Source: Flavobacterium cauense R2A-7 (GTDB taxonomy: Bacteria; Bacteroidota; Bacteroidia; Flavobacteriales; Flavobacteriaceae). From it: a stretch of DNA of 64,000 nt. Shown here one piece after another: positions 1 through 64,000 of the stretch. The stretch spans positions 372,001 through 436,000 of the forward strand of contig NZ_AVBI01000019.1 of the NCBI RefSeq assembly GCF_000498475.1, read 5' to 3'. Numbering within the stretch: position 1 is the first letter of the stretch; each line of letters begins with the position of its first letter. The notes below the pieces were generated by a model. The model was not told the DNA's origin. It did no database searches and saw only the letters and a program-made list of their open reading frames with translations. The position numbers were made by a program, and so were the translations under genes.

Positions 1-1020
1 ATGAGAGAAAGAAAAGCATACAGCAGACGGCAATTTGTAAAAATAAGCAGCTTGGCTATCACAGCATTTTCTTTACCAACAAACTTTACAAATTTTTTAA
101 ATCACGACAGTATGGAAAAGTATAAACACTATGACGTTATTATTATTGGCGGTAGTTATTCTGGTTTGGCAGCAGGAATGGCTTTGGGAAGAGCTTTAAA
201 AACGGTTTTAATAATCGACAGCAACAAACCCTGCAACAGACAAACCCCTCATTCGCATAATTTTTTAACTCAAGACGGGAAAAAGCCTTCCGAAATTTCA
301 AACATTGCTAAAACACAAGTGCTTAAATACGGTTCCGTTTCTTTTCATAGCGGAATAGTGGAAAAAGGAACCAAACTACATAAAAGCTTTAAAATTGAAC
401 TGGAATCAAAAGAAATTTTCACTTCAGACAAATTAATATTCGCATCCGGAATAAAAGATATACTGCCAAATATAGACGGATTTTCAGAATGCTGGGGAAT
501 CTCAGTACTGCATTGTCCTTATTGTCATGGTTATGAAGTTAAAAATCAGCAAACCGGAATTCTTGGTAATGGAGAATATGCTTTTGAATTTGGCAAATTA
601 ATTTCCAATTGGACAAATGACTTAACCATTTTCACCAATGGTGCCTCCACTCTAACTCCGGAGCAAACTTCTAAACTTCAAAACCGCAATATAAAAATTG
701 TTGAAACGGAAATTGAAAGTATAGAACATGAAAAAGGCTATGTCGAAAATATCGTTTTCAAAAATGGTGAAAAAGCTATGGTAAAAGCAATTTATACCCG
801 AACTCCTTTCGAACAAAACTCCAAAATACCTTCAGAATTGGGTTGTGAAATAACCGATGAAGGGTATCTTAAAACAGATGCAACAATGAAAACTTCAGTT
901 GACGGAGTTTATGCTTGCGGTGACCTAATATCGAAAATAAGAACCGTCGCAAATGCTGTATCGACAGGAACAACAGCAGGGATGATGGTAAATAAAGAAA
1001 TGATTTTTGAAAGATTTTAA
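1..1020 (+). CDS. FAD/NAD(P)-dependent oxidoreductase, thioredoxin-reductase-like
   Basis: A 339-residue flavoprotein of the thioredoxin reductase fold. The N-terminal FAD-binding glycine motif GGSYSGLAAG starts near residue 50. A CPYCHGYE segment with a CxxC pair lies at about residues 172-175, and a C-terminal GVYACGD motif contacts FAD in this family. Residues 8-14 (SRRQFVK) followed by a hydrophobic stretch look like a twin-arginine export signal, which is unusual because most relatives are cytoplasmic. An internal ATG at position 112 (MEKYKH) would give a signal-less form. The reading frame opens on the first base of the window, so the upstream region is unseen and the true start cannot be proved. 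The next gene, an SDR, follows after 20 nt and is probably co-transcribed. The substrate is unknown. Confidence 0.8.
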   Translation: MRERKAYSRRQFVKISSLAITAFSLPTNFTNFLNHDSMEKYKHYDVIIIGGSYSGLAAGMALGRALKTVLIIDSNKPCNRQTPHSHNFLTQDGKKPSEISNIAKTQVLKYGSVSFHSGIVEKGTKLHKSFKIELESKEIFTSDKLIFASGIKDILPNIDGFSECWGISVLHCPYCHGYEVKNQQTGILGNGEYAFEFGKLISNWTNDLTIFTNGASTLTPEQTSKLQNRNIKIVETEIESIEHEKGYVENIVFKNGEKAMVKAIYTRTPFEQNSKIPSELGCEITDEGYLKTDATMKTSVDGVYACGDLISKIRTVANAVSTGTTAGMMVNKEMIFERF

Positions 1021-1040
1021 TAACAAATAAACAAAAAAAG

Positions 1041-1634
1041 ATGAAAATTATTATTGTAGGTGCTACAGGCACAATGGGCAAATTTTTAGTAAAAGCTTTA
1101 GAAAATGAACATGATATCATTAAAGCAGCTTCTAAAGACACTGATATTGATGTGGATATTACTTCACCGGAATCCATCGAAAACATGTTCAAACAAATTG
1201 GTTCGTTTGATGCTTTAATTTCAACTGCGGGGCCAACATTCGTGGGACCTTGGAGTAAATTAAATAATGAAACCTTCCGAAATGGTGTCGAAGGTAAAAT
1301 GATGGGACAAATCAATTTGGTTTTAATTGGTCAAAAGTACATTAATCCAAAAGGGTCTTTCAGCTTAATAACGGGTGCTCTAACACATGAACCTCAGGTA
1401 AACTTCGCCAATGCCTCTGCTGCTAACGGTGCCGTAGAAGGTTTTGTTCGTGCTGCTGCAATCGAATTGGAAAATGGTGTCCGTATCAACGCAATCAGCC
1501 CAACGGTAATCGAAAATTCACCACAGTATTTCCCTTATTTTCCGGGAGAAATTCCAACAACAATGCGTCAATTGGAATTCATGTTCCGAAAAAGCGTATT
1601 CGGTAAAGTTACCGGACATGTAATTAAACCATAA
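1041..1634 (+). CDS. Short-chain dehydrogenase/reductase (short SDR)
   Basis: A 197-residue Rossmann-fold NAD(P)-dependent oxidoreductase. The nucleotide-binding motif GATGTMGK sits at residues 7-14, and an ISTAG segment corresponds to the NNAG motif of classical SDRs. The classical YxxxK catalytic pair is absent; the equivalent region reads FANASAANGAVEGF. This is the pattern of the short Lin1944-like SDRs, which usually have about 200 residues. The gene lies 20 nt after the FAD oxidoreductase, suggesting one redox operon. The natural substrate cannot be read from the sequence. Confidence 0.8.
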   Translation: MKIIIVGATGTMGKFLVKALENEHDIIKAASKDTDIDVDITSPESIENMFKQIGSFDALISTAGPTFVGPWSKLNNETFRNGVEGKMMGQINLVLIGQKYINPKGSFSLITGALTHEPQVNFANASAANGAVEGFVRAAAIELENGVRINAISPTVIENSPQYFPYFPGEIPTTMRQLEFMFRKSVFGKVTGHVIKP

Positions 1635-1746
1635 TCGCAACACAATAGTTTTAATGGCCATTAACCGCATTTTTAATGGCCATTTCAAATTTAACCAAAT
1701 AATGTGAGGCAAATCGGAGTATCAATCATCAAAAAAATCAAAAAAC

Positions 1747-3129
1747 ATGAATAAAATAAATCCGATACTGTATGTAACAGTATTATTGTTTATCATATTA
1801 ATTCCCCAGTCATTCGCTCAAAACAAAATAAGTTTGATGCGCTATGAAGACGACTTTACCATATTGAAAGAGGACACATTAAAAAGAGGAATTGATAAAT
1901 TAAAATACATTTCGTTAGGAGGTAACAACTATGTTTCTTTTGGAGGCGAATTACGCGAACAATTTCAAGTGTATGATAATCTTAACTTTGGAGATGTGCC
2001 TCCAACTTATTCGGATACATACGTTAATCAACTTTGGCATCGTTCGATGGTGCATACTGATATCGAATTAGGGAATCATTTCAGGTTTTTTATTCAATTG
2101 AACAGTACATTACGATTTTTTAATGATAATCCCATAATACCTGAAATCGACGAAAACCAACTGAGTCTTCATCAGGCATTTGCCGAATTAAAGCTAAAGA
2201 AATGGAATTTCCGTTTAGGACATCAGGAAATGTATTATGGGAATCATCGTTTGATTACTGTAAGAGAAGGCCCTAATACAAGACTAGCATTTGATGGACT
2301 TGTCGTTAAAGGTAAATTCAAAAAAGGATCGCTTGACTTCATAGCGGTTTCAAAGGTACTCTCAAAACAATACGTTTTTGACGATGAAAGTATGCACGAT
2401 GGTTTATATGGGGTTTATGGAACGCAATATTTTTCCAATCATAAAATCGGATTGGATTACTATCTGTTCAATTTTCAGTCAAAAGACAGAATGTACAATT
2501 ATCAAACAGGGTTCGAAAACAGAGAAACCTGTGGTTTTCGATTGTTTACTAGTCTGAAAATCATTAACTTTGAATTGGAAGGCGCCTACCAAACCGGAAA
2601 ATTCAATGACTTAGCAATTGAAGCTTACAATATTTTAACCGATATAAATGCAACCGTACTTCCTTCAAAAAAAGGAATAATTGGTTTGTCGGCCAATATC
2701 GCATCGGGAGACAAAAATCCTAACGATAAAAAACTGAATACCTATAATCTGCTTTACGCAAAACCTGCATACGGATTGGCAGCTCCAATTGGCGCAACAA
2801 ACATGATTAGTCTTAATCCTTATGTTAAAATTAATCCGATTCAGAAACTGAATGTCTTGGCGCAGGTTTTTTTCCTGTCCAGAAACAGCAATCAGGACGG
2901 GACATATTCCCCGGGAATGATCCAGAACAGACCAAAACCAAATTCTCTGTTCAGTACTGATAAAAAAACATTAGGTGAATATTTCGTTTTAGAAACTAAT
3001 TATCAGAAAACAAGTAATTTATCATACGCAATTGATGTTTCATACTTTAAAGCCGGGAGTTATCCTAAAGCTACAGGAACCGGAAATGACATTTTTTATT
3101 TATCCTTTAAATCAACATTTAAATGGTAA
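1747..3129 (+). CDS. Alginate-export-type outer-membrane beta-barrel protein
   Basis: A 460-residue protein with an N-terminal signal peptide (hydrophobic residues about 7-22, ending near SFAQ), followed by alternating aromatic/polar strands typical of an outer-membrane barrel. The segments LREQFQVYDN, RFFIQLNST and FRLGHQEMYYGNHRLI match the layout of the alginate-export (AlgE-like) porin family, in which the barrel ends in an aromatic residue (here FKW). The probable role is passive diffusion of a small or acidic solute; alginate itself is not implied because no alginate genes are nearby. The next frame overlaps its stop by a few bases, but the true downstream start lies later. Confidence 0.7.
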   Translation: MNKINPILYVTVLLFIILIPQSFAQNKISLMRYEDDFTILKEDTLKRGIDKLKYISLGGNNYVSFGGELREQFQVYDNLNFGDVPPTYSDTYVNQLWHRSMVHTDIELGNHFRFFIQLNSTLRFFNDNPIIPEIDENQLSLHQAFAELKLKKWNFRLGHQEMYYGNHRLITVREGPNTRLAFDGLVVKGKFKKGSLDFIAVSKVLSKQYVFDDESMHDGLYGVYGTQYFSNHKIGLDYYLFNFQSKDRMYNYQTGFENRETCGFRLFTSLKIINFELEGAYQTGKFNDLAIEAYNILTDINATVLPSKKGIIGLSANIASGDKNPNDKKLNTYNLLYAKPAYGLAAPIGATNMISLNPYVKINPIQKLNVLAQVFFLSRNSNQDGTYSPGMIQNRPKPNSLFSTDKKTLGEYFVLETNYQKTSNLSYAIDVSYFKAGSYPKATGTGNDIFYLSFKSTFKW

Positions 3130-3164
3130 AGCACCGAAAAAATAATAAATTAAAAATAATTAAA

Positions 3165-3983
3165 ATGAAAACAGTTTTCACATTTACACTTGTTCTTTTT
3201 ACAACTTTTGTATTTAGTCAAGCAGTTAAAAAAGAGGTTTTAACCTTAGGCACTTTTCATTTTGCATTTCATAACAGAGATATAAAAAAAACGGAGAAAA
3301 AAGATCAAATAGATGTTCTTGATCAAAAATATCAAAAGGAAATAATTGATATTGTTGAGCAAATTTCAAAATTCAAACCTACCATTATTGCTGTAGAAGT
3401 GGATCCTTCGTTACAATTGAAAGTTGATTCACTTTTCAATAGTTATCTAAACGGGACTTATGAACTCAATAGGGAAGAATATCAACAAATTGGTTTCAGA
3501 TTAGCCAAAAAACTAAAATTGAAAAAAGTATTTTGTGTGAATGATTGGGGACAGAATTACAAAAGTATCGATAGCCTTTTAGATAAGGATAGCGTTGAAT
3601 CAAAAAAATTCACAAATTATTTTTATAAGAATCCGGACTCGTCACTGACATACTTTTCGAATGATATTTTTAAAACAAAAGGGATTAAAGCCCAATTGAA
3701 ATTGTTAAATGACGAAAATAATTTGAACAGAAGTTTAGGAAATTATTTTATAGGTGTGTTTAAATATCAAACGAAAGACAATGATTTCTTTGGAGTAGAT
3801 TTTACAACAGGTTGGTGGTTCAACAGAAATCTACGAATTTTTAGAAATATTCAAAAAATTGAAACAAAACCATCCGATAAAATAGTAGTCATTTATGGAG
3901 CTGGACATATGAATTTGCTAAACATTTTTTTTAACGCATCACCAGAGTATAAGCTTATGAAAGTGAATGAATTTTTAAAATAA
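3165..3983 (+). CDS. Exported DUF5694-like protein
   Basis: A 272-residue protein when started at the ATG at 3165, which gives a clean signal peptide (hydrophobic residues about 4-16, cleavage near FSQA). The open frame begins earlier, at 3123, but that start would put a lysine-rich 14-residue tail before the signal. Recognisable segments are LTLGTFHFAFHNRD, a KPTIIAVEVDP strand and a C-terminal VVIYGAGHMNLL strand, the pattern of DUF5694-like proteins (distantly similar to TraB/PrgY proteins). No enzymatic role is established. It lies directly downstream of the porin and may share its transcript. Confidence 0.6.
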   Translation: MKTVFTFTLVLFTTFVFSQAVKKEVLTLGTFHFAFHNRDIKKTEKKDQIDVLDQKYQKEIIDIVEQISKFKPTIIAVEVDPSLQLKVDSLFNSYLNGTYELNREEYQQIGFRLAKKLKLKKVFCVNDWGQNYKSIDSLLDKDSVESKKFTNYFYKNPDSSLTYFSNDIFKTKGIKAQLKLLNDENNLNRSLGNYFIGVFKYQTKDNDFFGVDFTTGWWFNRNLRIFRNIQKIETKPSDKIVVIYGAGHMNLLNIFFNASPEYKLMKVNEFLK

Positions 3984-4264
3984 TTCATTAAAAAAAACAA
4001 TTTGGATATACTAATCTAGGTTCGAGTGTAATTAATGAAAGCCACAAATGAACGCCAATTTACAAATGTTAAAAAGGTGGATACTGTTAACATCAATGCA
4101 ACTAATAGCTGGCTTTATGAGAAATAAGATTTCAGCAAATTGTCAAAGCCGGAAATTATATTGAACTTTTTAATATCGATGTTTATGTAAAAGTTTGCAG
4201 GTTGATAATGATTTTTTAATGAATTCTCGTTTAATCGGTTATGTAGAAATTAAATTTATTTAAT
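3984..4264. other. Intergenic stretch with possible coding remnant
   Basis: This 281-nt gap holds no intact gene. A plus-strand frame around 4130-4220 encodes a short run resembling part of a DNA-binding domain (QQIVKAGNYIELFNI), but it has no start codon and is stopped soon after. It may be a decayed gene fragment. The AT-rich end just before 4265 probably carries the promoter of the following esterase gene, but no clear TAnnTTTG was seen. Confidence 0.25.
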
Positions 4265-5494
4265 ATGAAAAAAATTGTAAAAACCTTATTAATGCTATTG
4301 TTGCTTTTTCCATTACATGGAGTAAGTCAGAAAACAAATCGTAACGTCGAAAAAATTGTCTTAGGCATAAAGAAAACCATACATTCTACTATTTTAAACG
4401 AAGACAGAGAAATTTGGATATATGCGCCCAATTCAAATGCTACTAATAATAGTAAACTTCCCGTAATGTATATTCTGGATGGGCCATCGTTTTTTAATTC
4501 CTTTAGTAGCATTGCTGAATATTTAAATAAAGCCGGAAAAATGCCCGAAATGATTATTGTTGGAATAGCAAATACAAACAGGCTACGTGATTTAACACCA
4601 TCACATTCTGTTTTTTGGTCAGACGGGGAGCAGGATTCAGCAGCTTTGGGAGCGTCAGGTGGAGGGGAAAATTTTATAAAATTTATAAGTGATGAACTTA
4701 TTCCCTATATAGACTCTTCGTATAAACCAGCGCCTTACAAAATGCTTGTAGGCCATTCGCTAGGCGGACTAACCGTAATTAATATTTTGCTCAATCATAA
4801 AGAACTTTTTGATTCTTATGTGGCTATCGATCCAAGTATTTGGTGGGATAAACACCTAGTTATGAAGCAAACTTCTGAAAAATTGAAATCATACAACTAT
4901 TCGGGGAAAAGACTTTATTTTGCATCAGCAAACACTATGGCCAAAGACATGGATACAATAAGAGTGTTGCATGATCAGGCCAATATTAATTCCCATGTTA
5001 AAGAAAATTTACAGTATCGCGATATCCTTAAAAGTGCTGCCAAAAGTAATTTGGTTTGGGATTGGAAATACTATCCTAATGATAATCACGTGTCCATTCC
5101 GGTTATTGCTTCATATGATGCTTTTCGCACTATTTTTAAGGATTACGAGTTTGAAAAAGATTTAAACGATAAGAGCATTACTTTAAATCAAGTGAAAGAC
5201 CATTATGCTAAGGTTTCAAAAATGATGAACTACCAGGTTTTACCTTCACAAAACATGATAAATAATATCGGATATAATTTTCTTAGTAACAAGGAGTATG
5301 ATAAGGCTTATAGCTTTTTTAATTTAAACATTGAAAATTACCCTTCTAGTGCTAACGTTTATGATTCCATGGGTGATTTATACATTGAGAAAAAAGACGA
5401 TAAAAAAGCGATAGAACTTTTCAAAAAGGCATTATCTCTAAAAGAACAGCCTGAGACCAGAAAGAAGTTGGAAAAACTTGAAATGGGAAAATGA
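4265..5494 (+). CDS. Secreted alpha/beta-hydrolase (esterase) with C-terminal TPRs
   Basis: A 409-residue protein with a signal peptide (residues 1-21), then a putative-esterase domain of the IroE/Fes/esterase D type. PVMYILDG precedes the oxyanion region. The nucleophile elbow GHSLGG places Ser at about residue 165, and DNHVSIP near residue 277 supplies the likely catalytic His. Residues about 335-400 form one or two TPR motifs (NKEYDKAYSFF..., KKDDKKAIELFKKAL), a common add-on in Bacteroidota members of the family. Siderophore ester or polysaccharide ester cleavage are both possible. The gene ends in a strong terminator. Confidence 0.8.
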   Translation: MKKIVKTLLMLLLLFPLHGVSQKTNRNVEKIVLGIKKTIHSTILNEDREIWIYAPNSNATNNSKLPVMYILDGPSFFNSFSSIAEYLNKAGKMPEMIIVGIANTNRLRDLTPSHSVFWSDGEQDSAALGASGGGENFIKFISDELIPYIDSSYKPAPYKMLVGHSLGGLTVINILLNHKELFDSYVAIDPSIWWDKHLVMKQTSEKLKSYNYSGKRLYFASANTMAKDMDTIRVLHDQANINSHVKENLQYRDILKSAAKSNLVWDWKYYPNDNHVSIPVIASYDAFRTIFKDYEFEKDLNDKSITLNQVKDHYAKVSKMMNYQVLPSQNMINNIGYNFLSNKEYDKAYSFFNLNIENYPSSANVYDSMGDLYIEKKDDKKAIELFKKALSLKEQPETRKKLEKLEMGK

Positions 5495-5510
5495 AAAAGT
5501 ATTATGCAAA

Positions 5511-5545
5511 AAAAGCCCTTGTAAAAATTTACAAGGGCTTTTTTT
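5511..5545. terminator. Bidirectional rho-independent terminator
   Basis: A perfect 15-bp stem (5511-5525 with 5528-5542, core AAGCCCTTGTAAA) is flanked by A and T runs. It serves both the esterase gene on the plus strand and the convergent phoH gene on the minus strand. Confidence 0.9.
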
Positions 5546-5562
5546 AAAAACAATAGTTTTCA

Positions 5563-6513
5563 TTAATCGTGGTTTTCAATACTCTTATACGCATCAATAA
5601 CTTTCTTCACTAATCTGTGGCGTACGATGTCTTTATCATCCAGATAAATAATTCCGATGCCTTCGATGTCTTTCAGTACTAAAATCGCTTCTTTCAATCC
5701 CGAAATTGTTCTGCGCGGTAAATCCACCTGACCCGGATCGCCGGTAATAATGAATTTTGCATTTTTTCCCATACGCGTCAAAAACATTTTCATCTGCGAA
5801 TGGGTTGTGTTTTGCGCTTCATCCAGAATTACGAAAGCGTTGTCCAATGTTCGTCCGCGCATGAAAGCCAACGGCGCAATCTGAATAATTCCTTTCAGAA
5901 TATAATCTTCAAGCGTTTGCGGAGGCAACATATCGCGCAACGCATCGTATAACGGTTGCATGTACGGATCGAGTTTTTCCTTCATATCGCCGGGAAGGAA
6001 TCCTAAATTTTCGCCTGCTTCTACCGCCGGACGTGTTAAAATAATTCGTTTTACCTGTTTTTCTTTTAAAGCTTTTACCGCCAAAGCCACACCGGTATAG
6101 GTTTTTCCTGTTCCCGCCGGACCCACGGCAAATACCATGTCGTTTTTATGCACATAATCAACCAGTTTTTGTTGATTGGGCGTCATGGCCTTAATTAACT
6201 TTCCTCCTATTCCGTGTACCAAAATCTTGTCGTGATCCGCCATGCGGTGTTCGTCCTGACTGTTGGTTTGCACAATACGTTCAATCACATTGTCATCAAT
6301 GGAATTGTAACGGGAAAAGTGAGCAATTAATCTATTAAAGCGTACTTCAAACTCGTCCAAAATTTCCTTTTCTCCGTAGGCTTTCACCAGCGTGCCCCGG
6401 GCTACGATTTTTAATTTCGGATATAATTTTTTAATTACTTCAAGATGAGAATCTTGAGCACCCCAAAACTCTTTCGGAGTGATGTCTGTCAATTCGATGG
6501 TTCTTTCGTTCAA
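5563..6513 (-). CDS. phoH: PhoH family ATPase
   Basis: A 316-residue cytoplasmic P-loop ATPase of the PhoH/YbeZ family, linked in other bacteria to ribosome and RNA maturation. The Walker A GPAGTGKT spans residues 131-138, and the Walker B segment FVILDEAQN puts Asp-Glu at 231-232. The sequence TGDPGQVDLP, a family signature, follows. The length is normal for the family. It is transcribed divergently from the SAM hydrolase gene, with about 94 nt between them carrying two TAnnTTTG boxes. No ybeY neighbour is visible. Confidence 0.92.
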   Translation of the reverse strand: MNERTIELTDITPKEFWGAQDSHLEVIKKLYPKLKIVARGTLVKAYGEKEILDEFEVRFNRLIAHFSRYNSIDDNVIERIVQTNSQDEHRMADHDKILVHGIGGKLIKAMTPNQQKLVDYVHKNDMVFAVGPAGTGKTYTGVALAVKALKEKQVKRIILTRPAVEAGENLGFLPGDMKEKLDPYMQPLYDALRDMLPPQTLEDYILKGIIQIAPLAFMRGRTLDNAFVILDEAQNTTHSQMKMFLTRMGKNAKFIITGDPGQVDLPRRTISGLKEAILVLKDIEGIGIIYLDDKDIVRHRLVKKVIDAYKSIENHD

Positions 6514-6543
6514 AAGCAGCTGGATTTAATTAAAAAAATAAGT

Positions 6544-6567
6544 TAGCTTTGCATTATCTCAAATCTA
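6544..6567. promoter_or_regulatory. Divergent -7 boxes between phoH and the SAM hydrolase gene
   Basis: TAGCTTTG at 6544-6551 on the plus strand and TAGATTTG at 6567-6560 on the minus strand both fit the Bacteroidota -7 consensus TAnnTTTG. Both are placed sensibly for starts at 6608 (+) and 6513 (-). No convincing -33 TTG is visible for either, so the assignment is moderate. Confidence 0.5.
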
Positions 6568-6607
6568 GTGAATTTTAGAAAAACTTTCTGTAATAGTTAT
6601 AAACAAA

Positions 6608-7438
6608 ATGATGTCAATAATTACGCTAACTACCGATTTTGGCCTGAAAGACCACTTTGTTGGCGCATTAAAAGGTAAGATTATTACAGAACATCCTCAG
6701 GCACAGATTATTGATATTTCCCACAACGTCGATTTGTTTAATATTTCCGAAGCGAGTTACACTATTAACGCGGCTTACAACAGTTTTCCGAAAGGTTCTG
6801 TACACTTAATTGGAGTCGATTCGGAACGCACATTAGAGAATAAACACATCGCAATGCAATGGAACGACCATTTTTTTATTTGTGCCGATAACGGAATTCT
6901 GAGCATCCTTACCCAGAAAATCGTTCCGCAGAAGATTGTCGAAATCAACATTCACGACCGTTTGCCAGAAGGCGCTTCCGATATGGACGTTTTTGTAAAA
7001 GTAGCCTGCCATCTATCCAAAGGCGGTGCGATGAGCGTAATTGGTAAGGAGATTTCAACAATTAAGGAAATCAACGAACTTCAGGCGGTTGTGGCTTCCG
7101 ATTTCAATTCCATAAAAGGTGCTGTGGTATATATTGACCATTTTGGCAATTGCGTAACCAATATTTCCCGAAAACTGATTCAGGAAAACGGAAAAGGGCG
7201 CCCATTCGAAGTGAAATTCGGTACAAAAACCATCAAAAACATTCATAAAAGTTATTCCGATTTTAAAATCTCCGAACGCTTTACACTGAAAGATTATGAA
7301 GGCGAACGTCTGGCACTTTTTAACGAAGCAGGCTTTCTGGAAATTGCTATTTATAAAAGCAATCCGTCTACAGTAGGTTCTGCCACTTCCCTGCTCGGAT
7401 TGAAGTTCAGAGATGTCGTAACTATTCAATATAAATAA
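6608..7438 (+). CDS. SAM hydrolase / SAM hydroxide adenosyltransferase (DUF62)
   Basis: A 276-residue member of the fluorinase/chlorinase-related family. The start ITLTTDFGLKDHFVGALKG is the hallmark N-terminal motif. The conserved ADNGILS and YIDHFGNCVTNIS segments follow. Ordinary bacterial members hydrolyse S-adenosylmethionine to adenosine and methionine rather than halogenating it. A second ATG lies 3 nt after the first. A small monooxygenase gene follows after 36 nt and is probably co-transcribed. Confidence 0.88.
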   Translation: MMSIITLTTDFGLKDHFVGALKGKIITEHPQAQIIDISHNVDLFNISEASYTINAAYNSFPKGSVHLIGVDSERTLENKHIAMQWNDHFFICADNGILSILTQKIVPQKIVEINIHDRLPEGASDMDVFVKVACHLSKGGAMSVIGKEISTIKEINELQAVVASDFNSIKGAVVYIDHFGNCVTNISRKLIQENGKGRPFEVKFGTKTIKNIHKSYSDFKISERFTLKDYEGERLALFNEAGFLEIAIYKSNPSTVGSATSLLGLKFRDVVTIQYK

Positions 7439-7474
7439 CCGAATTACCAAATCAACAAATAATAAAAAAATAGT

Positions 7475-7771
7475 ATGTTTGTACGCATTGTAAAACTGAG
7501 TTTCCACGAAGAAAATATTCCGGCTTTTCTTCAGAATTTCGAGCAAATGAAAAAGAAAATACGAAATGCGCACGGAAACCGTTTCTTAGAATTATATCAG
7601 GACAAGAACAATCCGTGTATCTTTTTCACTTACAGCTATTGGGAAACCGAACAGGATTTGGAAAATTACCGGAATTCGGAATTGTTTTACGATGTTTGGA
7701 CATTCACCAAAAAGTTATTTAACGACAAACCAGAAGCTTGGAGTGTTGATAAGTTGTTGACTTTAGATTAA
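7475..7771 (+). CDS. Antibiotic-biosynthesis-monooxygenase-like (ABM) protein
   Basis: A 98-residue dimeric alpha-beta barrel protein. The pattern MFVRIVKLSFHEENIPAFLQNF..., then FLELYQDKNNPCIFFTYSYWETEQDLENYRNSE, is typical of putative quinol monooxygenases of the ABM fold. No cofactor-binding residues are expected in this family. It sits between the SAM hydrolase and gldF on the same strand. The physiological role is unknown. Confidence 0.75.
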   Translation: MFVRIVKLSFHEENIPAFLQNFEQMKKKIRNAHGNRFLELYQDKNNPCIFFTYSYWETEQDLENYRNSELFYDVWTFTKKLFNDKPEAWSVDKLLTLD

Positions 7772-7839
7772 TACGAATTAATAATTACGAATTACGTTTT
7801 AGGGAATCAAATTACCCAATAAACAAATAAAAACAAAGA

Positions 7840-8565
7840 ATGAAAGCATTACTACTAAGAGAAATCAAATCGTTTTTCGGTTCGCCGATTGGGTATTTGG
7901 TTATCGCTATTTTTCTTTTGCTCAACGGATTGTTCCTTTGGGTTTTTGAAGGAGAATTCAATATCCTAAAAAGCGGATTTGCCGATTTGAGTCCGTTTTT
8001 CACTTTAGCACCGTGGATTTTAATCTTCCTGATTCCTGCCGTAACCATGCGCAGTTTCTCCGACGAGAAAAAACAGGGAACCATCGAATTGATGTTAACC
8101 AAACCGTTAAGCACTTGGGAAATTGTAAACGGAAAATTCTTTGGCGCCTTCTTATTGATTGTTATTGCTATCATTCCAACGTTAATCTATGTTTTCGTTA
8201 TTTCCGATTTAGGTAATCCACCTGGAAATTTGGATATGGGAAGCACCATGGGTTCTTATTTCGGATTGCTGTTTTTAATTGCGGCATATTCGGCTATCGG
8301 AGTCTTCACTTCTACCCTTTCCGACAATCAGATTGTAGCATTTATTGTTGCCGTTTTCCTTTGCTTCTTCTTTTACTTCGGATTTGAAGGATTGGCTTCA
8401 TTTATGGGTGATTTCGGCGGGTTATTTTCAAGTTTCGGATTCGATTATCACTTTAAAAGTATGAGCCGCGGTGTTTTGGACACCCGTGACATTCTGTATT
8501 TCGTTAGCGTTACCATTGCTTTTTTGGCAGGAACGGTTTATCAACTTAAATCTTTGAAATGGTAA
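7840..8565 (+). CDS. gldF: Gliding-motility ABC transporter permease GldF
   Basis: A 241-residue inner-membrane protein with about six hydrophobic segments. The start MKALLLREIKSFFGSPIGYLVIAIF is characteristic of GldF. The motif FSDEKKQGTIELMLTKPLSTWEIVNGKF marks the ABC-2 type permease loop. GldF works with GldG and the ATPase GldA (not in this window) and is needed for gliding in Flavobacterium. Its stop overlaps the start region of gldG, indicating translational coupling. Confidence 0.95.
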   Translation: MKALLLREIKSFFGSPIGYLVIAIFLLLNGLFLWVFEGEFNILKSGFADLSPFFTLAPWILIFLIPAVTMRSFSDEKKQGTIELMLTKPLSTWEIVNGKFFGAFLLIVIAIIPTLIYVFVISDLGNPPGNLDMGSTMGSYFGLLFLIAAYSAIGVFTSTLSDNQIVAFIVAVFLCFFFYFGFEGLASFMGDFGGLFSSFGFDYHFKSMSRGVLDTRDILYFVSVTIAFLAGTVYQLKSLKW

Positions 8566-10253
8566 TGATGAAAGAAAACAAAAAACAAGGATTAAAACAA
8601 TTAGGATTACTCATCGCAGGGTTAATCGCTCTTAATATTTTCGGAAATTACTTTTTTAAGCGTTTCGATTTAACAGCCGACAAACGGTACACCTTATCGG
8701 AAACCTCATTAAATATCATCAAACAAGTTGATAGCCCATTATACATAGATGTATTTCTGGAAGGCGAGTTTCCCGGGGAATTCAAACGTTTGCAAAATGA
8801 AACCCGTCAAACCTTAGAAGAATTCAAAGCCTATAATTCCAATATCATTTTCCAGTTTGTAAATCCGCTGGAAAAAGAAGAAGAACGTGAGGCAAACATG
8901 AAAATGCTGTACCAAAGAGGTTTAACGCCCGTCAGCATAACAGTTGACGATAAAGGAAAACAATCTCAGGAAGTCGTTTTCCCTTGGGCAATTGCAACTT
9001 ATAATGGTAAAAGTACGAAAGTCCAATTGCTGAAAAACATGATGGGGGCTTCCACAGAAGAAAAAGTGGTGAGTTCCGTGCAACATTTGGAATACGCTTT
9101 GGCCGATGCTTTCAATAAAATCACCAAAGAAAAAGAAAAGAAAATCGCCGTAATCAAAGGGATTGGCGAATTGCACGACATCCAAATTGCCGATTTCCTG
9201 AAAACCGTTCGCGAAAGCTACTACATTGGTCCGTTTACTATGGATTCGGTGGCTAAAAGTCCGCAACGCTCTTTAGAAGCCTTGAAAAAATACGACTTGG
9301 CGATTATTGCAAAACCATCCAAACGCTTTACCGAAGAAGAAAAAGAAGTATTGGACCAGTTCATCATCAATGGTGGAAAAACACTTTGGCTGGTAGACGA
9401 TGTTCAGGCCGAAATGGACAGTTTGTATAACGAATCCGGTTCTATTTTAGCCTATCCGAAAGATCTGAACCTTACCGATATGTTTTTCAAATACGGTATC
9501 CGTATCAATCCGATGCTGATTAAAGACGAACAAGCTACTCCAATTAAACTGGCAACGGGCGAACCGGGAAGTAAAACGGAATACCAACAATATTCTTGGA
9601 GATTTGCTCCGTTTGTGTATCCGGAATCCCAACATCCGATTGTAAAAAATATTGAAGGCGTTAAATTCGAATTTGCCAATCCGATAGAATTACTGAAAAA
9701 CGATATTAAGAAAACCGTTTTGATGGAATCGTCGAAATACTCGAAAGCGATTGGAGTACCAACGGAAGTCAGCTTAGACATGGTTACCGAAGAAACAAAT
9801 CCGAAAGATTATCAAACTGGAGGCTTATTACCGATGGCCGTTTTATTGGAAGGAAAATTCAATTCGATGTACCAAAACCGTGTGCTTCCGTTTAAAGATG
9901 CCAAATACAAAGCACAGGGCAACAACAATAAGATGATTGTTATTTCCGATGGCGACATTATCAAAAACCAGTTGGATCAGGCGTATCAGCCTTTGGAATT
10001 GGGTTACGACAAGTGGACCAATAATTTATTCGGAAATAAAGAATTTTTGCTGAATTGCGTAAATTATCTGTTGGATGACAACGGACTTATTAACATTCGC
10101 AGCAAGGATGTCGATTTGCCGTTATTGGATAAAGAAAAGGTTCACGAGAGTTATACCTTCACGCAAATCCTAACTGTCGGATTACCAATAGTTGTACTGG
10201 CTGTTTTCGGATTCCTGTTTACATTCCTGAGAAAACGAAAATATGCGCGATAG
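8559..10253 (+). CDS. gldG: Gliding-motility ABC transporter auxiliary protein GldG
   Basis: A 564-residue protein with one N-terminal membrane helix (about residues 15-34), a large periplasmic domain and a C-terminal helix (about residues 538-558). The segment RFDLTADKRYTLSETS is diagnostic of the GldG / DUF4350-type auxiliary components of ABC-2 transporters. ATG codons at 8559, 8565 and 8568 are all possible starts. The 8565 start forms a TAATG overlap with the gldF stop. The gldF-gldG-dnaN order supports placement in Flavobacteriaceae. Confidence 0.95.
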   Translation: MVMMKENKKQGLKQLGLLIAGLIALNIFGNYFFKRFDLTADKRYTLSETSLNIIKQVDSPLYIDVFLEGEFPGEFKRLQNETRQTLEEFKAYNSNIIFQFVNPLEKEEEREANMKMLYQRGLTPVSITVDDKGKQSQEVVFPWAIATYNGKSTKVQLLKNMMGASTEEKVVSSVQHLEYALADAFNKITKEKEKKIAVIKGIGELHDIQIADFLKTVRESYYIGPFTMDSVAKSPQRSLEALKKYDLAIIAKPSKRFTEEEKEVLDQFIINGGKTLWLVDDVQAEMDSLYNESGSILAYPKDLNLTDMFFKYGIRINPMLIKDEQATPIKLATGEPGSKTEYQQYSWRFAPFVYPESQHPIVKNIEGVKFEFANPIELLKNDIKKTVLMESSKYSKAIGVPTEVSLDMVTEETNPKDYQTGGLLPMAVLLEGKFNSMYQNRVLPFKDAKYKAQGNNNKMIVISDGDIIKNQLDQAYQPLELGYDKWTNNLFGNKEFLLNCVNYLLDDNGLINIRSKDVDLPLLDKEKVHESYTFTQILTVGLPIVVLAVFGFLFTFLRKRKYAR

Positions 10254-10292
10254 TTGTTAATAAAAAATATTTTTAAGTTAACTAGTTTAGAA

Positions 10293-10300
10293 TATATTTG
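10293..10300 (+). promoter_or_regulatory. Candidate dnaN promoter (-7 box)
   Basis: TATATTTG fits TAnnTTTG exactly and lies 50 nt before the dnaN start in the short gap after gldG. The -33 region has only a weak match. Confidence 0.5.
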
Positions 10301-10350
10301 TGAATTGTAAAATGAAAAATAAATTTTACATCCCCTAAAAAAGAAAGAAG

Positions 10351-11469
10351 ATGAAGTTTATAGTATCCAGTTCGTATTTGTTAAAACAATTGCAGGTATT
10401 AGGTAGTGTTATCAATAGCAGCAACACCTTACCTATTTTGGATAATTTCTTATTTGAATTAGATAACAACCAACTGAGAGTTTCGGCTTCTGATTTGGAG
10501 ACTACCATGTCTTCTACATTAGAAATTGATTCTACCAGTCAGGGAAGTGTTGCGGTTCCGGCCAAATTATTGTTGGAAATCCTTAAAACATTCCCGGAAC
10601 AACCTTTAACTTTTACTGTTGAAGATAATAACACTATCGAAATCAGTTCGAATTCCGGTAAATATGCATTGGCCTATGCACCGGGAGAAGAATTCCCTAA
10701 AGCGGTTGTTTTAGAAGAACCTTCATCAACATTGGTGCCAGCTGAAGTATTGGCAACAGCAATCAGCAAAACGATTTTTGCAGCCGGAAACGACGACTTA
10801 CGTCCGGTAATGTCTGGAGTATTCTTCCAGTTCTCTACTGAAGGTTTGATTTTCGTTGCAACAGATGCTCATAAATTAGTGAAATATGCAAGAACGGATG
10901 TAAAAGCATCACAAGCAGCTGATTTCATTATGCCAAAGAAACCTTTAAACATTTTAAAAGGAATCTTAGGAACATCGGATGCGGAAGTTAAAATCGAATA
11001 CAACGATTCCAATGCAACGTTCTCTTTTGATAATTACACATTGACTTGTCGTTTAATCGACGGAAAATATCCTAATTATGAAGCGGTAATTCCAAAAGAA
11101 AACCCGAACAAATTAGTGATGGACCGTTCTCAGTTTTTAAGTTCTGTACGTCGTGTGGCTATTTTTGCTAACAAAACCACACACCAAATTCGTTTGAAAA
11201 TTGCCGGAGCGGAATTAAATATTTCTGCAGAAGACATTGATTACTCCAACAAAGCTGAAGAGCGTTTGACGTGTGATTACCAAGGTGATGACATGCAGAT
11301 TGGCTTCAACTCCCGTTTCTTAACTGAGATGTTGACTAACTTACAATCGGATGAAATTCAATTGGAAATGTCGTTACCAAACCGTGCCGGAATCCTTACC
11401 CCTGTTGATGGATTAGACGAAGGCGAAACCGTTACCATGTTGGTAATGCCGGTGATGCTTAACAATTAG
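10351..11469 (+). CDS. dnaN: DNA polymerase III subunit beta (sliding clamp)
   Basis: A 372-residue clamp subunit with the three-domain repeat structure. It begins MKFIVSSSYLLKQLQVLGSVI and ends TVTMLVMPVMLNN, matching the C-terminal MPM region of DnaN. The segment FVATDAHKL is also diagnostic. It encircles DNA and tethers polymerase III. The length is normal and no disruption is seen. It is followed by a repeat-containing gap with a terminator. Confidence 0.97.
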   Translation: MKFIVSSSYLLKQLQVLGSVINSSNTLPILDNFLFELDNNQLRVSASDLETTMSSTLEIDSTSQGSVAVPAKLLLEILKTFPEQPLTFTVEDNNTIEISSNSGKYALAYAPGEEFPKAVVLEEPSSTLVPAEVLATAISKTIFAAGNDDLRPVMSGVFFQFSTEGLIFVATDAHKLVKYARTDVKASQAADFIMPKKPLNILKGILGTSDAEVKIEYNDSNATFSFDNYTLTCRLIDGKYPNYEAVIPKENPNKLVMDRSQFLSSVRRVAIFANKTTHQIRLKIAGAELNISAEDIDYSNKAEERLTCDYQGDDMQIGFNSRFLTEMLTNLQSDEIQLEMSLPNRAGILTPVDGLDEGETVTMLVMPVMLNN

Positions 11470-11575
11470 TAGGCAGTATTCAGTCGCAGTCGGCAGTTAA
11501 GTTAAAAACTGATTACTTATTACCGAAAATTGACACTGACCACTCAAAAGTGCTATAACCAACCCTTTTATACCT

Positions 11576-11614
11576 AAAAACCGCAATCCTGTTATGGGGA
11601 ATTGCGGTTTTTTA
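11576..11614 (+). terminator. dnaN terminator
   Basis: The stem AAAACCGCAAT pairs with ATTGCGGTTTT around a 13-nt loop, followed by a T run. It lies about 107 nt after the dnaN stop. A different degenerate repeat precedes it. Confidence 0.8.
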
Positions 11615-11697
11615 TTTTCTTATTAGACGAGTTAGACTTCTTAGATTGTTGGGCTTCTTAGATTCTTAGACCTTTTAGACTGTTCTCTAACACATCA

Positions 11698-11724
11698 CTT
11701 CTGCCTTCTGCCTTCTGCCTTCTG
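11698..11724. repeat. Short tandem repeat CTTCTGC
   Basis: About 3.9 copies of the 7-mer CTTCTGC lie in the convergent gap between dnaN and the usp gene. The remaining sequence from 11620 to 11697 is a low-complexity run built on TTAGA. No gene was seen in this gap. Confidence 0.7.
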
Positions 11725-11742
11725 AACACTAAATACTGAATA

Positions 11743-12579
11743 CTACTTATCTTCATGAAAAGCCAAGATTGGTGTTTCAATATGGTACGCCAATTTTTGT
11801 GTTAAACTGTGAGTAAACAACTCTTCGAAGAAATTGCGTTTTTGCGTTAACATGGCCAGAATATCAATTTCCTGATGTTCTACAAAATCCAGAATGGTTT
11901 CTTTTACGTCGTCGTGCGGAATTAAAAAGAACTCAACAGGTTCGTTTTTAAATTCTGATTTCCAGTATTCCATCCCTTCTTCGGTGACTTTAAAACCATG
12001 CGTTTTCACTGCTAAACATTTTACGGTGGCGTGCATTTTTTTTGCAATGGCAATAATCCTGTGCAGCGTCATCCGGTCCTGATCTGTGAAAGTAGTGGTA
12101 AAACCAATATATTTTATCAATTTAAATTTTGCCTGATTTGGAACACTTAAAAGCGTTACCGGAACATTTACGATGGCATTACCAGTATTGGAACCCAAGA
12201 ACATTTCCTGTAATCCGGATGCGCCGTTTGTGCCCATTACAATCATGTCTACATGTTCTTCATGGCAAATCTCTTTCATGATACGCACCAAATCGCCGTG
12301 ACGCAATACATGACTCATTTTTACATCATCCAATTGATATTTCTCGGCTATTTTTCTTAGGTGCGGAATCTGATCTTTAAAGTTCTCAAAATTATTGAGT
12401 TCGATAGAATCATAGATTTCAACCAAAGTTACCGGAACTTCACCAAATGAAACCGTAGGCAAATCGTATACATGAAGTACAATAACTTCTGCATCGATTG
12501 ATTTGGCCATTTTCAGAGCATACACAAACGCGTTATTTGCTGTCTCAGAAAAATCAGTAGGGAAAAGCAGCTTTTTCAT
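11743..12579 (-). CDS. Universal stress protein, two Usp domains
   Basis: A 278-residue protein with two tandem Usp domains (about residues 1-145 and 150-278). The first domain starts MKKLLFPTDFSETANNAFVYAL and carries the nucleotide-binding pattern VMGTNGASGLQEMFLGSNT. The second domain lacks a clear ATP motif. The neighbouring gene at 12738 is a paralogue with about half its residues conserved. Usp proteins support survival under stress or low oxygen. A palindromic Crp/Fnr-like site lies upstream, at 12636-12649. Confidence 0.9.
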   Translation of the reverse strand: MKKLLFPTDFSETANNAFVYALKMAKSIDAEVIVLHVYDLPTVSFGEVPVTLVEIYDSIELNNFENFKDQIPHLRKIAEKYQLDDVKMSHVLRHGDLVRIMKEICHEEHVDMIVMGTNGASGLQEMFLGSNTGNAIVNVPVTLLSVPNQAKFKLIKYIGFTTTFTDQDRMTLHRIIAIAKKMHATVKCLAVKTHGFKVTEEGMEYWKSEFKNEPVEFFLIPHDDVKETILDFVEHQEIDILAMLTQKRNFFEELFTHSLTQKLAYHIETPILAFHEDK

Positions 12580-12605
12580 AATTGGTTGATTTTTAAATTC
12601 TTACA

Positions 12606-12649
12606 TAAAGGTACTAAAAGTCCCGCAAATAAAATCTGATTAATATCAG
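12606..12649 (-). promoter_or_regulatory. Candidate Crp/Fnr-type operator and promoter of the usp gene
   Basis: CTGATTAATATCAG (12636-12649) has 5-bp inverted arms around TAAT, the layout of FNR-type sites (TTGAT-N4-ATCAA). On the minus strand a -7-like TACCTTTA lies at 12613-12606. The site centre is 29.5 nt from that box, nearly the spacing seen in the persulfide module (28.5 nt). The box has A instead of G at its last base. Confidence 0.35.
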
Positions 12650-12737
12650 TTTTACAATTATTTAACCTGACCTGAAAATAAAAACCATTCTCCCGTCACT
12701 GACAATTCAAATAACGGTTCCAATTATAGTATGTTGC

Positions 12738-13568
12738 CTAAACGTTGATTGATAAAATGGGAGTATCAGTGTGAAAGGAGAGTTTTTCTGTGAGACTTCT
12801 CGTGAATAGTGTTTTAAAGAAATTACGTTTATGGGCCGGCATCGCAAAAACATCGATATGTTGCCCGTGTATGAAATCCAAAATGGTTTCTTTTACATCG
12901 TTATCCGGAATCAGGAAGAAGGTCACAGGCTCTTTTTCGAAGGGTTTTTGCCAATGATCCATTTCAGAAGGCGTTACATTCAGGCTATCCGTTTTGACCG
13001 TTATACACTTTACTGTAGCGCCAAACATCGTGGCAAAGTTGACAATTTTCATTAAAGCGACACTGTCTTTCTCACTAAACGTAGTGGCAAAGCCTATGCT
13101 TTTTATTCCGGTAAACTGAGCTTCATCCGGAACAGCGAGTACCATAACCGGTAAGGCCGTAATTACGTTGGAAGTGGCAGTGCCCAGGAAAACTTCCAGA
13201 TTGCCGGTTGCTCCTTTTGTTCCCATTACCACCATATCGATGTGTTCTTGCTGAATTACTTCTTTCATGGCATCCAATAAATTACCATGTTTGAGTACGT
13301 GGCTCATTTTAACAGTATCCAGATTGTATTTTTCGGCTAACGTACGAAGGTAAGGTACATAATCTTTAAAGTTCTCAAACTGATCGATTTCCACACTGTT
13401 GTAAATTTCAATTAGATTGTCGGGAAGCTGGGTGTAAGTCAGATTGGGTAATTCAAAGACGTGCAGAACCACTACTTCCGCATCGTAAACCCTGGCTAAT
13501 TTTAAGGCATATACAAAAGCATTGTTGGCGATTTCAGAAAAGTCGGTAGGAAAAAGAATCTTTTTCAT
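12738..13568 (-). CDS. Universal stress protein, two Usp domains (paralogue)
   Basis: A 276-residue tandem Usp protein closely related to the product at 11743-12579. It has the same opening MKKILFPTDFSEIANNAFVYAL and the VMGTKGATGNLEVFLGTAT nucleotide-binding pattern in the first domain. The two genes are 158 nt apart and point the same way, which suggests a tandem duplication. Divergence is strongest in the second domain. It could be transcribed through into the second usp gene or separately. Confidence 0.9.
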   Translation of the reverse strand: MKKILFPTDFSEIANNAFVYALKLARVYDAEVVVLHVFELPNLTYTQLPDNLIEIYNSVEIDQFENFKDYVPYLRTLAEKYNLDTVKMSHVLKHGNLLDAMKEVIQQEHIDMVVMGTKGATGNLEVFLGTATSNVITALPVMVLAVPDEAQFTGIKSIGFATTFSEKDSVALMKIVNFATMFGATVKCITVKTDSLNVTPSEMDHWQKPFEKEPVTFFLIPDNDVKETILDFIHGQHIDVFAMPAHKRNFFKTLFTRSLTEKLSFHTDTPILSINV

Positions 13569-13660
13569 AACAATTGATTTTCAGTTATTTATATAAAGTT
13601 ACCAAATGAAATAAACATAATGTAGTACAAATCAGCTGTTTTAGACTATCTGCAGAAAAA

Positions 13661-13806
13661 GTGGCTGAGTAGCTGAGTAAGTAGCAAAGTGGCAAAGTAG
13701 CTGAGTGAGAAGTTTTTAATTAGTCAATAACTTTACAACTCAATAACTTTGCTACTTTGCTACTTTGCTACTTTGCTACTTTGCCACTTTGCTACTCAGC
13801 TACTCA
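13661..13806. repeat. Mirrored 7-9-nt minisatellite between usp and mnmE
   Basis: The left half is built from GTGGCTGAGTAG and AAGTAGCAAAGT units. The right half contains several copies of CTACTTTG and ends in GCTACTCAGCTACTC. The right half is an imperfect inverted copy of the left, so the transcript could fold into a long hairpin. This gap (13569-13855) contains no gene. Confidence 0.75.
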
Positions 13807-13822
13807 AAACCAAAAAACTTTG

Positions 13823-13830
13823 TACCTTTG
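13823..13830 (+). promoter_or_regulatory. Candidate mnmE promoter (-7 box)
   Basis: TACCTTTG matches TAnnTTTG and lies 26 nt before the mnmE start. Nearby copies of CTTTG in the minisatellite may be coincidental. No -33 TTG was found at the right distance. Confidence 0.45.
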
Positions 13831-13855
13831 CCGCTCTGTAACTTTGTAACTTAAA

Positions 13856-15244
13856 ATGATTTCACACGATACTATTGTAGCCTTAGCAACGCCTTCGGGA
13901 GCCGGTGCCATTGCGGTTATCCGTATTTCGGGTAAAGATGCGATTACTATTGCCGGACAGGTATTTCAGTCGGTTTCCGGTAAAGACATTACCAAACAGA
14001 AGACGCATACCCTGCATTTAGGGCATGTTGTGGATGACAACAAGGTTATCGATCAGGTGCTGTTATCGCTTTTTAAAGGAACGAATTCTTATACCGGTGA
14101 ACCAACTGTGGAGATTTCCTGTCACGGTTCTACCTATATCCAACAACAGATTATTCAATTACTACTTCGTAAAGGCTGCCGAATGGCGCAACCGGGGGAA
14201 TTTACCCTTCGTTCGTTTTTGAATGGTAAAATGGACTTATCGCAAGCGGAAGCTGTAGCCGATCTGATTGCTTCGGATAATGAAGCCAGTCATCAGATTG
14301 CGATGCAGCAAATGCGCGGAGGCTTCAGTAATGAAATTGCCAAACTGCGGGAAGAACTGTTAAACTTTGCTTCGCTGATAGAACTGGAATTGGACTTTGC
14401 GGAAGAAGATGTAGAGTTTGCCGACCGTACGCAGTTTCATGATTTACTGAACCGAATTGAGTTTGTACTGAAACGTCTGATTGACTCGTTTGCGGTGGGT
14501 AATGTGATTAAGAACGGTATTCCGGTAGCGATTGTGGGTGAACCGAATGTTGGGAAGTCTACCCTACTGAATGCGCTGCTTAACGAGGAACGCGCGATTG
14601 TATCCGACATTGCAGGAACCACCCGAGATACGATTGAGGACGAATTGGTGATTGACGGTATCGGGTTCCGATTTATTGATACGGCGGGGATTCGGGATAC
14701 GCAGGATGTGGTGGAAAGCATCGGTATTAAAAAGACTTTTGAGAAAATGGAACAGGCGCAGGTAGTGGTCTATCTGTTTGACAGTTCAGAATATAAAACA
14801 CTGGGCGGACAACTGCAAACCGAGATACAGAAGATTAGAAACCAGTTCCCTTTGAAACCTTTGGTTATTATCGGTAACAAAGCCGACAAATTAACTGCTA
14901 CGGAAGCGGCTGAACTGAAAGCCCTTATCCCTGAAATCCTATTGCTGAGTGCGAAAGAAAAACTGGGTGTGGAGGATTTGAAAGCTCAGTTGTTATCCTT
15001 TGTTAATACCGGTGCGTTGCGTAACAACGAAACCATTGTAACCAATACCAGACATTACGATTCATTACTGAAAGCTTTAGAGGAAATCCAGAAAGTACAA
15101 TGGGGCTTGCAGAGTGGCATTTCTTCTGATTTAATGGCGATTGACATCCGTCAGGCGTTGTACTATTTCGGGGAGATTACCGGGCAGGTTACCAACGACG
15201 AATTGTTGGGGAACATCTTTGCCAACTTCTGTATCGGGAAATAA
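13856..15244 (+). CDS. mnmE: tRNA uridine-5-carboxymethylaminomethyl GTPase MnmE
   Basis: A 462-residue tRNA-modification GTPase. The N-terminal tetrahydrofolate-binding domain starts with DTIVALATPSGAGAIAVIRISG. The G domain has GEPNVGKS (G1 at residue 228) and DIAGTTRDTIED followed by DTAGIR. The C-terminus is the invariant FCIGK, whose Cys is catalytic. MnmE works with MnmG to modify the wobble uridine of tRNAs. It starts with ATG and its length is normal. Confidence 0.97.
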   Translation: MISHDTIVALATPSGAGAIAVIRISGKDAITIAGQVFQSVSGKDITKQKTHTLHLGHVVDDNKVIDQVLLSLFKGTNSYTGEPTVEISCHGSTYIQQQIIQLLLRKGCRMAQPGEFTLRSFLNGKMDLSQAEAVADLIASDNEASHQIAMQQMRGGFSNEIAKLREELLNFASLIELELDFAEEDVEFADRTQFHDLLNRIEFVLKRLIDSFAVGNVIKNGIPVAIVGEPNVGKSTLLNALLNEERAIVSDIAGTTRDTIEDELVIDGIGFRFIDTAGIRDTQDVVESIGIKKTFEKMEQAQVVVYLFDSSEYKTLGGQLQTEIQKIRNQFPLKPLVIIGNKADKLTATEAAELKALIPEILLLSAKEKLGVEDLKAQLLSFVNTGALRNNETIVTNTRHYDSLLKALEEIQKVQWGLQSGISSDLMAIDIRQALYYFGEITGQVTNDELLGNIFANFCIGK

Positions 15245-15300
15245 TCTGTTAACCTAATTATAGTTTTGAGGGCACTCAAACTCAAGTCAAAAAAGAAGCA

Positions 15301-16758
15301 GTGAATACAGCGGAACATGGAGGTGTGAACTGGACAATTTGCCAGGAATGTAAAGGACAAGGCAAGAAAAGCCGAAGACTCAGCAAAAAGGTAAGACTCC
15401 TTTACCAAAAAGCAACCGAACAATTTGAAAAAACAAAGGGTGAAGGTACAGCTCCGGATCGTCCTAAAGCGCCTTTATACCCCTGCCCGACCTGTTCGGG
15501 ATCCGGGTTGGTTGCTGCTGCCTGTTCTCCTGCTGTTGACAAAGAAAACTATCCTCATGTTGCTATTATTGGTGCCGGAATTGGAGGGGTTGCGCTGGCA
15601 GTAGCCTGTTTGCACCGCGGGATTCCGTTTACGCTTTATGAACGCGACAGTCACTTTGAAGCCCGCTCTCAGGGGTACGGACTCACCTTACAACAAGCCA
15701 GTAAAGCCATCGAGGGATTGGGGATTTTCTCGTTGAAAGACAAGGTGATTTCCACACGGCATTTGGTACATACCGTTGAAGGGAAAGTCATTGGAGAATG
15801 GGGCACCCGAAAGTGGATGCCGGACGATGTGAAAACAGCACCCAAACGTACCAATATGCATATTGCCCGACAATCGTTGCGGTTAGCACTACTTGAACAG
15901 CTTGGCGGAGATGACAAGGTGCAGTGGGGACATCAGTTGGTTGATTTTAAACAAGATAACGATACTCATATAACGCTAAACTTTCAGGTGAACGGAGCGA
16001 TGAAAACTGCTAAGGTCGATTTGGTAGTGGGCGCCGATGGTATTCGCAGTTCGGTGCGCAGGTTGCTGATTGATGAGGACACTACTCCATTGCGTTATCT
16101 TGGCTGTATTGTGATATTGGGTATTTGTCCGTTAAGCGTCCTTGAAGGTGTTGCTAGTCCGCTATTGGATTCGGCTACCATATTTCAAACGGCTAACGGT
16201 AATGAGCGCATATATGTAATGCCTTTCACGGCCGACTCGGTAATGTGGCAACTTAGTTTTCCCATGCCTGAAGAAGATGCTAAGGCATTAAGTGCTTTGG
16301 GGCCTGAGGCACTTAAGGAAGAAGCTTTCAGAAGAACCCAGTGGCACGACCCTGTTCCTCAGATTGTAGCAGCCACGCTTGATACCCAGATTTCGGGTTA
16401 TCCTGTGTATGATCGGGAATTGCTTACGCCTGCACTATTAGAGAACAATGGTGCTGTAACTTTACTTGGAGATGCAGCCCACCCTATGAGTCCGTTTAAA
16501 GGACAGGGGGCTAATCAGGCGTTGTTGGATGCACTCTCCCTGGCTCGGGGCATTACACGAGGATGCCGACCTTTATCCAATTGGAAAGCCGCCGGAATAC
16601 GGGAAAGTGTGCTGACGGAGTTTGAACTGGAGATGCTGGAACGTAGTGCAGTTAAGGTGAAAGATTCTGCTGCCGCTGCGGAGTTTCTGCATTCTGAAAT
16701 TGTACTTCATGAGGGGGATGAACCCCGAGGGCGTTGTTTGAAGCGAAATGACGCTTAA
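15301..16758 (+). CDS. FAD-dependent monooxygenase with N-terminal DnaJ-like zinc ribbon
   Basis: A 485-residue protein from a GTG start at 15301; no in-frame ATG precedes the conserved part. Residues about 10-75 contain two CxxCxGxG motifs (CQECKGQG and CPTCSGSG), the zinc-binding pattern of DnaJ, separated by a lysine-rich helix. From residue about 85 comes a class A flavin monooxygenase: VAIIGAGIGG (G91), then GADGIRSSVRR, then GDAAHPMSPFKGQGANQAL. The flavin part resembles TetX-like and salicylate-hydroxylase-like enzymes. It starts 56 nt after mnmE. The substrate is unknown. A function in tetracycline inactivation cannot be claimed. Confidence 0.75.
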   Translation: MNTAEHGGVNWTICQECKGQGKKSRRLSKKVRLLYQKATEQFEKTKGEGTAPDRPKAPLYPCPTCSGSGLVAAACSPAVDKENYPHVAIIGAGIGGVALAVACLHRGIPFTLYERDSHFEARSQGYGLTLQQASKAIEGLGIFSLKDKVISTRHLVHTVEGKVIGEWGTRKWMPDDVKTAPKRTNMHIARQSLRLALLEQLGGDDKVQWGHQLVDFKQDNDTHITLNFQVNGAMKTAKVDLVVGADGIRSSVRRLLIDEDTTPLRYLGCIVILGICPLSVLEGVASPLLDSATIFQTANGNERIYVMPFTADSVMWQLSFPMPEEDAKALSALGPEALKEEAFRRTQWHDPVPQIVAATLDTQISGYPVYDRELLTPALLENNGAVTLLGDAAHPMSPFKGQGANQALLDALSLARGITRGCRPLSNWKAAGIRESVLTEFELEMLERSAVKVKDSAAAAEFLHSEIVLHEGDEPRGRCLKRNDA

Positions 16759-17049
16759 ACGATTGCTGTTGCTGTCCTTTCGATTTCCTGTTTGATTTAG
16801 GTTTATACCTTATCTCTAATTAGCATCAAAAAAAGAAACAATCAAATTCTGAAAGGCTGTCGTAAATAAAACAATTCCGAAATTATTAAACCCACTAAAC
16901 TTCCAGCGATGATTAATTCTGTAACGGAATTGCTTTTAAACTTCTACAAAAACCTATTGTAAAAAAGAGTACTCTCAATTAACAAAAAAATACTTTACAC
17001 TTCCTTAATATATCAACTGTAAGCACTATAAAGGAGTTGTATTAAAGAA
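16759..17049. other. Convergent intergenic gap with possible membrane-protein remnant
   Basis: No intact gene. A minus-strand frame at about 16842-16943 encodes a 33-residue hydrophobic tail (ELIIAGSLVGLIISELFYL) without a start codon, possibly the C-terminal remnant of a deleted membrane protein. No obvious terminator hairpin was found for either flanking gene. Confidence 0.25.
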
Positions 17050-18294
17050 TCATAAAATGAGGTGCGTAAATAAATCTGCTTTCTCATTCAAATACTGATA
17101 ACTAATTTTTCTCTGTTTTAATTGTTGTTTGATCTTTACAAAGTCATTCTGATTTTTCAGTTCAATACCCACAACGGCAGGACCACTTTCCCTATTGTTC
17201 TTTTTAGAAAACTGAAAGTACGTGATGTCATCATCCGGTCCTAAAACATTATTTACAAATTCTTTCAAAGCACCCGGGCGCTGTGGGAAGTTGACGATAA
17301 AATAGTGCTTTAAACCTTCGTATAACAAAGAACGCTCTTTAATTTCTTCGGTTCGGGTAATGTCGTTATTACTGCCACTGACAATACAAACCACATTTTT
17401 TCCTTTTATTTCATCCTTATAAAAATCCAATGCGGAAATGGTTAATGCCCCGGCGGGTTCCACAACAATGGCTTCTTCATTGTACAATTGCAGAATGGTT
17501 GAACAAATTTTTCCTTCGGGCGCTAAAACAACATCGTGTAAAATCTCCTTACATATGGCAAAAGTTTTATCACCAACCCGTTTTACCGCAGCACCATCCA
17601 CAAACTTATCGATGTGTTCCAAAGTGGTATTCACACCATTTTTCATAGATGTTTTCATGGAAGCCGCTCCCGCTGGTTCTACCCCTATTATTTTGGTTTT
17701 CGGACTTAACTTACTAAAAACCGTACCGATTCCGGCTGCCAAACCGCCACCACCTATAGGAACAAACAAATAGTCGATGGGTTTATTTGCTGATTCCAGC
17801 AGTTCCAAGCCGATAGTGCCTTGCCCTGCAATCACTTCTTCATCGTCAAACGGATGGATAAAAACAGCTTGTTTGCTTTCACAAAACTTCCTGGCTTCAT
17901 AAAAGGCTTCGTCAAACGTATCGCCTTTTAAAACGATTTCCGCTTTTCCCCTCCCAAACAATTTGACTTGCTTTATCTTTTGCTGCGGCGTAGTTACCGG
18001 CATAAAAATAGTTGCCTGAATATCCAGTTTATTACATGCAAAAGCAACGCCCTGTGCATGATTTCCGGCACTGGCACAAACCACTCCTTTTTGTTGTTCT
18101 TCATTAGTTAACGAAACAATTTTATTATAGGCGCCTCTTAATTTATAGGAGCGAACCGGCTGTAAGTCTTCTCGTTTTAACCAAACCTGAGCGGAAAAAG
18201 CTTCGCTCAGGTTTTCATTTTTAACTAAAGGGGTATGAACCGCCACCGATTTTATTCTATCTCGGGCTTGCGCTACTTTTTCTAATAGTATCAT
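17050..18294 (-). CDS. ilvA: Threonine ammonia-lyase (threonine dehydratase)
   Basis: A 414-residue PLP enzyme that deaminates threonine to 2-oxobutanoate, the entry step for isoleucine. The PLP lysine is in SYKLRGAYNK (K51). The substrate motif SAGNHAQGVAFAC and the phosphate cradle GGGGLAAG follow. Residues about 325-414 form one ACT-like regulatory domain, the shorter arrangement compared with the double ACT of E. coli IlvA. It is the last gene of the ilv operon, and its start overlaps the ilvC stop by 4 nt. Confidence 0.95.
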   Translation of the reverse strand: MILLEKVAQARDRIKSVAVHTPLVKNENLSEAFSAQVWLKREDLQPVRSYKLRGAYNKIVSLTNEEQQKGVVCASAGNHAQGVAFACNKLDIQATIFMPVTTPQQKIKQVKLFGRGKAEIVLKGDTFDEAFYEARKFCESKQAVFIHPFDDEEVIAGQGTIGLELLESANKPIDYLFVPIGGGGLAAGIGTVFSKLSPKTKIIGVEPAGAASMKTSMKNGVNTTLEHIDKFVDGAAVKRVGDKTFAICKEILHDVVLAPEGKICSTILQLYNEEAIVVEPAGALTISALDFYKDEIKGKNVVCIVSGSNNDITRTEEIKERSLLYEGLKHYFIVNFPQRPGALKEFVNNVLGPDDDITYFQFSKKNNRESGPAVVGIELKNQNDFVKIKQQLKQRKISYQYLNEKADLFTHLIL

Positions 18295-19337
18295 TGCTGA
18301 TTGGGTCTTAATTTACGCACTTGCAATCCGGTTTGCCAAAATTCACTTTCATGGATTTCCTGCAACTCTTTCTGTAATTTTTCACGGTAATCGGGTTTAG
18401 AATTGGCTTCGATAACTATTTCCGCTTCTTTTCCGGAAAGTACACTGTCATACAACTCGTTTAAAACAGGTTCTGTAGCGATGCGGAATTTCCCTTTCCA
18501 ATCTAAAGCCCCGCGTTGTGCTGTAGTAGAACAGTTGGCAAACATCCAATCCATACCGTTTTCGGCTACTAACGGCATCAGACTTTGTGTTAGTTCTTCC
18601 ACCGTTTCATTGAAAGCTTCACTGGGTGAATGCCCTCGCTCGCGTAACACATGGTATTGCGCTTCAAAGATTCCGGCAATGGCACCCATTAAAACACCAC
18701 GTTCTCCCGTTAAATCACTATAGACTTCCTTCTGAAAGGTGGTTTCAAACAGATACCCGGAACCGATAGCGATTCCTAAAGCCAAAGCGCGTTCTGTTGC
18801 TCGTCCGGTTGCATCCTGATAGACCGCAAAACTGGAATTAAGCCCCTGCCCTTTTAAAAACAGACTTCGTAATGATGTTCCTGAACCCTTAGGCGCCACT
18901 AAAAACACATCGATATTCTTAGGTGGTACTATTCCTGTTTTTTCGTTAAAAGTTACTCCAAAACCGTGTGAGAAATAAAGTGCTTTACCATCGGTCAACT
19001 GTTTTTTCATGGTATTCCAAGCTTGCATTTGTCCGGCATCAGACAATAAGTTCATTAGGATGGTTCCTTTTTGGCAGGCTTCTTCCACTTCAAAAAGGGT
19101 TACCCCTTCTACCCAACCATCAGCTACTGCTTTGCCCCAGCTGGCTGTTCCTTTACGTTGTCCTACAATAACATTGATGCTGTTATCCTTTAAATTCAAA
19201 GCCTGTCCCGGTCCCTGCACACCGTAACCAATTACCGCTACGGTTTCATTCTTTAATACTTCCTGTGCTTTGTGTAAGCTGAATTCTTCTCGGGTAACTA
19301 CATTTTCAAGTACCCCTCCAAAATTGATTGTTGCCAT
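18291..19337 (-). CDS. ilvC: Ketol-acid reductoisomerase
   Basis: A 348-residue NADP(H)-dependent enzyme of isoleucine/valine synthesis. The Rossmann motif is GYGVQGPGQ (residues 37-45), and VGQRKGTASW supplies the cofactor-specificity loop. The C-terminal knotted domain has E-rich metal-binding segments (DLTGERG, FEAQYHVL). The short length places it in class I rather than the roughly 490-residue class II, and the sequence resembles Bacteroidota class I enzymes. It overlaps ilvA by 4 nt. Confidence 0.95.
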   Translation of the reverse strand: MATINFGGVLENVVTREEFSLHKAQEVLKNETVAVIGYGVQGPGQALNLKDNSINVIVGQRKGTASWGKAVADGWVEGVTLFEVEEACQKGTILMNLLSDAGQMQAWNTMKKQLTDGKALYFSHGFGVTFNEKTGIVPPKNIDVFLVAPKGSGTSLRSLFLKGQGLNSSFAVYQDATGRATERALALGIAIGSGYLFETTFQKEVYSDLTGERGVLMGAIAGIFEAQYHVLRERGHSPSEAFNETVEELTQSLMPLVAENGMDWMFANCSTTAQRGALDWKGKFRIATEPVLNELYDSVLSGKEAEIVIEANSKPDYREKLQKELQEIHESEFWQTGLQVRKLRPNQQ

Positions 19338-19341
19338 AATT

Positions 19342-19860
19342 CTATTGTTCTAATTCTTTTAAATAGGTTGATAATTCTTTCATGGGTTTGGTGATTGCGA
19401 CTCTTCCCGAGCGGGCAAATTCCAATATCCCATGAGGTTTTAATTTTTCAAATAATTGTTGTGTTTCTGCCACATGACCGGTTTTCTCAATTACCATAAA
19501 CTGAGGGTCAACGGTTAAAATACGAGCATGGTTTTCCCGGATTACCTTTTCCACATCGCCATTGGTTAACCTGCCGCTTTTAATTTTATACAAAGCGATT
19601 TCCTGATGTACCACGTCTTGGTCTTCGTGTACAAATACTTTGACGACATCGATTAACTTCTCAATCTGTCCTACTACTTTATCGATTTGTTCCCGATGCG
19701 TTCGTAATACAATGGTGTACCGAAACACCCCTTTCACTTCCGATTCCGAGGCGGTTATACTGTCGATATTCAAATGCCTGCGGGTGAAAATAATCGTGAT
19801 TCTGTTTAGTATCCCGATGCTGTTTTCGGTAAATACCGATACTGTGAATGTTGTTTCCAT
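19342..19860 (-). CDS. ilvN: Acetolactate synthase regulatory (small) subunit
   Basis: A 172-residue subunit with an N-terminal ACT domain (TVSVFTENSIGILNRITIIFTRRHLNIDSIT) that confers valine feedback control, and a C-terminal ALS_ss_C domain. ilvC follows 4 nt after its stop, and ilvB precedes it by 16 nt. It pairs with the ilvB product. Confidence 0.95.
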   Translation of the reverse strand: METTFTVSVFTENSIGILNRITIIFTRRHLNIDSITASESEVKGVFRYTIVLRTHREQIDKVVGQIEKLIDVVKVFVHEDQDVVHQEIALYKIKSGRLTNGDVEKVIRENHARILTVDPQFMVIEKTGHVAETQQLFEKLKPHGILEFARSGRVAITKPMKELSTYLKELEQ

Positions 19861-19876
19861 AGCTGTTCTTTTATAT

Positions 19877-21571
19877 TTATACTAAGCGTATTTCTGAAAC
19901 TGAAGCCCCGGTAGGCACCATCGGGAAAACATTTTCTTCTTTGGCTACTGCCACTTCCAGCAAATAAGCCCCTTCATGATTGAGCATTTGTTCTAAAGAT
20001 GCTTTTAAAGCTGTTCGCTCTTCAACCTTCTGAGCTTCGATACTGTAGGATTTGGCTAAGGCTACAAAATCAGGGCTCACCATTTCGGTAAAAGAATAGC
20101 GTTTTTCAAAAAACAACTGCTGCCATTGTCGGACCATACCTAAGAATTTATTGTTCAGAATCACTATTTTCACTGCCATTTTACTTTGCAGTATGGTTCC
20201 CAGTTCCTGAAGGGTCATTTGAAAACCACCGTCCCCAATGATGGCAATAACCTGTTTATCCGGTGCACCCAACTTGGCACCAATAGCCGCAGGCAACGCA
20301 AAACCCATAGTTCCCAAACCACCGGAAGTCACATTGCTCTTGGTTTGATTGTACTGATAATAGCGTGCTGCCATCATTTGGTGTTGTCCGACATCGGTAA
20401 CGATTACCGCTTCTCCCTGAGTGAGTTCCGAAAGCAAGGCAACTACTTCATCCATTTTTAACTCGTCTGAAGGCATTATTTTTTTGGTATTGGCTAACGT
20501 ATATAATTCCATGGCTTTGGCTGCTGCAAATTCCTGCAACCAAGCCAGATGTTCTTTTTTCGTTACCAATGCTGTTAACTTTTCTAAGGCTTGTTTAGCA
20601 TCGGCGTGAACGGCCACATCGGCTTTAATTATTTTGTTGAGTTCTGAAGCATCAATGTCGATATGAATTACCGATGCTTGTTTGGCATAGCGCGAAACAT
20701 CTCCGGTGACACGGTCATCAAAACGCATTCCCACTGCGAGCAATACATCGCATTCGTTGGTTTTGATATTGGGCGCGTAATCGCCATGCATTCCCAAAAA
20801 ACCTACATACAACGGATGGTTGTTCGGAAAAGCTCCTAATCCTAAAAGTGTGGAAGCTACCGGTATTCCTGATTTTTCTGCAAATTGAAGCAACTCGTTT
20901 TCGGCATTGCTCAGCATAATTCCCTGACCGATCAGCATTAAGGGCTTTTTGGCTTGATTCAGTACTATAGAAGCGGCTTCAATAGCCGGAATTGGAAGTT
21001 CCGGTTTGGGCTGATAACTTCTTATTTGCGTGCACTTTTCATACTGAAATGCCATCATTTCAAACTGGGCGTCTTTGGTGATATCGATTAAAACCGGTCC
21101 CGGACGTCCTGATTGTGCGATGTAAAAAGCTTTGGCGACAGCAGCGGGTATTTCACTGGCTTTGGTTACCTGACAATTCCACTTCGTGACGGGCATGGAG
21201 ATTCCGATGACATCGGTTTCCTGAAAAGCATCAGTTCCCAAAAGATGGGAAGCTACCTGACCTGTAATGCAGACTACCGGTGTAGAATCAATTAAGGCAT
21301 CGGCTAAACCGGTAATTAAATTAGTTGCTCCGGGGCCTGACGTGGCAAACACTACGCCCGTTTTGCCCGAAACCCTTGCGTAGCCCTGTGCCGCATGAAT
21401 GGCGCCTTGCTCATGGCGTACCAAAATATGATTAACGCTATCGGCATAATCGTATAGTGCATCATAAATGGGCATGATGGCACCGCCGGGATAACCGAAT
21501 ATTGTGTTTACCTCTTCCGCTACTAAAGCTTCTAATACTGCCTGAGCGCCTGTTATTTTTGTTGAGTTCAT
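19877..21571 (-). CDS. ilvB: Acetolactate synthase catalytic (large) subunit
   Basis: A 564-residue thiamine-diphosphate enzyme that condenses pyruvate with pyruvate or 2-oxobutanoate. The catalytic Glu is E54 in VRHEQGAIHAAQGYARVSG. The ThDP motif is GDGGFQMTLQELGT, and the C-terminal half has VILNNKFLGMVRQWQ. The length is normal. It lies downstream of ilvD (9-nt gap) and upstream of ilvN. Confidence 0.97.
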   Translation of the reverse strand: MNSTKITGAQAVLEALVAEEVNTIFGYPGGAIMPIYDALYDYADSVNHILVRHEQGAIHAAQGYARVSGKTGVVFATSGPGATNLITGLADALIDSTPVVCITGQVASHLLGTDAFQETDVIGISMPVTKWNCQVTKASEIPAAVAKAFYIAQSGRPGPVLIDITKDAQFEMMAFQYEKCTQIRSYQPKPELPIPAIEAASIVLNQAKKPLMLIGQGIMLSNAENELLQFAEKSGIPVASTLLGLGAFPNNHPLYVGFLGMHGDYAPNIKTNECDVLLAVGMRFDDRVTGDVSRYAKQASVIHIDIDASELNKIIKADVAVHADAKQALEKLTALVTKKEHLAWLQEFAAAKAMELYTLANTKKIMPSDELKMDEVVALLSELTQGEAVIVTDVGQHQMMAARYYQYNQTKSNVTSGGLGTMGFALPAAIGAKLGAPDKQVIAIIGDGGFQMTLQELGTILQSKMAVKIVILNNKFLGMVRQWQQLFFEKRYSFTEMVSPDFVALAKSYSIEAQKVEERTALKASLEQMLNHEGAYLLEVAVAKEENVFPMVPTGASVSEIRLV

Positions 21572-21580
21572 AGCTTGTAT

Positions 21581-23257
21581 TTAATTATCTGTTACACATC
21601 CGGTGGAAGCACTGGAAACACATTGCAGGTATTTGTACAAAACCCCTTTGGTTACTTTAGGCTGTGGTTGTTTCCATAGAGACTTTCTGTGCAATAGTTC
21701 CGCTTCTTCCAGTTTTACATTTAGGGTATTGTTTTTAGCGTCAATTGTAATTATGTCTCCGTTTTGCACTAAGGCTATCGTACCGCCTTGGTAAGCTTCC
21801 GGTGTGATGTGCCCTACGACAAAACCGTGCGTGCCACCCGAAAACCGACCATCGGTAATTAAAGCAACGCTATTCCCTAAACCGGCTCCCATAATAGCTG
21901 AAGTTGGCTTGAGCATTTCCGGCATACCCGGACCGCCTTTGGGGCCACAATACCGTATTACAATGACTTCACCAGGTTGTACTTCTCCATTCCTGATGCC
22001 TTCAATCACGGAGTACTCATCATTATACACTCGGGCAGGTCCTTCAAAATAGTCGCCTTCGTTCCCGCTTATTTTGGCTACACTCCCTTTTGATGCCAGA
22101 TTCCCGAAAAGCATTTGCAAGTGTCCGTTAGGTTTAACCGGTGTTGTTACATCCAGAAACACTCCTTGCCCTTCTTTCAAATCCGGAACTGAAGCGAGGT
22201 TTTCTGCTACCGTTTTTCCTGTTACGGTTAAACAATCGCCATGCAGTAAGTGCTGTTGCAGCAGGTATTTCATTACTGACGGAATCCCTCCTGCTTCATG
22301 CAAGTCTTCCATCAGATATTTACCACTGGGTTTTAAATCGGCAAGAACCGGAGTGCTGTCACTGATACGCTGAAAATCTTCTAAGGTCAGTTCGATATCT
22401 ACCGAATGGGCCATGGCTATCAAGTGCATGACTGCATTGGTGGAACCTCCTAAAACCACTACCATAGTCATGGCGTTTTCGAAGGCTTTTTTGGTCATGA
22501 TGTCTTTGGGTTTGATGTCGTTTTTCATAAGACGCTTTAACGCCTTTCCTGCCAGAAAACATTCTTCTCTTTTTTCCTGACTTAAAGCCGGATTAGAGGA
22601 ACTGTAAGGCAAACTCATCCCTAACGCTTCAATAGCCGACGCCATCGTATTGGCCGTATACATGCCGCCACAGGCTCCGGCACCCGGACAGGCGTTTTGG
22701 ATGACGCCTTTATAATCTTCGGGCGTGATGGTATTGTTGATTTTCTTTCCCAACGCTTCAAAGGCAGAAACGATATTTAGGGATTCGCCTTTCCACTTTC
22801 CGGAATGGATGGTTCCTCCGTAAATCATGATTGCCGGACGGTTGAGTCGGCCCATGGCCATTATGGAACCCGGCATGTTCTTATCGCAACCCACTACGGC
22901 TAATACGGCATCGTACCATTGTGCGTTAACCACCGTTTCTATAGAATCGGCAATGACATCGCGGGAAACTAAGGAAAAGCGCATGCCGTCTGTTCCGTTG
23001 GAGATTCCGTCGCTTACCCCAATTGTATTAAAAATTAAACCTACCAAATCCTGATGCTGTACCCCTGCTTTGACTGTTTTGGCTAAGGCATTTAAGTGCA
23101 TGTTACAGGTATTCCCTTCGTAGCCGGTGCTTACGATTCCTACCTGGGCTTTCTGCATGTCGGCTTCGGTAAGTCCGATGCCGTATAACATGGCTTGTGC
23201 TGCGGGTTGGGTTTCGTCCTGGGTTATGGTTTTACTGTAATGGTTTAGTGTTTTCAT
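21581..23257 (-). CDS. ilvD: Dihydroxy-acid dehydratase
   Basis: A 558-residue Fe-S enzyme that dehydrates 2,3-dihydroxy acids to 2-oxo acids. The cluster cysteines occur in [17 protein letters not shown] and [17 protein letters not shown]. The C-terminal region includes [16 protein letters not shown]. The start codon is 1 nt after the ilvE stop, showing tight coupling. Confidence 0.97.
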
Positions 23258-23258
23258 G

Positions 23259-24143
23259 TTATTGCCTACTTACTTTTGTTGTTTCTCTGACCAATTTGGA
23301 ATAGGCTTCCTGCAATTGTTTCCCTAAGGAATTGTTCCAGTCTTTTCGGAATGTTATTTCGTCTACCGATTCAATTCCGATGATTTCGGCAGCTGTTCCG
23401 CAATAAAAAGCGCTGTCGGCTTCCCATAAATCTTCCGGGGTGTATGAACCTTGTTGCACTTCAAAGCCAAACTTATCCGCTAACTCCAACACGGTGGCGC
23501 GGGTTATGCCGGGTAAGATGTTCCCTAACTTTGGGGTGTACAATATCCCGTCTTTTTCAAAAAAGAGATTGGCTCCCGGTCCTTCGGCCAAGTAACCGTC
23601 GCAGTCTAACAACAGGGCTTCGTCGTAACCGTTGTCTTTTGCTTCTGTGGTGGCCAGAATGGAGTTTACGTAGTGTCCGCAAACCTTGGCTTCCACATGC
23701 AGGGAACGCGGATGAGGGCGACAATAGGACGAAAGGGTTAAACGCAATTGTTTATCGCCTAAATAAGCGCCCCATTCCCAAGCGCAAATCATTACGGATA
23801 CTTCGTTGGGTCTGGTCAAGCTCATATTGGGACTGCAAAAAACCAACGGACGAACATAGGCATCGCTTAAATTATTGGCTTTTAACACTTGGTAAGTCGC
23901 TTCCACCAATTCGGATACCGACCAATTGAACGGAATTTTCACCAGTTCGCAGGACTTCTTTAGTCGCTCGTAGTGTGCTTCTGCTTTAAAAACCTGGGTG
24001 CCGCTTTCAGTTTTGTAAGCACGGATGCCTTCAAAAACGCCATAGCCGTAGTGGAGGGTTTGACTGTACAAATCAGTGACTGATTCGTTTGCTTTTACCA
24101 TTTTTCCGTTAAGAAAAATTAGGGAGTTGTGGTTGTAGTACAT
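23259..24143 (-). CDS. ilvE: Branched-chain amino acid aminotransferase
   Basis: A 294-residue class IV PLP aminotransferase, the first structural gene of the operon. The PLP lysine lies in [11 protein letters not shown]. The opening [15 protein letters not shown] and the segment [14 protein letters not shown] are typical of bacterial IlvE. It completes leucine, isoleucine and valine synthesis. It is preceded by a 40-nt gap from a terminator hairpin and the Ile-rich leader region. Confidence 0.95.
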
Positions 24144-24182
24144 AAAAATTGATTAAATAATGTTACGGATGGAAAACAAAAA

Positions 24183-24209
24183 AGCCTTTCCCAAATGATG
24201 AGAAAGGCT
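24183..24209 (-). terminator. ilv attenuator terminator 2
   Basis: The stem AGCCTTTC/GAAAGGCT (24183-24190 with 24202-24209) is followed on the minus strand by a run of six T. It sits 40 nt before ilvE. Its promoter-proximal arm can alternatively pair: 24205-24213 with 24229-24235, seven base pairs with a 2-nt bulge. That forms a candidate antiterminator placed just after the stop codon of leader peptide 2. Confidence 0.85.
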
Positions 24210-24238
24210 CTGAAAAGTTTAGACAATATCAGCCTGAC

Positions 24239-24292
24239 TCACCCGGGCGGGTAAATAATAATGCTGATAATAATAATTGCGAAAACTGTCAT
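24239..24292 (-). CDS. Isoleucine-rich leader peptide 2 of the ilv operon
   Basis: A 17-residue ORF reads MTVFAIIIISIIIYPPG. Seven of its residues are isoleucine, in two runs of consecutive ATT/ATC codons. It ends 29 nt before terminator 2. The layout is that of a ribosome-mediated attenuator: ribosomes stalling at Ile codons would leave the post-stop sequence free to form the antiterminator. No Val-Leu run is present, so isoleucine seems to be the sensed amino acid. Confidence 0.8.
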   Translation of the reverse strand: MTVFAIIIISIIIYPPG

Positions 24293-24302
24293 GTTGGTGT
24301 AA

Positions 24303-24342
24303 AATAAAAAAAGCCTCCTGATTTCTCGGGAGGCTTTTTTTT
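24303..24342 (-). terminator. ilv attenuator terminator 1
   Basis: The stem GCCTCC/GGAGGC (24313-24334 including loop) has A/T runs on both sides, including a long T run on the minus strand. It lies between leader peptide 1 and leader peptide 2. A GGGAG run near the 3' end of the leader 1 coding sequence could pair with its CTCCC arm, giving a weak antiterminator of 5 bp. Confidence 0.8.
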
Positions 24343-24359
24343 ATATATAATTATAAAAA

Positions 24360-24437
24360 CTAGTTACAGCACTCCCCCGCCCTTGCGATAATCGCAATTG
24401 CAATACTAATTGAAGGAATGATAACTGTGTTTTTCAT
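24360..24437 (-). CDS. Isoleucine-rich leader peptide 1 of the ilv operon
   Basis: A 25-residue ORF begins MKNTVIIPSISIAIAIIA and ends ECCN before TAG. Seven isoleucines occur within residues 6-17. Its ATG lies about 16 nt after the predicted transcript start. It precedes terminator 1. Together with leader peptide 2 it forms an unusual tandem attenuation system. Confidence 0.75.
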   Translation of the reverse strand: MKNTVIIPSISIAIAIIARAGECCN

Positions 24438-24459
24438 TGATTTTTTGTCATTAACGGCA

Positions 24460-24488
24460 CAAATGTAATGGATTTTTTAAAAAAACAA
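24460..24488 (-). promoter_or_regulatory. ilv operon promoter
   Basis: On the minus strand, TTG (24488-24486), 18 nt, then TACATTTG (24467-24460). This is an exact fit to the Bacteroidota promoter form TTG-N18/19-TAnnTTTG. The predicted start lies near 24453, just upstream of leader peptide 1. Confidence 0.8.
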
Positions 24489-24544
24489 GTCTTTTTTGAT
24501 AAAAATATGATTTAAGACCTCTCAGCCGCCCTTAAACTATGAAT

Positions 24545-25102
24545 TTAATAATACATCCTAAACCCTAAGGCGTTGCACAAGGCATATTGTTTTTCGAAGA
24601 GGGTTTCGGTTATTTCCACTACATCGTCGTATTCCTGAGAAAGGGAGAAATACAGATTGTCCAGTACTGTACTTAAAACCGGTGCGGTGTTGGCATAACC
24701 GGAAACGGCTTTGGCGCCCGTAACATCTAAAAAGTACTGAAACGTTTCTTCGTCCAGATCCAATTGCAGGGTGTTGGCGAAATGGACGATTTTGTCTTGT
24801 AGCCTGCCTTCGAAAAACTCGGCTATTTCCTCAAAACTGTAATAGTAGTTGTCTATTTTGAGTTCGTTGCTTCTGCCCTCGAATACCAGATAAATAACGG
24901 CGTACTCCTTAAAATGGCGGTCTTCATACAACAGGGTACTGATGCCTTCCTCGAACCCTTCGATACTGTCGCAGGTTTTGTATACGTTGGTGATGCCGTA
25001 TTGGGTAGCAAGGGTTTCGAGTCCTTTAAGAATGGGACTGCTGCCGGGTGTTTCAACATCTGGGACGGATTCTAGGCAGTAGATGTAGTTTTTTTTGGGC
25101 AT
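24545..25102 (-). CDS. Hypothetical protein, DUF6642-like
   Basis: A 185-residue protein when started at the ATG at 25102 (MPKKNYIYCLES). The longer open frame adds 32 residues of low-complexity sequence that belong to the flanking repeat region. The order of segments (an opening YIYCLESVPD strand, an EYAVIYLVFEG strand, an IVHFANT strand and TGAKAVSGYA) resembles DUF6642 and, more distantly, CHAT-type caspase-like folds. No catalytic His-Cys pair is evident. It stands alone between the ilv leader and the small module A gene. No function is assigned. Confidence 0.55.
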   Translation of the reverse strand: MPKKNYIYCLESVPDVETPGSSPILKGLETLATQYGITNVYKTCDSIEGFEEGISTLLYEDRHFKEYAVIYLVFEGRSNELKIDNYYYSFEEIAEFFEGRLQDKIVHFANTLQLDLDEETFQYFLDVTGAKAVSGYANTAPVLSTVLDNLYFSLSQEYDDVVEITETLFEKQYALCNALGFRMYY

Positions 25103-25174
25103 TGTTTTTTTTGCAAAGGTAAGGGTTTCCTTTGTGAGCCTCTGGGTTCGGGAATAACTTTTGTTATGCTGTAC

Positions 25175-25199
25175 GGTGGCTGAGGCACTCGAAGCCACC
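25175..25199. repeat. Hairpin copy of the GGCTGAGGCACTCGAAG repeat family
   Basis: GGTGGCT (25175-25181) pairs with AGCCACC (25193-25199) around GAGGCACTCGA. The loop resembles the inverse of the CCTTCGAGAGCCTCAGGC repeat found at 26.7, 37.4, 38.6 and 40.4 kb. It lies at the 5' end of the DUF6642-like gene. Confidence 0.55.
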
Positions 25200-25224
25200 G
25201 GTTCGTGATTTGAAAACGGTTTTG

Positions 25225-25413
25225 TTATTTCAGTTTTACGGGGAGGGTTTCGAAGTTAATGCCCATGTAGTCGCAGAATTCGTGTATGGTTACGGATTGG
25301 TGTTTTTGTTTGTTGTGTACTTTTTTGATGGTGGCAATAATGTTGCGGCATTGTCTTTCGCTTTTTCCGGTGATTTGCTGGATGTCTTTCGGATAGATTA
25401 TGATTCTGCTCAT
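25225..25413 (-). CDS. Small putative DNA-binding protein, module copy A
   Basis: A 62-residue protein from the ATG at 25413 (MSRIIIYPKDIQ). An ATG at 25470 in the same frame would give 81 residues. The core YPKDIQQITGKSERQCRNII followed by VTIHEFCDYMGI looks like a helix-turn-helix with a helical tail. The close relative at 63102-63305 has YPKDIQRITGKSYRQSTRLL and VSIEEFCQYAGL. Both are divergent to a gene of the second family. Binding to DNA is inferred only from the fold impression and the upstream repeats. Confidence 0.7.
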   Translation of the reverse strand: MSRIIIYPKDIQQITGKSERQCRNIIATIKKVHNKQKHQSVTIHEFCDYMGINFETLPVKLK

Positions 25414-25477
25414 GGTGTTGTTTTTTGTTGTGTTGTTTTTGACTTGTTTGTGTGTTATTTTCTTTTGCATGGGTTAG

Positions 25478-25532
25478 CATGGCTTTACCATGGCTTTACC
25501 ATGGCTTTACCATGGAGTAAGCATGGAGTAAG
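25478..25532 (-). repeat. Five 11-bp-phased direct repeats upstream of the small gene
   Basis: On the plus strand, three units of CATGGCTTTAC are followed by two of CATGGAGTAAG, all exactly 11 nt long. They read CATGGTAAAGC on the minus strand. The 11-bp period would place each unit on nearly the same face of the helix. Module copy B has three related 11-mers in the equivalent place. An operator or iteron-like role is inferred. Confidence 0.75.
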
Positions 25533-25659
25533 GATGTTGTTGCTTTTTACCTTTTTCATAGTTGCTTTTTGTTTTTAAATAGGTTTTTTCTTTCGGGATG
25601 CAAATATCGTAGGATTTTTATATCAGAAAAGTATTTCTTAAAATTTTTTTCGGCAAAAA

Positions 25660-25716
25660 CGGCAATTTTGGTTCTTTTCGGCAATTTCGGTTGTTTTCGG
25701 CAATGGCGGTTTGGGG
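25660..25716. repeat. Three imperfect 19-bp tandem repeats
   Basis: Units start CGGCAATTTTGGTTCTTTT, CGGCAATTTCGGTTGTTTT and CGGCAATGGCGGTTTGGGG. They lie 63 nt before the module A structural gene and might be regulatory. No copy is seen near module B. Confidence 0.65.
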
Positions 25717-25778
25717 GTAACTGTTGGTTGTTATAGTATTGCAGCCTATTATTAATCTATTAAAAGAACTTAAAAGTT

Positions 25779-26528
25779 ATGGCAAAAGTTAACAGTATTA
25801 TCAAGATTGAAGGAACGGTTGAGGATTTGACGTTTTATAAAAAAGACGGGGTGAATTATGTTCGCAGAAAAGGCGGTGTTTCGAAAGAGCGCATTGGTAA
25901 TGATCCGAATTTTATCCGTACCCGTGAGAACAACAGCGAGTTTGGCCACAGTGGCAGCAGTGGTAAAGTTTTGCGTCGTGCTTTGGGTACGATGGTTTTT
26001 AAGGCAAAGGACAGTAAGCTGCAAAGCCGGTTGTTGAGTGTGATGTCGCGCATTAAGAACATGGACGTTCTTTCTCCGAGAGGCAAGCGCAGTGTTAGTG
26101 TGGGTTTATCGACTCCGGAGGGCAAACAGGTGTTGCGTGGTTTTAATTTTAATGCCAATGCGATTTTGGACAGTGTGTTGTTTGCGCCGTATGATTTGGA
26201 TACGAATACCGGCGTAATTATGTTACGGGATATTTTAACCGCCGAACAGGTTTTGTTTCCGCAGGGGGCTACCCATGTGAGTTTTCAGGGCGCGGTTTGT
26301 GCTTTGGATTTTGAAACCGAGGTTTCGGAAGTGGCTTACAGTCCGGTGGTGAATTTACCTTTGAACCTTACTCCTACTACGGTTACTTTGACCCCGAGCA
26401 GTGTTCCTACGGGTACGGGGCAACAGTTTTTTCTTTTGATGATTTCGTTTTATCAGGAAGTGAATTCAGTGCAGTATTCGCTTAAAAATGAGGAGTATAA
26501 TGTGTTGACTATTATTGAGGTAGTTTAA
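25779..26528 (+). CDS. Conserved flavobacterial protein, module copy A
   Basis: A 249-residue protein. Its N-terminal 60 residues (GTVEDLTFYKKDGVNYVRRKGGVSKERI...DPNFIRTRENNSEFG) are shared almost motif for motif with the product at 63572-64000. The segment SGKVLRRALG, rich in basic residues, follows. No signal peptide or membrane helix is seen. It starts with ATG after a conserved ATTATTAATCTA element (also upstream of copy B). It is divergent from the 62-residue gene, with 365 nt of repeat-rich DNA between. No known function. The FYK-type repeat suggests a structural or DNA-associated protein, but this is speculative. Confidence 0.75.
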   Translation: MAKVNSIIKIEGTVEDLTFYKKDGVNYVRRKGGVSKERIGNDPNFIRTRENNSEFGHSGSSGKVLRRALGTMVFKAKDSKLQSRLLSVMSRIKNMDVLSPRGKRSVSVGLSTPEGKQVLRGFNFNANAILDSVLFAPYDLDTNTGVIMLRDILTAEQVLFPQGATHVSFQGAVCALDFETEVSEVAYSPVVNLPLNLTPTTVTLTPSSVPTGTGQQFFLLMISFYQEVNSVQYSLKNEEYNVLTIIEVV

Positions 26529-26624
26529 TGCTGAGTGCTGAGTGGCTGAGTGACTGAGTGACTGAGTGACTGAGTGACTGAGTGACTGAGTGACTGAGTG
26601 ACTGAGTGGCTGAGTGGCTGAGTG
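26527..26624. repeat. Tandem GACTGAGT minisatellite
   Basis: At least seven consecutive copies of the 8-mer GACTGAGT plus variant GGCTGAGT units lie directly after the module A stop codon. They resemble the GCTGAGTA units at 13.66 kb. The rest of the gap up to 26704 contains no gene. Confidence 0.85.
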
Positions 26625-26705
26625 CAAAAATACTGATTTAGATTATAGTTACGTTATTGAGTTTTTTTTTTAAACCCTGTATCTTTTGGTATGGGGTTTT
26701 GCCTT

Positions 26706-26796
26706 ATTTGGTGCCTGAGGCTCTCGAAGGGTGGTTCTCGTTTTCTGTCCCTCATTCGGTGCCTGAGGCTTTCGAAGGCAGGTTCTCGAAGCCCTT
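26706..26796. repeat. Two reverse-oriented copies of the GCCTCAGGCACC repeat family
   Basis: GGTGCCTGAGGCTCTCGAAGG and GGTGCCTGAGGCTTTCGAAGG type units, each followed by GGTTCTCG. They run opposite to the copies downstream of the R-M operon, so the operon is flanked by oppositely oriented copies. Confidence 0.7.
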
Positions 26797-26824
26797 TTTG
26801 TTTTTATGATAAACTTTTTTAAAT

Positions 26825-26842
26825 ATCACTAAATTTAGTGAT
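26825..26842. promoter_or_regulatory. Perfect 18-bp palindrome upstream of hsdR
   Basis: ATCACTAAATTTAGTGAT is a perfect 18-bp inverted repeat with no central spacer. It lies 18-68 nt before the possible hsdR starts and contains TAAATTTA, similar to a -7 box. It is a plausible repressor operator for the R-M operon. No gene for a controller protein is adjacent. Confidence 0.6.
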
Positions 26843-26892
26843 TGTGTAAGTGTTTTTTTATGGTTATGTTTGGAAAAACAAATCAGCCCCTA

Positions 26893-29712
26893 ATGACTAA
26901 CCAAAACCCCGAACAAATTGCCCGCGATGCTATCGACAAGCAATTGCTTGCGTGTGGGTGGATTATACAGAATAAAACACAAATTAATTTAGCTGCGGGA
27001 ACTGGAGTAGCGGTGCGCGAGTATCAAACCAATGCCGGACCTGCGGATTATGTTTTGTTTGTGCAGCAACAACCTGTAGGTATTATTGAGGCGAAACGTC
27101 CTGAAATGGGGCAAACACTTTCTGTAGTCGAAGAACAAGGGGAAGAATATGCGAAAGCAAAATTAAAATTCCTAAATAATGACCCGTTGCCTTATGTGTA
27201 TGTAAGCACGGGAGCCATTACCAAATTCACTAATTATAACGACCCAAAACCGCGTTCGAGAGAGGTCTTTAGCTTTCACCGGCCGGAAACCTTATTGCGT
27301 TGGGTTAAAGAAGGGAAAACTTTACGAGGCCGTTTATTGGATTTACCGGAATTGCCTCTTGCTAATTTGCGCGACTGCCAAATTGATGCCATCAACAATC
27401 TGGAAAAATCTTTTAAAAACTTTAAACCTAAAGCCCTGGTGCAAATGGCTACGGGTTCGGGGAAGACTTTTACCGCAATTACCTTTATTTACCGCTTGCT
27501 GAAATTTGCTAAAGCAAAACGCGTTTTATTTTTAGTAGATACTAAAAACTTGGGAGAACAGGCAGAGCAGGAATTCATGGTATACCAGCCTACAGACAGT
27601 AATTCCCTGTTTCCGCAACTGCATAATGTAACCCGTCTGCGCAGCAGTTTTATTCCCGATGACAGTGAAGTATACATCAGTACCATTCAGCGGATGTATT
27701 CTATCCTGAAAGGAACGGAACTGGAAGAAAGTGCCGAGGAATTAAACCCTTACGAATTTGTGCAGACCAAAGAACCAATGCCTGTGGTTTACAACGAACG
27801 GGTTCCTGTTGAGTTTTTTGATTTTATCGTAATTGACGAATGCCACCGTAGTATTTACAATTTGTGGCGTCAGGTGCTGGATTATTTTGATGCATTTCAG
27901 GTAGGCTTAACGGCCACACCGGATAACCGTACTTTCTCCTATTTTAACGGAAATGTGGTATCGGATTACGGGTATGAAAAAGCAGTGATTGACGGCGTGT
28001 TAGTGCCTTATAACGTGTTTACCATAGAAACCAAAATTACCAAAGAAGGTGCTGCCATAGCTTTGGGTGAAAAAGTTGATAAACGCGAACGGTTAACAAG
28101 ACGCAAGTTTTGGGAAACCGTTGATGAAGATATCGCCTATAGTGGCAAACAATTAGACAAAGACATTGTTAATCCCAGTACAATACGAAGTATTATCAGA
28201 GCCACCAGAGATAATTTACCCGTAATGTTTCCCGACCGCTTTGATAAAGACGGTCATTTTGAAGTGCCTAAAATGCTGATTTTCGCCAAAAGTGACAGTC
28301 ATGCGGAAGACATTATTGAGATAGTACGGGAAGAATTTGGAGAAGCAAACAAGTTCTGTAGAAAAATCACCTATCAGTCTAAAGAAGACCCGAAGAGTAT
28401 TTTAAGTGAGTTTCGTAATAGTTATTACCCACGCATTGCCGTTACGGTAGATATGATTGCCACCGGTACCGATATCCGACCGTTGGAGGTTTTACTGTTT
28501 ATGCGGGATGTAAAAAGTAAAAGTTATTATGAGCAAATGAAAGGAAGAGGTACCCGTACCTGTACTTTAGACGAATTGCGAAAAACCGGAACCCCTACAG
28601 CAAAATACAACAAAGACCATTTTGTAATAATCGATGCCATTGGCGTAGAGAGTTCCCAAAAAACCGACAGTCGTCCTTTGGAAAAACAACCGGGTATGTC
28701 TTTAAAAGACGTCCTGCAAACGGTAGCCATGGGGAACCGTTCGGAAGAGATACTGACTACTTTAGCCAACCGTCTGATTCGTTTAGACCGGCAGATAAAC
28801 CCTAAAGAACGGGAGAAATTCAGTGCGTTAGCCAACGGACTGGAAGTAAAACAAGTGGTGCAAAAGCTCTTGAATGCTTACGACCCTGATACAATAGAAC
28901 AAATCAGAACATCGGTTTACGAACAGCATAAAGGTGAAGCTCCTACCGTATTGGAAGCTAAAATTGAGGAACAACACCGTGCATTAATTGACAAGGCCAT
29001 TACGGAGTTTCATAATCCTGAACTTCGCAATTATATTGTTGATGTACGCAAGAAGTATGACCAGATTATCGACACGTTAAACATAGACGAAGTACATAAA
29101 ATTGGCTGGGTGGCCGATGTAAACGAGCAAGCCCAAAGCAGTGTTGCCGCCTTTGAACAATGGGTGCAGGAAAACAAAGACGAAGCCTTAGCCCTGCAAA
29201 TTTTTTATGGGGAACCTTACCGCAGAAGGGAGCTCACCTATAAAATGATACGCGATTTGTATGATAAACTGATATTGGAACAACCTACCCTACAACCTGC
29301 CAAACTTTGGGATGCTTACGCTACTATGGAAGATGAACAGGACAAAGGTAAATTTGTACAGCGCATGCCAAGAAGCGAAAAACCGAAACAGGATCTGGTT
29401 TTACTGGTATCGGTATTGCGTAAAGCGTTGCGTATTGATGAATATTTGAACGGGTATGACAAAACCGTAGACAGGAACTTCCAGGATTGGGCTTTTAAAA
29501 AGCAAGCCGGAGCGAATATAAAATTTACCGAAGAGCAAATGCAATGGCTCCGCATGATTAAGGATTATATTGCCAACTCTTTCCATTTGGATACCGAAGA
29601 CTTTGAGCTGAACCCGTTTAATGCCCATGGTGGTTTAGGGAAATTTTATCAACTGTTTGGTAACCAATATATAGAGATTATTGATGAATTAAATGAAGTT
29701 TTAGCGGCGTAA
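26893..29712 (+). CDS. hsdR: Type I restriction endonuclease subunit R
   Basis: A 939-residue HsdR with start at MTNQNPEQIARDAIDKQL, the usual family opening. ATGs at 26860 and 26866 would add up to 11 residues. The N-terminal PD-(D/E)xK nuclease reads GPADYVLFV...PVGIIEAKRPE. The helicase motor has MATGSGKT (about residue 185), IDECHRSIY (D315), GLTATPD and QMKGRGTR. The C-terminal part is helical. It resembles EcoEI-type R subunits. The protein cleaves DNA far from the recognition site after translocation. It is the first gene of an operon that also contains a toxin-antitoxin pair, hsdS, a Roc-COR-TIR gene and hsdM. Confidence 0.93.
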   Translation: MTNQNPEQIARDAIDKQLLACGWIIQNKTQINLAAGTGVAVREYQTNAGPADYVLFVQQQPVGIIEAKRPEMGQTLSVVEEQGEEYAKAKLKFLNNDPLPYVYVSTGAITKFTNYNDPKPRSREVFSFHRPETLLRWVKEGKTLRGRLLDLPELPLANLRDCQIDAINNLEKSFKNFKPKALVQMATGSGKTFTAITFIYRLLKFAKAKRVLFLVDTKNLGEQAEQEFMVYQPTDSNSLFPQLHNVTRLRSSFIPDDSEVYISTIQRMYSILKGTELEESAEELNPYEFVQTKEPMPVVYNERVPVEFFDFIVIDECHRSIYNLWRQVLDYFDAFQVGLTATPDNRTFSYFNGNVVSDYGYEKAVIDGVLVPYNVFTIETKITKEGAAIALGEKVDKRERLTRRKFWETVDEDIAYSGKQLDKDIVNPSTIRSIIRATRDNLPVMFPDRFDKDGHFEVPKMLIFAKSDSHAEDIIEIVREEFGEANKFCRKITYQSKEDPKSILSEFRNSYYPRIAVTVDMIATGTDIRPLEVLLFMRDVKSKSYYEQMKGRGTRTCTLDELRKTGTPTAKYNKDHFVIIDAIGVESSQKTDSRPLEKQPGMSLKDVLQTVAMGNRSEEILTTLANRLIRLDRQINPKEREKFSALANGLEVKQVVQKLLNAYDPDTIEQIRTSVYEQHKGEAPTVLEAKIEEQHRALIDKAITEFHNPELRNYIVDVRKKYDQIIDTLNIDEVHKIGWVADVNEQAQSSVAAFEQWVQENKDEALALQIFYGEPYRRRELTYKMIRDLYDKLILEQPTLQPAKLWDAYATMEDEQDKGKFVQRMPRSEKPKQDLVLLVSVLRKALRIDEYLNGYDKTVDRNFQDWAFKKQAGANIKFTEEQMQWLRMIKDYIANSFHLDTEDFELNPFNAHGGLGKFYQLFGNQYIEIIDELNEVLAA

Positions 29713-29744
29713 ACCCTAAATTTGTACAAACTCTAAAAATAGAA

Positions 29745-30416
29745 ATGTTCGAAAATAAATTAGAATTAGGAAATGGAATTTTTACTACGCAGGAAATTGC
29801 GCAGATTCTTCGTTTGCCTTACCACAAAGTGAGAACATGGATTACCAAATATTGGGATGGTGATTTAGGTAAACATTATGAACAAAACTACTCTTGGTCT
29901 GTTGAAAATTCAAAAGCCGTTGGTTTTCATACTTTGATTGAGTTTTATGTTATGATGCAATTTGCAGAAGCAGGAGTAAAAACCAAAGAAGTCTTAAAAG
30001 CCCATAAAGAGCTTTCTATTCTTTATAACACTAACTTCCCTTTTGCTAAAAAAGAGGTTTTAGAGAATATTAAAACAGATAAGCTAAAAGTATATCTAAA
30101 AATGAATGGTGATACCATTTCCTTAGACGGCAGTAAGCAATTAAACTTAGAACTAATTTCTATGTTTTTTCACAATTTGGATTTTGACAATGAATTATTA
30201 GCTTCTCGTTTCTGGCCTTTAGGGAAAAAACACAAAATTGTTTGTGATCCGCACCATAAATTTGGACAACCTGTAATTAGTGGCACTAACATTCAATCTG
30301 AGGTTATTTATAAAATGTATCAATCTAATGAACCCGTAAAATTTATTGCTGCCTTATATGAAATTTCAGAAAAAGAAGTAAAAGATGCTATATTGTTTCA
30401 TCTAAATGCAGCGTAA
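29745..30416 (+). CDS. VapB45-like antitoxin with DUF433 domain
   Basis: A 223-residue protein. The N-terminus (IFTTQEIAQILRLPYHKVRTWITKY) looks like a MerR-type helix-turn-helix. Residues about 160-220 form a DUF433 domain (VISGTNIQSEVIYKMYQ...YEISEKEVKDAIL). The pairing with a PIN-like toxin 2 nt downstream matches the VapB45-VapC45 organisation known from mycobacteria. It lies 32 nt after hsdR and probably represses its own operon, as antitoxins of this kind do. Confidence 0.7.
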   Translation: MFENKLELGNGIFTTQEIAQILRLPYHKVRTWITKYWDGDLGKHYEQNYSWSVENSKAVGFHTLIEFYVMMQFAEAGVKTKEVLKAHKELSILYNTNFPFAKKEVLENIKTDKLKVYLKMNGDTISLDGSKQLNLELISMFFHNLDFDNELLASRFWPLGKKHKIVCDPHHKFGQPVISGTNIQSEVIYKMYQSNEPVKFIAALYEISEKEVKDAILFHLNAA

Positions 30417-30418
30417 AT

Positions 30419-30838
30419 ATGAGAAAATATAAAATTTATATTGATGAAAATTTACCGAAGCAATTAGCACATGGGTTAAATACATTACAACAGCCACAAA
30501 ATTTACGTGATGGATTAGAAATTGAAGTTCTATCAATTTCTGATGAATTTGGGAAGGGTGCTCTAGACGAAGACTGGATTCCTAAAGTTGGCGCTGAAAA
30601 CGGCATCGTAATAACGCAAGACTCAAGAATACAATCACAAAAACATCAAAGGGAATTATACTTGAAAAGTGGTGTTGGAATTCTGTTCTTAAACCCACCT
30701 TCTAAAAATGGCTTTTCGTATTGGGATATGGTAAAAAAGCTGATTGAAGAATGGGACAATATTAAAACCATTGTAAAGAAAAACAAAACCCCTTTCGCAT
30801 TTCGAGGTTCTTCAAGTAGAAAGTTTGAAAAAATGTAG
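30419..30838 (+). CDS. VapC45-like PIN-fold toxin
   Basis: A 139-residue protein with the PIN-like acidic pattern. IYIDENLPKQL holds the first Asp-Glu pair and IVITQDSRI a second Asp. It has the size and order of VapC45-type nucleases. A basic C-terminal tail follows. The start is 2 nt after the antitoxin stop. The RNase activity is inferred from the family and has not been seen in this sequence. Confidence 0.6.
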   Translation: MRKYKIYIDENLPKQLAHGLNTLQQPQNLRDGLEIEVLSISDEFGKGALDEDWIPKVGAENGIVITQDSRIQSQKHQRELYLKSGVGILFLNPPSKNGFSYWDMVKKLIEEWDNIKTIVKKNKTPFAFRGSSSRKFEKM

Positions 30839-30859
30839 GCCTCAATTAATAGCATTTTA

Positions 30860-32068
30860 ATGAAAAATAAGATACCGCCTAAAAACTGGCAAACAAAAAA
30901 ACTTGGTGATGTAGCAAATTATCTAAATGGTAGAGCTTTTAAGCCAACAGAATGGGAAGAAAGTGGTAAGCCTATAATTAGAATTCAAAATCTAAATAAA
31001 AAAACAGCTCCTTATAATTATACAAATCAAATTTTTGAAGATCGATACAAAGTTGCTAAAGGTGATTTGCTTTTTGCATGGTCTGCTTCATTGGGTGCTT
31101 ATATTTGGAAAGAACAAGATGCATGGTTGAATCAGCACATTTTTAAAGTTGAACCTAAAGATTCTGTAAATAAAATGTTTTTATTTTATTTACTAGAAAA
31201 ACTTGTCTTGGAATTATATTCTAAAGCCCACGGTTCAGGGATGGTTCATATTACAAAAGGAAAATTTGAGGCTACTGAAATTTCAATCCCAGATCTCGCA
31301 ACCCAACAAGCCATCGTCTCCAAAATAGAAGAACTCTTTAGCGAGTTAGACAAAGGCATTGAAGATTTAAAAACCGCACAGGAGCAGTTAAAAGTGTACC
31401 GCCAGAGTGTGTTGAAGCATGCTTTTGAGGGGAAACTTACTAATGAGAATGTTAAGGATAGGGTGTTGCCTGAGGGGTGGATAGTAGTTAATTTAAAAGA
31501 AGTTTGTGAGGTTAAAAGAGGAAAATCAAAACATAGGCCTAGAAATGCATCCGAATTATATGGTGGTAATTATCCTTTTATTCAAACCGGTGATATTAGA
31601 AATGCAAATGGTGGGTATATAAAAAAGTTTTCTCAAACTTATAGTGAGTTTGGTTTAGCCCAAAGTAAACTTTGGCCAAAAGGAACATTATGTATTACTA
31701 TTGCTGCAAATATTGGAGAAACAGCCATTTTAGATTTTGATGCATGTTTTCCTGATAGTGTAGTTGGTTTACTTTCAAAAGAGGAAGTGCTTTCTAACAA
31801 ATACCTAAATTATTTTTTCATTTCATTTAAACAAAAATTGGAAGAATTAGCTCCAGCAACTGCTCAGAAAAATATTAATGTAAATATTTTAGAAAGCATA
31901 AAAATTCCCATCCCTTTGATTGAAGAACAACACATAATCGTTCAAGAAATAGAAAGTCGTTTAAGTGTTGCAGATAAAATGGAAGAAAGTATACAGGAGA
32001 GTTTGCTTAAATCGGAGGCTTTGAGACAGAGTATTTTGAAGAAGGCGTTTAGTGGGGAGTTGGTTTAA
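30860..32068 (+). CDS. hsdS: Type I restriction specificity subunit S
   Basis: A 402-residue specificity protein with two target recognition domains. TRD1 spans about residues 5-160 (WQTKKLGDVANYLNGRAFKP...). A helical spacer follows, TQQAIVSKIEELFSELDKGIEDLKTAQ. TRD2 spans about residues 205-360 and is followed by a second helical spacer, IIVQEIESRLSVADKMEE. The AT-rich coding sequence differs from the spacers, as is usual for variable TRDs. It starts 21 nt after the toxin. It dictates both methylation and cleavage specificity; the recognised sequence cannot be predicted. Confidence 0.9.
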   Translation: MKNKIPPKNWQTKKLGDVANYLNGRAFKPTEWEESGKPIIRIQNLNKKTAPYNYTNQIFEDRYKVAKGDLLFAWSASLGAYIWKEQDAWLNQHIFKVEPKDSVNKMFLFYLLEKLVLELYSKAHGSGMVHITKGKFEATEISIPDLATQQAIVSKIEELFSELDKGIEDLKTAQEQLKVYRQSVLKHAFEGKLTNENVKDRVLPEGWIVVNLKEVCEVKRGKSKHRPRNASELYGGNYPFIQTGDIRNANGGYIKKFSQTYSEFGLAQSKLWPKGTLCITIAANIGETAILDFDACFPDSVVGLLSKEEVLSNKYLNYFFISFKQKLEELAPATAQKNINVNILESIKIPIPLIEEQHIIVQEIESRLSVADKMEESIQESLLKSEALRQSILKKAFSGELV

Positions 32069-32079
32069 AAAAATAAGTT

Positions 32080-35000
32080 ATGAATGTTTTTAATTCATCT
32101 AATGGTTATTGTAATGTGTGGGTTGTTGGACAACCTGGCATAGGGAAAACATTTCTGGTTGAAAATCTATTTGAGCAGTTATATCGCATAAATAATAATA
32201 ATCCCAATGATATTGAATTTGATGCATTAATTTCCGAACAAGAGCATAATGTCAAAATTCGGATAAAAGAAATACGTTCTTTTGAAGATCCTATTTTTAA
32301 TAGTCCTATTCAACATAATGATATTCCGTCAGTTTTTCTAATAGTAGGAAATTTATATTACTATGAAAATATTTCTTATGAGAAAGATTTTATAAAAAAA
32401 ATTGAAAATAGATATCCCGATGCTTTAATTTATTTAATAAGAATAAATTCATCATTAAATATTTCAAAAGATATTCAAATAAAAAAAGAAGGAATAATTT
32501 CCACTTTACCTAAAATTGGCAAAAATTTAAGAGAAATATTTTTTATTAATAGTTATGGTCAGGAGGATTTTTTTATTTTTCAAAATATTTTGAAAAACTC
32601 AATAATTAATTTTTGTACGGATAGACTAAAACATGTAAAAAAGAAAATTAATGATTCCATTAAATTTGGAGATGAATATCTTGATATTGGAAAATGTAAT
32701 TTAACCAGCTTATATGAAGTTCCTGAATTATTCCAATGTAATCATATAAAAACTCTAATTATCAGTAATGAATGGGGTGAATTTAGGAATGGAAAATGGC
32801 ACAAAGCAGGAAGTGAAAATAGAGGTGGAAAAAATAATTTTGGAATTATTCCTGCTGAAATAATAAAACTTAAAAACTTAAATACTTTTATTGCTGGGGG
32901 TGATTGGAATACTGATGGAATAAAGGGTACAGGTTGGAGAATTAAAGAGCTAGGTTTTTTAACAAAATTAACTAAACTTAAATACATAAATTTTAGCAAT
33001 AATCGAGTAGATAAAATACCAAGTTTATCTCAACTTTTAGATTTAGAGGTTTTACACTTAAATAATAATTGTATAACTTCAATTGCACTAAATGGAGAAT
33101 TTAAATTACTCCGCGAATTATACCTTAGTAACAATTCTTTAAAAACAGTTTCATTTTTTATTAAGATAAAAATTCCAAATATTTCGACAATAGATTTACA
33201 TGGAAATGAAATAACTGATTTAACGCCTATTAAAAGTCTAATTGAAAAAAAAGATATTGTAAATTCTAAATGGGAACAAAACACTATTAGTATTGCTAAA
33301 AATCCTTTGCAAAAACCACCATTGGAAATTGTCAATATTGGAAAAATGGCAGTTTTAAAATATTTTGAAGATATCAATAAAGGTAAGCATTATATTAATA
33401 ATGAAGTTAAATTAATCTTGGTTGGAAATAGTGAAGTAGGTAAAACAACTTTAGCAAAATATTTAGATGATGAGAACGATTTAAATGTAAAACATTGTTC
33501 AACACATTGGCTCGAAGAACGAAAAGTCACAAGTAAGCATTTACTTGATGAAATCAAACAAAAATGTACAATAAACTTGTTTGATTTTGGAGGACATGAT
33601 TTTTTTCATGATACTCATCACTTATTTTTTAGTTCAAATACTATTTACATTTTACTTTGGGATGTATATAGTAATTGTTTAAATAAAAGAACTGTTATTC
33701 AAGAAGTTTCAAAAGGAATTGAAAAAGAAGTAGAATTTCAAGATTTCCCATTAAAATACTGGTTAGATTCGATCAAATATTATGTTCAAGATGATAAAAT
33801 CAAAATTTTTGATTTTCAAATCGATAATATAAATGAATTTAATAGTGATGTGTTAGTTGTCCAAAATAAAGTAGTTAATCAAGATGAAATAGTTTTTCTA
33901 AATTCTGAAGAATTAAAAAAAGAATATCCTTTCATTTATGATTTTATCAATATTTCAGTAATTGAAAAAAGAAGAACAGATTATTTTGATGTCTTATTAT
34001 CTGAAATGTTGAACAACATGCAAATTGTTGGAGCGAAGTTACCAAATTATTATGGAAAAGTTAAAGATTCAATTTCTAAATATCAAGGCGATGCAATAAT
34101 TAATTTAAAAGAATTTGTAATTTTTTGTAATTCAATAAAAGGTGTTAATATAGATATTGAACAAGCAAAAATTTTAGCAAATTATTTAAATCAAATTGGT
34201 TTGATTATGCACTATCCAAATTCAATTTATAATGATTTGATTTTTATTGATAAAAAATGGGTACTTAACAAGATTTATAAAATTTTAGGAGGGCTTTACG
34301 AAAAAGGAGGTGAGTTTGATTTAAATTATGTAAAAGAAATTTTTGAAAACTACTTAACTGAGGATGAGGTAAATAATATATTAAGCTTAATGAAAGGTTT
34401 TAATATCATCTTTCAAAATCCTTACAAAAAGACTTTTATTGCACCACTTTATCTTCCTAAAAAACCTGATGAATTGTTGAATCTTTTTATTCAAAATGAT
34501 AAAAAACCATATAGGAAATTTTTATATAAAGGTTTTATTCATAAAAATGTTATTCTGCAAATCTTCAGAGAATATGGAGAATATGTAATTGGAGAAAAAA
34601 AAGGATCAGAAATATACTATTATTATTGGAAAAACGGATTGATTATTAAGGATCCTGTATCAAACGAAATAGTAAAAATTATTTTTAATTTAGGAGATGA
34701 TACCGGTAATGCATCTATTGATTTGTTCAAATTGAACAACGATTTTGATACAAATTTTGTTGACCAAATCATCGATACAGTAAACAAAATAAATTACAAA
34801 TATGATGTAGAAGAAATGATTACAATTGACGGGGAGGATTATATACCTATAAAAGTAATTCATGAAAACGAAGATAAAAATAATTGGACTTTTTTCTATA
34901 ATGAAAAATATTATAAACTAACAAAATTTAAAAAGTATTTACATAAACCTGATGTAATGAAAAAGATATTTATTTCTTACTCTAAACAAGATTTAAAACT

Positions 35001-35508
35001 TGTAAACAAATTTATTGAACACTTAGCTTCTTTACAATTAGACGGAAAAGTCTCACATTGGTATTGTAGTGAACTAGAAGCCGGATCTGAGTGGAATCAA
35101 GAAATTCAGAAAAATTTTGATGAATCCGATATAATTTGCTTCATGATTAGCCCAAATTTTATGAAGACAAAATATATTCATGAGCATGAAATTGCAAAAG
35201 CATTTGAAAAAAAAGCTACTAACCAGGATTTAAGAATCGTCCCAATAATTTTAGATTTTTGTAGATGGACGACAGAAAATAATAACTTAGGTAAGTATAC
35301 TGCTTTGCCATATACAGCTAAACCAGTTGTTGATTTTGATAATCAAAATATGGCTTGGTATATCATCGAAGAATGTATAAGAATAATGATTGATAAAAAT
35401 TTAGAGCCTGAAGGGGATGATTTTTATCAAAATAATTTGCCTACTGATGTTTTAAAGATTTATGAGAGAATTGTCGGCGGAAAAGTAGACAAAAACACAA
35501 CTATTTAA
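32080..35508 (+). CDS. LRR-Roc-COR-TIR protein inside the R-M operon
   Basis: A 1142-residue multidomain protein. Residues 17-24 (GQPGIGKT) open a first P-loop region. Leucine-rich repeats span about residues 200-430. A second P-loop, GNSEVGKTT (G449), begins a Roc GTPase with DFGGHD as G3. A COR dimerisation segment follows (LANYLNQIGLI...DKKWVLNKIYKILGGLYEKGG). A C-terminal TIR domain runs from about residue 960, with KKIFISYSKQD and an HEHEI segment where E1037 is a candidate catalytic Glu. The region is much more AT-rich than hsdM. It lies 11 nt after hsdS and 8 nt before hsdM. NAD cleavage is inferred from the family, not shown. The protein has no signal peptide. Confidence 0.85.
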   Translation: MNVFNSSNGYCNVWVVGQPGIGKTFLVENLFEQLYRINNNNPNDIEFDALISEQEHNVKIRIKEIRSFEDPIFNSPIQHNDIPSVFLIVGNLYYYENISYEKDFIKKIENRYPDALIYLIRINSSLNISKDIQIKKEGIISTLPKIGKNLREIFFINSYGQEDFFIFQNILKNSIINFCTDRLKHVKKKINDSIKFGDEYLDIGKCNLTSLYEVPELFQCNHIKTLIISNEWGEFRNGKWHKAGSENRGGKNNFGIIPAEIIKLKNLNTFIAGGDWNTDGIKGTGWRIKELGFLTKLTKLKYINFSNNRVDKIPSLSQLLDLEVLHLNNNCITSIALNGEFKLLRELYLSNNSLKTVSFFIKIKIPNISTIDLHGNEITDLTPIKSLIEKKDIVNSKWEQNTISIAKNPLQKPPLEIVNIGKMAVLKYFEDINKGKHYINNEVKLILVGNSEVGKTTLAKYLDDENDLNVKHCSTHWLEERKVTSKHLLDEIKQKCTINLFDFGGHDFFHDTHHLFFSSNTIYILLWDVYSNCLNKRTVIQEVSKGIEKEVEFQDFPLKYWLDSIKYYVQDDKIKIFDFQIDNINEFNSDVLVVQNKVVNQDEIVFLNSEELKKEYPFIYDFINISVIEKRRTDYFDVLLSEMLNNMQIVGAKLPNYYGKVKDSISKYQGDAIINLKEFVIFCNSIKGVNIDIEQAKILANYLNQIGLIMHYPNSIYNDLIFIDKKWVLNKIYKILGGLYEKGGEFDLNYVKEIFENYLTEDEVNNILSLMKGFNIIFQNPYKKTFIAPLYLPKKPDELLNLFIQNDKKPYRKFLYKGFIHKNVILQIFREYGEYVIGEKKGSEIYYYYWKNGLIIKDPVSNEIVKIIFNLGDDTGNASIDLFKLNNDFDTNFVDQIIDTVNKINYKYDVEEMITIDGEDYIPIKVIHENEDKNNWTFFYNEKYYKLTKFKKYLHKPDVMKKIFISYSKQDLKLVNKFIEHLASLQLDGKVSHWYCSELEAGSEWNQEIQKNFDESDIICFMISPNFMKTKYIHEHEIAKAFEKKATNQDLRIVPIILDFCRWTTENNNLGKYTALPYTAKPVVDFDNQNMAWYIIEECIRIMIDKNLEPEGDDFYQNNLPTDVLKIYERIVGGKVDKNTTI

Positions 35509-35516
35509 TAAAATAA

Positions 35517-36995
35517 ATGAGCAATCACAATTCCACAATAGTAAGCAAAGTATGGGCCTTCTGCCAAACCCTAAGAGACGATGGCGTAGGCTATGGCGAT
35601 TACTTAGAACAGTTAACCTATTTGCTGTTTTTAAAAATGGCCTATGAATACAGCTTACCCCCACACAACCGCAATTTAAATATCCCTAAGGAGTTTAACT
35701 GGGAAAGTTTGCTAACCAAAAGCGGTGACGAACTGGAAGTACATTACAGCAAAATGCTGCGTGAGTTAGGAAACAACAAAGGCATTTTAGGGCAGATTTT
35801 TACCAAAAGCCAAAACAAAATACAAGACCCCGCCAAGTTGTTTAAGCTAATCAAAATGATTGATGCGGAGCAATGGGTAATGATGGGCGTTAAAGACAAA
35901 GGCGACATCTACGAAGGCTTGTTAGAAAAGAATGCTGAAGACACCAAAAGCGGTGCCGGGCAGTACTTTACCCCTCGCCCACTAATTAAAGCCATGGTAG
36001 CCTGTATCAACCCGGAACCCATGAAAACCATTGGTGACCCGGCGTGCGGCACGGGAGGTTTCTTTTTAGCTGCTTATGACTGGTTAACCGAAAAACATAA
36101 ATTAGACAAAGAACAAAAGCAGTTTTTAAAGTACCATACTTTTAAAGGCAATGAGATTGTGGCAAGTACCCGCCGATTGGCTTTGATGAACCTGTTTTTG
36201 CATAACATTGGGGATATTGACTCGGACAATTTTATCTCGCCTAACGATGCGTTAGTAGCAGATAGTGGCGACCGTTTTGATTATATCCTTGCCAATCCGC
36301 CGTTTGGTAAAAAGAGCAGCATGACTATTACCAATGAAGCCGGAGAGCAAGAGCGCGAAGATTTGACGTATAACCGTCAGGACTTTTGGGTAACGACCAG
36401 TAACAAGCAGTTGAATTTCTTACAGCATATTAAAACTTTACTGAAAGAAACCGGAAAGGCTGCTGTGGTATTGCCCGATAATGTATTGTTTGAAGGTGGT
36501 GCCGGGGAATCGGTTCGTAAGAAGTTACTGGAAACTACAGATTTGCATACGATTTTGCGCTTACCTACGGGTATTTTTTATGCCAATGGCGTTAAGGCAA
36601 ACGTATTGTTCTTTGACGGCAAACCTGCCAGTAAAAACCCTTGGACTAAAGAGGTTTGGGTGTATGATTACCGTACCAATATTCATCATACTTTAAAGAA
36701 AAACCCATTAAAATACAGCGACCTTCAGGATTTCATTGATTTATACAACGAAGGGAGTATTGCCAAACGTAAGGAAACGTATTCAGAAGATAACCCGGAC
36801 GGACGCTGGCGCAAGTTCTCTTACGAGGATATTATTGCAAGGGATAAAACGAGTTTAGACATCAGCTGGATTAAGGATAAGTCGTTAGCCGACTTGGACA
36901 ACCTGCCAGACCCGGATGAATTGGCAGAGGAAATTATTGAGAATATTGAGGCTGGTTTGGAGAGTTTCAGAGCGGTTTTAAATGGGTTGAAGTAA
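35517..36995 (+). CDS. hsdM: Type I DNA methyltransferase subunit M
   Basis: A 492-residue adenine N6-methyltransferase. The N-terminal helical domain starts VSKVWAFCQTLRDDGVGYGDYLEQLTYLLFLKM. SAM motif I is DPACGTGGFFLAAYDW, and the catalytic motif IV is NPPFGKKS. It follows the TIR gene by 8 nt. It must pair with the hsdS product to protect the host DNA. Expression through the intervening large gene would link methylation to the TIR protein. Confidence 0.96.
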   Translation: MSNHNSTIVSKVWAFCQTLRDDGVGYGDYLEQLTYLLFLKMAYEYSLPPHNRNLNIPKEFNWESLLTKSGDELEVHYSKMLRELGNNKGILGQIFTKSQNKIQDPAKLFKLIKMIDAEQWVMMGVKDKGDIYEGLLEKNAEDTKSGAGQYFTPRPLIKAMVACINPEPMKTIGDPACGTGGFFLAAYDWLTEKHKLDKEQKQFLKYHTFKGNEIVASTRRLALMNLFLHNIGDIDSDNFISPNDALVADSGDRFDYILANPPFGKKSSMTITNEAGEQEREDLTYNRQDFWVTTSNKQLNFLQHIKTLLKETGKAAVVLPDNVLFEGGAGESVRKKLLETTDLHTILRLPTGIFYANGVKANVLFFDGKPASKNPWTKEVWVYDYRTNIHHTLKKNPLKYSDLQDFIDLYNEGSIAKRKETYSEDNPDGRWRKFSYEDIIARDKTSLDISWIKDKSLADLDNLPDPDELAEEIIENIEAGLESFRAVLNGLK

Positions 36996-37343
36996 ATGGA
37001 ATTAAGAGGCATCATTTTATACGACATTCAATTAAACGGAGATTTAAATGGTGTTTATACGAATAACCTAACTCCGAATGCAGAATTGTTCACAGAAACA
37101 GCCCATTTTTTACGCGATGAATCTTTTGGTGATTTTATCAACGGACTAATGCTTTATGAAGCTTTTTATTTCGATTTTGAGTCTGGTCGGGTTAATGCCA
37201 TTTTAGAATTTAGAATTGTAAACGGACTTATTACTGCCAGATGGTGGCGAGAAGGAGAAGATAGAATTGAAGACAATCTTTTGTTTACAGGTGAAGGGTA
37301 TCGTATGAATCATCATCAAATTGTGATTGCGTATACTAATTGA
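36996..37343 (+). CDS. Hypothetical protein at the end of the R-M operon
   Basis: A 115-residue protein with start immediately after the hsdM stop, with no gap, which suggests coupling. The sequence opens MELRGIILYDIQLNGDLNGVYTN and has a WWREGEDRIEDNLLFTGEGYR segment. I do not recognise a family. Possible roles include an accessory to the R-M system, but nothing in the sequence shows this. Confidence 0.7.
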   Translation: MELRGIILYDIQLNGDLNGVYTNNLTPNAELFTETAHFLRDESFGDFINGLMLYEAFYFDFESGRVNAILEFRIVNGLITARWWREGEDRIEDNLLFTGEGYRMNHHQIVIAYTN

Positions 37344-37367
37344 ATTTAGATTAGCTCTTTGACCCTT

Positions 37368-37487
37368 CGAGAGCCTCAGGGACCGGAGGATGAGAGCCTG
37401 CCTTCGAGAACCTCAGGCACCGCCCTTCGAGAGCCTCAGGGACCGGGGGACGAGAGTATCAGGGACCGGAGAATGACCCTAATGTAA
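37368..37487 (+). repeat. GCCTCAGG(G/C)ACC repeat cluster downstream of the R-M operon
   Basis: Several units of CCTTCGAGAGCCTCAGGGACCGG and CCTTCGAGAACCTCAGGCACCG with short spacers such as GAGGATGAGAGCCTG. They are in the orientation opposite to the copies at 26.7 kb. No gene lies in the segment up to 37533. Confidence 0.85.
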
Positions 37488-37533
37488 AAAAAGAATGGCG
37501 TCACTTTTGACAATAGTAAATAAAAAATAACTC

Positions 37534-37761
37534 ATGCGTTACGTAATAGCCTTTTTCTTCCCCTGGCTGTCCTTATTTCTGCAAGGGAAAATTATGTCGG
37601 GAATAGTTTGTTTGATTCTTCAGATTACAATCATCGGTTGGATTGCTTCGCCAGTTCGCTAACGCTTGTGTCCCGCTTTTATTTGGGCTGTTACCTCTTT
37701 AAACCGCATGTATGCAGACAGAAGAACTAATAAGATTATTAACGAGATGAGGAATAAATAA
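37534..37761 (+). pseudogene. YqaE/Pmp3 membrane protein broken by a 27-nt in-frame insertion
   Basis: The first 37 codons (MRYVIAFFFPWLSLFLQGKI...) and the last 29 codons (PAFIWAVTSLNRMYADRRTN...) join to an intact YqaE/Pmp3-type protein of two membrane helices. Between GWI and PAF, positions 37645-37671 hold 27 extra bases that keep the frame but include TAA at 37660-37662. The truncated product would be 42 residues. In the family the expected join is GWIPA. It could also be a real splicing or readthrough event, but decay or a recent insertion is simpler. Confidence 0.8.
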
Positions 37762-37791
37762 TTTTCAATTAAATAATAACAAAAACAAGTA

Positions 37792-38613
37792 ATGGAAGAC
37801 GTTATTTATTCAGCATCCTTTAAAAATGCAATACGCTATGCTAAAGAAAATGAGCTTTTTTTAGGTAGCGGAAACCCGAATGGAAAGTTGTTGCTTGTGG
37901 GTAAAGAAGCAGCAATTGATATGCAAAAATCGGAGCAGCAGTATGTAAACGAATTTAAAAAGAATGTTACGGATTGGGAAAGTAATTGCAGTAATGGAAC
38001 ACAGCCTGATGCAATAGACCATTGGTTTACGGAAGACCGATTTCCAACCTATAACCCCCTCTACCCTTATAAAGGACAGAAAAACACGGTTGAAAGCAGG
38101 AATGCCAATGGCGAGATCAAAAGAGGTCATGGCGGTACCAGCAAAACCTGGCATAATTATCAAAAAATTATTGATACGGTGTATTTTAACGGTACTCCCA
38201 GCGAACATATTACTTTTCATGAATATGCGTTTTGTTCGGAACTTAATCAGGTTACGGCTAATTACAGTCACCAGATTGCAAAGGACATCAGAGCAGCCAG
38301 TATTTTTAAAAGAAGGGCTTTGTTTCAGATGCCTTTTTTCAGCGATTTTCCGATTACCATTGTTGCTGTGGGGCATTATGTTAGGGATTTTGAAATTGAT
38401 TTACAGGATTTTTTCGGATTGACCTATGATGCTGAATCCTCAAGAAAGTATTCGGAGGGGCTAAAGAATGAATATATTAATATGCATTATGATAATTTTG
38501 AAGACCCTAAGCGATTGTTGATTCATACGAATCAGTTGAGTATGGTTAGTAATGAATTGGTGCAACGGTTGGGGGTGATTTGTAGGGCGTTTTTGTTGGC
38601 TTCTACCCTTTGA
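37792..38613 (+). CDS. Hypothetical protein, possible uracil-DNA-glycosylase-like fold
   Basis: A 273-residue protein. The strand GKLLLVGKEAAID resembles motif A of uracil-DNA-glycosylase-like proteins, and HTNQLSMVSNEL near the C-terminus resembles their motif B. The central part, WHNYQKIIDTV, is typical of a small group of flavobacterial hypotheticals. The stop codon is created by the beginning of the repeat array at 38.6 kb. There are no recognised catalytic Asp/His residues to confirm the fold, so this is a tentative description. Confidence 0.45.
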   Translation: MEDVIYSASFKNAIRYAKENELFLGSGNPNGKLLLVGKEAAIDMQKSEQQYVNEFKKNVTDWESNCSNGTQPDAIDHWFTEDRFPTYNPLYPYKGQKNTVESRNANGEIKRGHGGTSKTWHNYQKIIDTVYFNGTPSEHITFHEYAFCSELNQVTANYSHQIAKDIRAASIFKRRALFQMPFFSDFPITIVAVGHYVRDFEIDLQDFFGLTYDAESSRKYSEGLKNEYINMHYDNFEDPKRLLIHTNQLSMVSNELVQRLGVICRAFLLASTL

Positions 38614-38855
38614 GAGCCTGCCTTCGAGAGCCTCAGGCACCGAGAAACGAGAGCCTCAGGCACCGCCCTTCGAGAGCCTGCCTTCGAGAGCCTCAGGCAC
38701 CGCCCTTCGAGAGCCTCAGGCACCTAGAAACGAGAACCTCAGGCACCGCCCTTCGAGAGCCTGCCTTCGAGAGCCTCAGGCACCTAGAAACGAGAACCTC
38801 AGGCACCGCCCTTCGAGAGCCTCAGGCACCGAGAAACGAGAACCTCAGGCACCGG
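38609..38855 (+). repeat. Dense array of GCCTCAGGCACC repeats
   Basis: Nine copies of CTCAGGCACC lie in units such as CTTCGAGAGCCTCAGGCACCG and AAACGAGAACCTCAGGCACC, at irregular spacings of about 22-38 nt. Any open frame over it is a by-product of the array. It is not a CRISPR, because spacers are repeats themselves. It joins the 3' end of the 37792 gene and ends before the lipoprotein promoter. Confidence 0.95.
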
Positions 38856-38919
38856 AGATTTTTTTGATTTATATTTTTGTTTTTGACGGAAAATTTTTAA
38901 GAAAATTAATTATTTACGA

Positions 38920-38927
38920 TATCTTTG
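38920..38927 (+). promoter_or_regulatory. Candidate lipoprotein promoter (-7 box)
   Basis: TATCTTTG fits TAnnTTTG and lies 28 nt before the lipoprotein start at 38955. A TTG at the right upstream distance is not evident. Confidence 0.5.
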
Positions 38928-38954
38928 CAGCCAACATTTAACCCTAATCATATA

Positions 38955-39770
38955 ATGAAAAAAATTTTTGCATCATTAATTTTATTGACTGTTTTAAATT
39001 CTTGCAGCGATAGTAGTGATAGTTCCTCTAGCGCTACTGGTGAAGGAAGTGAGGTTCCAACGCCAAGATCTTATACTACCTATACCTCTCAAAATTCCGT
39101 TACGCTTAATGGTTATATCAATAATGATAATAATTATTATCAGGGACCCGGAACCTACAAGGTTGGTTTTATTTTCAGAACCGGTAGTGCGGATAATACA
39201 GCCAATCAACAGGTTGTTGTGGTTAATGAAAATGTAGCTTATGAGCCTTATAGAGCGTATTATCATACTCCTATTACCGGATTAGAGCCCAATACAAAAT
39301 ATTATTACACTTGTTATACTGAAAACGGGAATTATAGAGCGGAAGATTGGGAAGAAGTTACCACATCAGCCGTTCCGTGTACTTATGCACAAAACAACTA
39401 CATTAGTATCAATGGGACTTGGCAGAGTGTTTCTCCTGAAATAAATGACAGTCCGTTATGTTGTGATTCGGGGAATTTCGGAATCACATTTGGTACTTGG
39501 CCTAATATTTATGACGTAAACTTCAATGAATTAAATGATGGTTATCCGCATACCGGACAATTTTTTGGTGTTGATTATGAATTCGATATTACTGATTACA
39601 ATAAAGAAGTTGTGAAATCTTCTAATCAGGTATTAATCGGGAATCGTTCTACTCCTAATACAAAGTTGTTTGTTAACAATGACGGTACGACTTTAACTGT
39701 TATTTTCTGTAATTCAACGTTAAGAGACGGTACTGTTTTAAACGGAAAAGTTTCTGTTGCTATTCCTTAA
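38955..39770 (+). CDS. Exported lipoprotein of unknown function
   Basis: A 271-residue protein from ATG 38955 (MKKIFASLILLTVLNSC), the start that places the lipobox VLNSC at residues 13-17. The next residues are Ser/Asp-rich, a usual linker in surface-exposed lipoproteins of Bacteroidota. The central fold includes ITGLEPNTKYYYTCYTENG, similar to fibronectin type III-like loops. No enzyme motifs were found. It is followed by a terminator. Confidence 0.8.
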   Translation: MKKIFASLILLTVLNSCSDSSDSSSSATGEGSEVPTPRSYTTYTSQNSVTLNGYINNDNNYYQGPGTYKVGFIFRTGSADNTANQQVVVVNENVAYEPYRAYYHTPITGLEPNTKYYYTCYTENGNYRAEDWEEVTTSAVPCTYAQNNYISINGTWQSVSPEINDSPLCCDSGNFGITFGTWPNIYDVNFNELNDGYPHTGQFFGVDYEFDITDYNKEVVKSSNQVLIGNRSTPNTKLFVNNDGTTLTVIFCNSTLRDGTVLNGKVSVAIP

Positions 39771-39794
39771 ATACGGACTTGAATAAAAACTAAA

Positions 39795-39826
39795 AAAACC
39801 GATTAAAAAAATAATCGGTTTTTTTA
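39795..39826 (+). terminator. Lipoprotein terminator
   Basis: The stem AAAACCGATTA pairs with TAATCGGTTTT over a short loop of A residues, ending in a T run. Confidence 0.85.
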
Positions 39827-39982
39827 TGTTGTTTCCGTAATAATGGATTATGGGTTGCTTCCTGCGTCAGCAGGACAAAGAAACGATGATTGTTATTTTG
39901 AAGAAGGAAACGGAATTTGTACAATTTTTAGTATTTTTATAGTATGAACTGATTATGCTCACTAATCAAAAAAAAACTGACT

Positions 39983-40321
39983 ATGAAAAAAATCGTGCTT
40001 ACGCTCTCTGTAGCTTTGCTAATTGTTAGCTGCGCCGTAAAACTGATCCCTCCTACTCAACCGGATGTGGACCGAATGCAAACAAAATATCCGGGGTATA
40101 CGCTGGAAGAACTGAATCAGGGCAAAGCGCTGTTTGAAAAACACTGCGCGGATTGTCACGGACTGAAAAACCCAACGAAGTTTTCAGAAGAGAAATGGCA
40201 GAATATTGTTCCGAAAATGGTGAAAAAAGTCAACAAGAAGCATCCTAATGCGGTGGATGATAAAGATCGGGAGTTGATTTTGAAATATGTGATTACGATG
40301 AATGGGCATCCTAAAGAATAA
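39983..40321 (+). CDS. Small c-type cytochrome lipoprotein
   Basis: A 112-residue protein. Residues 1-17 form a lipoprotein signal ending in LLIVSC. A single haem c motif CADCH lies at about residues 55-59. Candidate distal Met ligands occur in IVPKMVKKV and VITMNG. It could carry electrons in the periplasm, attached to a membrane. No partner oxidase is nearby. A terminator follows. Confidence 0.85.
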   Translation: MKKIVLTLSVALLIVSCAVKLIPPTQPDVDRMQTKYPGYTLEELNQGKALFEKHCADCHGLKNPTKFSEEKWQNIVPKMVKKVNKKHPNAVDDKDRELILKYVITMNGHPKE

Positions 40322-40325
40322 ACAA

Positions 40326-40351
40326 AAAATCAGGACTTTGTCCTGATTTTT
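40326..40351 (+). terminator. Cytochrome terminator
   Basis: AAAATCAGGAC pairs with GTCCTGATTTT, giving an 11-bp stem with a TTT loop, followed by T-rich sequence. Confidence 0.85.
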
Positions 40352-40367
40352 GTTTTAGAGCTTGCTT

Positions 40368-40546
40368 TCTACCCTTCGAGAACCTCAGGGGCCGAATTAG
40401 GGACCGGGCTTCGAGAGCCTGCCTTCGAGAGCCTCAGGCACCGAGAAACGACCCTTCGAGAGCCTCAGGCACCGAGAAACGACCCTTCGAGAGCCTCAGG
40501 GACCGAAATCAGGGACCGGGCTTCGAGAGCCTCAGCCACCGAGGGT
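40368..40546 (+). repeat. GCCTCAGGCACC-family repeat cluster before OsmC
   Basis: At least four units of CTTCGAGAGCCTCAGGCACCG with variants GGGACCG and GGGGCCG, plus GAGAAACGACC spacers as at 38.6 kb. The array lies between the convergent cytochrome and osmC genes and contains no gene. Confidence 0.9.
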
Positions 40547-40550
40547 GTGT

Positions 40551-40967
40551 TTATACCAATATGGCGGTTAGGCTGATGGCGGCGGTGATGGATTTTGAAA
40601 TCGGGCAGGTTGCTTTGGCTTCGGCGGCGATTTTCTGAAAGGCTTCGTTGGTGATTCCGGGTATTTTGGCTTTTAAATCGAGATGGCTTTCGGTAATGGC
40701 ACCGTCTTCGAAGGTTACTTTGGCTTCTACGTTGAGGTCGTCCGGGGTAAAGCCTGCATCACCTAACAGGAAGCTTAACTTCATGGCGAAACACCCGGAA
40801 TGTGCCGCGGCTATGAGTTCTTCGGGATTGGTACCAACACCTTCCTCAAATCGGGACTTGAAAGAATATTGGGTATTGTTTAAGGTGGTGCTTTGCGTGG
40901 TAAGGGTTCCTTTTCCTTCCATACCACTGCCCATCCAATGGGCACTTGCTCTTCTGTTGAATTTCAT
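40551..40967 (-). CDS. osmC: OsmC-family peroxiredoxin
   Basis: A 138-residue hydroperoxide-reducing protein. It opens with FNRRASAHWMGSGMEGKGTLTTQ. The two reactive cysteines lie in AAHSGCFAMKL and ATCPISKSI, as in OsmC. The length is normal. It stands alone on the minus strand. Confidence 0.93.
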   Translation of the reverse strand: MKFNRRASAHWMGSGMEGKGTLTTQSTTLNNTQYSFKSRFEEGVGTNPEELIAAAHSGCFAMKLSFLLGDAGFTPDDLNVEAKVTFEDGAITESHLDLKAKIPGITNEAFQKIAAEAKATCPISKSITAAISLTAILV

Positions 40968-41088
40968 AATCGTTTAGTATTGGTTAATTTTTTATGCTAA
41001 AAGCCTAAGCTGTATTCTTAATTCAAGAGAATCTTTAAGTTCATCCCTACTCACTTAATACTGATTAGTGAACACTGAACACTGCTCA

Positions 41089-41373
41089 CTAAACACCTCC
41101 TCTTCTAAGCATCCGCAATTCCTGCTGCATTTCTTCCATTTCGGTTAGTAAGCGGCTGATTACTTCCAGTCCTTCTATGTTGATGCCTAAATCGTAGTGC
41201 ATTCGGATGAATTTTTCGAGCACTTCTACCTGTTCGTTGGTGATGTAATGGTGTTCTTCCTGTTGCTCTAATTTCACGAGTCCGCTTTCCTGTAAGGCGT
41301 AAACGAAATCGGGTGTTATCTCGTGGTACTGGCAAAAGGTGATGACGGATATTTTTAATGTGGTTGGATTCAT
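41089..41373 (-). CDS. cbpM: CbpM-type chaperone modulator
   Basis: A 94-residue protein, usual size for CbpM, with a HTH-like region and the helical C-terminus IHYDLGINIEGLEVISRLLTEMEEMQQEL-like segments. It is located 5 nt after the DnaJ-like gene on the same strand. CbpM inhibits the co-chaperone activity of CbpA in E. coli, and this pair is conserved. Confidence 0.8.
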   Translation of the reverse strand: MNPTTLKISVITFCQYHEITPDFVYALQESGLVKLEQQEEHHYITNEQVEVLEKFIRMHYDLGINIEGLEVISRLLTEMEEMQQELRMLRRGGV

Positions 41374-41378
41374 AACGT

Positions 41379-42269
41379 TTATTTTCTGATGGAACGTAAC
41401 TGTTCGAGCAGTTCTTTTTCTTTATCGGACAGGTTTTTAGGCAGCACTACCGAATAGGTTACATACAAATCGCCATACTCGCCTTCTTTTTTATACACCG
41501 GCAGTCCTTTACCGCGCAGTTTGATTTTCTTGTTGTTTTCGGTTTCCGGGGTTATGGGTACTTTTACTTTGCCGGTTAGGGTTTCGATAATGACTTCACC
41601 CCCCAAGAGTGCATCGTAAAGACTGATGGAAACGGTGGTATACAAATCGTTGTTTTTTACTTCAAAGGCGGTGTTGTTTACGATTTCAAAGGTTATGTAC
41701 AAATCGCCGTTAGGGCCGTTGTTGTAGCCTTTACTGCCGTGTCCGGTTATTTTAATGGTTTGTCCGTTAGCGACTCCCGCCGGAATGGTAATGCGTATTT
41801 TTTTGCCGTTTACTTCCAACACTTGTTTTTGTGTGGTAAGTATGTCGGTTAATTGCAGGCGTAGCGTGGCCGAAACGTCCTGACCTTTAAATCCTTTGGT
41901 TTTAGCCCTGCCTTCTTTTCCGAACATGGAACCAAAGAAATCGGAGAAGGCTTCATAATCGTCAAAACCTTCGGTACCCTGATGGTACTGATATCCACCG
42001 CCTGCCTGCTGTTGCTGACGTTTGGCTTCTTCATACTGCTCGGCATGTTCCCAATGTTCGCCGTATTGGTCGTATTTCTTGCGTTTTTCGGGGTCGCTCA
42101 GTACTTCGTTGGCTTCGTTAACTTCCTTGAATTTACGCGTGGCTTCTTCTTTGTTGGGGTTTACATCGGGATGGTACTGTCGGGCCAGTTTCCGATAGGC
42201 TTTTTTAATTTCCTCGGCAGTCGCGGTTTTTGCAACCCCTAATACAGCATAATAGTCGATATAAGCCAT
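41379..42269 (-). CDS. cbpA: DnaJ-like co-chaperone CbpA
   Basis: A 296-residue protein with a J domain ([14 protein letters not shown] at about residues 32-34) and a Gly/Phe-like linker. The C-terminal DnaJ substrate-binding domain follows ([22 protein letters not shown]). It lacks the cysteine-rich zinc finger, so it is CbpA-type. It stimulates DnaK. Confidence 0.93.
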
Positions 42270-42426
42270 AGCCTTAACTGTTAGTTTGATTTATAAATTT
42301 ACAACATTCTATCTTTTTAATCAAAGGGTTACGACAAACTACACGGTTTGGGTGTTGTCCGGTTTTTAGTACTTACGAAAATTGTCACTAAAACGATGCT
42401 CCCATTCAGCATTTGGTATAGAAAAA

Positions 42427-42458
42427 CAAAACCCCTTGCCGAACGACAAGGGGTTTTG
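42427..42458 (-). terminator. Terminator after the RND efflux operon
   Basis: A perfect 12-bp stem CAAAACCCCTTG/CAAGGGGTTTTG (42427-42438, 42447-42458). On the minus strand it follows the outer-membrane factor gene and is flanked by T residues. Confidence 0.85.
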
Positions 42459-42478
42459 AAAAAAATCAAAAAAATCTA

Positions 42479-43909
42479 TTAATTCCATCCACCACCTAAA
42501 GCATGGTAAATGTTTACTAAAGCATTCATTTGCTGCTTTTTGGTTTCAATAAGCTCAAATTTTGATTCTAAAGCGTCGCGTTGCGTTAACAACACTTCCA
42601 TATAATCTGCTCTTGCCGAACGGAAAAGGTTATTGGAAATATCTACTGACAGGTTTAATGCGTCTACTTCTTTCGATTTCAAACCATAACTTTTTTCAAG
42701 GTTGCTCACTTTAGCCATTTGATTTGCTACTTCGATATATGCATTTAAAATGGTACGCTCGTAATTGTAAACGGCTTGAATTTGTTTTGCATTGGCATTG
42801 TAGTAGGTTGCTTTAATGGCGTTTCTGTTCACCAATGGTGCTACTAAATCGCCTGCTAAGGAATACACTAACGACTGTGGTGTTTTTAGCAAATACGACG
42901 GATTAAATGCCTGAAGTCCGACTCCGGCAGCAATTCCCAACGAAGGATAGAAACGGGCTTTGGCCACTTTTACATCCAGTTTGGCTGCAGCCAGATCCAA
43001 TTCGGCCTGTTTTACATCCGGGCGGTTTTCCAACAACTGAGAAGGAATCCCTGCATAAACCGTTTGCGGAACCAAGGTTTCAAAAACTTTACTGTCGCGG
43101 TCCACATGTTGCGGATAACGACCTACCAGAAAATTGATCTTGTTTTCGGTTTCGGTAATGCTTTGCAGAATGTTGTACTGAAGACTTTTAGTGTTAAGCA
43201 CCTGCGCTTCAAATCGTTGTACCGCCAGTTCTGTTGCTCTTGCCGATTGTTTTTCCAGTTTTACGATTTCCAAAGCATTGGTTTGAATACCGATGTTTTT
43301 GTTTACAATGTCTAACTGGCTGTCTAAAGCCAATAATTCGTAATAAGAATTGGCGATTTCTGCCACCAGATTAGTCACTACGAAGTTTTTACCTTCTACG
43401 GTAGAAAGGTATTTCTTTACTGCCGATTTTTTAGCGTTATGAAGTTTCCCCCAGATATCCGCTTCCCAAGTAGCATACGCGCCCACTTTGTAATCCTGTA
43501 ACGGTTCCGGAATTTCTTTACCCGGTGTGATTTCCGAAATGGCTTCGCTGGCACCTTTGCTGGTGTATCGGGATACTTTATCCAATCCGGCACCTGCCTG
43601 TAATCCTACAAAAGGTAAGTACTCCCCTTTTCTGGCGCGGATTTCGTTTTTGGCAATCTGAATTTCCTGTAAAGTGATGTTCAGTTCCTGATTGTTTACC
43701 AATGCCAAATCGATAAGGGAATTCAAATGCGGATCGGAGAAAAAGTCTTTCCATTTCACTTTTCCGGAATTGATGGTGTCCGTTGAAGTGGCATAACTTG
43801 CCGGTACTGAAACATTCTCGTTTTTTTGGACTATAGCCGGTGCACAACTGGCCAAGGCTAATAATACGCAGGCAGTGCCTGCGTATTTTAATTTATTAAT
43901 TCTCTTCAT
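42479..43909 (-). CDS. RND efflux outer-membrane factor lipoprotein (OprM/NodT family)
   Basis: A 476-residue protein starting at 43909 (MKRINKLKYAGTACVLLALASC). This start gives a lipobox LASC with a lipoprotein signal; upstream in-frame ATGs add a short tail. The segments YLPFVGLQAGAGLDKVS and EADIWGKLHNAKKSA are typical of OEP proteins. It forms the trimeric exit duct. The gene overlaps the pump gene by 14 nt, indicating a single operon of adaptor, pump, duct. Confidence 0.9.
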   Translation of the reverse strand: MKRINKLKYAGTACVLLALASCAPAIVQKNENVSVPASYATSTDTINSGKVKWKDFFSDPHLNSLIDLALVNNQELNITLQEIQIAKNEIRARKGEYLPFVGLQAGAGLDKVSRYTSKGASEAISEITPGKEIPEPLQDYKVGAYATWEADIWGKLHNAKKSAVKKYLSTVEGKNFVVTNLVAEIANSYYELLALDSQLDIVNKNIGIQTNALEIVKLEKQSARATELAVQRFEAQVLNTKSLQYNILQSITETENKINFLVGRYPQHVDRDSKVFETLVPQTVYAGIPSQLLENRPDVKQAELDLAAAKLDVKVAKARFYPSLGIAAGVGLQAFNPSYLLKTPQSLVYSLAGDLVAPLVNRNAIKATYYNANAKQIQAVYNYERTILNAYIEVANQMAKVSNLEKSYGLKSKEVDALNLSVDISNNLFRSARADYMEVLLTQRDALESKFELIETKKQQMNALVNIYHALGGGWN

Positions 43910-46900
43910 GTTTGTCATTTTCATGAGTGGTTGGGAAATTATCAATTTGGTGTGCAAACACATCTGACAGAGAGCTGTCTTCCTCGTTTTTAATCAGTTT
44001 TCTGCCTTCGGCCAAAGAGCCGAAAATATAGTACAACCCTGGTACAATAACTACTCCGAAAACTGTTCCGAAAAGCATTCCTCCAAGTGCTGAAGCACCA
44101 ATGGTACGGTTACCGATAGCACCGGCACCGGAAGCAATAATTAAAGGAATCAATCCGGCAATAAAGGCGAAAGAGGTCATCAAGATCGGACGGAAACGTA
44201 CTTTGGCCCCTTCAATGGCTGCTTCGAGTACGGTCATGCCCTCATGGTGTTTCTGGATGGCAAACTCTACAATCAATACGGCATTTTTACCCAAGAGTCC
44301 GACCAGCATGATCAGTCCGATTTGTGCATAAATATCATTTTCAAGTCCCATTATTTTTAAAAGTATGAACGAACCGAATACCCCAACCGGTAACGAGAAG
44401 ATTACCGACAATGGAATAATGAAACTTTCATATTGCGCTGCCAATACCAAATACACGAAGAATAATACGATTCCGAAAATGTAGATGGATTCGTTTCCGC
44501 GGCTGGCTTCGTCATAAGAAAGACCTTCCCATGCGATGTCATACCCTTTCGGTAATGTTTTGGCTGCTACTTCCTTAATGGCTTTAATTGCCTCGGCATT
44601 GGTAAAGCCTTTGGCCGGAAGCCCTTGAATGGCTGCGGAATTGTACATGTTGTAACGGGTAAGCTCATTTGGTCCCTGCCCTTTTACAAGTTTCATGAAA
44701 GCCGAATAAGGCACCATTTCCCCCTGATCGTTTTTAACAAAAAGATTCAGGATGTCTGTTGGTAATCGTCTGTATTTCGGATCCGACTGAACGTAAACTT
44801 TAAAGAAACGGTTGAATTTGATGAATCCCTGTTCGTACGTACTTCCGATAAGGATGTTCAGGTTTTCCATTGCTTTACCCGGATCAACGCCTTTTTGCAT
44901 GGCTAAATCCGTATCGAATTCCAATTCATACTGAGGATAATTGGCAGCAAAGAAGGTAAACAAACCTGTTAACTCTTCTCTTTTACCTAAGTCGGCCATG
45001 AACTGTTTGTTTACTTTATCAAATTCCTGATAATCCGTATCGGTATTTTTATCCAGCAAACGCATGGTGAAACCTCCGGCAGAACCAAAGCCCGGAATGG
45101 CCGGCGGTTCGAAAAACTCTACTGTGGCACCAAGCCCTTTGGTTTTTTCTTCCAGTTCTTCCATTATTTCTTTTACCGTATGCTCACGATCAGACCACTC
45201 TTTCAAGTTAATCAAACAAGTACCTGCATTCGATCCACGACCTTCGGTCATGATTTCGTAACCTGCTAATGAAGAAACCGATTCTACACCGTCTACTTTC
45301 TGACATATTTTTTGAAGACGTTGCGAAACCTCGTTTGTTTTTTCCAAAGTGGAACCCGGAGGCGTCTGAATGATCGCGTAAATAGTTCCCTGGTCTTCAC
45401 TTGGAATAAATCCGGACGGTACCACTTGGTTGGCTACATAAATACCACCACAGAAAGCAATCAGGATTCCGAACGTTAACCATCTTCTGTTTACGATGGA
45501 TTTCAATAAACCCGTATATTTTCCGGTTAGTTTGTCGAAAGCTAAGTTGAATTTGTCTAAAGCTTTGGTTACAACATTGGCTTTTTTGTGGTGTGTATGG
45601 TGATTTTTCAATAACATGGCACAAAGTACCGGTGTTAAGGTAAGTGCAATTAAGGCTGAAATTACAATGGAACTTGCCATAGTAATGGAGAACTGACGGT
45701 AGAACGTTCCTACAGGACCAGACAAGAATGAGATTGGTAAGAATACCGATACCATTACTGCTGTAATCGCGATAACCGCTCCGGTGATTTCACCCAATAC
45801 TTTTTTAACGGCCAAGTAAGGAGTAATGTTGGGCTCTTCGTCGAACTTGGCATGGACGGCCTCGACGACGACAATCGCATCATCGACCACAATACCAATA
45901 GCCAATACTAAGGCGAAAAGCGTTACTAAGTTAATCGACAGTCCGAAGAACTGAATAACGAAAAAGGCACCAATCAAAGATACGGGAACCGCTAAAATCG
46001 GAATTAAAGTGGAGCGCCAGTCGCCTAAGAAAATAAATACTACCAAAGCCACCAAAATAAAGGCATCGCGCAAGGTGTGAATTACCTGCTCGATGGAAGC
46101 ATCAAGGAATTGCGATACGTCATAACTGATTTTATAATCCATTCCGGGAGGGAAACTTTGTTTCATTTCTTCCAGTTTGGCTTTTACTTCAGCAATTACA
46201 TCGCTGGCGTTACTTCCGTAGTTTTGTTTTAATACAATTGCAGCCGAGGGATGACCATCCAAATTGGAATAGATATCGAAAAATTCACTCCCTAACTCAA
46301 TGGAGGCAATATCTTTTAAATGGATGCTCTCCCCGTTTGCATTTGCGCGGATAACCACTTTTTCATATTCTTCCGGTTTGTTGTATCGCCCTTTATAAGT
46401 AAGTACATACTCTAAAGATTGGGCGGCAATTCCCGAACTTTGACCAATTCTACCCGGACGTCCTACGAAACTCTGTTCCTTTAAGGCGTCCATTACTTCT
46501 TCCACAGAAATATTATACGCACGCATACGATCCGGTTTTAACCAAACACGCATGGCGTACGTTCTACTTCCTAAGATTTGTGATCTTGCAACCCCTTTAA
46601 TACGATTGATTTCCGGAATCATGCTCACACTCGCATAGTTGAAAAGGAATTTTTCGTCCATGCTTTTGTTTTTCGAATACAAGTTCACGTACATCAACAT
46701 ACTCGGTTGAATCGGAGTAATGATAACCCCTTCACGTTGCACCAATTCGGGTAATAACGGCATTACCTGATCGACCCTTGTTTTTACACGGACTACCGCT
46801 TCACTGGGGTCTGTACCGGGTTCGAAAATAATCCTTACTGTAGCTTCACCGGCACTGGTGGCGTCGGTGGCAATGTATCGCATGTCCTGAACACCATTTA

Positions 46901-47105
46901 AGGCATTTTCCAGGGTAATAAGTGTTGATTTTACCAATACATCCGAACTTGAACCCGGATAAGCGATAAAAATATTTACTGTCGTAGGGGCAATTTGAGG
47001 AAATTGCGATATTGGAAGCTGTTTGATGGCTAAGGAACCTACGAAAAGAATGATGACCGAAATCACGATGGCGAAAACCGGTCGGTGTATGAATTTACTA
47101 AACAT
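43896..47105 (-). CDS. RND efflux transporter permease (HAE1 family)
   Basis: A 1069-residue inner-membrane pump. The N-terminus MFSKFIHRPVFAIVISVIILFVG is typical of AcrB-like proteins. The proton-relay region contains AIGIVVDDAIVVVEAV with two acidic residues. The large periplasmic loops and the repeat of the twelve-helix topology are both present. It uses the proton gradient to extrude hydrophobic compounds. It is 25 nt after the adaptor. The substrate range is unknown. Confidence 0.95.
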   Translation of the reverse strand: MFSKFIHRPVFAIVISVIILFVGSLAIKQLPISQFPQIAPTTVNIFIAYPGSSSDVLVKSTLITLENALNGVQDMRYIATDATSAGEATVRIIFEPGTDPSEAVVRVKTRVDQVMPLLPELVQREGVIITPIQPSMLMYVNLYSKNKSMDEKFLFNYASVSMIPEINRIKGVARSQILGSRTYAMRVWLKPDRMRAYNISVEEVMDALKEQSFVGRPGRIGQSSGIAAQSLEYVLTYKGRYNKPEEYEKVVIRANANGESIHLKDIASIELGSEFFDIYSNLDGHPSAAIVLKQNYGSNASDVIAEVKAKLEEMKQSFPPGMDYKISYDVSQFLDASIEQVIHTLRDAFILVALVVFIFLGDWRSTLIPILAVPVSLIGAFFVIQFFGLSINLVTLFALVLAIGIVVDDAIVVVEAVHAKFDEEPNITPYLAVKKVLGEITGAVIAITAVMVSVFLPISFLSGPVGTFYRQFSITMASSIVISALIALTLTPVLCAMLLKNHHTHHKKANVVTKALDKFNLAFDKLTGKYTGLLKSIVNRRWLTFGILIAFCGGIYVANQVVPSGFIPSEDQGTIYAIIQTPPGSTLEKTNEVSQRLQKICQKVDGVESVSSLAGYEIMTEGRGSNAGTCLINLKEWSDREHTVKEIMEELEEKTKGLGATVEFFEPPAIPGFGSAGGFTMRLLDKNTDTDYQEFDKVNKQFMADLGKREELTGLFTFFAANYPQYELEFDTDLAMQKGVDPGKAMENLNILIGSTYEQGFIKFNRFFKVYVQSDPKYRRLPTDILNLFVKNDQGEMVPYSAFMKLVKGQGPNELTRYNMYNSAAIQGLPAKGFTNAEAIKAIKEVAAKTLPKGYDIAWEGLSYDEASRGNESIYIFGIVLFFVYLVLAAQYESFIIPLSVIFSLPVGVFGSFILLKIMGLENDIYAQIGLIMLVGLLGKNAVLIVEFAIQKHHEGMTVLEAAIEGAKVRFRPILMTSFAFIAGLIPLIIASGAGAIGNRTIGASALGGMLFGTVFGVVIVPGLYYIFGSLAEGRKLIKNEEDSSLSDVFAHQIDNFPTTHENDKHEEN

Positions 47106-47130
47106 TTTTTCTTCTTTTTATAGTGTTCGA

Positions 47131-48213
47131 TTATTCTGCATACAGCTGCAAGTGAGACATTACATTTTTAGGATCTAACACCTGGTAATTGATTTTTTCA
47201 TTTTCTTTTACCTGACGTAGTCCTTCAAGAAGTATTTTGTCTCCTTCGGATAATCCCGCTTTTACAGCATAAATATTCGGTAATTCGGCTGCAAGCGTAA
47301 TTTCTCTGGTTCTTACCTTGCTGTCTTTATCGATTACATATACATATTTTTTATCCAAAATTTCAAACGTTGCTTTTTGAGGAATCAAAAGTGCATTCTT
47401 TAAAGGCGAAATGATTTGGATGTTACCGGTTTCCCCGTGTCTTAGGATTTCTCTCGGATTCGGGAAGGTTGCTCTGAAAGCGATGTTTCCGGTTTCGTTG
47501 TTGAAGTCGGCCTCAATTGTTTCGATTAATCCAACATAAGGGTAAAGCTTATTATTAGCCATTAAAAGCTGTACTTTCTTTTGCTGATCGGATTTATTAC
47601 TGGTTTTATAATCCAGGTATTCTGCTTCCGGTACATTAAAATACACCCACATTTTACTGTTATCTGATAGTGTGGTTAGTAAATCGCCTTCATCCACAAG
47701 ACTTCCCAATCGTACCTGAAAACGGTCCATGATACCGTCAAAAGGCGCTCTGATTTCGGTAAATCCTAAGTGAACCTGAGCCAATGCTAATTCGGCTTTA
47801 GCCTTGTCCCATTTTGCTTTTGCCATAGCTAACTCGTTTGGAGATACCACTTTAGAATCGGCAAGTGCTTTGGTATTTTTGTATTCGATTTCAGCGAAAT
47901 TCGCTTCTGCCTGTGCTTTTTGCATTTCGGCTTTGTATAACATCGGCATGATTTGGAACATCAATTGTCCTTTTTTAACATGCTGACCTTCATCTACATA
48001 GATTTTTTGCAAGTACCCTTTCTCCAAGGCTCTCAATTCGATATGCTGAATAGAGCGTACCTGACCAACATATTCTTTAGTGATTAAAGTGTCGGTTTTT
48101 AAAGGACTGGTTACTGAAAATTTAACGGATTCTTCTTTTTCTTCTTTGTGTGAGTTGCAGCTTGCATTAAACAACAAGGTACAAATACCTAAAAGCACAA
48201 GAACTTTCTTCAT
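47131..48213 (-). CDS. RND efflux periplasmic adaptor lipoprotein
   Basis: A 360-residue membrane-fusion protein from ATG 48213 (MKKVLVLLGICTLLFNASC), with the lipobox FNASC. An earlier in-frame start at 48276 would add a 21-residue lysine-rich tail. The biotinyl-lipoyl-like GYLQKIYVDEGQHVKKGQLMF hairpin and beta-barrel RAPFDGIMDRFQVRLGSLVDEGDLL follow. It connects the pump and duct. No TetR-type repressor is found next to the operon. Confidence 0.93.
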   Translation of the reverse strand: MKKVLVLLGICTLLFNASCNSHKEEKEESVKFSVTSPLKTDTLITKEYVGQVRSIQHIELRALEKGYLQKIYVDEGQHVKKGQLMFQIMPMLYKAEMQKAQAEANFAEIEYKNTKALADSKVVSPNELAMAKAKWDKAKAELALAQVHLGFTEIRAPFDGIMDRFQVRLGSLVDEGDLLTTLSDNSKMWVYFNVPEAEYLDYKTSNKSDQQKKVQLLMANNKLYPYVGLIETIEADFNNETGNIAFRATFPNPREILRHGETGNIQIISPLKNALLIPQKATFEILDKKYVYVIDKDSKVRTREITLAAELPNIYAVKAGLSEGDKILLEGLRQVKENEKINYQVLDPKNVMSHLQLYAE

Positions 48214-48377
48214 GATTTTATTTTTTAAAACGATAAATAATTTTGATTTTTTTTTAAACGGTATAGAGAAAAACACTTGTATATCCTTTAAAGCAACAGA
48301 TGCCTTACTAAGGATAGCTACAAATAATAATAAACCGTTGGGGTGTTGGTAATTTAAATTACCGGGGAATTTTTAAA

Positions 48378-48803
48378 TCATATTCGTATAACACGAAATA
48401 CGATAAACCATTTTTCGGATAAAAAATAACAGAAATGATCTATCTCAGACAATCCATTTTTAATACTTTGGGTAGTATCGGCAGTAGCCTGAACGCAAAA
48501 AACAGATGTAAAATAATTATTTAACCCTGTTTTTTTCTTGTGAGAAGATACGCTTTCTTCCTCATCAATATCAACTATTGAGCGAAGTTTCTCTTTGTTT
48601 TCTTCGTTATCAAATAAATCGAAATTGGTAGCGGCTTTATAGCTTTTGTTGGCATCTTCGAATTTACCAAAATCATTTCTTTGAAGTGTGTTTATTGTCG
48701 CATCGCAAACTTCATGTTGTGTTACATGAGCCTGCAATGTATTGTATCCCGTTAGAAAAAGAATACAGTGAAGTAAAAAGAATTTAATAAACAACTTCTT
48801 CAT
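48378..48803 (-). CDS. Hypothetical exported protein upstream of the efflux operon
   Basis: A 141-residue protein starting at MKKLFIKFFLLHC, with a hydrophobic signal-like segment ending near LQAH. The remainder is acidic and lysine-rich, with a cluster DEEESVSSHKKK. It ends 165 nt before the adaptor. No family is recognised. It may be a periplasmic partner of the efflux system, but there is no direct evidence. Confidence 0.55.
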   Translation of the reverse strand: MKKLFIKFFLLHCILFLTGYNTLQAHVTQHEVCDATINTLQRNDFGKFEDANKSYKAATNFDLFDNEENKEKLRSIVDIDEEESVSSHKKKTGLNNYFTSVFCVQATADTTQSIKNGLSEIDHFCYFLSEKWFIVFRVIRI

Positions 48804-49056
48804 TGTCGGCAAAAGTAAAGAAAGTTAAATTGTTCGACAAATTATTCTCTGTTAAAAATAAGTTATATCTCTATATGATTAATTATCAAATTCTTACAAT
48901 GATTTTAACTAAGAATTCTCTCATTAAAGATGGGAAGAAAAGTAGCCGAACCAAAAAACACAAACCATTACAATTCAGTAAATTATAGTAAAAACATCCG
49001 ATAGCAAATCACAAAAAATTGGTAACTTTATTCTTTCGAACACAAAACCGTAACGC

Positions 49057-50199
49057 ATGAAAACGCATCATACCATTATTATTGCCGGAGCCGGTGGTAT
49101 TGCCGAAGCCGTAGGATTATTACTTATGGAATGGAGTGAAGTACACCCTACCCTTTTTATTGGCGACCGAATTCCGGAGAAGGCAAAAAAAGTAGCCGAA
49201 TGGATTACTCAAGGAACCACTAAATCTTGCGCAGTTCAGGACTTTTACCTCCCCGAAGAAGGCATTACCGATGAAATGAAAGTGCTTTTTGATGAAGGAG
49301 ATATTATTCTCGATTGTTTGCCCGGAAGTCAGGCTCCGAGAATTGCGCAGTTCGCCAAGGATTTTCATTTACATTATGCCAACCTTACCGAATATGTTGC
49401 CGAAACCGAAGCGATAATGACATTAGCCAAAGACGCTAAAACCGGTTTTGCACTGCAAACGGGTCTTGCACCAGGGTATATCGACCTGTTGGCACACGGG
49501 TTGTTTCAGGAGTTCTGCCGTGATTTTGGAGTTGATAAAGTAGAGAAACTCGAGCTAAAAGTGGGAGCTCTTACCAATCATGCCGTAGCGCCGCATTATT
49601 ATGGCTTTACCTGGAGTCCGGTTGGGGTTGCCACCGAATACCTTAAAGACACTATTGTATTGCGTGACTATAAAAAAACTGTACTGCCTTCCCTATCGGA
49701 AAGAGCTTCCATAATTATTGACGGTATTAACTATGAAGACGACCTGACCTCTGGAGGCGCTGCCGATTTACCCGATGCATTATCTGGAAAAGTACGTTCA
49801 CTTGATTATAAAACTTTACGCCATCCCGGACATTATGCTTGGGTAGCCCAACAACTGACTGGCTCAGACAAATCAGATACCGCTATTAAAATTCTACAGG
49901 AAAAAATGGAAGCGACCATTCCACACATCGAAGACGATCAGATTGTGCTTTACGCTGCCGTGGAAGGAAAAGACAGTAACGGAGTACTCCGCCGTCGTGA
50001 GATTGCCAAACGCATCTTGCCACAACAAGTAGGAAACCATCAGTTAAGAGCCATTCAAACGACTACGGCTGCTCCGTTGGCGCAAACTGCACAAATGCTG
50101 TTGGAAGGCACTCACAGTGGTATTATCCTCCAAAGTCAGATTGATCCGGCAACTTTCCTGAATGGAAATTATATTGTTCCGGTTTACGGAAAGGTGTAA
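49057..50199 (+). CDS. Saccharopine-dehydrogenase-like protein
   Basis: A 380-residue Rossmann-fold protein. IIIAGAGGIAEAVGLLLM at the N-terminus is the nucleotide-binding motif, and DCLPGSQAPRIAQFAKDFHLHYANLTEYV resembles the saccharopine-dehydrogenase family. The C-terminal domain has AHGLFQEF and related segments. The reaction could be lysine degradation or a similar carboxy-amino dehydrogenation. It is divergent to the efflux operon and its hypothetical neighbour. Confidence 0.75.
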   Translation: MKTHHTIIIAGAGGIAEAVGLLLMEWSEVHPTLFIGDRIPEKAKKVAEWITQGTTKSCAVQDFYLPEEGITDEMKVLFDEGDIILDCLPGSQAPRIAQFAKDFHLHYANLTEYVAETEAIMTLAKDAKTGFALQTGLAPGYIDLLAHGLFQEFCRDFGVDKVEKLELKVGALTNHAVAPHYYGFTWSPVGVATEYLKDTIVLRDYKKTVLPSLSERASIIIDGINYEDDLTSGGAADLPDALSGKVRSLDYKTLRHPGHYAWVAQQLTGSDKSDTAIKILQEKMEATIPHIEDDQIVLYAAVEGKDSNGVLRRREIAKRILPQQVGNHQLRAIQTTTAAPLAQTAQMLLEGTHSGIILQSQIDPATFLNGNYIVPVYGKV

Positions 50200-50204
50200 A
50201 CAAC

Positions 50205-51809
50205 CTACCCTTTCAACAAATTAATACTGACTGTAGCGTACTCGGTATTCGGGAATTTTCGGAAATACTGCATGTCCGGTTGTAGTCCGGCTTCGGCAGC
50301 GATTTTATGCAGTACTTCAATTTCTACAATGTACTGATCGGAAAAACCATGAGTGGCATCATAGGCAGTTGCAGCGGTTTTCCCGATATTCGCAGCTGTT
50401 AATTGCGGCGCTATGGTATGCAATTCGATTATCAGTAACCCAAATTTATGAACGAATGGCGCCCATTTGGTAAAATGATCCAGTAAATTGTCTTCCACAT
50501 CGTTGTTGCTGATCCGTTTTCCGCGATGCGCAAAGGCTCCGGTTGACGTGCTGATTCTGTTTTCGATTTTCACTTTTGGGGTTTCCCAAATGCGGTTATG
50601 ATCCAAAAAGGTTCTTACATTGAGTAAATCTTTTAAATCGATATTGTAATTATCCTTTAGATCCTTTGCCAGTAGATCCGGTCTTCCTATGTCGCCCCAA
50701 ATGACTTTCGCCCAGATATCGGCTTTAATTAAATTGGCTCTGGTTACTTTTAAAGCTGCCTGATTGTAATCGGCTCCCACTAAAAACAATGGGTGTTCTT
50801 CCAGCATTTTTCCACGGAGCGTCTGACGTTCTATAACATCAAAAATATGCTGTAAAAAAGCACCATTACCACATCCCATATCAAGTATTCCTTTAGGCTG
50901 CTCCTGAATAGGTTTATTGAAGAGTTCGATAATGATTTCGTCGATAATTTTGAAATAAGTGGTATGTGCTCCTCCACTGCCCCATACGTTCATTTCTCGG
51001 TTTACGTGGCGTTCGTCTTCATTGATTCCGATATCCCGCAACAAAGACGGATTTCCGAACAGTAACTCGTCCATCACCTTAAACATCGGCAAATAGGAAA
51101 CCGTTACCCCATAGGCTGAAGCGCGTTTGGCAAAGAACAGTCCGGTTTCGGTAAACTGATAATTCCCGCTTTTTTCGGTGAACCAATTGAGTTGCGTAAA
51201 GAAATCGAGTATGATTTTAAAAACCTCAGGTTCTTTGTGGAATTCTTCGGGACGGAAAGAAGTTTCCATGAAATACTTATGAAACATGCCGGTCATACCC
51301 AAACTGACGATAATCGGTCCGACCAAAAAACCTTCGATGTGCGTTAAAACCTGTTCTTGCAGCGCTCTTTCTTTTGGATTATCTGAAAAAACAATTCCGA
51401 AATGATCTTCATATTTATCAAAAACGGCTTTCAGTTGTGATACCGAAGCTGTTGCAATATGTACGGAAGTAAACAAATCGGTTTGCTGTAAAAGTGTCAC
51501 CACATCTTCGTACAATGGAAAAAGTGAAAACGCAAAACTGCTATTCTCATTGGTGCTGACAGTGATTTCATTGGTCGCATTATCAATAGCATAATCGATA
51601 AATCCTTGTGATGCGATCGCCCGTAAAGCTACATTAAGGTAACCGTCATTGGCTTTATATTGATTCACCAAAGCATTCAGACGCATGGTTTTTTCTTTCA
51701 ATAAAGTCTCAGAAACGCCGCTTTTGTGTAACGCATAGGCAACGGGTGCGATTACTAAGCCGTCAAGATGAGAAAATATGGTAGTACGGTGCTCAGTTTT
51801 TTGTATCAT
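50205..51809 (-). CDS. SAM-dependent methyltransferase with N-terminal winged helices
   Basis: A 534-residue protein starting at the ATG at 51809 (MIQKTEHRTTIF); the longer frame starts at a TTG codon. Residues about 1-290 contain helix-rich, winged-helix-like segments, similar to O-methyltransferases of natural product pathways. From residue about 300 the class I SAM site is ILDMGCGNGAFLQHIF with VGADYNQAALKVTRANL. The substrate is unknown. It is convergent with the saccharopine dehydrogenase, 5 nt away. Confidence 0.8.
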   Translation of the reverse strand: MIQKTEHRTTIFSHLDGLVIAPVAYALHKSGVSETLLKEKTMRLNALVNQYKANDGYLNVALRAIASQGFIDYAIDNATNEITVSTNENSSFAFSLFPLYEDVVTLLQQTDLFTSVHIATASVSQLKAVFDKYEDHFGIVFSDNPKERALQEQVLTHIEGFLVGPIIVSLGMTGMFHKYFMETSFRPEEFHKEPEVFKIILDFFTQLNWFTEKSGNYQFTETGLFFAKRASAYGVTVSYLPMFKVMDELLFGNPSLLRDIGINEDERHVNREMNVWGSGGAHTTYFKIIDEIIIELFNKPIQEQPKGILDMGCGNGAFLQHIFDVIERQTLRGKMLEEHPLFLVGADYNQAALKVTRANLIKADIWAKVIWGDIGRPDLLAKDLKDNYNIDLKDLLNVRTFLDHNRIWETPKVKIENRISTSTGAFAHRGKRISNNDVEDNLLDHFTKWAPFVHKFGLLIIELHTIAPQLTAANIGKTAATAYDATHGFSDQYIVEIEVLHKIAAEAGLQPDMQYFRKFPNTEYATVSINLLKG

Positions 51810-51883
51810 AAGAAGTAGTGCTTTTCTCAAATTTAAGAAAATTTATTTTATGAATTCTTTTTTAATTTATGCGTTGCGAAATT

Positions 51884-52086
51884 GGAACGCGGATCAGGCG
51901 GATGCAGACAACGCGGATTAAACGGATTTAAAACTAATTATTAAATCCGTGAAAATCTGTAAAGTCAGCATCATCAGAGTTGCAAAAACTCACTCACTGT
52001 TTATTAACGACTTCCTACAATTTAAAAAAGCACAATCCAAAACATGTAAAAATCCGTTGTGCTTGCATTCGTGGCATCCGCGTTCC
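51884..52086. repeat. About 203-bp element bounded by 11-bp inverted repeats
   Basis: GGAACGCGGAT (51884-51894) and ATCCGCGTTCC (52076-52086) form inverted ends. Inside are short motifs such as CGGATTAAACGGATTT and AAATCCGTGAAAATCTG that also form inverted copies. The element lies between divergent genes and contains no ORF of note. It could be a miniature inverted-repeat element. No target-site duplication was checked. Confidence 0.5.
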
Positions 52087-52142
52087 ATTAATAAAACAAC
52101 AATATTGCACATTAATTATTACTTTTAATGTAAAAAACAATT

Positions 52143-52700
52143 ATGGAAGCACATTATTCTGTTGCGATATACCCGTCTGAGAAAGTTATTGCTTTGGTTA
52201 AAGGAATGAAAGCAACCTTGGCCGAAAAAGTGGGATGGTTCCACAGTAGAAATTCCGTAGCCCATATCACGATTTGCGAGTTTAAAGTTTCGGATACGGT
52301 TCTTGAAAAAGTCAAACAACAGTTGGCCAGATTGTGCGATGGTTTTGAACCGACAGAAGTAATCCTAAACCGTTTTGATTCTTATCCGAACGGCGCCTTC
52401 TTTATTGCTCCGGACGCAGTTTCCAAAAACAATTTAAAACCGATTATGAAGCGGATTAACGATACACTACTTATAAAAAATTTGCATAAAAGTGATGATC
52501 CGCATTTGTCGATTGCCCGAAAATTATCCGCAGAACAACTTAATGTCGCTTATCAAATCTTTACTTTAATTGACGTTTCTTTTATAGCTGAAAGTGTGGT
52601 GCTACGTAAATTTAATGAAACAATAAAACAGTTTGAAGTTACCGATACTTTTCTATTTAACAGCAACCCTACTGATGGGATTCAGGGAACGCTTTTTTAA
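52143..52700 (+). CDS. 2'-5' RNA ligase / 2H phosphoesterase family protein
   Basis: A 185-residue protein with the two HxT/S motifs expected of 2H phosphoesterases: HITICEF (about residue 40) and HLSIAR (about residue 120). These would place paired His residues at the active site for cyclic phosphodiester cleavage. The size is normal. Its end overlaps the neighbouring convergent gene by 4 nt. Confidence 0.85.
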   Translation: MEAHYSVAIYPSEKVIALVKGMKATLAEKVGWFHSRNSVAHITICEFKVSDTVLEKVKQQLARLCDGFEPTEVILNRFDSYPNGAFFIAPDAVSKNNLKPIMKRINDTLLIKNLHKSDDPHLSIARKLSAEQLNVAYQIFTLIDVSFIAESVVLRKFNETIKQFEVTDTFLFNSNPTDGIQGTLF

Positions 52701-53251
52701 ACCTTATCTGCTTCACTTTTTATTACAGCAAGCGTTTTATCGGTATGAATTAATTCGTGAATAATATTTCTTCGCAAGACTTCGATATCCTGAGCATAAG
52801 GTTTTGCCCAATTGGTGAGCGTTAAAATATTTCGGATGTTTTTCAGGCGTTTTTGGGTTTCCTTATAGGTTCTTACAACTGCTTTTCCGTTATAATCGGG
52901 ACAATTCTTGTGATAGTATTCTGCTGTATGGTTTTCAAAATCAGCCGTGATATAGTATAACTTTTCTAAGTCATTATCCGGAAAAAAAGCTTCCCATTTG
53001 GCAAATCCCAGTTTGATTTTGGTAGATGATGGCGGTTCCATTGCTACCAAACGCCATTTGCTGTTGGCCAGCTTTCCCCAATGGTTTGACAAGCGGAACA
53101 TTCCTGCCTGCGTGTAATAGTAGCGACTTCCGGATGTGCTCTTGAAATCGGGTTTTCGTTCTTCAATTACGGATAACGGTACTTCATTAAAAATACAAAA
53201 CGTGTTTTTAAAAAAGTCTTTAGTAGGTTGGTAAGTATTCTGAGGAAGCAT
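52697..53251 (-). CDS. Flavobacterial hypothetical, paralogue of 53991-54551 product
   Basis: A 184-residue protein sharing motifs with the product at 53991-54551: TFCIFNEVPLS, SGSRYYYTQAGMFRLSNHWGKLANSKWRL and GFAKWEAFFPDND. The SNHWG...WRL core is a likely functional site, but no family name is known to me. It is the last gene of an overlapping five-gene operon. Predicted cytoplasmic. Confidence 0.75.
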   Translation of the reverse strand: MLPQNTYQPTKDFFKNTFCIFNEVPLSVIEERKPDFKSTSGSRYYYTQAGMFRLSNHWGKLANSKWRLVAMEPPSSTKIKLGFAKWEAFFPDNDLEKLYYITADFENHTAEYYHKNCPDYNGKAVVRTYKETQKRLKNIRNILTLTNWAKPYAQDIEVLRRNIIHELIHTDKTLAVIKSEADKV

Positions 53252-53637
53252 TACCGAATGTCTTCGTTAAAAATCCCATCCACATAAAACCAAAAATCAC
53301 CTTCTTTTTTAAACGTGGATCTCTCATGATGAATATGGTTTTTCAAACGATTGTCTAAGAAACAGGCTTTAAATTCCACCGTATTTTCAGAAGCGGAAAT
53401 GATCTCCAATTTCAGCCAATGATTTTCTTTCGACCAAGCCAGAATATCTTTTTTATTGTGGTACCGACGTGTGGAAGAGTGTGTTGTAGCCACTAAATAA
53501 TCCGCCTGTTGGGTACAATAAGCCGAATAACGAGAACGCATTAAAGCTTCGGCAGTTGGCGCTTTTTTTACGCCTACAATATACGGTTCGCAACATTCTG
53601 AAAAGGATTTTCCAGAACCACAGTAACAGTTTTGCAT
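53251..53637 (-). CDS. ychJ: YchJ-like SEC-C motif protein
   Basis: A 128-residue protein starting MQNCYCGSGKSFSECCEPYIVG, the SEC-C zinc-binding motif with four cysteine/histidine ligands. The C-terminal part is the small UPF0225/YchJ domain. It overlaps its neighbours at both ends by 1 nt, typical of a tight operon. The role is unknown. Confidence 0.85.
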   Translation of the reverse strand: MQNCYCGSGKSFSECCEPYIVGVKKAPTAEALMRSRYSAYCTQQADYLVATTHSSTRRYHNKKDILAWSKENHWLKLEIISASENTVEFKACFLDNRLKNHIHHERSTFKKEGDFWFYVDGIFNEDIR

Positions 53638-53849
53638 TATCCGTTTATTTTCTGGTGCAATTGATTCAGCAATACCTGATAACGACTGATTTCAATTAAA
53701 TCTTCGTCTTCTTCGGCATAATCCAGCAGTTCATCCAATAGCTCGCTCGCATCGGTTAAAGAATTGTTCGCGGTTTTAATATCTTTTGCAGCAATAGCGT
53801 CAATGACTTGTTGTACGTTGATTTGCAATTCGGTGAAATTGATTTCCAT
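53637..53849 (-). CDS. Small acidic hypothetical protein
   Basis: A 70-residue acidic helical protein (MEINFTELQINVQQVIDAIAAKDIK...). No family is recognised. It overlaps its neighbours by 1 nt on each side, with the upstream stop forming a TAATG with its ATG. This arrangement strongly suggests translation. Confidence 0.65.
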   Translation of the reverse strand: MEINFTELQINVQQVIDAIAAKDIKTANNSLTDASELLDELLDYAEEDEDLIEISRYQVLLNQLHQKING

Positions 53850-54004
53850 TATTGTAGTTCGTCTTTTTTAGTGTTTTCGTTAAACTGTCGGGCAATGGCT
53901 TTCAGTTTTTCTTTTCGGAGTTGTTCCGCCTCCTGTACTCTGGTTTTCTTTTGGTCTACTTTCTTTTTGTGCGCCAATCGATTCGTTTCATTACGCCGTC
54001 CCAT
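53849..54004 (-). CDS. Small basic coiled-coil protein
   Basis: A 51-residue ORF, too short for many gene calls. It reads MGRRNETNRLAHKKKVDQKK and continues with alternating Lys/Glu residues, consistent with a coiled coil. Its start lies within the end of the 53991 gene (14-nt overlap), and its stop overlaps the next ATG as TAATG. The packing supports a real gene; the function is unknown. Confidence 0.6.
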   Translation of the reverse strand: MGRRNETNRLAHKKKVDQKKTRVQEAEQLRKEKLKAIARQFNENTKKDELQ

Positions 54005-54551
54005 ACGCTGCTGTTAATTTTCTTTTAATCTCGAGAAAAGAACTGTTGGTATCGGTTAACATTGTAACCGCTTCTTTTCGCAATGCAATTATATCTTCAA
54101 AATTAATGTATTTTGCCCAATTATCCGTAGTTAGCACTTCGTTGAGATGACGAATCACTTTCGCTGTTTCCGTGGCATTGCGAAGATGTGCTTTTCCGTT
54201 GTATTCCGGATTATTTTTATGCTGAAAACTAACTTCATTCGTTTCCCAATTTACTTCCACATAAAAAAGATTCTCGTGTTCGTTGTTTGGATAGAAGTCG
54301 GTCCAATCGGCATAACCCGCTTTTGTTTTAGATGTTGTTCCGTTTTCGATAGGCAGCAAACGCCAACGACAATTGGCTGCGCGCCCCCAGTGATTGGAAA
54401 CCCTGTACAGACCTTTTTCTGTAAAATAATAACTGCTGCCGGATTTACTGGTATAACTAAGTTTTAAACCGTTGATTTCCGTTAACGTAACTTCTCTGTA
54501 AATACAGAAGGTATGTTTGTGAAAATTGGTTTTGTCGTAGATTTTTTGCAT
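53991..54551 (-). CDS. Flavobacterial hypothetical, paralogue of 52697-53251 product
   Basis: A 186-residue protein, first gene of the operon. It contains HTFCIYREVTL, SGSSYYFTEKGLYRVSNHWGRAANCRWRL and GYADWTDFYPNNE. The aligned motifs make it a paralogue of the product of the last gene. Two copies bracketing a YchJ gene is an unusual arrangement. No domain name is known to me. Confidence 0.75.
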   Translation of the reverse strand: MQKIYDKTNFHKHTFCIYREVTLTEINGLKLSYTSKSGSSYYFTEKGLYRVSNHWGRAANCRWRLLPIENGTTSKTKAGYADWTDFYPNNEHENLFYVEVNWETNEVSFQHKNNPEYNGKAHLRNATETAKVIRHLNEVLTTDNWAKYINFEDIIALRKEAVTMLTDTNSSFLEIKRKLTAAYGTA

Positions 54552-54686
54552 TGTGGCAAAGATAAAGTTTTAGAATTTAACCACAAAGTGCGCTAAGTTT
54601 TACGTAAATACCCCAAAAAAAATATCTTAAAAAAGCTTTGTGTGCCATGTTGCAGTTAAACATAAATCACAAATATCAGATTTCGT

Positions 54687-54694
54687 TATCTTTG
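54687..54694 (+). promoter_or_regulatory. Candidate promoter of the DUF423 gene (-7 box)
   Basis: TATCTTTG fits TAnnTTTG and lies 16 nt before the ATG at 54710, giving a very short leader. No -33 TTG at the right distance. Confidence 0.5.
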
Positions 54695-54709
54695 ACAAAA
54701 ACTTAAGAA

Positions 54710-55087
54710 ATGAAAGAAACAGTTTTGGCTTTTGGTGCTTTGTATGGCGGATTGGCAGTAATTTTAGGAGCGTTTGGTGCCCATGCGCTTAAGAAACGAA
54801 TGAATGAAGATTTACTGAAAAGTTTTGAAACCGGTGTGAAATATCAAATGTATCACGCTATTGTTTTATTGGTTCTCCCACAAATCATTGATTTGGAAAG
54901 CGGATTAAGCCAGGGACTTGGGTGGTGTTTTATCGTTGGAACACTATTGTTTTCTTTCAGTATTTACGGATTGTGCCTTACTTCTATGAAAGGCAACAAA
55001 TGGACTTTTTTAGGACCTATTACCCCACTTGGCGGACTTTTATTGGTTTCTGGATGGATTAATTTATTGTTTACCGTACTTTATTAA
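54710..55087 (+). CDS. DUF423 membrane protein (YgdD-like)
   Basis: A 125-residue integral membrane protein with four hydrophobic segments. The conserved ILGAFGAHALKKRM near the N-terminus and FETGVKYQMYHAIVLL identify DUF423. The function is unknown. Confidence 0.88.
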   Translation: MKETVLAFGALYGGLAVILGAFGAHALKKRMNEDLLKSFETGVKYQMYHAIVLLVLPQIIDLESGLSQGLGWCFIVGTLLFSFSIYGLCLTSMKGNKWTFLGPITPLGGLLLVSGWINLLFTVLY

Positions 55088-55096
55088 ATTGGTGTG

Positions 55097-55456
55097 ATGG
55101 ACAAACGTAAAAAAGAAAACAAAACCGAATTATCCGATGATTTGAAGTCCGGAATTGAAAACCTTTCCGGTCTTTCTACAGATGATGTAAAAACACACTT
55201 CAATTCCGACAAGCCAGCGCAATTAAAATCGCAAACCTACGCACAGGGGTCGGCAATTCATTTGGAGGATGGAAAAGAAAAACATATGCCTCATGAAACA
55301 TGGCGTGTCGTGCAACAAAAACAAGGAAGAGTACAACCTACCAAACAATTAAATGATAAAACAATCATTACCGACAATCAAAAACTGGAAGAAGAAGCCG
55401 ATAAAATAGCACTGAAAAACATTTCAAAAGAAACCACCGATTCAATCAATCCTTGA
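55097..55456 (+). CDS. Minimal DUF4157/eCIS-core-like protein with lost HExxH
   Basis: A 119-residue protein from ATG 55097 (a GTG three bases earlier is also in frame). The segments LKSQTYAQGSAIHLEDG, MPHETWRVVQQKQGRVQPT and LEEEADKIA follow the order of the DUF4157 eCIS-core domain. The usual HExxH zinc site is HETWR here, so the second His is replaced by Arg and metalloprotease activity is unlikely. It follows the DUF423 gene by 9 nt. A scaffold or inhibitor role is possible. Confidence 0.55.
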   Translation: MDKRKKENKTELSDDLKSGIENLSGLSTDDVKTHFNSDKPAQLKSQTYAQGSAIHLEDGKEKHMPHETWRVVQQKQGRVQPTKQLNDKTIITDNQKLEEEADKIALKNISKETTDSINP

Positions 55457-55484
55457 ATTTATTCAAATTGTATGGGGGTAAAAT

Positions 55485-55516
55485 AAAAAACCATTCGCCG
55501 CGGCGAATGGTTTTTT
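55485..55516. terminator. Convergent bidirectional terminator
   Basis: An almost perfect palindrome AAAACCATTCGCCG/CGGCGAATGGTTTT lies between the convergent hypothetical and gdhA genes, with A and T runs on the sides. Confidence 0.9.
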
Positions 55517-55536
55517 GTATCTGAAAAAAGTATCAA

Positions 55537-56811
55537 TTAAGGGAAGATACCTCTTTGTTTGTAAGCCATTTCAATACGTACTAACGCTTGAATGTAAGCT
55601 GCCGTTCTCCAGTCTGTTTTGTACTGACCCCCTGTAATTACTACACGGTTGAACGCATCTTCCATTTTCTTTCTTAATTTGATGATTACATCATCCATAG
55701 TCCAGATTTCTCCGTTACGGTTTTGTAACCACTCGAAGTAAGAACCGATTACACCTCCTGAATTACATAAGATGTCCGGAATAATTTCAATTCCTTTAGC
55801 CAATAAAATAGCTTCACCTTCTGTATCTGTTGGTCCGTTTGCACCTTCAGCAATTACTTTTGCTTTTACTGTATCAGCATTTGCAGCAGTGATTTGGTTT
55901 CCTAAAGCAGCTGGAATAATTACATCACAGTCAATTCCGAAGAATTCTGAACCTTCATAATCCTGTGTATTTTTGAAACCGGAAATAGTTCCGTTGTCTG
56001 CCTGGAAACGTAATAAAGCTTCAGGATCAATTCCTTCCGGATTGTAGATGGTTCCTGTAGCATCCTGAACACCAACAAGGATTGCTCCGTTTTTGTTCAT
56101 AAAGTGTGCTGCCCAGTAACCTACGTTACCAAAACCTTGCACAATATATTTTTTTCCTTCTAAAGTAGTGTTTCTTAATTTCGCCCAAGACTCTAAAGTA
56201 ACTACTACTCCAAATCCTGTTGCACGGTCACGACCTTCCAAACCTCCAGATCCTACTGGTTTTCCAGTAACCACGTGTTGGTTTTTAGAACGCTCAGCCG
56301 GAGATTTTGTAGACATGTATGTATCTGCAATCCAAGCCATCATTTGTGCGTTTGTATTTACATCCGGTGCAGGAATATCATGCTCTGGACCGATATTATC
56401 ACCCAATGCATATGTAAAACGACGTGTGATACGCTCCAATTCGCCTTGAGAATATTTTTTAGGATCCAATTGAATACCACCTTTACCACCACCGTAAGGA
56501 AGTCCGGCTAACGAAGTTTTCCATGTCATCCAAGTAGCCAATGCTCTTGCTGCATCGATGTCCACCGTTGGGTGGTAACGCAATCCTCCTTTGTAAGGAC
56601 CTAATACATTGTTATGTTGTACACGGTATCCGGTAAATACTTCTACCGTTCCGTTGTCCATTTTTACTGGGAAGTTAACTATAATTTCATTGTTTGTAGA
56701 AGAAAGGATTTTCTTTACAGTTTCATCCAATCCCATCACATTAGCCGCCTTTTCGAACTGATTTTTCACGTTCTCATACATGGTTGGCTGGGGCTTTACT
56801 GTTGTTGCCAT
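55537..56811 (-). CDS. gdhA: Glutamate dehydrogenase
   Basis: A 424-residue Glu/Leu/Phe/Val dehydrogenase. The substrate-binding lysine region GGLRYHP and PYGGGKGGIQLDP are conserved, and the Rossmann motif GFGNVGYWAA is in the C-terminal half. The length fits hexameric class enzymes of about 420 residues. A strong promoter lies upstream. Confidence 0.95.
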   Translation of the reverse strand: MATTVKPQPTMYENVKNQFEKAANVMGLDETVKKILSSTNNEIIVNFPVKMDNGTVEVFTGYRVQHNNVLGPYKGGLRYHPTVDIDAARALATWMTWKTSLAGLPYGGGKGGIQLDPKKYSQGELERITRRFTYALGDNIGPEHDIPAPDVNTNAQMMAWIADTYMSTKSPAERSKNQHVVTGKPVGSGGLEGRDRATGFGVVVTLESWAKLRNTTLEGKKYIVQGFGNVGYWAAHFMNKNGAILVGVQDATGTIYNPEGIDPEALLRFQADNGTISGFKNTQDYEGSEFFGIDCDVIIPAALGNQITAANADTVKAKVIAEGANGPTDTEGEAILLAKGIEIIPDILCNSGGVIGSYFEWLQNRNGEIWTMDDVIIKLRKKMEDAFNRVVITGGQYKTDWRTAAYIQALVRIEMAYKQRGIFP

Positions 56812-56875
56812 AGTTTTAATGATTTACAACTTATTTTGTTTGTTTGTTTATTTTTTATGCTCCGAAAAAAGCAAG

Positions 56876-56905
56876 CAAATATATATTATTTTAAATAATT
56901 TCAAA
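56876..56905 (-). promoter_or_regulatory. gdhA promoter
   Basis: On the minus strand: TTTG (56905-56902), 18 nt, TATATTTG (56883-56876). This is an excellent fit to the Bacteroidota promoter form, about 65 nt before the gdhA ATG. Confidence 0.75.
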
Positions 56906-56986
56906 GCCATTTTTTTGAATAAAATGCAATTCAAACCCACAATTTAACAGTACGTTTTGATTAATTAATAATTCCTGCTTATATTG

Positions 56987-57029
56987 GTAACAAAAGTTAC
57001 TTATCCGTACATTCAAAATCCTAAATTTG
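56987..57029 (+). promoter_or_regulatory. Operator and promoter of the Crp/Fnr-family gene
   Basis: The palindrome GTAACAAAAGTTAC (56987-57000) precedes TAAATTTG (57022-57029). The first base of the operator is 35 nt before the first base of the -7 box, a position typical of a class II activator. The same element and spacing occur upstream of 58524. The leader to the ATG at 57043 is very short. Confidence 0.6.
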
Positions 57030-57042
57030 TAAAAAAGAAACC

Positions 57043-57675
57043 ATGTACCAATTGCTGAAAGAATCCTACGATTATCTGTTTGAAGACGAATTATTAAAAG
57101 AAATAGCCGCAGTTGGCAGTCAACGAAAATTCCATCAGGATGATATTCTTATCGAAATTGGCGAACAGGTAAAATTCATGCCATTATTGGTAAAAGGCGC
57201 CATTAAAATTCTGCGTGAAGACGAAAACGGCGACGAATTACTATTGTATTTTCTGGAACGAGGCGATACCTGCGCAATGACCTTAACCTGCTGTTTGGGA
57301 AAAAACAAAAGTAAAATTCAGGCTGTAGCCGAAACCGATGGAATACTAATCATGATTCCGATTGAAAAAATGGAAGAATGGATTGTAAAATACAAATCAT
57401 GGCGCAATTTCGTATTCGAAAGTTATAATGTCCGTTTATTGGAAATGTTGGAAGCAATCGACACTTTAGCCTTTATGAAAATGGACGAGCGCTTGTTTAA
57501 ATATTTAACCGATAAAGCAAAAGTTTTAGGAACTACCGAAATTGCCAATACCCATCAGGAAATCGCTACTGACATGCACACCTCTCGGGTTGTAATTTCA
57601 AGACTTTTAAAAAGTCTGGAATTGGAAGGAAAAATAAAACTGAACCGCAATAAAATAGAAATCCTTCAATTTTAA
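57043..57675 (+). CDS. Crp/Fnr-family transcription regulator
   Basis: A 210-residue regulator. The N-terminal cyclic-nucleotide-binding-like beta barrel (QDDILIEIGEQVKFMPLLVKGAIKIL) is followed by a winged helix with TEIANTHQEIATDMHTSRVVISRLLKSLE. Cysteines occur in DTCAMTLTCCLG, which is notable for a sensor of sulfur or redox. Its stop overlaps the start of the TauE-like gene (TAATG), and the operator upstream suggests autoregulation. Confidence 0.9.
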   Translation: MYQLLKESYDYLFEDELLKEIAAVGSQRKFHQDDILIEIGEQVKFMPLLVKGAIKILREDENGDELLLYFLERGDTCAMTLTCCLGKNKSKIQAVAETDGILIMIPIEKMEEWIVKYKSWRNFVFESYNVRLLEMLEAIDTLAFMKMDERLFKYLTDKAKVLGTTEIANTHQEIATDMHTSRVVISRLLKSLELEGKIKLNRNKIEILQF

Positions 57676-58466
57676 TGGAAATAATAGGTTACATTGGTGC
57701 TTTGTGCATCGGTTTGATTTTAGGCATTACCGGCGGTGGCGGATCAATTATGACCGTACCGATTTTGGTTTATATTTTAGGATTTAATCCCATAACTGCC
57801 ACAGCCTATTCCCTGTTTATTGTTGGAACCACATCGGCTTTTGGAGCTACTCAAAATTTCTTCAAAGGCATGGTCGATGTAAAAAAGGGCTTTTTATTTG
57901 CCGTTCCATCATTTATCGCGGTATACCTTACACGTCGTTATCTTGTTCCGGCACTACCGGATGTTATTGCAACGATAGACAACTTCAAAATCACCAAAGA
58001 GTTTTTTCTCATGGTTTTATTTGCGGTAATTATGCTGTTTGCTGCTTTATCAATGTTGAAAAAAAAGAAAGGAAACCCTCTTACAACCGATAAAGATGAA
58101 TCTAAAATTCTTTTTATTGCCCAGACTTTCGGTGTAGGGATATTAATTGGTTTAGTGGGTGCCGGCGGTGGTTTTTTAATCATTCCGTCTTTGGTATTTT
58201 TCGCCAAACTTTCGATGCGAAAAGCCGTTGCCACTTCCCTATTGATAATCGCTTTAAATTCACTGATAGGTTTTTTAGGAGATCTTCAAACACTGGTTAT
58301 CGATTGGAAATTCCTATTAACCTTTACATCGTTATCGGTAACCGGAATTTTTATCGGAATTTATCTTAACAGATTCCTAAATGAAAACCAACTTAAAAAG
58401 GGTTTTGGTTACTTTGTATTACTTATGGCAATTTTTATTCTTACCAAAGAATTTTACGGACTGTAA
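57675..58466 (+). CDS. TauE/SafE-family sulfite/sulfur-compound exporter
   Basis: A 263-residue multi-span membrane protein with about eight helices. The glycine-rich repeats LGITGGGGSIMTVPIL and IGLVGAGGGFLIIPSL mark the two TauE halves. It is a putative exporter of sulfite or organosulfur anions. Its start overlaps the regulator stop by 1 nt. The downstream operator overlaps its stop codon. Confidence 0.9.
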   Translation: MEIIGYIGALCIGLILGITGGGGSIMTVPILVYILGFNPITATAYSLFIVGTTSAFGATQNFFKGMVDVKKGFLFAVPSFIAVYLTRRYLVPALPDVIATIDNFKITKEFFLMVLFAVIMLFAALSMLKKKKGNPLTTDKDESKILFIAQTFGVGILIGLVGAGGGFLIIPSLVFFAKLSMRKAVATSLLIIALNSLIGFLGDLQTLVIDWKFLLTFTSLSVTGIFIGIYLNRFLNENQLKKGFGYFVLLMAIFILTKEFYGL

Positions 58467-58505
58467 CCAAAGTTGCTTTACTTTTTAAATATTGAATTAC
58501 CTTTA
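58463..58505 (+). promoter_or_regulatory. Second Crp/Fnr-type operator and promoter in the persulfide module
   Basis: GTAACCAAAGTTGC (58463-58476) matches GTAACNNNNGTTRC and overlaps the TauE stop. The box TACCTTTA (58498-58505) begins 35 nt after the first base of the operator, as at 56987. The box has A in place of the final G of TAnnTTTG. Confidence 0.6.
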
Positions 58506-58523
58506 CAAAAAATTTGAATAGTT

Positions 58524-59936
58524 ATGAAAATAGAACAAATTTATACAGGATGTATTGCTCACGCAGCCTATTATATTGAAAACAATGGCGAAGCCGCTAT
58601 TTTCGATCCGTTAAGAGAAGTACAGCCCTACATCGATAAAGCCAAAAAAGACAACGCGAAAATCAAATATATTTTTGAAACGCATTTTCATGCGGATTTC
58701 GTTTCGGGACATTTGGATTTAGCTAAAAAAACCGGTGCTCAAATTGTTTACGGTCCAACAGCAAAGCCAAATTTCGAAGCGATTGTTGCCGAAGACAATC
58801 AAGAATTTAAAATCGGAAATTATATCATAAAAGCTATTCATACTCCTGGACACACTCTGGAAAGTACGACTTATCTTTTGATTGATGAAAACGGAAAACA
58901 ACACGGAATCATTACAGGAGATACTTTGTTTATTGGTGATGTTGGTCGTCCGGATTTAGCACAGAAACTGGTTTCCGATTTAACACAGGAAAAATTAGCC
59001 GGAATGTTGTTTGATTCGCTTCGCAATAAAATCATGCCGCTGTCTGACGATTTAATCGTTTATCCGAATCACGGTGCCGGAAGTGCCTGCGGAAAAAACA
59101 TGAGCAAAGAAACGACGGATACATTAGGCAATCAGAAAAAAGTAAATTATGCTTTGCGCGCTGATATGACCAAAGAAGAGTTCACAAAAGAACTATTGGA
59201 CGGTTTGGGAGCACCGCCAGCGTATTTCCCTCAAAATGTATTAATGAACATTCAAGGTTATGACAGCCTGGAAACCGTTATGAATAAAGCCAATACTGCA
59301 TTAAAACCAAAAGCATTTGAAGCAGTTGCCAACGAATCGGAAGCCTTGGTTTTGGACGTACGTCATGAAAATGATTTCGTAAAAGAACACGTACCAAACT
59401 CCATATTTATTGGTCTGCACGGAAACTTTGCTCCTTGGGTGGGTGCTTTAATTATGGATGTAAAACAACCTATTTTATTGATTACACCCGAAGGCAAGGA
59501 AGAAGAAACCATTACTCGTTTAGCTCGCGTTGGTTTCGATAACTGTTTGGGGTATTTAAAAGGTGGCTTGGAAGCATGGAAAGCAGCTGGTTTTGAAACC
59601 GACAGTATAACTTCAATTTCACCGGAACAATTTGCAACTGAAAAAGACCAAACAAAATTACCTGTAATCGACTCCAGAAAACCTGGTGAATTTACTGCCG
59701 AACATGTGGAAAATGCTATTAATATTCCTTTGGATTTTGTAAACAATCACCTTGCAGAAATTCCTAAAGACAAATTTTATTTGCATTGTGCCGGCGGTTA
59801 CCGTTCGGTAATCATGGCTTCCATTTTAAAAGCTCGTGGCTATCATAATATGATTAATGTTGAAAAAGGAATTAACGGAATCCGCAATGCGGGTGTAGAA
59901 CTTACAAAATTCGTTTGTCCGTCTACGTTAAAATAA
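58524..59936 (+). CDS. MBL-fold persulfide dioxygenase/rhodanese protein
   Basis: A 470-residue protein with an N-terminal metallo-beta-lactamase domain. Its metal site is FETHFHADFVSGH (the usual HxHxDH has F for the last H here), with HTPGHTLEST and GDTLFIGDVGRPDL. Two rhodanese domains follow. In the first, the active-site loop is LLITPEGKEE without cysteine, so it is probably inactive. The second has LHCAGGYRS with the reactive Cys. The design is that of ETHE1-like persulfide dioxygenases fused to rhodanese. Regulation by the Crp/Fnr gene upstream is likely. Confidence 0.9.
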   Translation: MKIEQIYTGCIAHAAYYIENNGEAAIFDPLREVQPYIDKAKKDNAKIKYIFETHFHADFVSGHLDLAKKTGAQIVYGPTAKPNFEAIVAEDNQEFKIGNYIIKAIHTPGHTLESTTYLLIDENGKQHGIITGDTLFIGDVGRPDLAQKLVSDLTQEKLAGMLFDSLRNKIMPLSDDLIVYPNHGAGSACGKNMSKETTDTLGNQKKVNYALRADMTKEEFTKELLDGLGAPPAYFPQNVLMNIQGYDSLETVMNKANTALKPKAFEAVANESEALVLDVRHENDFVKEHVPNSIFIGLHGNFAPWVGALIMDVKQPILLITPEGKEEETITRLARVGFDNCLGYLKGGLEAWKAAGFETDSITSISPEQFATEKDQTKLPVIDSRKPGEFTAEHVENAINIPLDFVNNHLAEIPKDKFYLHCAGGYRSVIMASILKARGYHNMINVEKGINGIRNAGVELTKFVCPSTLK

Positions 59937-59952
59937 ATTGATGAAAAGAAGA

Positions 59953-59983
59953 AAAAAATCAGGCAAAAGCCTGATTTTTTTTT
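59953..59983 (+). terminator. Terminator after the persulfide module
   Basis: A 12-bp stem AAAAAATCAGGC/GCCTGATTTTTT around AAAA, with a T run. Confidence 0.85.
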
Positions 59984-60041
59984 GATTTAAAAACTAACAA
60001 AAAATTAGCAACACAGATTATAAATCGGTAAAAAAAATAAA

Positions 60042-60049
60042 TACTTTTG
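60042..60049 (+). promoter_or_regulatory. Candidate promoter of the TlpA-like gene (-7 box)
   Basis: TACTTTTG fits TAnnTTTG. It lies about 97 nt before the chosen ATG at 60146, so the leader is long. Confidence 0.4.
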
Positions 60050-60145
60050 CAACACAAACAAATAAACCTAAAAATGAAATCGAAGATTACATCATCCGTT
60101 CTCCTTTTAGGCTCGAGTCATAAATACAAAACAAAATATCAAAAC

Positions 60146-61273
60146 ATGAGTAAACATTTTTTATTATTAGCCGGATTAACCCTTTTGGCTTCTTGCAGTA
60201 AAGTTGGAGATAATGAATATTTAATTTCCGGAACCGCAAAAGGTATTGACAACGGAAAAATGGCCATTCTTCAGGTTCAAAACGAAATGGGTCCTGTTTC
60301 TAAAGATACCGTTAAAGTAGAAAACGGAAAATTCGAATTTAAAGGAGAATATAAAGACGGGCCGGAAATCGGTTTCGTAATCATTGAAAGCATAGACAAT
60401 GGAATGGTACCGTTCATTCTTGAAAACGGTGAAATCAATATTACGGTTGATAAAGATACAATCCAGAAATCAAAAATCGGCGGAACAAACAACAACGATA
60501 AGTTTCAGGAATACAACGACGGATCAAGTGTTATTTACAAAAAAATGATTGCTTTCCAAAAAGCAAATCAGCAAAAATTGATGGACGCACAAAAGTTTAA
60601 CGATACCGCTACCATGATGGCGCTTAAAACTAAAAACATGTCGTTCCAGACAGATATGGATAAATTCTCTGAAACATTTGCAGAAAAAAATCCAAATGCA
60701 TTTCTTTCTTGTCTGTTGTTAGAAAACTTTATCGGAAGACAAACACTTGAAGCTGCTAAAATTGAAAAATTATACAATGCTTTAGCTTCAGACATCAAGA
60801 AAACAAAAAGCGGAGTTCGCGTTTACGATTTTATCAAAAGTCAAAAAGCGGTTAATATTGGAAGTGTAGCTCCAGAATTTTCAGCTCCTAATCCTGAAGG
60901 AAAAACTGTTTCTTTGAAAGAATCGCTTGGAAAAGTTACTATTGTTGACTTCTGGGCTTCATGGTGCGGACCTTGTCGTTCTGAAAATCCAAATGTTGTG
61001 GCTTTATACAATGAATTTCATTCAAAAGGATTAAACATCATTGGAGTGTCTCTAGATAAAGATGCTGCCAAATGGAAAGAAGCGATTGCAAAAGATAAAT
61101 TAGCGTGGACACAGGTTTCGAATTTAAAACATTGGTCTGAACCAATCGCGAAACAATACAATGTAAGTTCAATTCCGGCGATGTTTGTTCTTGATGCTTC
61201 AGGAAAAATCGTTGCAAAAGACCTTCGTGGTGCAGAATTAAAAGCAAAAATTGCTGAATTATTAGCCAAATAA
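60146..61273 (+). CDS. TlpA/ResA-type thioredoxin-like lipoprotein with DUF4369-like N-terminus
   Basis: A 375-residue protein starting at ATG 60146 (MSKHFLLLAGLTLLASC); this start gives a lipobox LASC. A longer frame from 60047 would add an unlikely 33-residue tail. Residues about 20-240 resemble the DUF4369 region. The thioredoxin domain has WASWCGPCRSE (C-x-x-C) and a cis-Pro segment SSIPAMFVLD. It probably reduces disulfides in the periplasm or on the surface. It stands alone. Confidence 0.9.
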   Translation: MSKHFLLLAGLTLLASCSKVGDNEYLISGTAKGIDNGKMAILQVQNEMGPVSKDTVKVENGKFEFKGEYKDGPEIGFVIIESIDNGMVPFILENGEINITVDKDTIQKSKIGGTNNNDKFQEYNDGSSVIYKKMIAFQKANQQKLMDAQKFNDTATMMALKTKNMSFQTDMDKFSETFAEKNPNAFLSCLLLENFIGRQTLEAAKIEKLYNALASDIKKTKSGVRVYDFIKSQKAVNIGSVAPEFSAPNPEGKTVSLKESLGKVTIVDFWASWCGPCRSENPNVVALYNEFHSKGLNIIGVSLDKDAAKWKEAIAKDKLAWTQVSNLKHWSEPIAKQYNVSSIPAMFVLDASGKIVAKDLRGAELKAKIAELLAK

Positions 61274-61297
61274 TTTCTTTTCAGCTTAAAAATATTT

Positions 61298-61326
61298 AAA
61301 AATCTCCTTCGGGAGTTTTTTTTATT
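61298..61326 (+). terminator. Terminator with TTCG tetraloop
   Basis: CTCC-TTCG-GGAG followed by eight or more T residues after the TlpA-like gene. Confidence 0.8.
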
Positions 61327-61378
61327 TTATTCACTCCCAATACATTAAAAAAAAGTTGTGAATTATCTTTAAAATATG

Positions 61379-61409
61379 TTTGGATACTGCGAAAACAGTT
61401 CTATATTTG
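61379..61409 (+). promoter_or_regulatory. tRNA-Tyr promoter
   Basis: TTTG (61379-61382), 19 nt, TATATTTG (61402-61409). This is a close fit to the Bacteroidota promoter form, about 38 nt before the tRNA. Confidence 0.75.
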
Positions 61410-61446
61410 CAACCGCAATGAGCAAGCAAATAGCTTGTGTGGCCAT

Positions 61447-61528
61447 GGGGAGATACTCAAGCGGCCAACGAGGGCGGACTGTAAATCCGCTGATTACATC
61501 TTCGCAGGTTCGAATCCTGCTCTCCCCA
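61447..61528 (+). tRNA. tRNA-Tyr (anticodon GTA)
   Basis: A class II tRNA with the 7-bp acceptor GGGGAGA/TCTCCCC, the anticodon loop CTGTAAA (anticodon GTA), a long variable arm and a T arm GCAGG-TTCGAAT-CCTGC. The 3' CCA is not encoded. An integrase gene lies 275 nt downstream, suggesting this tRNA is an integration target. Confidence 0.95.
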
Positions 61529-61551
61529 CAAATAAAAAAACAAACGGTATC

Positions 61552-61587
61552 AAAACCCAGTAAATCTTATGATTTTACTGGGTTTTT
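61552..61587 (+). terminator. tRNA-Tyr terminator
   Basis: AAAACCCAGTAAA pairs with TTTACTGGGTTTT in a hairpin around a short loop, followed by T-rich sequence. Confidence 0.8.
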
Positions 61588-61802
61588 GCTTTTTAGGTAC
61601 TTTTAAAATATTCATTCAATCTTAAATCTTAAGGAGAAAAATCGAGACCCTGAAAAAATCTCAAATTTAGGGTCTCGCTAAATTCACTTAAGCCTTGCAA
61701 ACACTGTACTATCAGCCTGTTCATTATTCGGTTCAAATGATGTACATCTTGTTTGTTATTACTCAGAAATTTAAATTGAATAATAATTAAAAGGTTACCA
61801 TT

Positions 61803-63041
61803 ATGAAAACAAAAATCACTCTTCATTTTTATGCTAAAAGCACAAAAGTAAATGCTAACGGTAAATTACCAATTTATGTTCGACTAACTGTAAATGGCCA
61901 ACGACTGGAATTTAGTTCTAAAAAATTCATTGAAAAAACTAAATGGTCCTCTGAGCTAGCTAAAATGAAAGGTAATACAGAAGAAGCTCGTTCAATTAAT
62001 AGTTACCTTGATATGATGAGGTCTAAGGTTTTGAGTGCCGAAATGGAATTACTACATAAAGAAGAGGAATTATCCATTGAAAATTTCCAATCAATACTGC
62101 TTGAGAACAATAAGAATCATAGAATGTTGATACCGGTTTTCCAAGATCATAATAATAAAATGAAAGAGCTTTTAGGTAAGAAATATGCTCCTGGAACATT
62201 ACAGCGCTTTGAGGTTACTTTAAATCATATTCAGAACTTTCTTCAATGGAAATACAATGTAACAGATATTCGAATCGATAAAGTAGACCATTGCTTTATT
62301 ACCGAACTCGAATTCTATTTAAGAAGCGTAAAAAATTGCAGTAATAACACTTCCGTGAAGTATGTGCGCAATTTTAGAAAAATTATAAAGATTTGCCTAA
62401 ACAATGACTGGTTAGAAAAGAATCCGTTTAGCAGATACGAAGGAAAGGTTATTGAAGTCGATAAAGAATTTCTAACCGAAGAAGAAATACAAAAAATCTA
62501 CAATAAGAAATTTAGTAATACGCGTCTGGAATTAGTTAAGGACATATTCATTTTCTGCTGCTTCACCGGTTTGGCCTACATTGATGTTCAACAATTACGA
62601 AAAGACCATTTAGGGATTGGTATCGATGGTAATAAATGGATATTCAAAAACAGGCAAAAGACAGATACTAGATCTAAAATTCCCTTACTCCCTATTGCTG
62701 AAGAATTGATAGAGAAGTATTCTGACCACCCGAAATGCCTAAATGAAGATAGAATTCTGCCAGTATTGAGCAATCAGAAGATGAATAGCTATCTAAAAGA
62801 AATTGGAGACGTCTGCGGCATTCCAAAAGAAATAACCTTCCATATGGCTAGACACTCTTTTGCAACCTCTGTAACACTTACTAATGGCGTGCCAATTGAA
62901 AGTGTAAGTAAAATGCTTGGTCATAAAAGTCTTAGAACTACTCAGCACTATGCTAAGATTGTAGACAAGAGAGTGAGCGATGATATGGCTATACTAAAGC
63001 AAAAATTATCAATACAAAATCTTCAAACCAAACAAGCATAA
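61803..63041 (+). CDS. Tyrosine recombinase/integrase
   Basis: A 412-residue site-specific recombinase. The N-terminal arm-binding and SAM-like core-binding regions end at about residue 215. The catalytic domain carries HMARHSFAT (H-x-x-R), MLGHKSLRTTQHYAKI with the nucleophilic Tyr, and CFTGLAYIDV where a canonical Arg I would be expected at the position of Ala. Loss of the first Arg is known from CTnDOT-type integrases. It lies 274 nt after tRNA-Tyr. Confidence 0.9.
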   Translation: MKTKITLHFYAKSTKVNANGKLPIYVRLTVNGQRLEFSSKKFIEKTKWSSELAKMKGNTEEARSINSYLDMMRSKVLSAEMELLHKEEELSIENFQSILLENNKNHRMLIPVFQDHNNKMKELLGKKYAPGTLQRFEVTLNHIQNFLQWKYNVTDIRIDKVDHCFITELEFYLRSVKNCSNNTSVKYVRNFRKIIKICLNNDWLEKNPFSRYEGKVIEVDKEFLTEEEIQKIYNKKFSNTRLELVKDIFIFCCFTGLAYIDVQQLRKDHLGIGIDGNKWIFKNRQKTDTRSKIPLLPIAEELIEKYSDHPKCLNEDRILPVLSNQKMNSYLKEIGDVCGIPKEITFHMARHSFATSVTLTNGVPIESVSKMLGHKSLRTTQHYAKIVDKRVSDDMAILKQKLSIQNLQTKQA

Positions 63042-63043
63042 TT

Positions 63044-63086
63044 AATATTCTAGGCGATTTACTAAAAATTTATCGCCTAGAATATT
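63044..63086. terminator. Perfect inverted repeat between integrase and small gene
   Basis: Fifteen base pairs of AATATTCTAGGCGAT (63044-63058) with 63072-63086, 13-nt loop. It lies at the convergent end of the integrase and the small gene and would act as a bidirectional terminator. Confidence 0.7.
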
Positions 63087-63101
63087 TCTTTAATATACCT
63101 T

Positions 63102-63305
63102 TTAGCCAATAATATGCTGTTCAATATCTTCATACTTTAAGCCTGCATATTGACAGAACTCTTCAATACTTACAAAGTTGTCTTTGGACTTATTTAAACC
63201 CTCCTTTATCTTCTGGAGAAGTCTTGTACTTTGACGGTAACTTTTCCCTGTAATACGTTGTATGTCCTTTGGGTAAATACATACTCTTTTAGGCTCTGAT
63301 TTCAT
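63102..63305 (-). CDS. Small putative DNA-binding protein, module copy B
   Basis: A 67-residue protein. YPKDIQRITGKSYRQSTRLLQKIKE and VSIEEFCQYAGLKYEDI match the copy A product (25225-25413) motif for motif. Three 11-bp-phased units abut its start codon (63307-63339). Its position after an integrase suggests an excisionase-like or regulatory protein, but this is only context. Confidence 0.75.
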   Translation of the reverse strand: MKSEPKRVCIYPKDIQRITGKSYRQSTRLLQKIKEGLNKSKDNFVSIEEFCQYAGLKYEDIEQHIIG

Positions 63306-63306
63306 A

Positions 63307-63339
63307 CTTTATCTATGCTTTTGATATGGCTTTGCTATA
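63307..63339 (-). repeat. Three 11-bp-phased units upstream of the module B small gene
   Basis: Read on the minus strand: TATAGCAAAGC, CATATCAAAAG, CATAGATAAAG, each 11 nt, directly before the start ATG. They resemble the CATGGTAAAGC units of module A. Consensus YATnnnAAAGS. Confidence 0.55.
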
Positions 63340-63571
63340 CTCTATTTGTTGTCTTGAAGAGCTAAAATAGATAATTATTAGAATCGTTTTCGATGGTCAT
63401 TTATGTTTTGTTTGGACATTTATATCATTTGATGTCATTTGGTTTAATATGATTAATTAAAGTGTTTTATTAATTATAATATTTGTTCTCAAATCCTTCA
63501 GGAATTGTTGCAACAAGATGAAGATTTATGAATTTGAACACGAATTATTAATCTAATCTATTTAAAATATT

Positions 63572-64000
63572 ATGGCTAGACAGAAAGGCATAATTAAACT
63601 AAAAGGTACTATCGGGGATATTACTTTTTATAAAACACAAGACGGGCATTTGGCTCGAGAAAAAGGCGGAATTGATGCGAGCAGAATTGCGAGTGATCCA
63701 GCTTTTCAGAGAACAAGAGAAAACGGTTCTGAGTTTGGAAGAGCCGGAAAAGCCGGTAAGGTTTTGAGAACATCATTAAGAGGTTTGCTTTTAAATTCTG
63801 CCGATGGTAGAATGGTAAGCCGATTGACGCAGCGAATGGTAAAAGTTATTCAGGCTGACACAACCAGCGAGCGTGGTTTAAGAAATGTTATCGATGGTGA
63901 GGCTGAATTGCTGGCAGGTTTTGAATTCAACATTAGAGGAAAGTTGGGAACCAGTTTATTTGCTCCTTTTGTAGCAACCATTGATAGAGTAACTGGGGAA
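63572..64000 (+). CDS. Conserved flavobacterial protein, module copy B (partial)
   Basis: Open from ATG 63572 to the end of the window with no stop: 143 codons are visible. GTIGDITFYKTQDGHLAREKGGIDASRIASDPAFQRTRENGSEFGRAGKAGKVLRTSLRG-type motifs align to the copy A product (249 residues). It is preceded by ATTATTAATCTA as in copy A. It is divergent from the small gene, with 266 nt between. Confidence 0.8.
   Translation, partial: MARQKGIIKLKGTIGDITFYKTQDGHLAREKGGIDASRIASDPAFQRTRENGSEFGRAGKAGKVLRTSLRGLLLNSADGRMVSRLTQRMVKVIQADTTSERGLRNVIDGEAELLAGFEFNIRGKLGTSLFAPFVATIDRVTGE

Follow-up and report, generated by a model that had tools for sequence, protein, structure and literature searches.

Bacterial Roco proteins serve as structural models for LRRK2 (PMC6337361), and the passages cited here contain no consensus on their physiological role. 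Prokaryotic AP-GTPase (Roco) conflict proteins have been predicted to act as counter-invader systems, with TIR among the at least 24 variable effector domains at their C-termini (Burroughs/Aravind, PMC8195603, cited passages). Within type I restriction-modification (R-M) operons, the rlo and mlo ORFs of Campylobacter jejuni lie inside the hsd operon (Miller 2005, as cited in an excerpt of PMC5183652), the mlo genes between hsdS and hsdM, as in the locus described here. Two cases have been studied experimentally: DarTG2 is described between hsdS and hsdR, a junction that may be a recombination hotspot for defence systems (PMC12255303, excerpt), and tgvAB is positioned like rloF, between hsdR and hsdS (PMC11411939, excerpt). 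The latter source reports that TgvAB protection against Tevenvirinae is independent of HsdR restriction activity and that, compared with the whole cluster, the embedded TgvAB genes alone gave 10- to 100-fold weaker protection from several phages. Embedded genes may therefore benefit from the operon that hosts them. The effector gene prrC, which guards EcoprrI, is also embedded in a type I operon; PrrC is an anticodon nuclease, and the linkage of its orthologues to type Ic R-M is described as invariable (PMC2610378, excerpt).

The literature thus already contains both Roco-TIR conflict proteins and defence genes embedded in R-M operons. The combination of the two, a Roco-TIR protein embedded in an R-M operon, was not found in the literature searched, and the cited passages on rlo/mlo, TgvAB and DarTG2 name no Roco-TIR protein. 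Here we describe such a locus in Flavobacterium cauense R2A-7, where, as with DarTG2 and TgvAB, an accessory or defence gene sits in a type I hsd operon, but at a different junction.

A Roco-TIR gene within a type I R-M operon

The window, by which we mean the whole 64,000-nt stretch of DNA analysed, carries on its (+) strand the gene order hsdR-DUF433-PIN-hsdS-RocoTIR-hsdM. The product of hsdR (26842-29712; ResIII 4.4e-40, EcoEI_R_C 4.5e-35; 956 aa from the listed TTG, the true start probably lying slightly downstream) keeps a PADY...EAK stretch and a DECH box, hsdS (30860-32068; Methylase_S 1.9e-56 in two stretches) encodes two target-recognition domains, and the product of hsdM (35517-36995; N6_Mtase 1.9e-68) keeps the DPACGTGG and NPPF motifs. 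The earlier note had the core order right and missed two genes between hsdR and hsdS, encoding a DUF433 protein (29745-30416; Pfam DUF433 4.1e-09) and a PIN_10 protein (30419-30838; Pfam PIN_10 1.6e-20), the probable antitoxin and its probable toxin partner in a VapBC-like pair. Directly after hsdM is the gene for a 115-aa protein (36996-37343, +), which had no Pfam, PADLOC or NCBIfam match and whose relatives also follow hsdM in L047 and L048.

Between hsdS and hsdM, an ATG-start ORF at 32080-35508 (+), free of internal stops, encodes the 1142-aa Roco-TIR protein (P0001). The earlier note's description of an LRR-Roc-COR-TIR protein separated from hsdS by 11 nt and from hsdM by 8 nt, all on one strand, was confirmed by ORF and Pfam analysis. 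Promoter scans gave results at chance level, and we therefore infer co-transcription with the hsd genes from spacing alone. The gene has a GC content of 25.1% (GC3 16.4), against 42.3% (48.5) for hsdM, 41.6% (40.6) for hsdR and 33.3% (23.8) for hsdS; because the loci of the carriers are themselves AT-rich (28-37% GC in the nine relatives), the low GC counts as weak evidence.

Domain architecture of the Roco-TIR protein

Four Pfam matches, all exceeding their cut-offs, follow one another along the (+) strand: leucine-rich repeats (32932-33246, residues about 285-389; LRR_4 9.8e-13), which also match solved LRR protein structures; a Roc GTPase domain (33409-33714, residues 444-545; Roc 2.2e-15) with a P-loop, GNSEVGKT, at 449 and DFGG at 502; COR-A (34042-34455, residues 655-792; COR-A 2.3e-18); and a TIR domain (34966-35274, residues 963-1065; TIR_2 2.3e-13). 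COR-B, for which no Pfam match is displayed, probably follows COR-A. Roc followed by COR places the protein in the Roco family, and the succession of LRR, AP-GTPase (Roc), COR and C-terminal effector is that of the AP-GTPase conflict proteins; the N-terminal P-loop domain and the type I R-M placement set it apart, neither being mentioned in the cited passages of PMC8195603.

This additional N-terminal domain, GTPase-like (32080-32649, +; about residues 1-190, with GQPGIGKT at 17), was absent from the otherwise accurate domain list of the earlier note. It is common to L005, L007 and L019, with G17, G22, K23 and I62-K63-E64 invariant, and a Pfam search with the N-terminal region of L020 gave no match. 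Its profile is weakly similar to small GTPases (septin 1.2e-3, LRRK2 Roc 5.6e-3), while its top two profile matches (adenylate kinase 9, 2.6e-4; EngA, 3.1e-4) span the P-loop alone. The LRR-Roc-COR core is shared with the Chlorobium tepidum Roco protein (CtRoco; PDB 6hlu, 8r4b), a distant relative (phmmer 2.1e-41). Roco-TIR thus resembles an immune sensor, in which a protein related to LRRK2, known from Parkinson's disease, is joined to a TIR domain that probably poisons its own cell. To our knowledge CtRoco has no TIR, and L116, which from its N-terminus we take to be the probable CtRoco locus, showed no hsd gene in 19.9 kb.

The TIR domain matches the PADLOC ThsB model (2.3e-22). Within it, E1037 (codon 35188-35190) is invariant in 9/9 aligned proteins, sits in helix 81-93 of the predicted domain model and aligns by eye with a Glu in the TIRs of L122-L124. 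E1037 is thus the probable catalytic Glu of the TIR domain. The model of the TIR domain alone reached a moderate mean pLDDT of 58.8. In structure comparison the TIRs of SPARTA, Roq1 and SARM1 came out on top (Z 8.7-8.9), closely followed by 2-deoxyribosyltransferases (7.8) and Ras-like folds (7.5); Foldseek returned seven matches at E up to 0.001 with TM values of about 0.34-0.40, including two to proteins other than TIRs. The full-length model, built from a two-row alignment, was unusable (pLDDT 35.6). The fold and the Glu position are shared with ThsB and other TIR NADases (Thoeris, SPARTA, SARM1). Of the Thoeris pair, a ThsB-type TIR match was observed and no ThsA appeared among the matches listed for ten window genes (the best 25 for two of these genes). 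Unlike ThsB, the TIR here forms the C-terminus of a Roco protein. NAD+ cleavage by Roco-TIR, leading to abortive infection, would fit these features.

The hsdS-hsdM interval is variable among relatives

We compared 16 loci of the genus whose HsdM is 56-90% identical to that of the window. The hsdS-hsdM interval was occupied (same-strand ORFs of at least 80 aa) in 14 of these, 13 with other cargo and L046 with a transposase gene solely, and was empty in L057 and L058; tblastn of Roco-TIR against the 16 loci found nothing. The closest locus, L046 (HsdM 90%), has the order hsdR-DUF433-PIN-hsdS-x-hsdM with an IS200-type transposase gene as x, and in L051 this order is kept with Septu at that place; Septu also occupies the interval in L061. 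Other occupants were PDC-M62A/B plus GmrSD (L047), RhuM-Fic (L049), patatin (L056) and, in another family, QatABCD (L084). The PADLOC scan took in ten cargo proteins chosen for likeness to known systems; many of the remaining cargo proteins have no known family, and several occupants no Pfam family. Of 21 further genomes of the phylum with an HsdM match, we took 19 loci, leaving out G719 and G739; L099 and L101, in which an hsdM ORF could not be recognised, and L102, in which the same was true of hsdS, do not enter the interval count. None of the 16 loci from the genus and 19 from the phylum showed Roco-TIR between hsdS and hsdM; the sole Roco matches in them, L090 and L091, both lie after hsdM.

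The gene thus has the properties of embedded cargo, lying inside the hsd operon on the same strand at a place where content is exchanged among relatives. Taking this together with the domains, the operon position and the family's occurrence away from R-M genes, all directly observed, we favour, at a probability of roughly 0.7, the view that Roco-TIR is an autonomous, horizontally moved anti-phage effector gene in a variable cargo slot. Because related bacteria keep unrelated genes, several anti-virus systems among them, in the same slot, Roco-TIR is more likely an additional, exchangeable defence than a guard dedicated to the restriction enzyme. We counted as further support the mobility of the family, the low GC relative to hsdM and hsdR, three carriers without detectable HsdS, the invariance of E1037 and the ranking of the TIR model. 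Recurring type I linkage weighs on the other side, and a purely neutral cargo model must invoke defence clustering.

In the mechanism that we propose, an infection cue would be sensed by the LRRs, possibly aided by the P-loop domain at the N-terminus; GTP-dependent rearrangement of a Roc-COR dimer would bring the C-terminal TIR domains together; and these would cleave NAD+ or make a nucleotide signal, with the cell stopped or killed. Sensing of the R-M enzyme would be unnecessary. Embedding may let the gene be transcribed and transferred together with the R-M genes, and phages that escape restriction would therefore face a second layer.

Roco-TIR genes occur mostly outside type I R-M loci

The nearest kin, 67% identical, lies in G444 outside an hsd locus and is split into three ORFs. 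A homolog with 50% identity from a different phylum (Poseidonibacter, L007) stands beside HET, SLOG-patatin and ThsB genes, likewise not in an hsd locus, and the L007, L021 and L023 relatives are found among other TIR genes. Seven of ten Roco-TIR loci, L006 being a remote member at 23% identity, lacked any hsd gene within the sequence examined. Linkage was thus present at 3/10 loci with the window included (3/11 with L025, a 5-kb contig excluded from the count) and at 2/9 without the window, which had been chosen for its linkage. ThsB_TIR control loci of the same genus were linked in 1/13 cases, two of the control loci being short (5.8 and 13.5 kb), and with the window counted the enrichment was not significant (one-sided Fisher p = 0.20).

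A profile search across the order recovered, among the matches listed, the gene's own genome only in 395 genomes, a count that is a lower bound since two candidates per genome were scored; a single-sequence search of genome contigs gave one locus. There were no relatives in viral contigs or phage records, 43 plasmid records had partial matches below 60% identity, none covering 80%, and a degenerate DNA pattern for the TIR motif matched 0/61 loci.

Alternative explanations

The earlier note had proposed that Roco-TIR guards the R-M system. A PrrC-like version would have HsdRMS hold Roco-TIR silent until a phage anti-restriction protein disables HsdRMS and the cell is killed. The PrrC precedent (PMC2610378 and PMC12707154, excerpts), the tight embedding and the detection of HsdS in 17/20 carrier genomes speak for it. 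So does type I linkage elsewhere, with the Roco gene after hsdM in L020 (G639, where the sequence examined showed no hsdR), L090 (G780) and L091 (G868, where the contig ends before any TIR) and after hsdR in L023 (G602). The earlier note would have been refuted by absence of the gene here in close relatives combined with no co-occurrence elsewhere; the gene is indeed absent here in L046, L051, L057 and L058, but these linked cases show co-occurrence elsewhere. However, positions differ, as do the Hsd families (HsdM identity 58% in L020, 26-29% in L026), and operons of the same family carry other cargo or none. In contrast to the invariable linkage of PrrC, Roco-TIR is mostly unlinked, and HsdS was not detected, by one Pfam model, in three near-complete carrier genomes (G006 and G484 with an intact Roco-TIR, G444 with the broken one). 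We consider the guard unlikely and set it aside as the main reading on account of the varying interval and these three carriers. What survives of the earlier interpretation is a TIR-type effector with a probable catalytic Glu, at an interval that bears known defence systems in some relatives.

In a related version, which we regard as decidedly unlikely, the interval would be a functional 'plug-in' site whose cargo is switched on when R-M is disabled or engaged, and Roco-TIR a GTP-driven NADase guard reading the Hsd state; it would then be a TIR counterpart of PrrC, and a bacterial Roco protein would for the first time have a defined trigger.

Chance landing between hsdS and hsdM with no current role is quite improbable. 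The gene's absence from that place in all 35 loci of the two samples, with only L090 and L091 matching after hsdM, and the broken kin in G444 are in keeping with such an accident, but the ORF is intact over 1142 codons with P-loops and TIR Glu conserved, both neighbouring genes are intact, and the same interval houses recognised defence systems in L047, L051, L061 and L084; recurring type I linkage together with the intact ORF weakens the case for a one-off. That the protein is a regulator or housekeeping GTPase steering hsdM expression or assembly is very improbable: the gene stands directly before hsdM and ROC domain function has been called poorly understood (PMC4104024, excerpt), but a TIR effector domain is present, the L007, L021 and L023 relatives keep company with other TIR genes, and other hsdM operons are read without Roco-TIR at this place.

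Significance

A Roco-TIR gene in a slot where relatives have Qat or Septu suggests a concrete, testable role for bacterial Roco proteins in phage defence, and the hsdS-hsdM interval of this type I family, occupied in most of the genus relatives, offers a way to find more defence genes.

The Roco-TIR gene in the type I operon

The operon opens with hsdR (26842-29712), followed by genes for a DUF433 protein and then a PIN_10 protein, hsdS (30860-32068), the 1142-aa Roco-TIR gene (32080-35508), hsdM (35517-36995) and a 115-aa ORF, all on the + strand. As the earlier note described, gaps of 11 and 8 nt separate the LRR-Roc-COR-TIR gene from hsdS and hsdM. HsdM carries the motifs DPACGTGG and NPPF, HsdR carries PADY...EAK and DECH, and judged by sequence the R-M genes look intact. 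The DUF433 and PIN_10 pair (29745-30838) is toxin-antitoxin-like and occupies the same place in two related loci, L046 and L051.

The LRR, Roc, COR-A and TIR_2 domains of the protein each exceed their Pfam cut-offs. At the N-terminus (about 1-190) lies a further P-loop region, which the earlier note does not mention. A profile of this region from four proteins, whose two best rows span the P-loop alone, resembles small GTPases weakly (septin 1.2e-3, LRRK2 Roc 5.6e-3), and because of this weak resemblance we regard two GTPase-like domains in one protein as possible.

The hsdS-hsdM interval carries variable cargo

The window's HsdM has a match in 17 of 199 genus genomes including its own, and we examined the 16 others. 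The interval, counted as occupied when it held ORFs of at least 80 aa on the same strand, was occupied in 14 (13 without L046, where the only gene is an IS200-like transposase). L046, with an HsdM 90% identical, shares the window's hsdR-DUF433-PIN-hsdS backbone, as does L051, whose interval holds Septu (PtuA 7.1e-100, PtuB 3.0e-21). Septu recurs in L061 (PtuA 1.3e-173, PtuB 4.6e-75). Elsewhere we found PDC-M62A/B with GmrSD (L047, and L048 by lengths and first residues matching L047), RhuM-Fic (L049), QueC, nucleoside deoxyribosyltransferase-type and HD-domain proteins among others (L052), a SocA/MqsA-type protein (L054), a PD-(D/E)XK-type protein (L055), patatin and metallo-beta-lactamase-fold proteins (L056), a deaminase-type protein (L059) and DUF4062 with Schlafen-type proteins (L060); L057 and L058 were empty, and this family scan left out L053, and L050 except its transposase. 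The hsdM of L056 is broken into two ORFs (L056:13616-15109).

The phylum set gave 21 matches besides the window's own among 228 genomes. Of 19 loci examined, 16 had both hsdS and hsdM recognised, with the interval occupied in nine and empty in seven, five of the latter from one genus. A complete QatABCD lies between hsdS and hsdM in L084 (L084:3352-8258; 5.2e-175, 3.3e-50, 4.4e-139, 2.6e-74). PADLOC matched 10/10 cargo proteins from four loci, all chosen for likeness to known systems. In four loci the interval holds an IS200-type Y1 transposase gene (L046:5632-6093, L048:5891-6352, L050:9982-10443, L085:12581-13042), with 51-88% identity to the L046 copy, and such transposases may help move cargo.

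Embedding in R-M operons has precedents in C. jejuni rlo/mlo, with mlo in the same hsdS-hsdM interval (PMC5183652), and in PrrC (PMC2610378, PMC12707154). For R-M-embedded TgvAB, protection from several phages is described as weaker when it acts without the rest of its cluster (PMC11411939), and DarTG2 lies between hsdS and hsdR, a junction called a potential hotspot (PMC12255303).

Roco-TIR genes are rare, mobile and occasionally linked to type I systems

Counting the window's own genome each time, we found Roco-TIR in at least 3 of 60 relatives (E up to 1e-20), at least 8 of 299 genus genomes (cut-off 1e-60) and at least 2 of 395 phylum genomes. Outside the window's phylum, a Poseidonibacter protein (L007) shares 50-51% identity across almost its full length, and the gene therefore travels; in the Poseidonibacter phylum at least one of 200 genomes, the Poseidonibacter genome itself, has it. 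HET-domain, SLOG-patatin and ThsB_TIR genes adjoin the Poseidonibacter gene (L007:331-4315); this set may be a Thoeris-like variant that uses a patatin as its effector.

In an 11-row tree the window's sister was L019 (genome G444, 67%), with L007 and L020 next to them in an open fork. The window, L020 and L023, the three rows with a type I link, did not group together, and the sisters of two of them, L019 and L024 (L023's), had no hsd link. The Roco N-terminus is exchanged: a P-loop in the window, L005, L007 and L019, a region of about 400 aa without assigned family in L020, and extra LRRs in L021-L024. Downstream of the window's R-M locus (40551-40967) and of the L019 Roco-TIR (L019:11885-12301) lie genes of 138 aa whose products start with similar residues and are OsmC-like by eye, possibly a shared insertion neighbourhood.

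Type I linkage was seen at 3/10 Roco-TIR loci (2/9 without the window) and at 1/13 ThsB_TIR loci taken as controls from 76 genomes in the window's genus, which is not a significant difference (one-sided Fisher, p = 0.20). L020 reads AbiEii-hsdS-[AAA ATPase + 298 aa]-hsdM-RocoTIR, its bracketed pair resembling the L061 Septu pair by position and length only. L023/L026 reads hsdM-hsdS-477 aa-202 aa-193 aa-397 aa-DUF6088-332 aa-hsdR-RocoTIR. Its 193-aa protein belongs to TIR_2 (1.6e-11), the 397-aa one matches TIR_2 at a sub-threshold 1.7e-5, and by eye those of 477 and 202 aa look SIR2- and TIR-like. hsdR was not recognised in L020 or L027. No hsd gene was found near Roco-TIR in L005, L006, L007, L019, L021, L022 or L024 (12-20 kb read, more for L021); at L021, three TIR genes fall in a stretch of roughly 6 kb. 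A Y1 transposase gene precedes the Roco-TIR of L025 (L025:166-630). In control locus L160, hsdM, hsdS and hsdR (77%, 51% and 85% identical to those of L026/L023) surround a ThsB_TIR-type gene (L160:5279-17003), so TIR cargo occurs in this type I operon too.

Searching via hsdM also led to two genomes of a single genus with further linked Roco genes. The 892-aa L090 protein (LRR-Roc-COR-A-COR-B-TIR; L090:15336-18014) begins 5 nt after hsdM. It is a relative of CtRoco, whose structure is solved (phmmer 2.2e-140), and shares about 30% identity with the L116 protein, presumably CtRoco itself. The L091 gene (L091:15455-17395) also follows hsdM, with LRR and Roc seen before the contig ends; the hsdR of L091 is broken into two ORFs (L091:7095-9890). 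A family-wide search gave Roco matches in 9/71 genomes, and we found no hsd genes at 11 further Roco loci (four contigs of only 5-9 kb; one locus, L118, may be the remainder of the L091 gene); L116 is likewise unlinked. Roco proteins are thus linked to R-M genes only now and then, but repeatedly. As to the co-occurrence elsewhere that the earlier note proposed as a check, type I linkage does recur (L020, L023, L090, L091), but never between hsdS and hsdM in 35 loci, where tblastn of Roco-TIR matched only L090 and L091, directly after hsdM.

Proposed guard role and predicted mechanism

The earlier note suggested that Roco-TIR guards the R-M system, killing the cell when restriction or methylation is disturbed. 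If it guarded type I enzymes only, carriers would be expected to have them; HsdS (PF01420) was present in 17/20 carrier genomes and not found in three, G444, G006 and G484, each 99-100% complete. The gene is intact in G006 (43% identical to Roco-TIR) and in G484 (31%, TIR part 59%); that of G444 is broken into three ORFs (L019:7917-11362). The carriers in which HsdS was not detected speak against an obligate guard role. We do not favour this unproven guard reading, and some members may still sense R-M.

The putative catalytic E1037 was invariant in 9/9 aligned proteins, its neighbour E1035 was not, and in the predicted TIR structure E1037 lies within helix 81-93. The model's best structural neighbours are TIR domains from SPARTA, Roq1 and SARM1, and AbTir scores Z 8.3; these TIRs are NADases. 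Because 2-deoxyribosyltransferases (7.8) and Ras-like folds (7.5) score only slightly lower, Pfam and PADLOC carry most weight for the TIR assignment. The LRR would sense a cue, a GTP-dependent dimer change of the kind reported for CtRoco (PMC6337361) would follow, and the TIR would cleave NAD+, resulting in abortive infection.

Proteins that join LRR, AP-GTPase and COR to a TIR or another effector have been described as predicted conflict systems (PMC8195603). In the openly accessible literature, with subscription papers and most preprints outside its scope, we found neither a Roco-TIR described inside a type I operon nor a bacterial Roco protein assayed for anti-phage activity; architecture and R-M embedding are each already known, and their combination was not found reported. 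The placement of Roco-TIR in the type I operon is real, and the protein is probably defence cargo.
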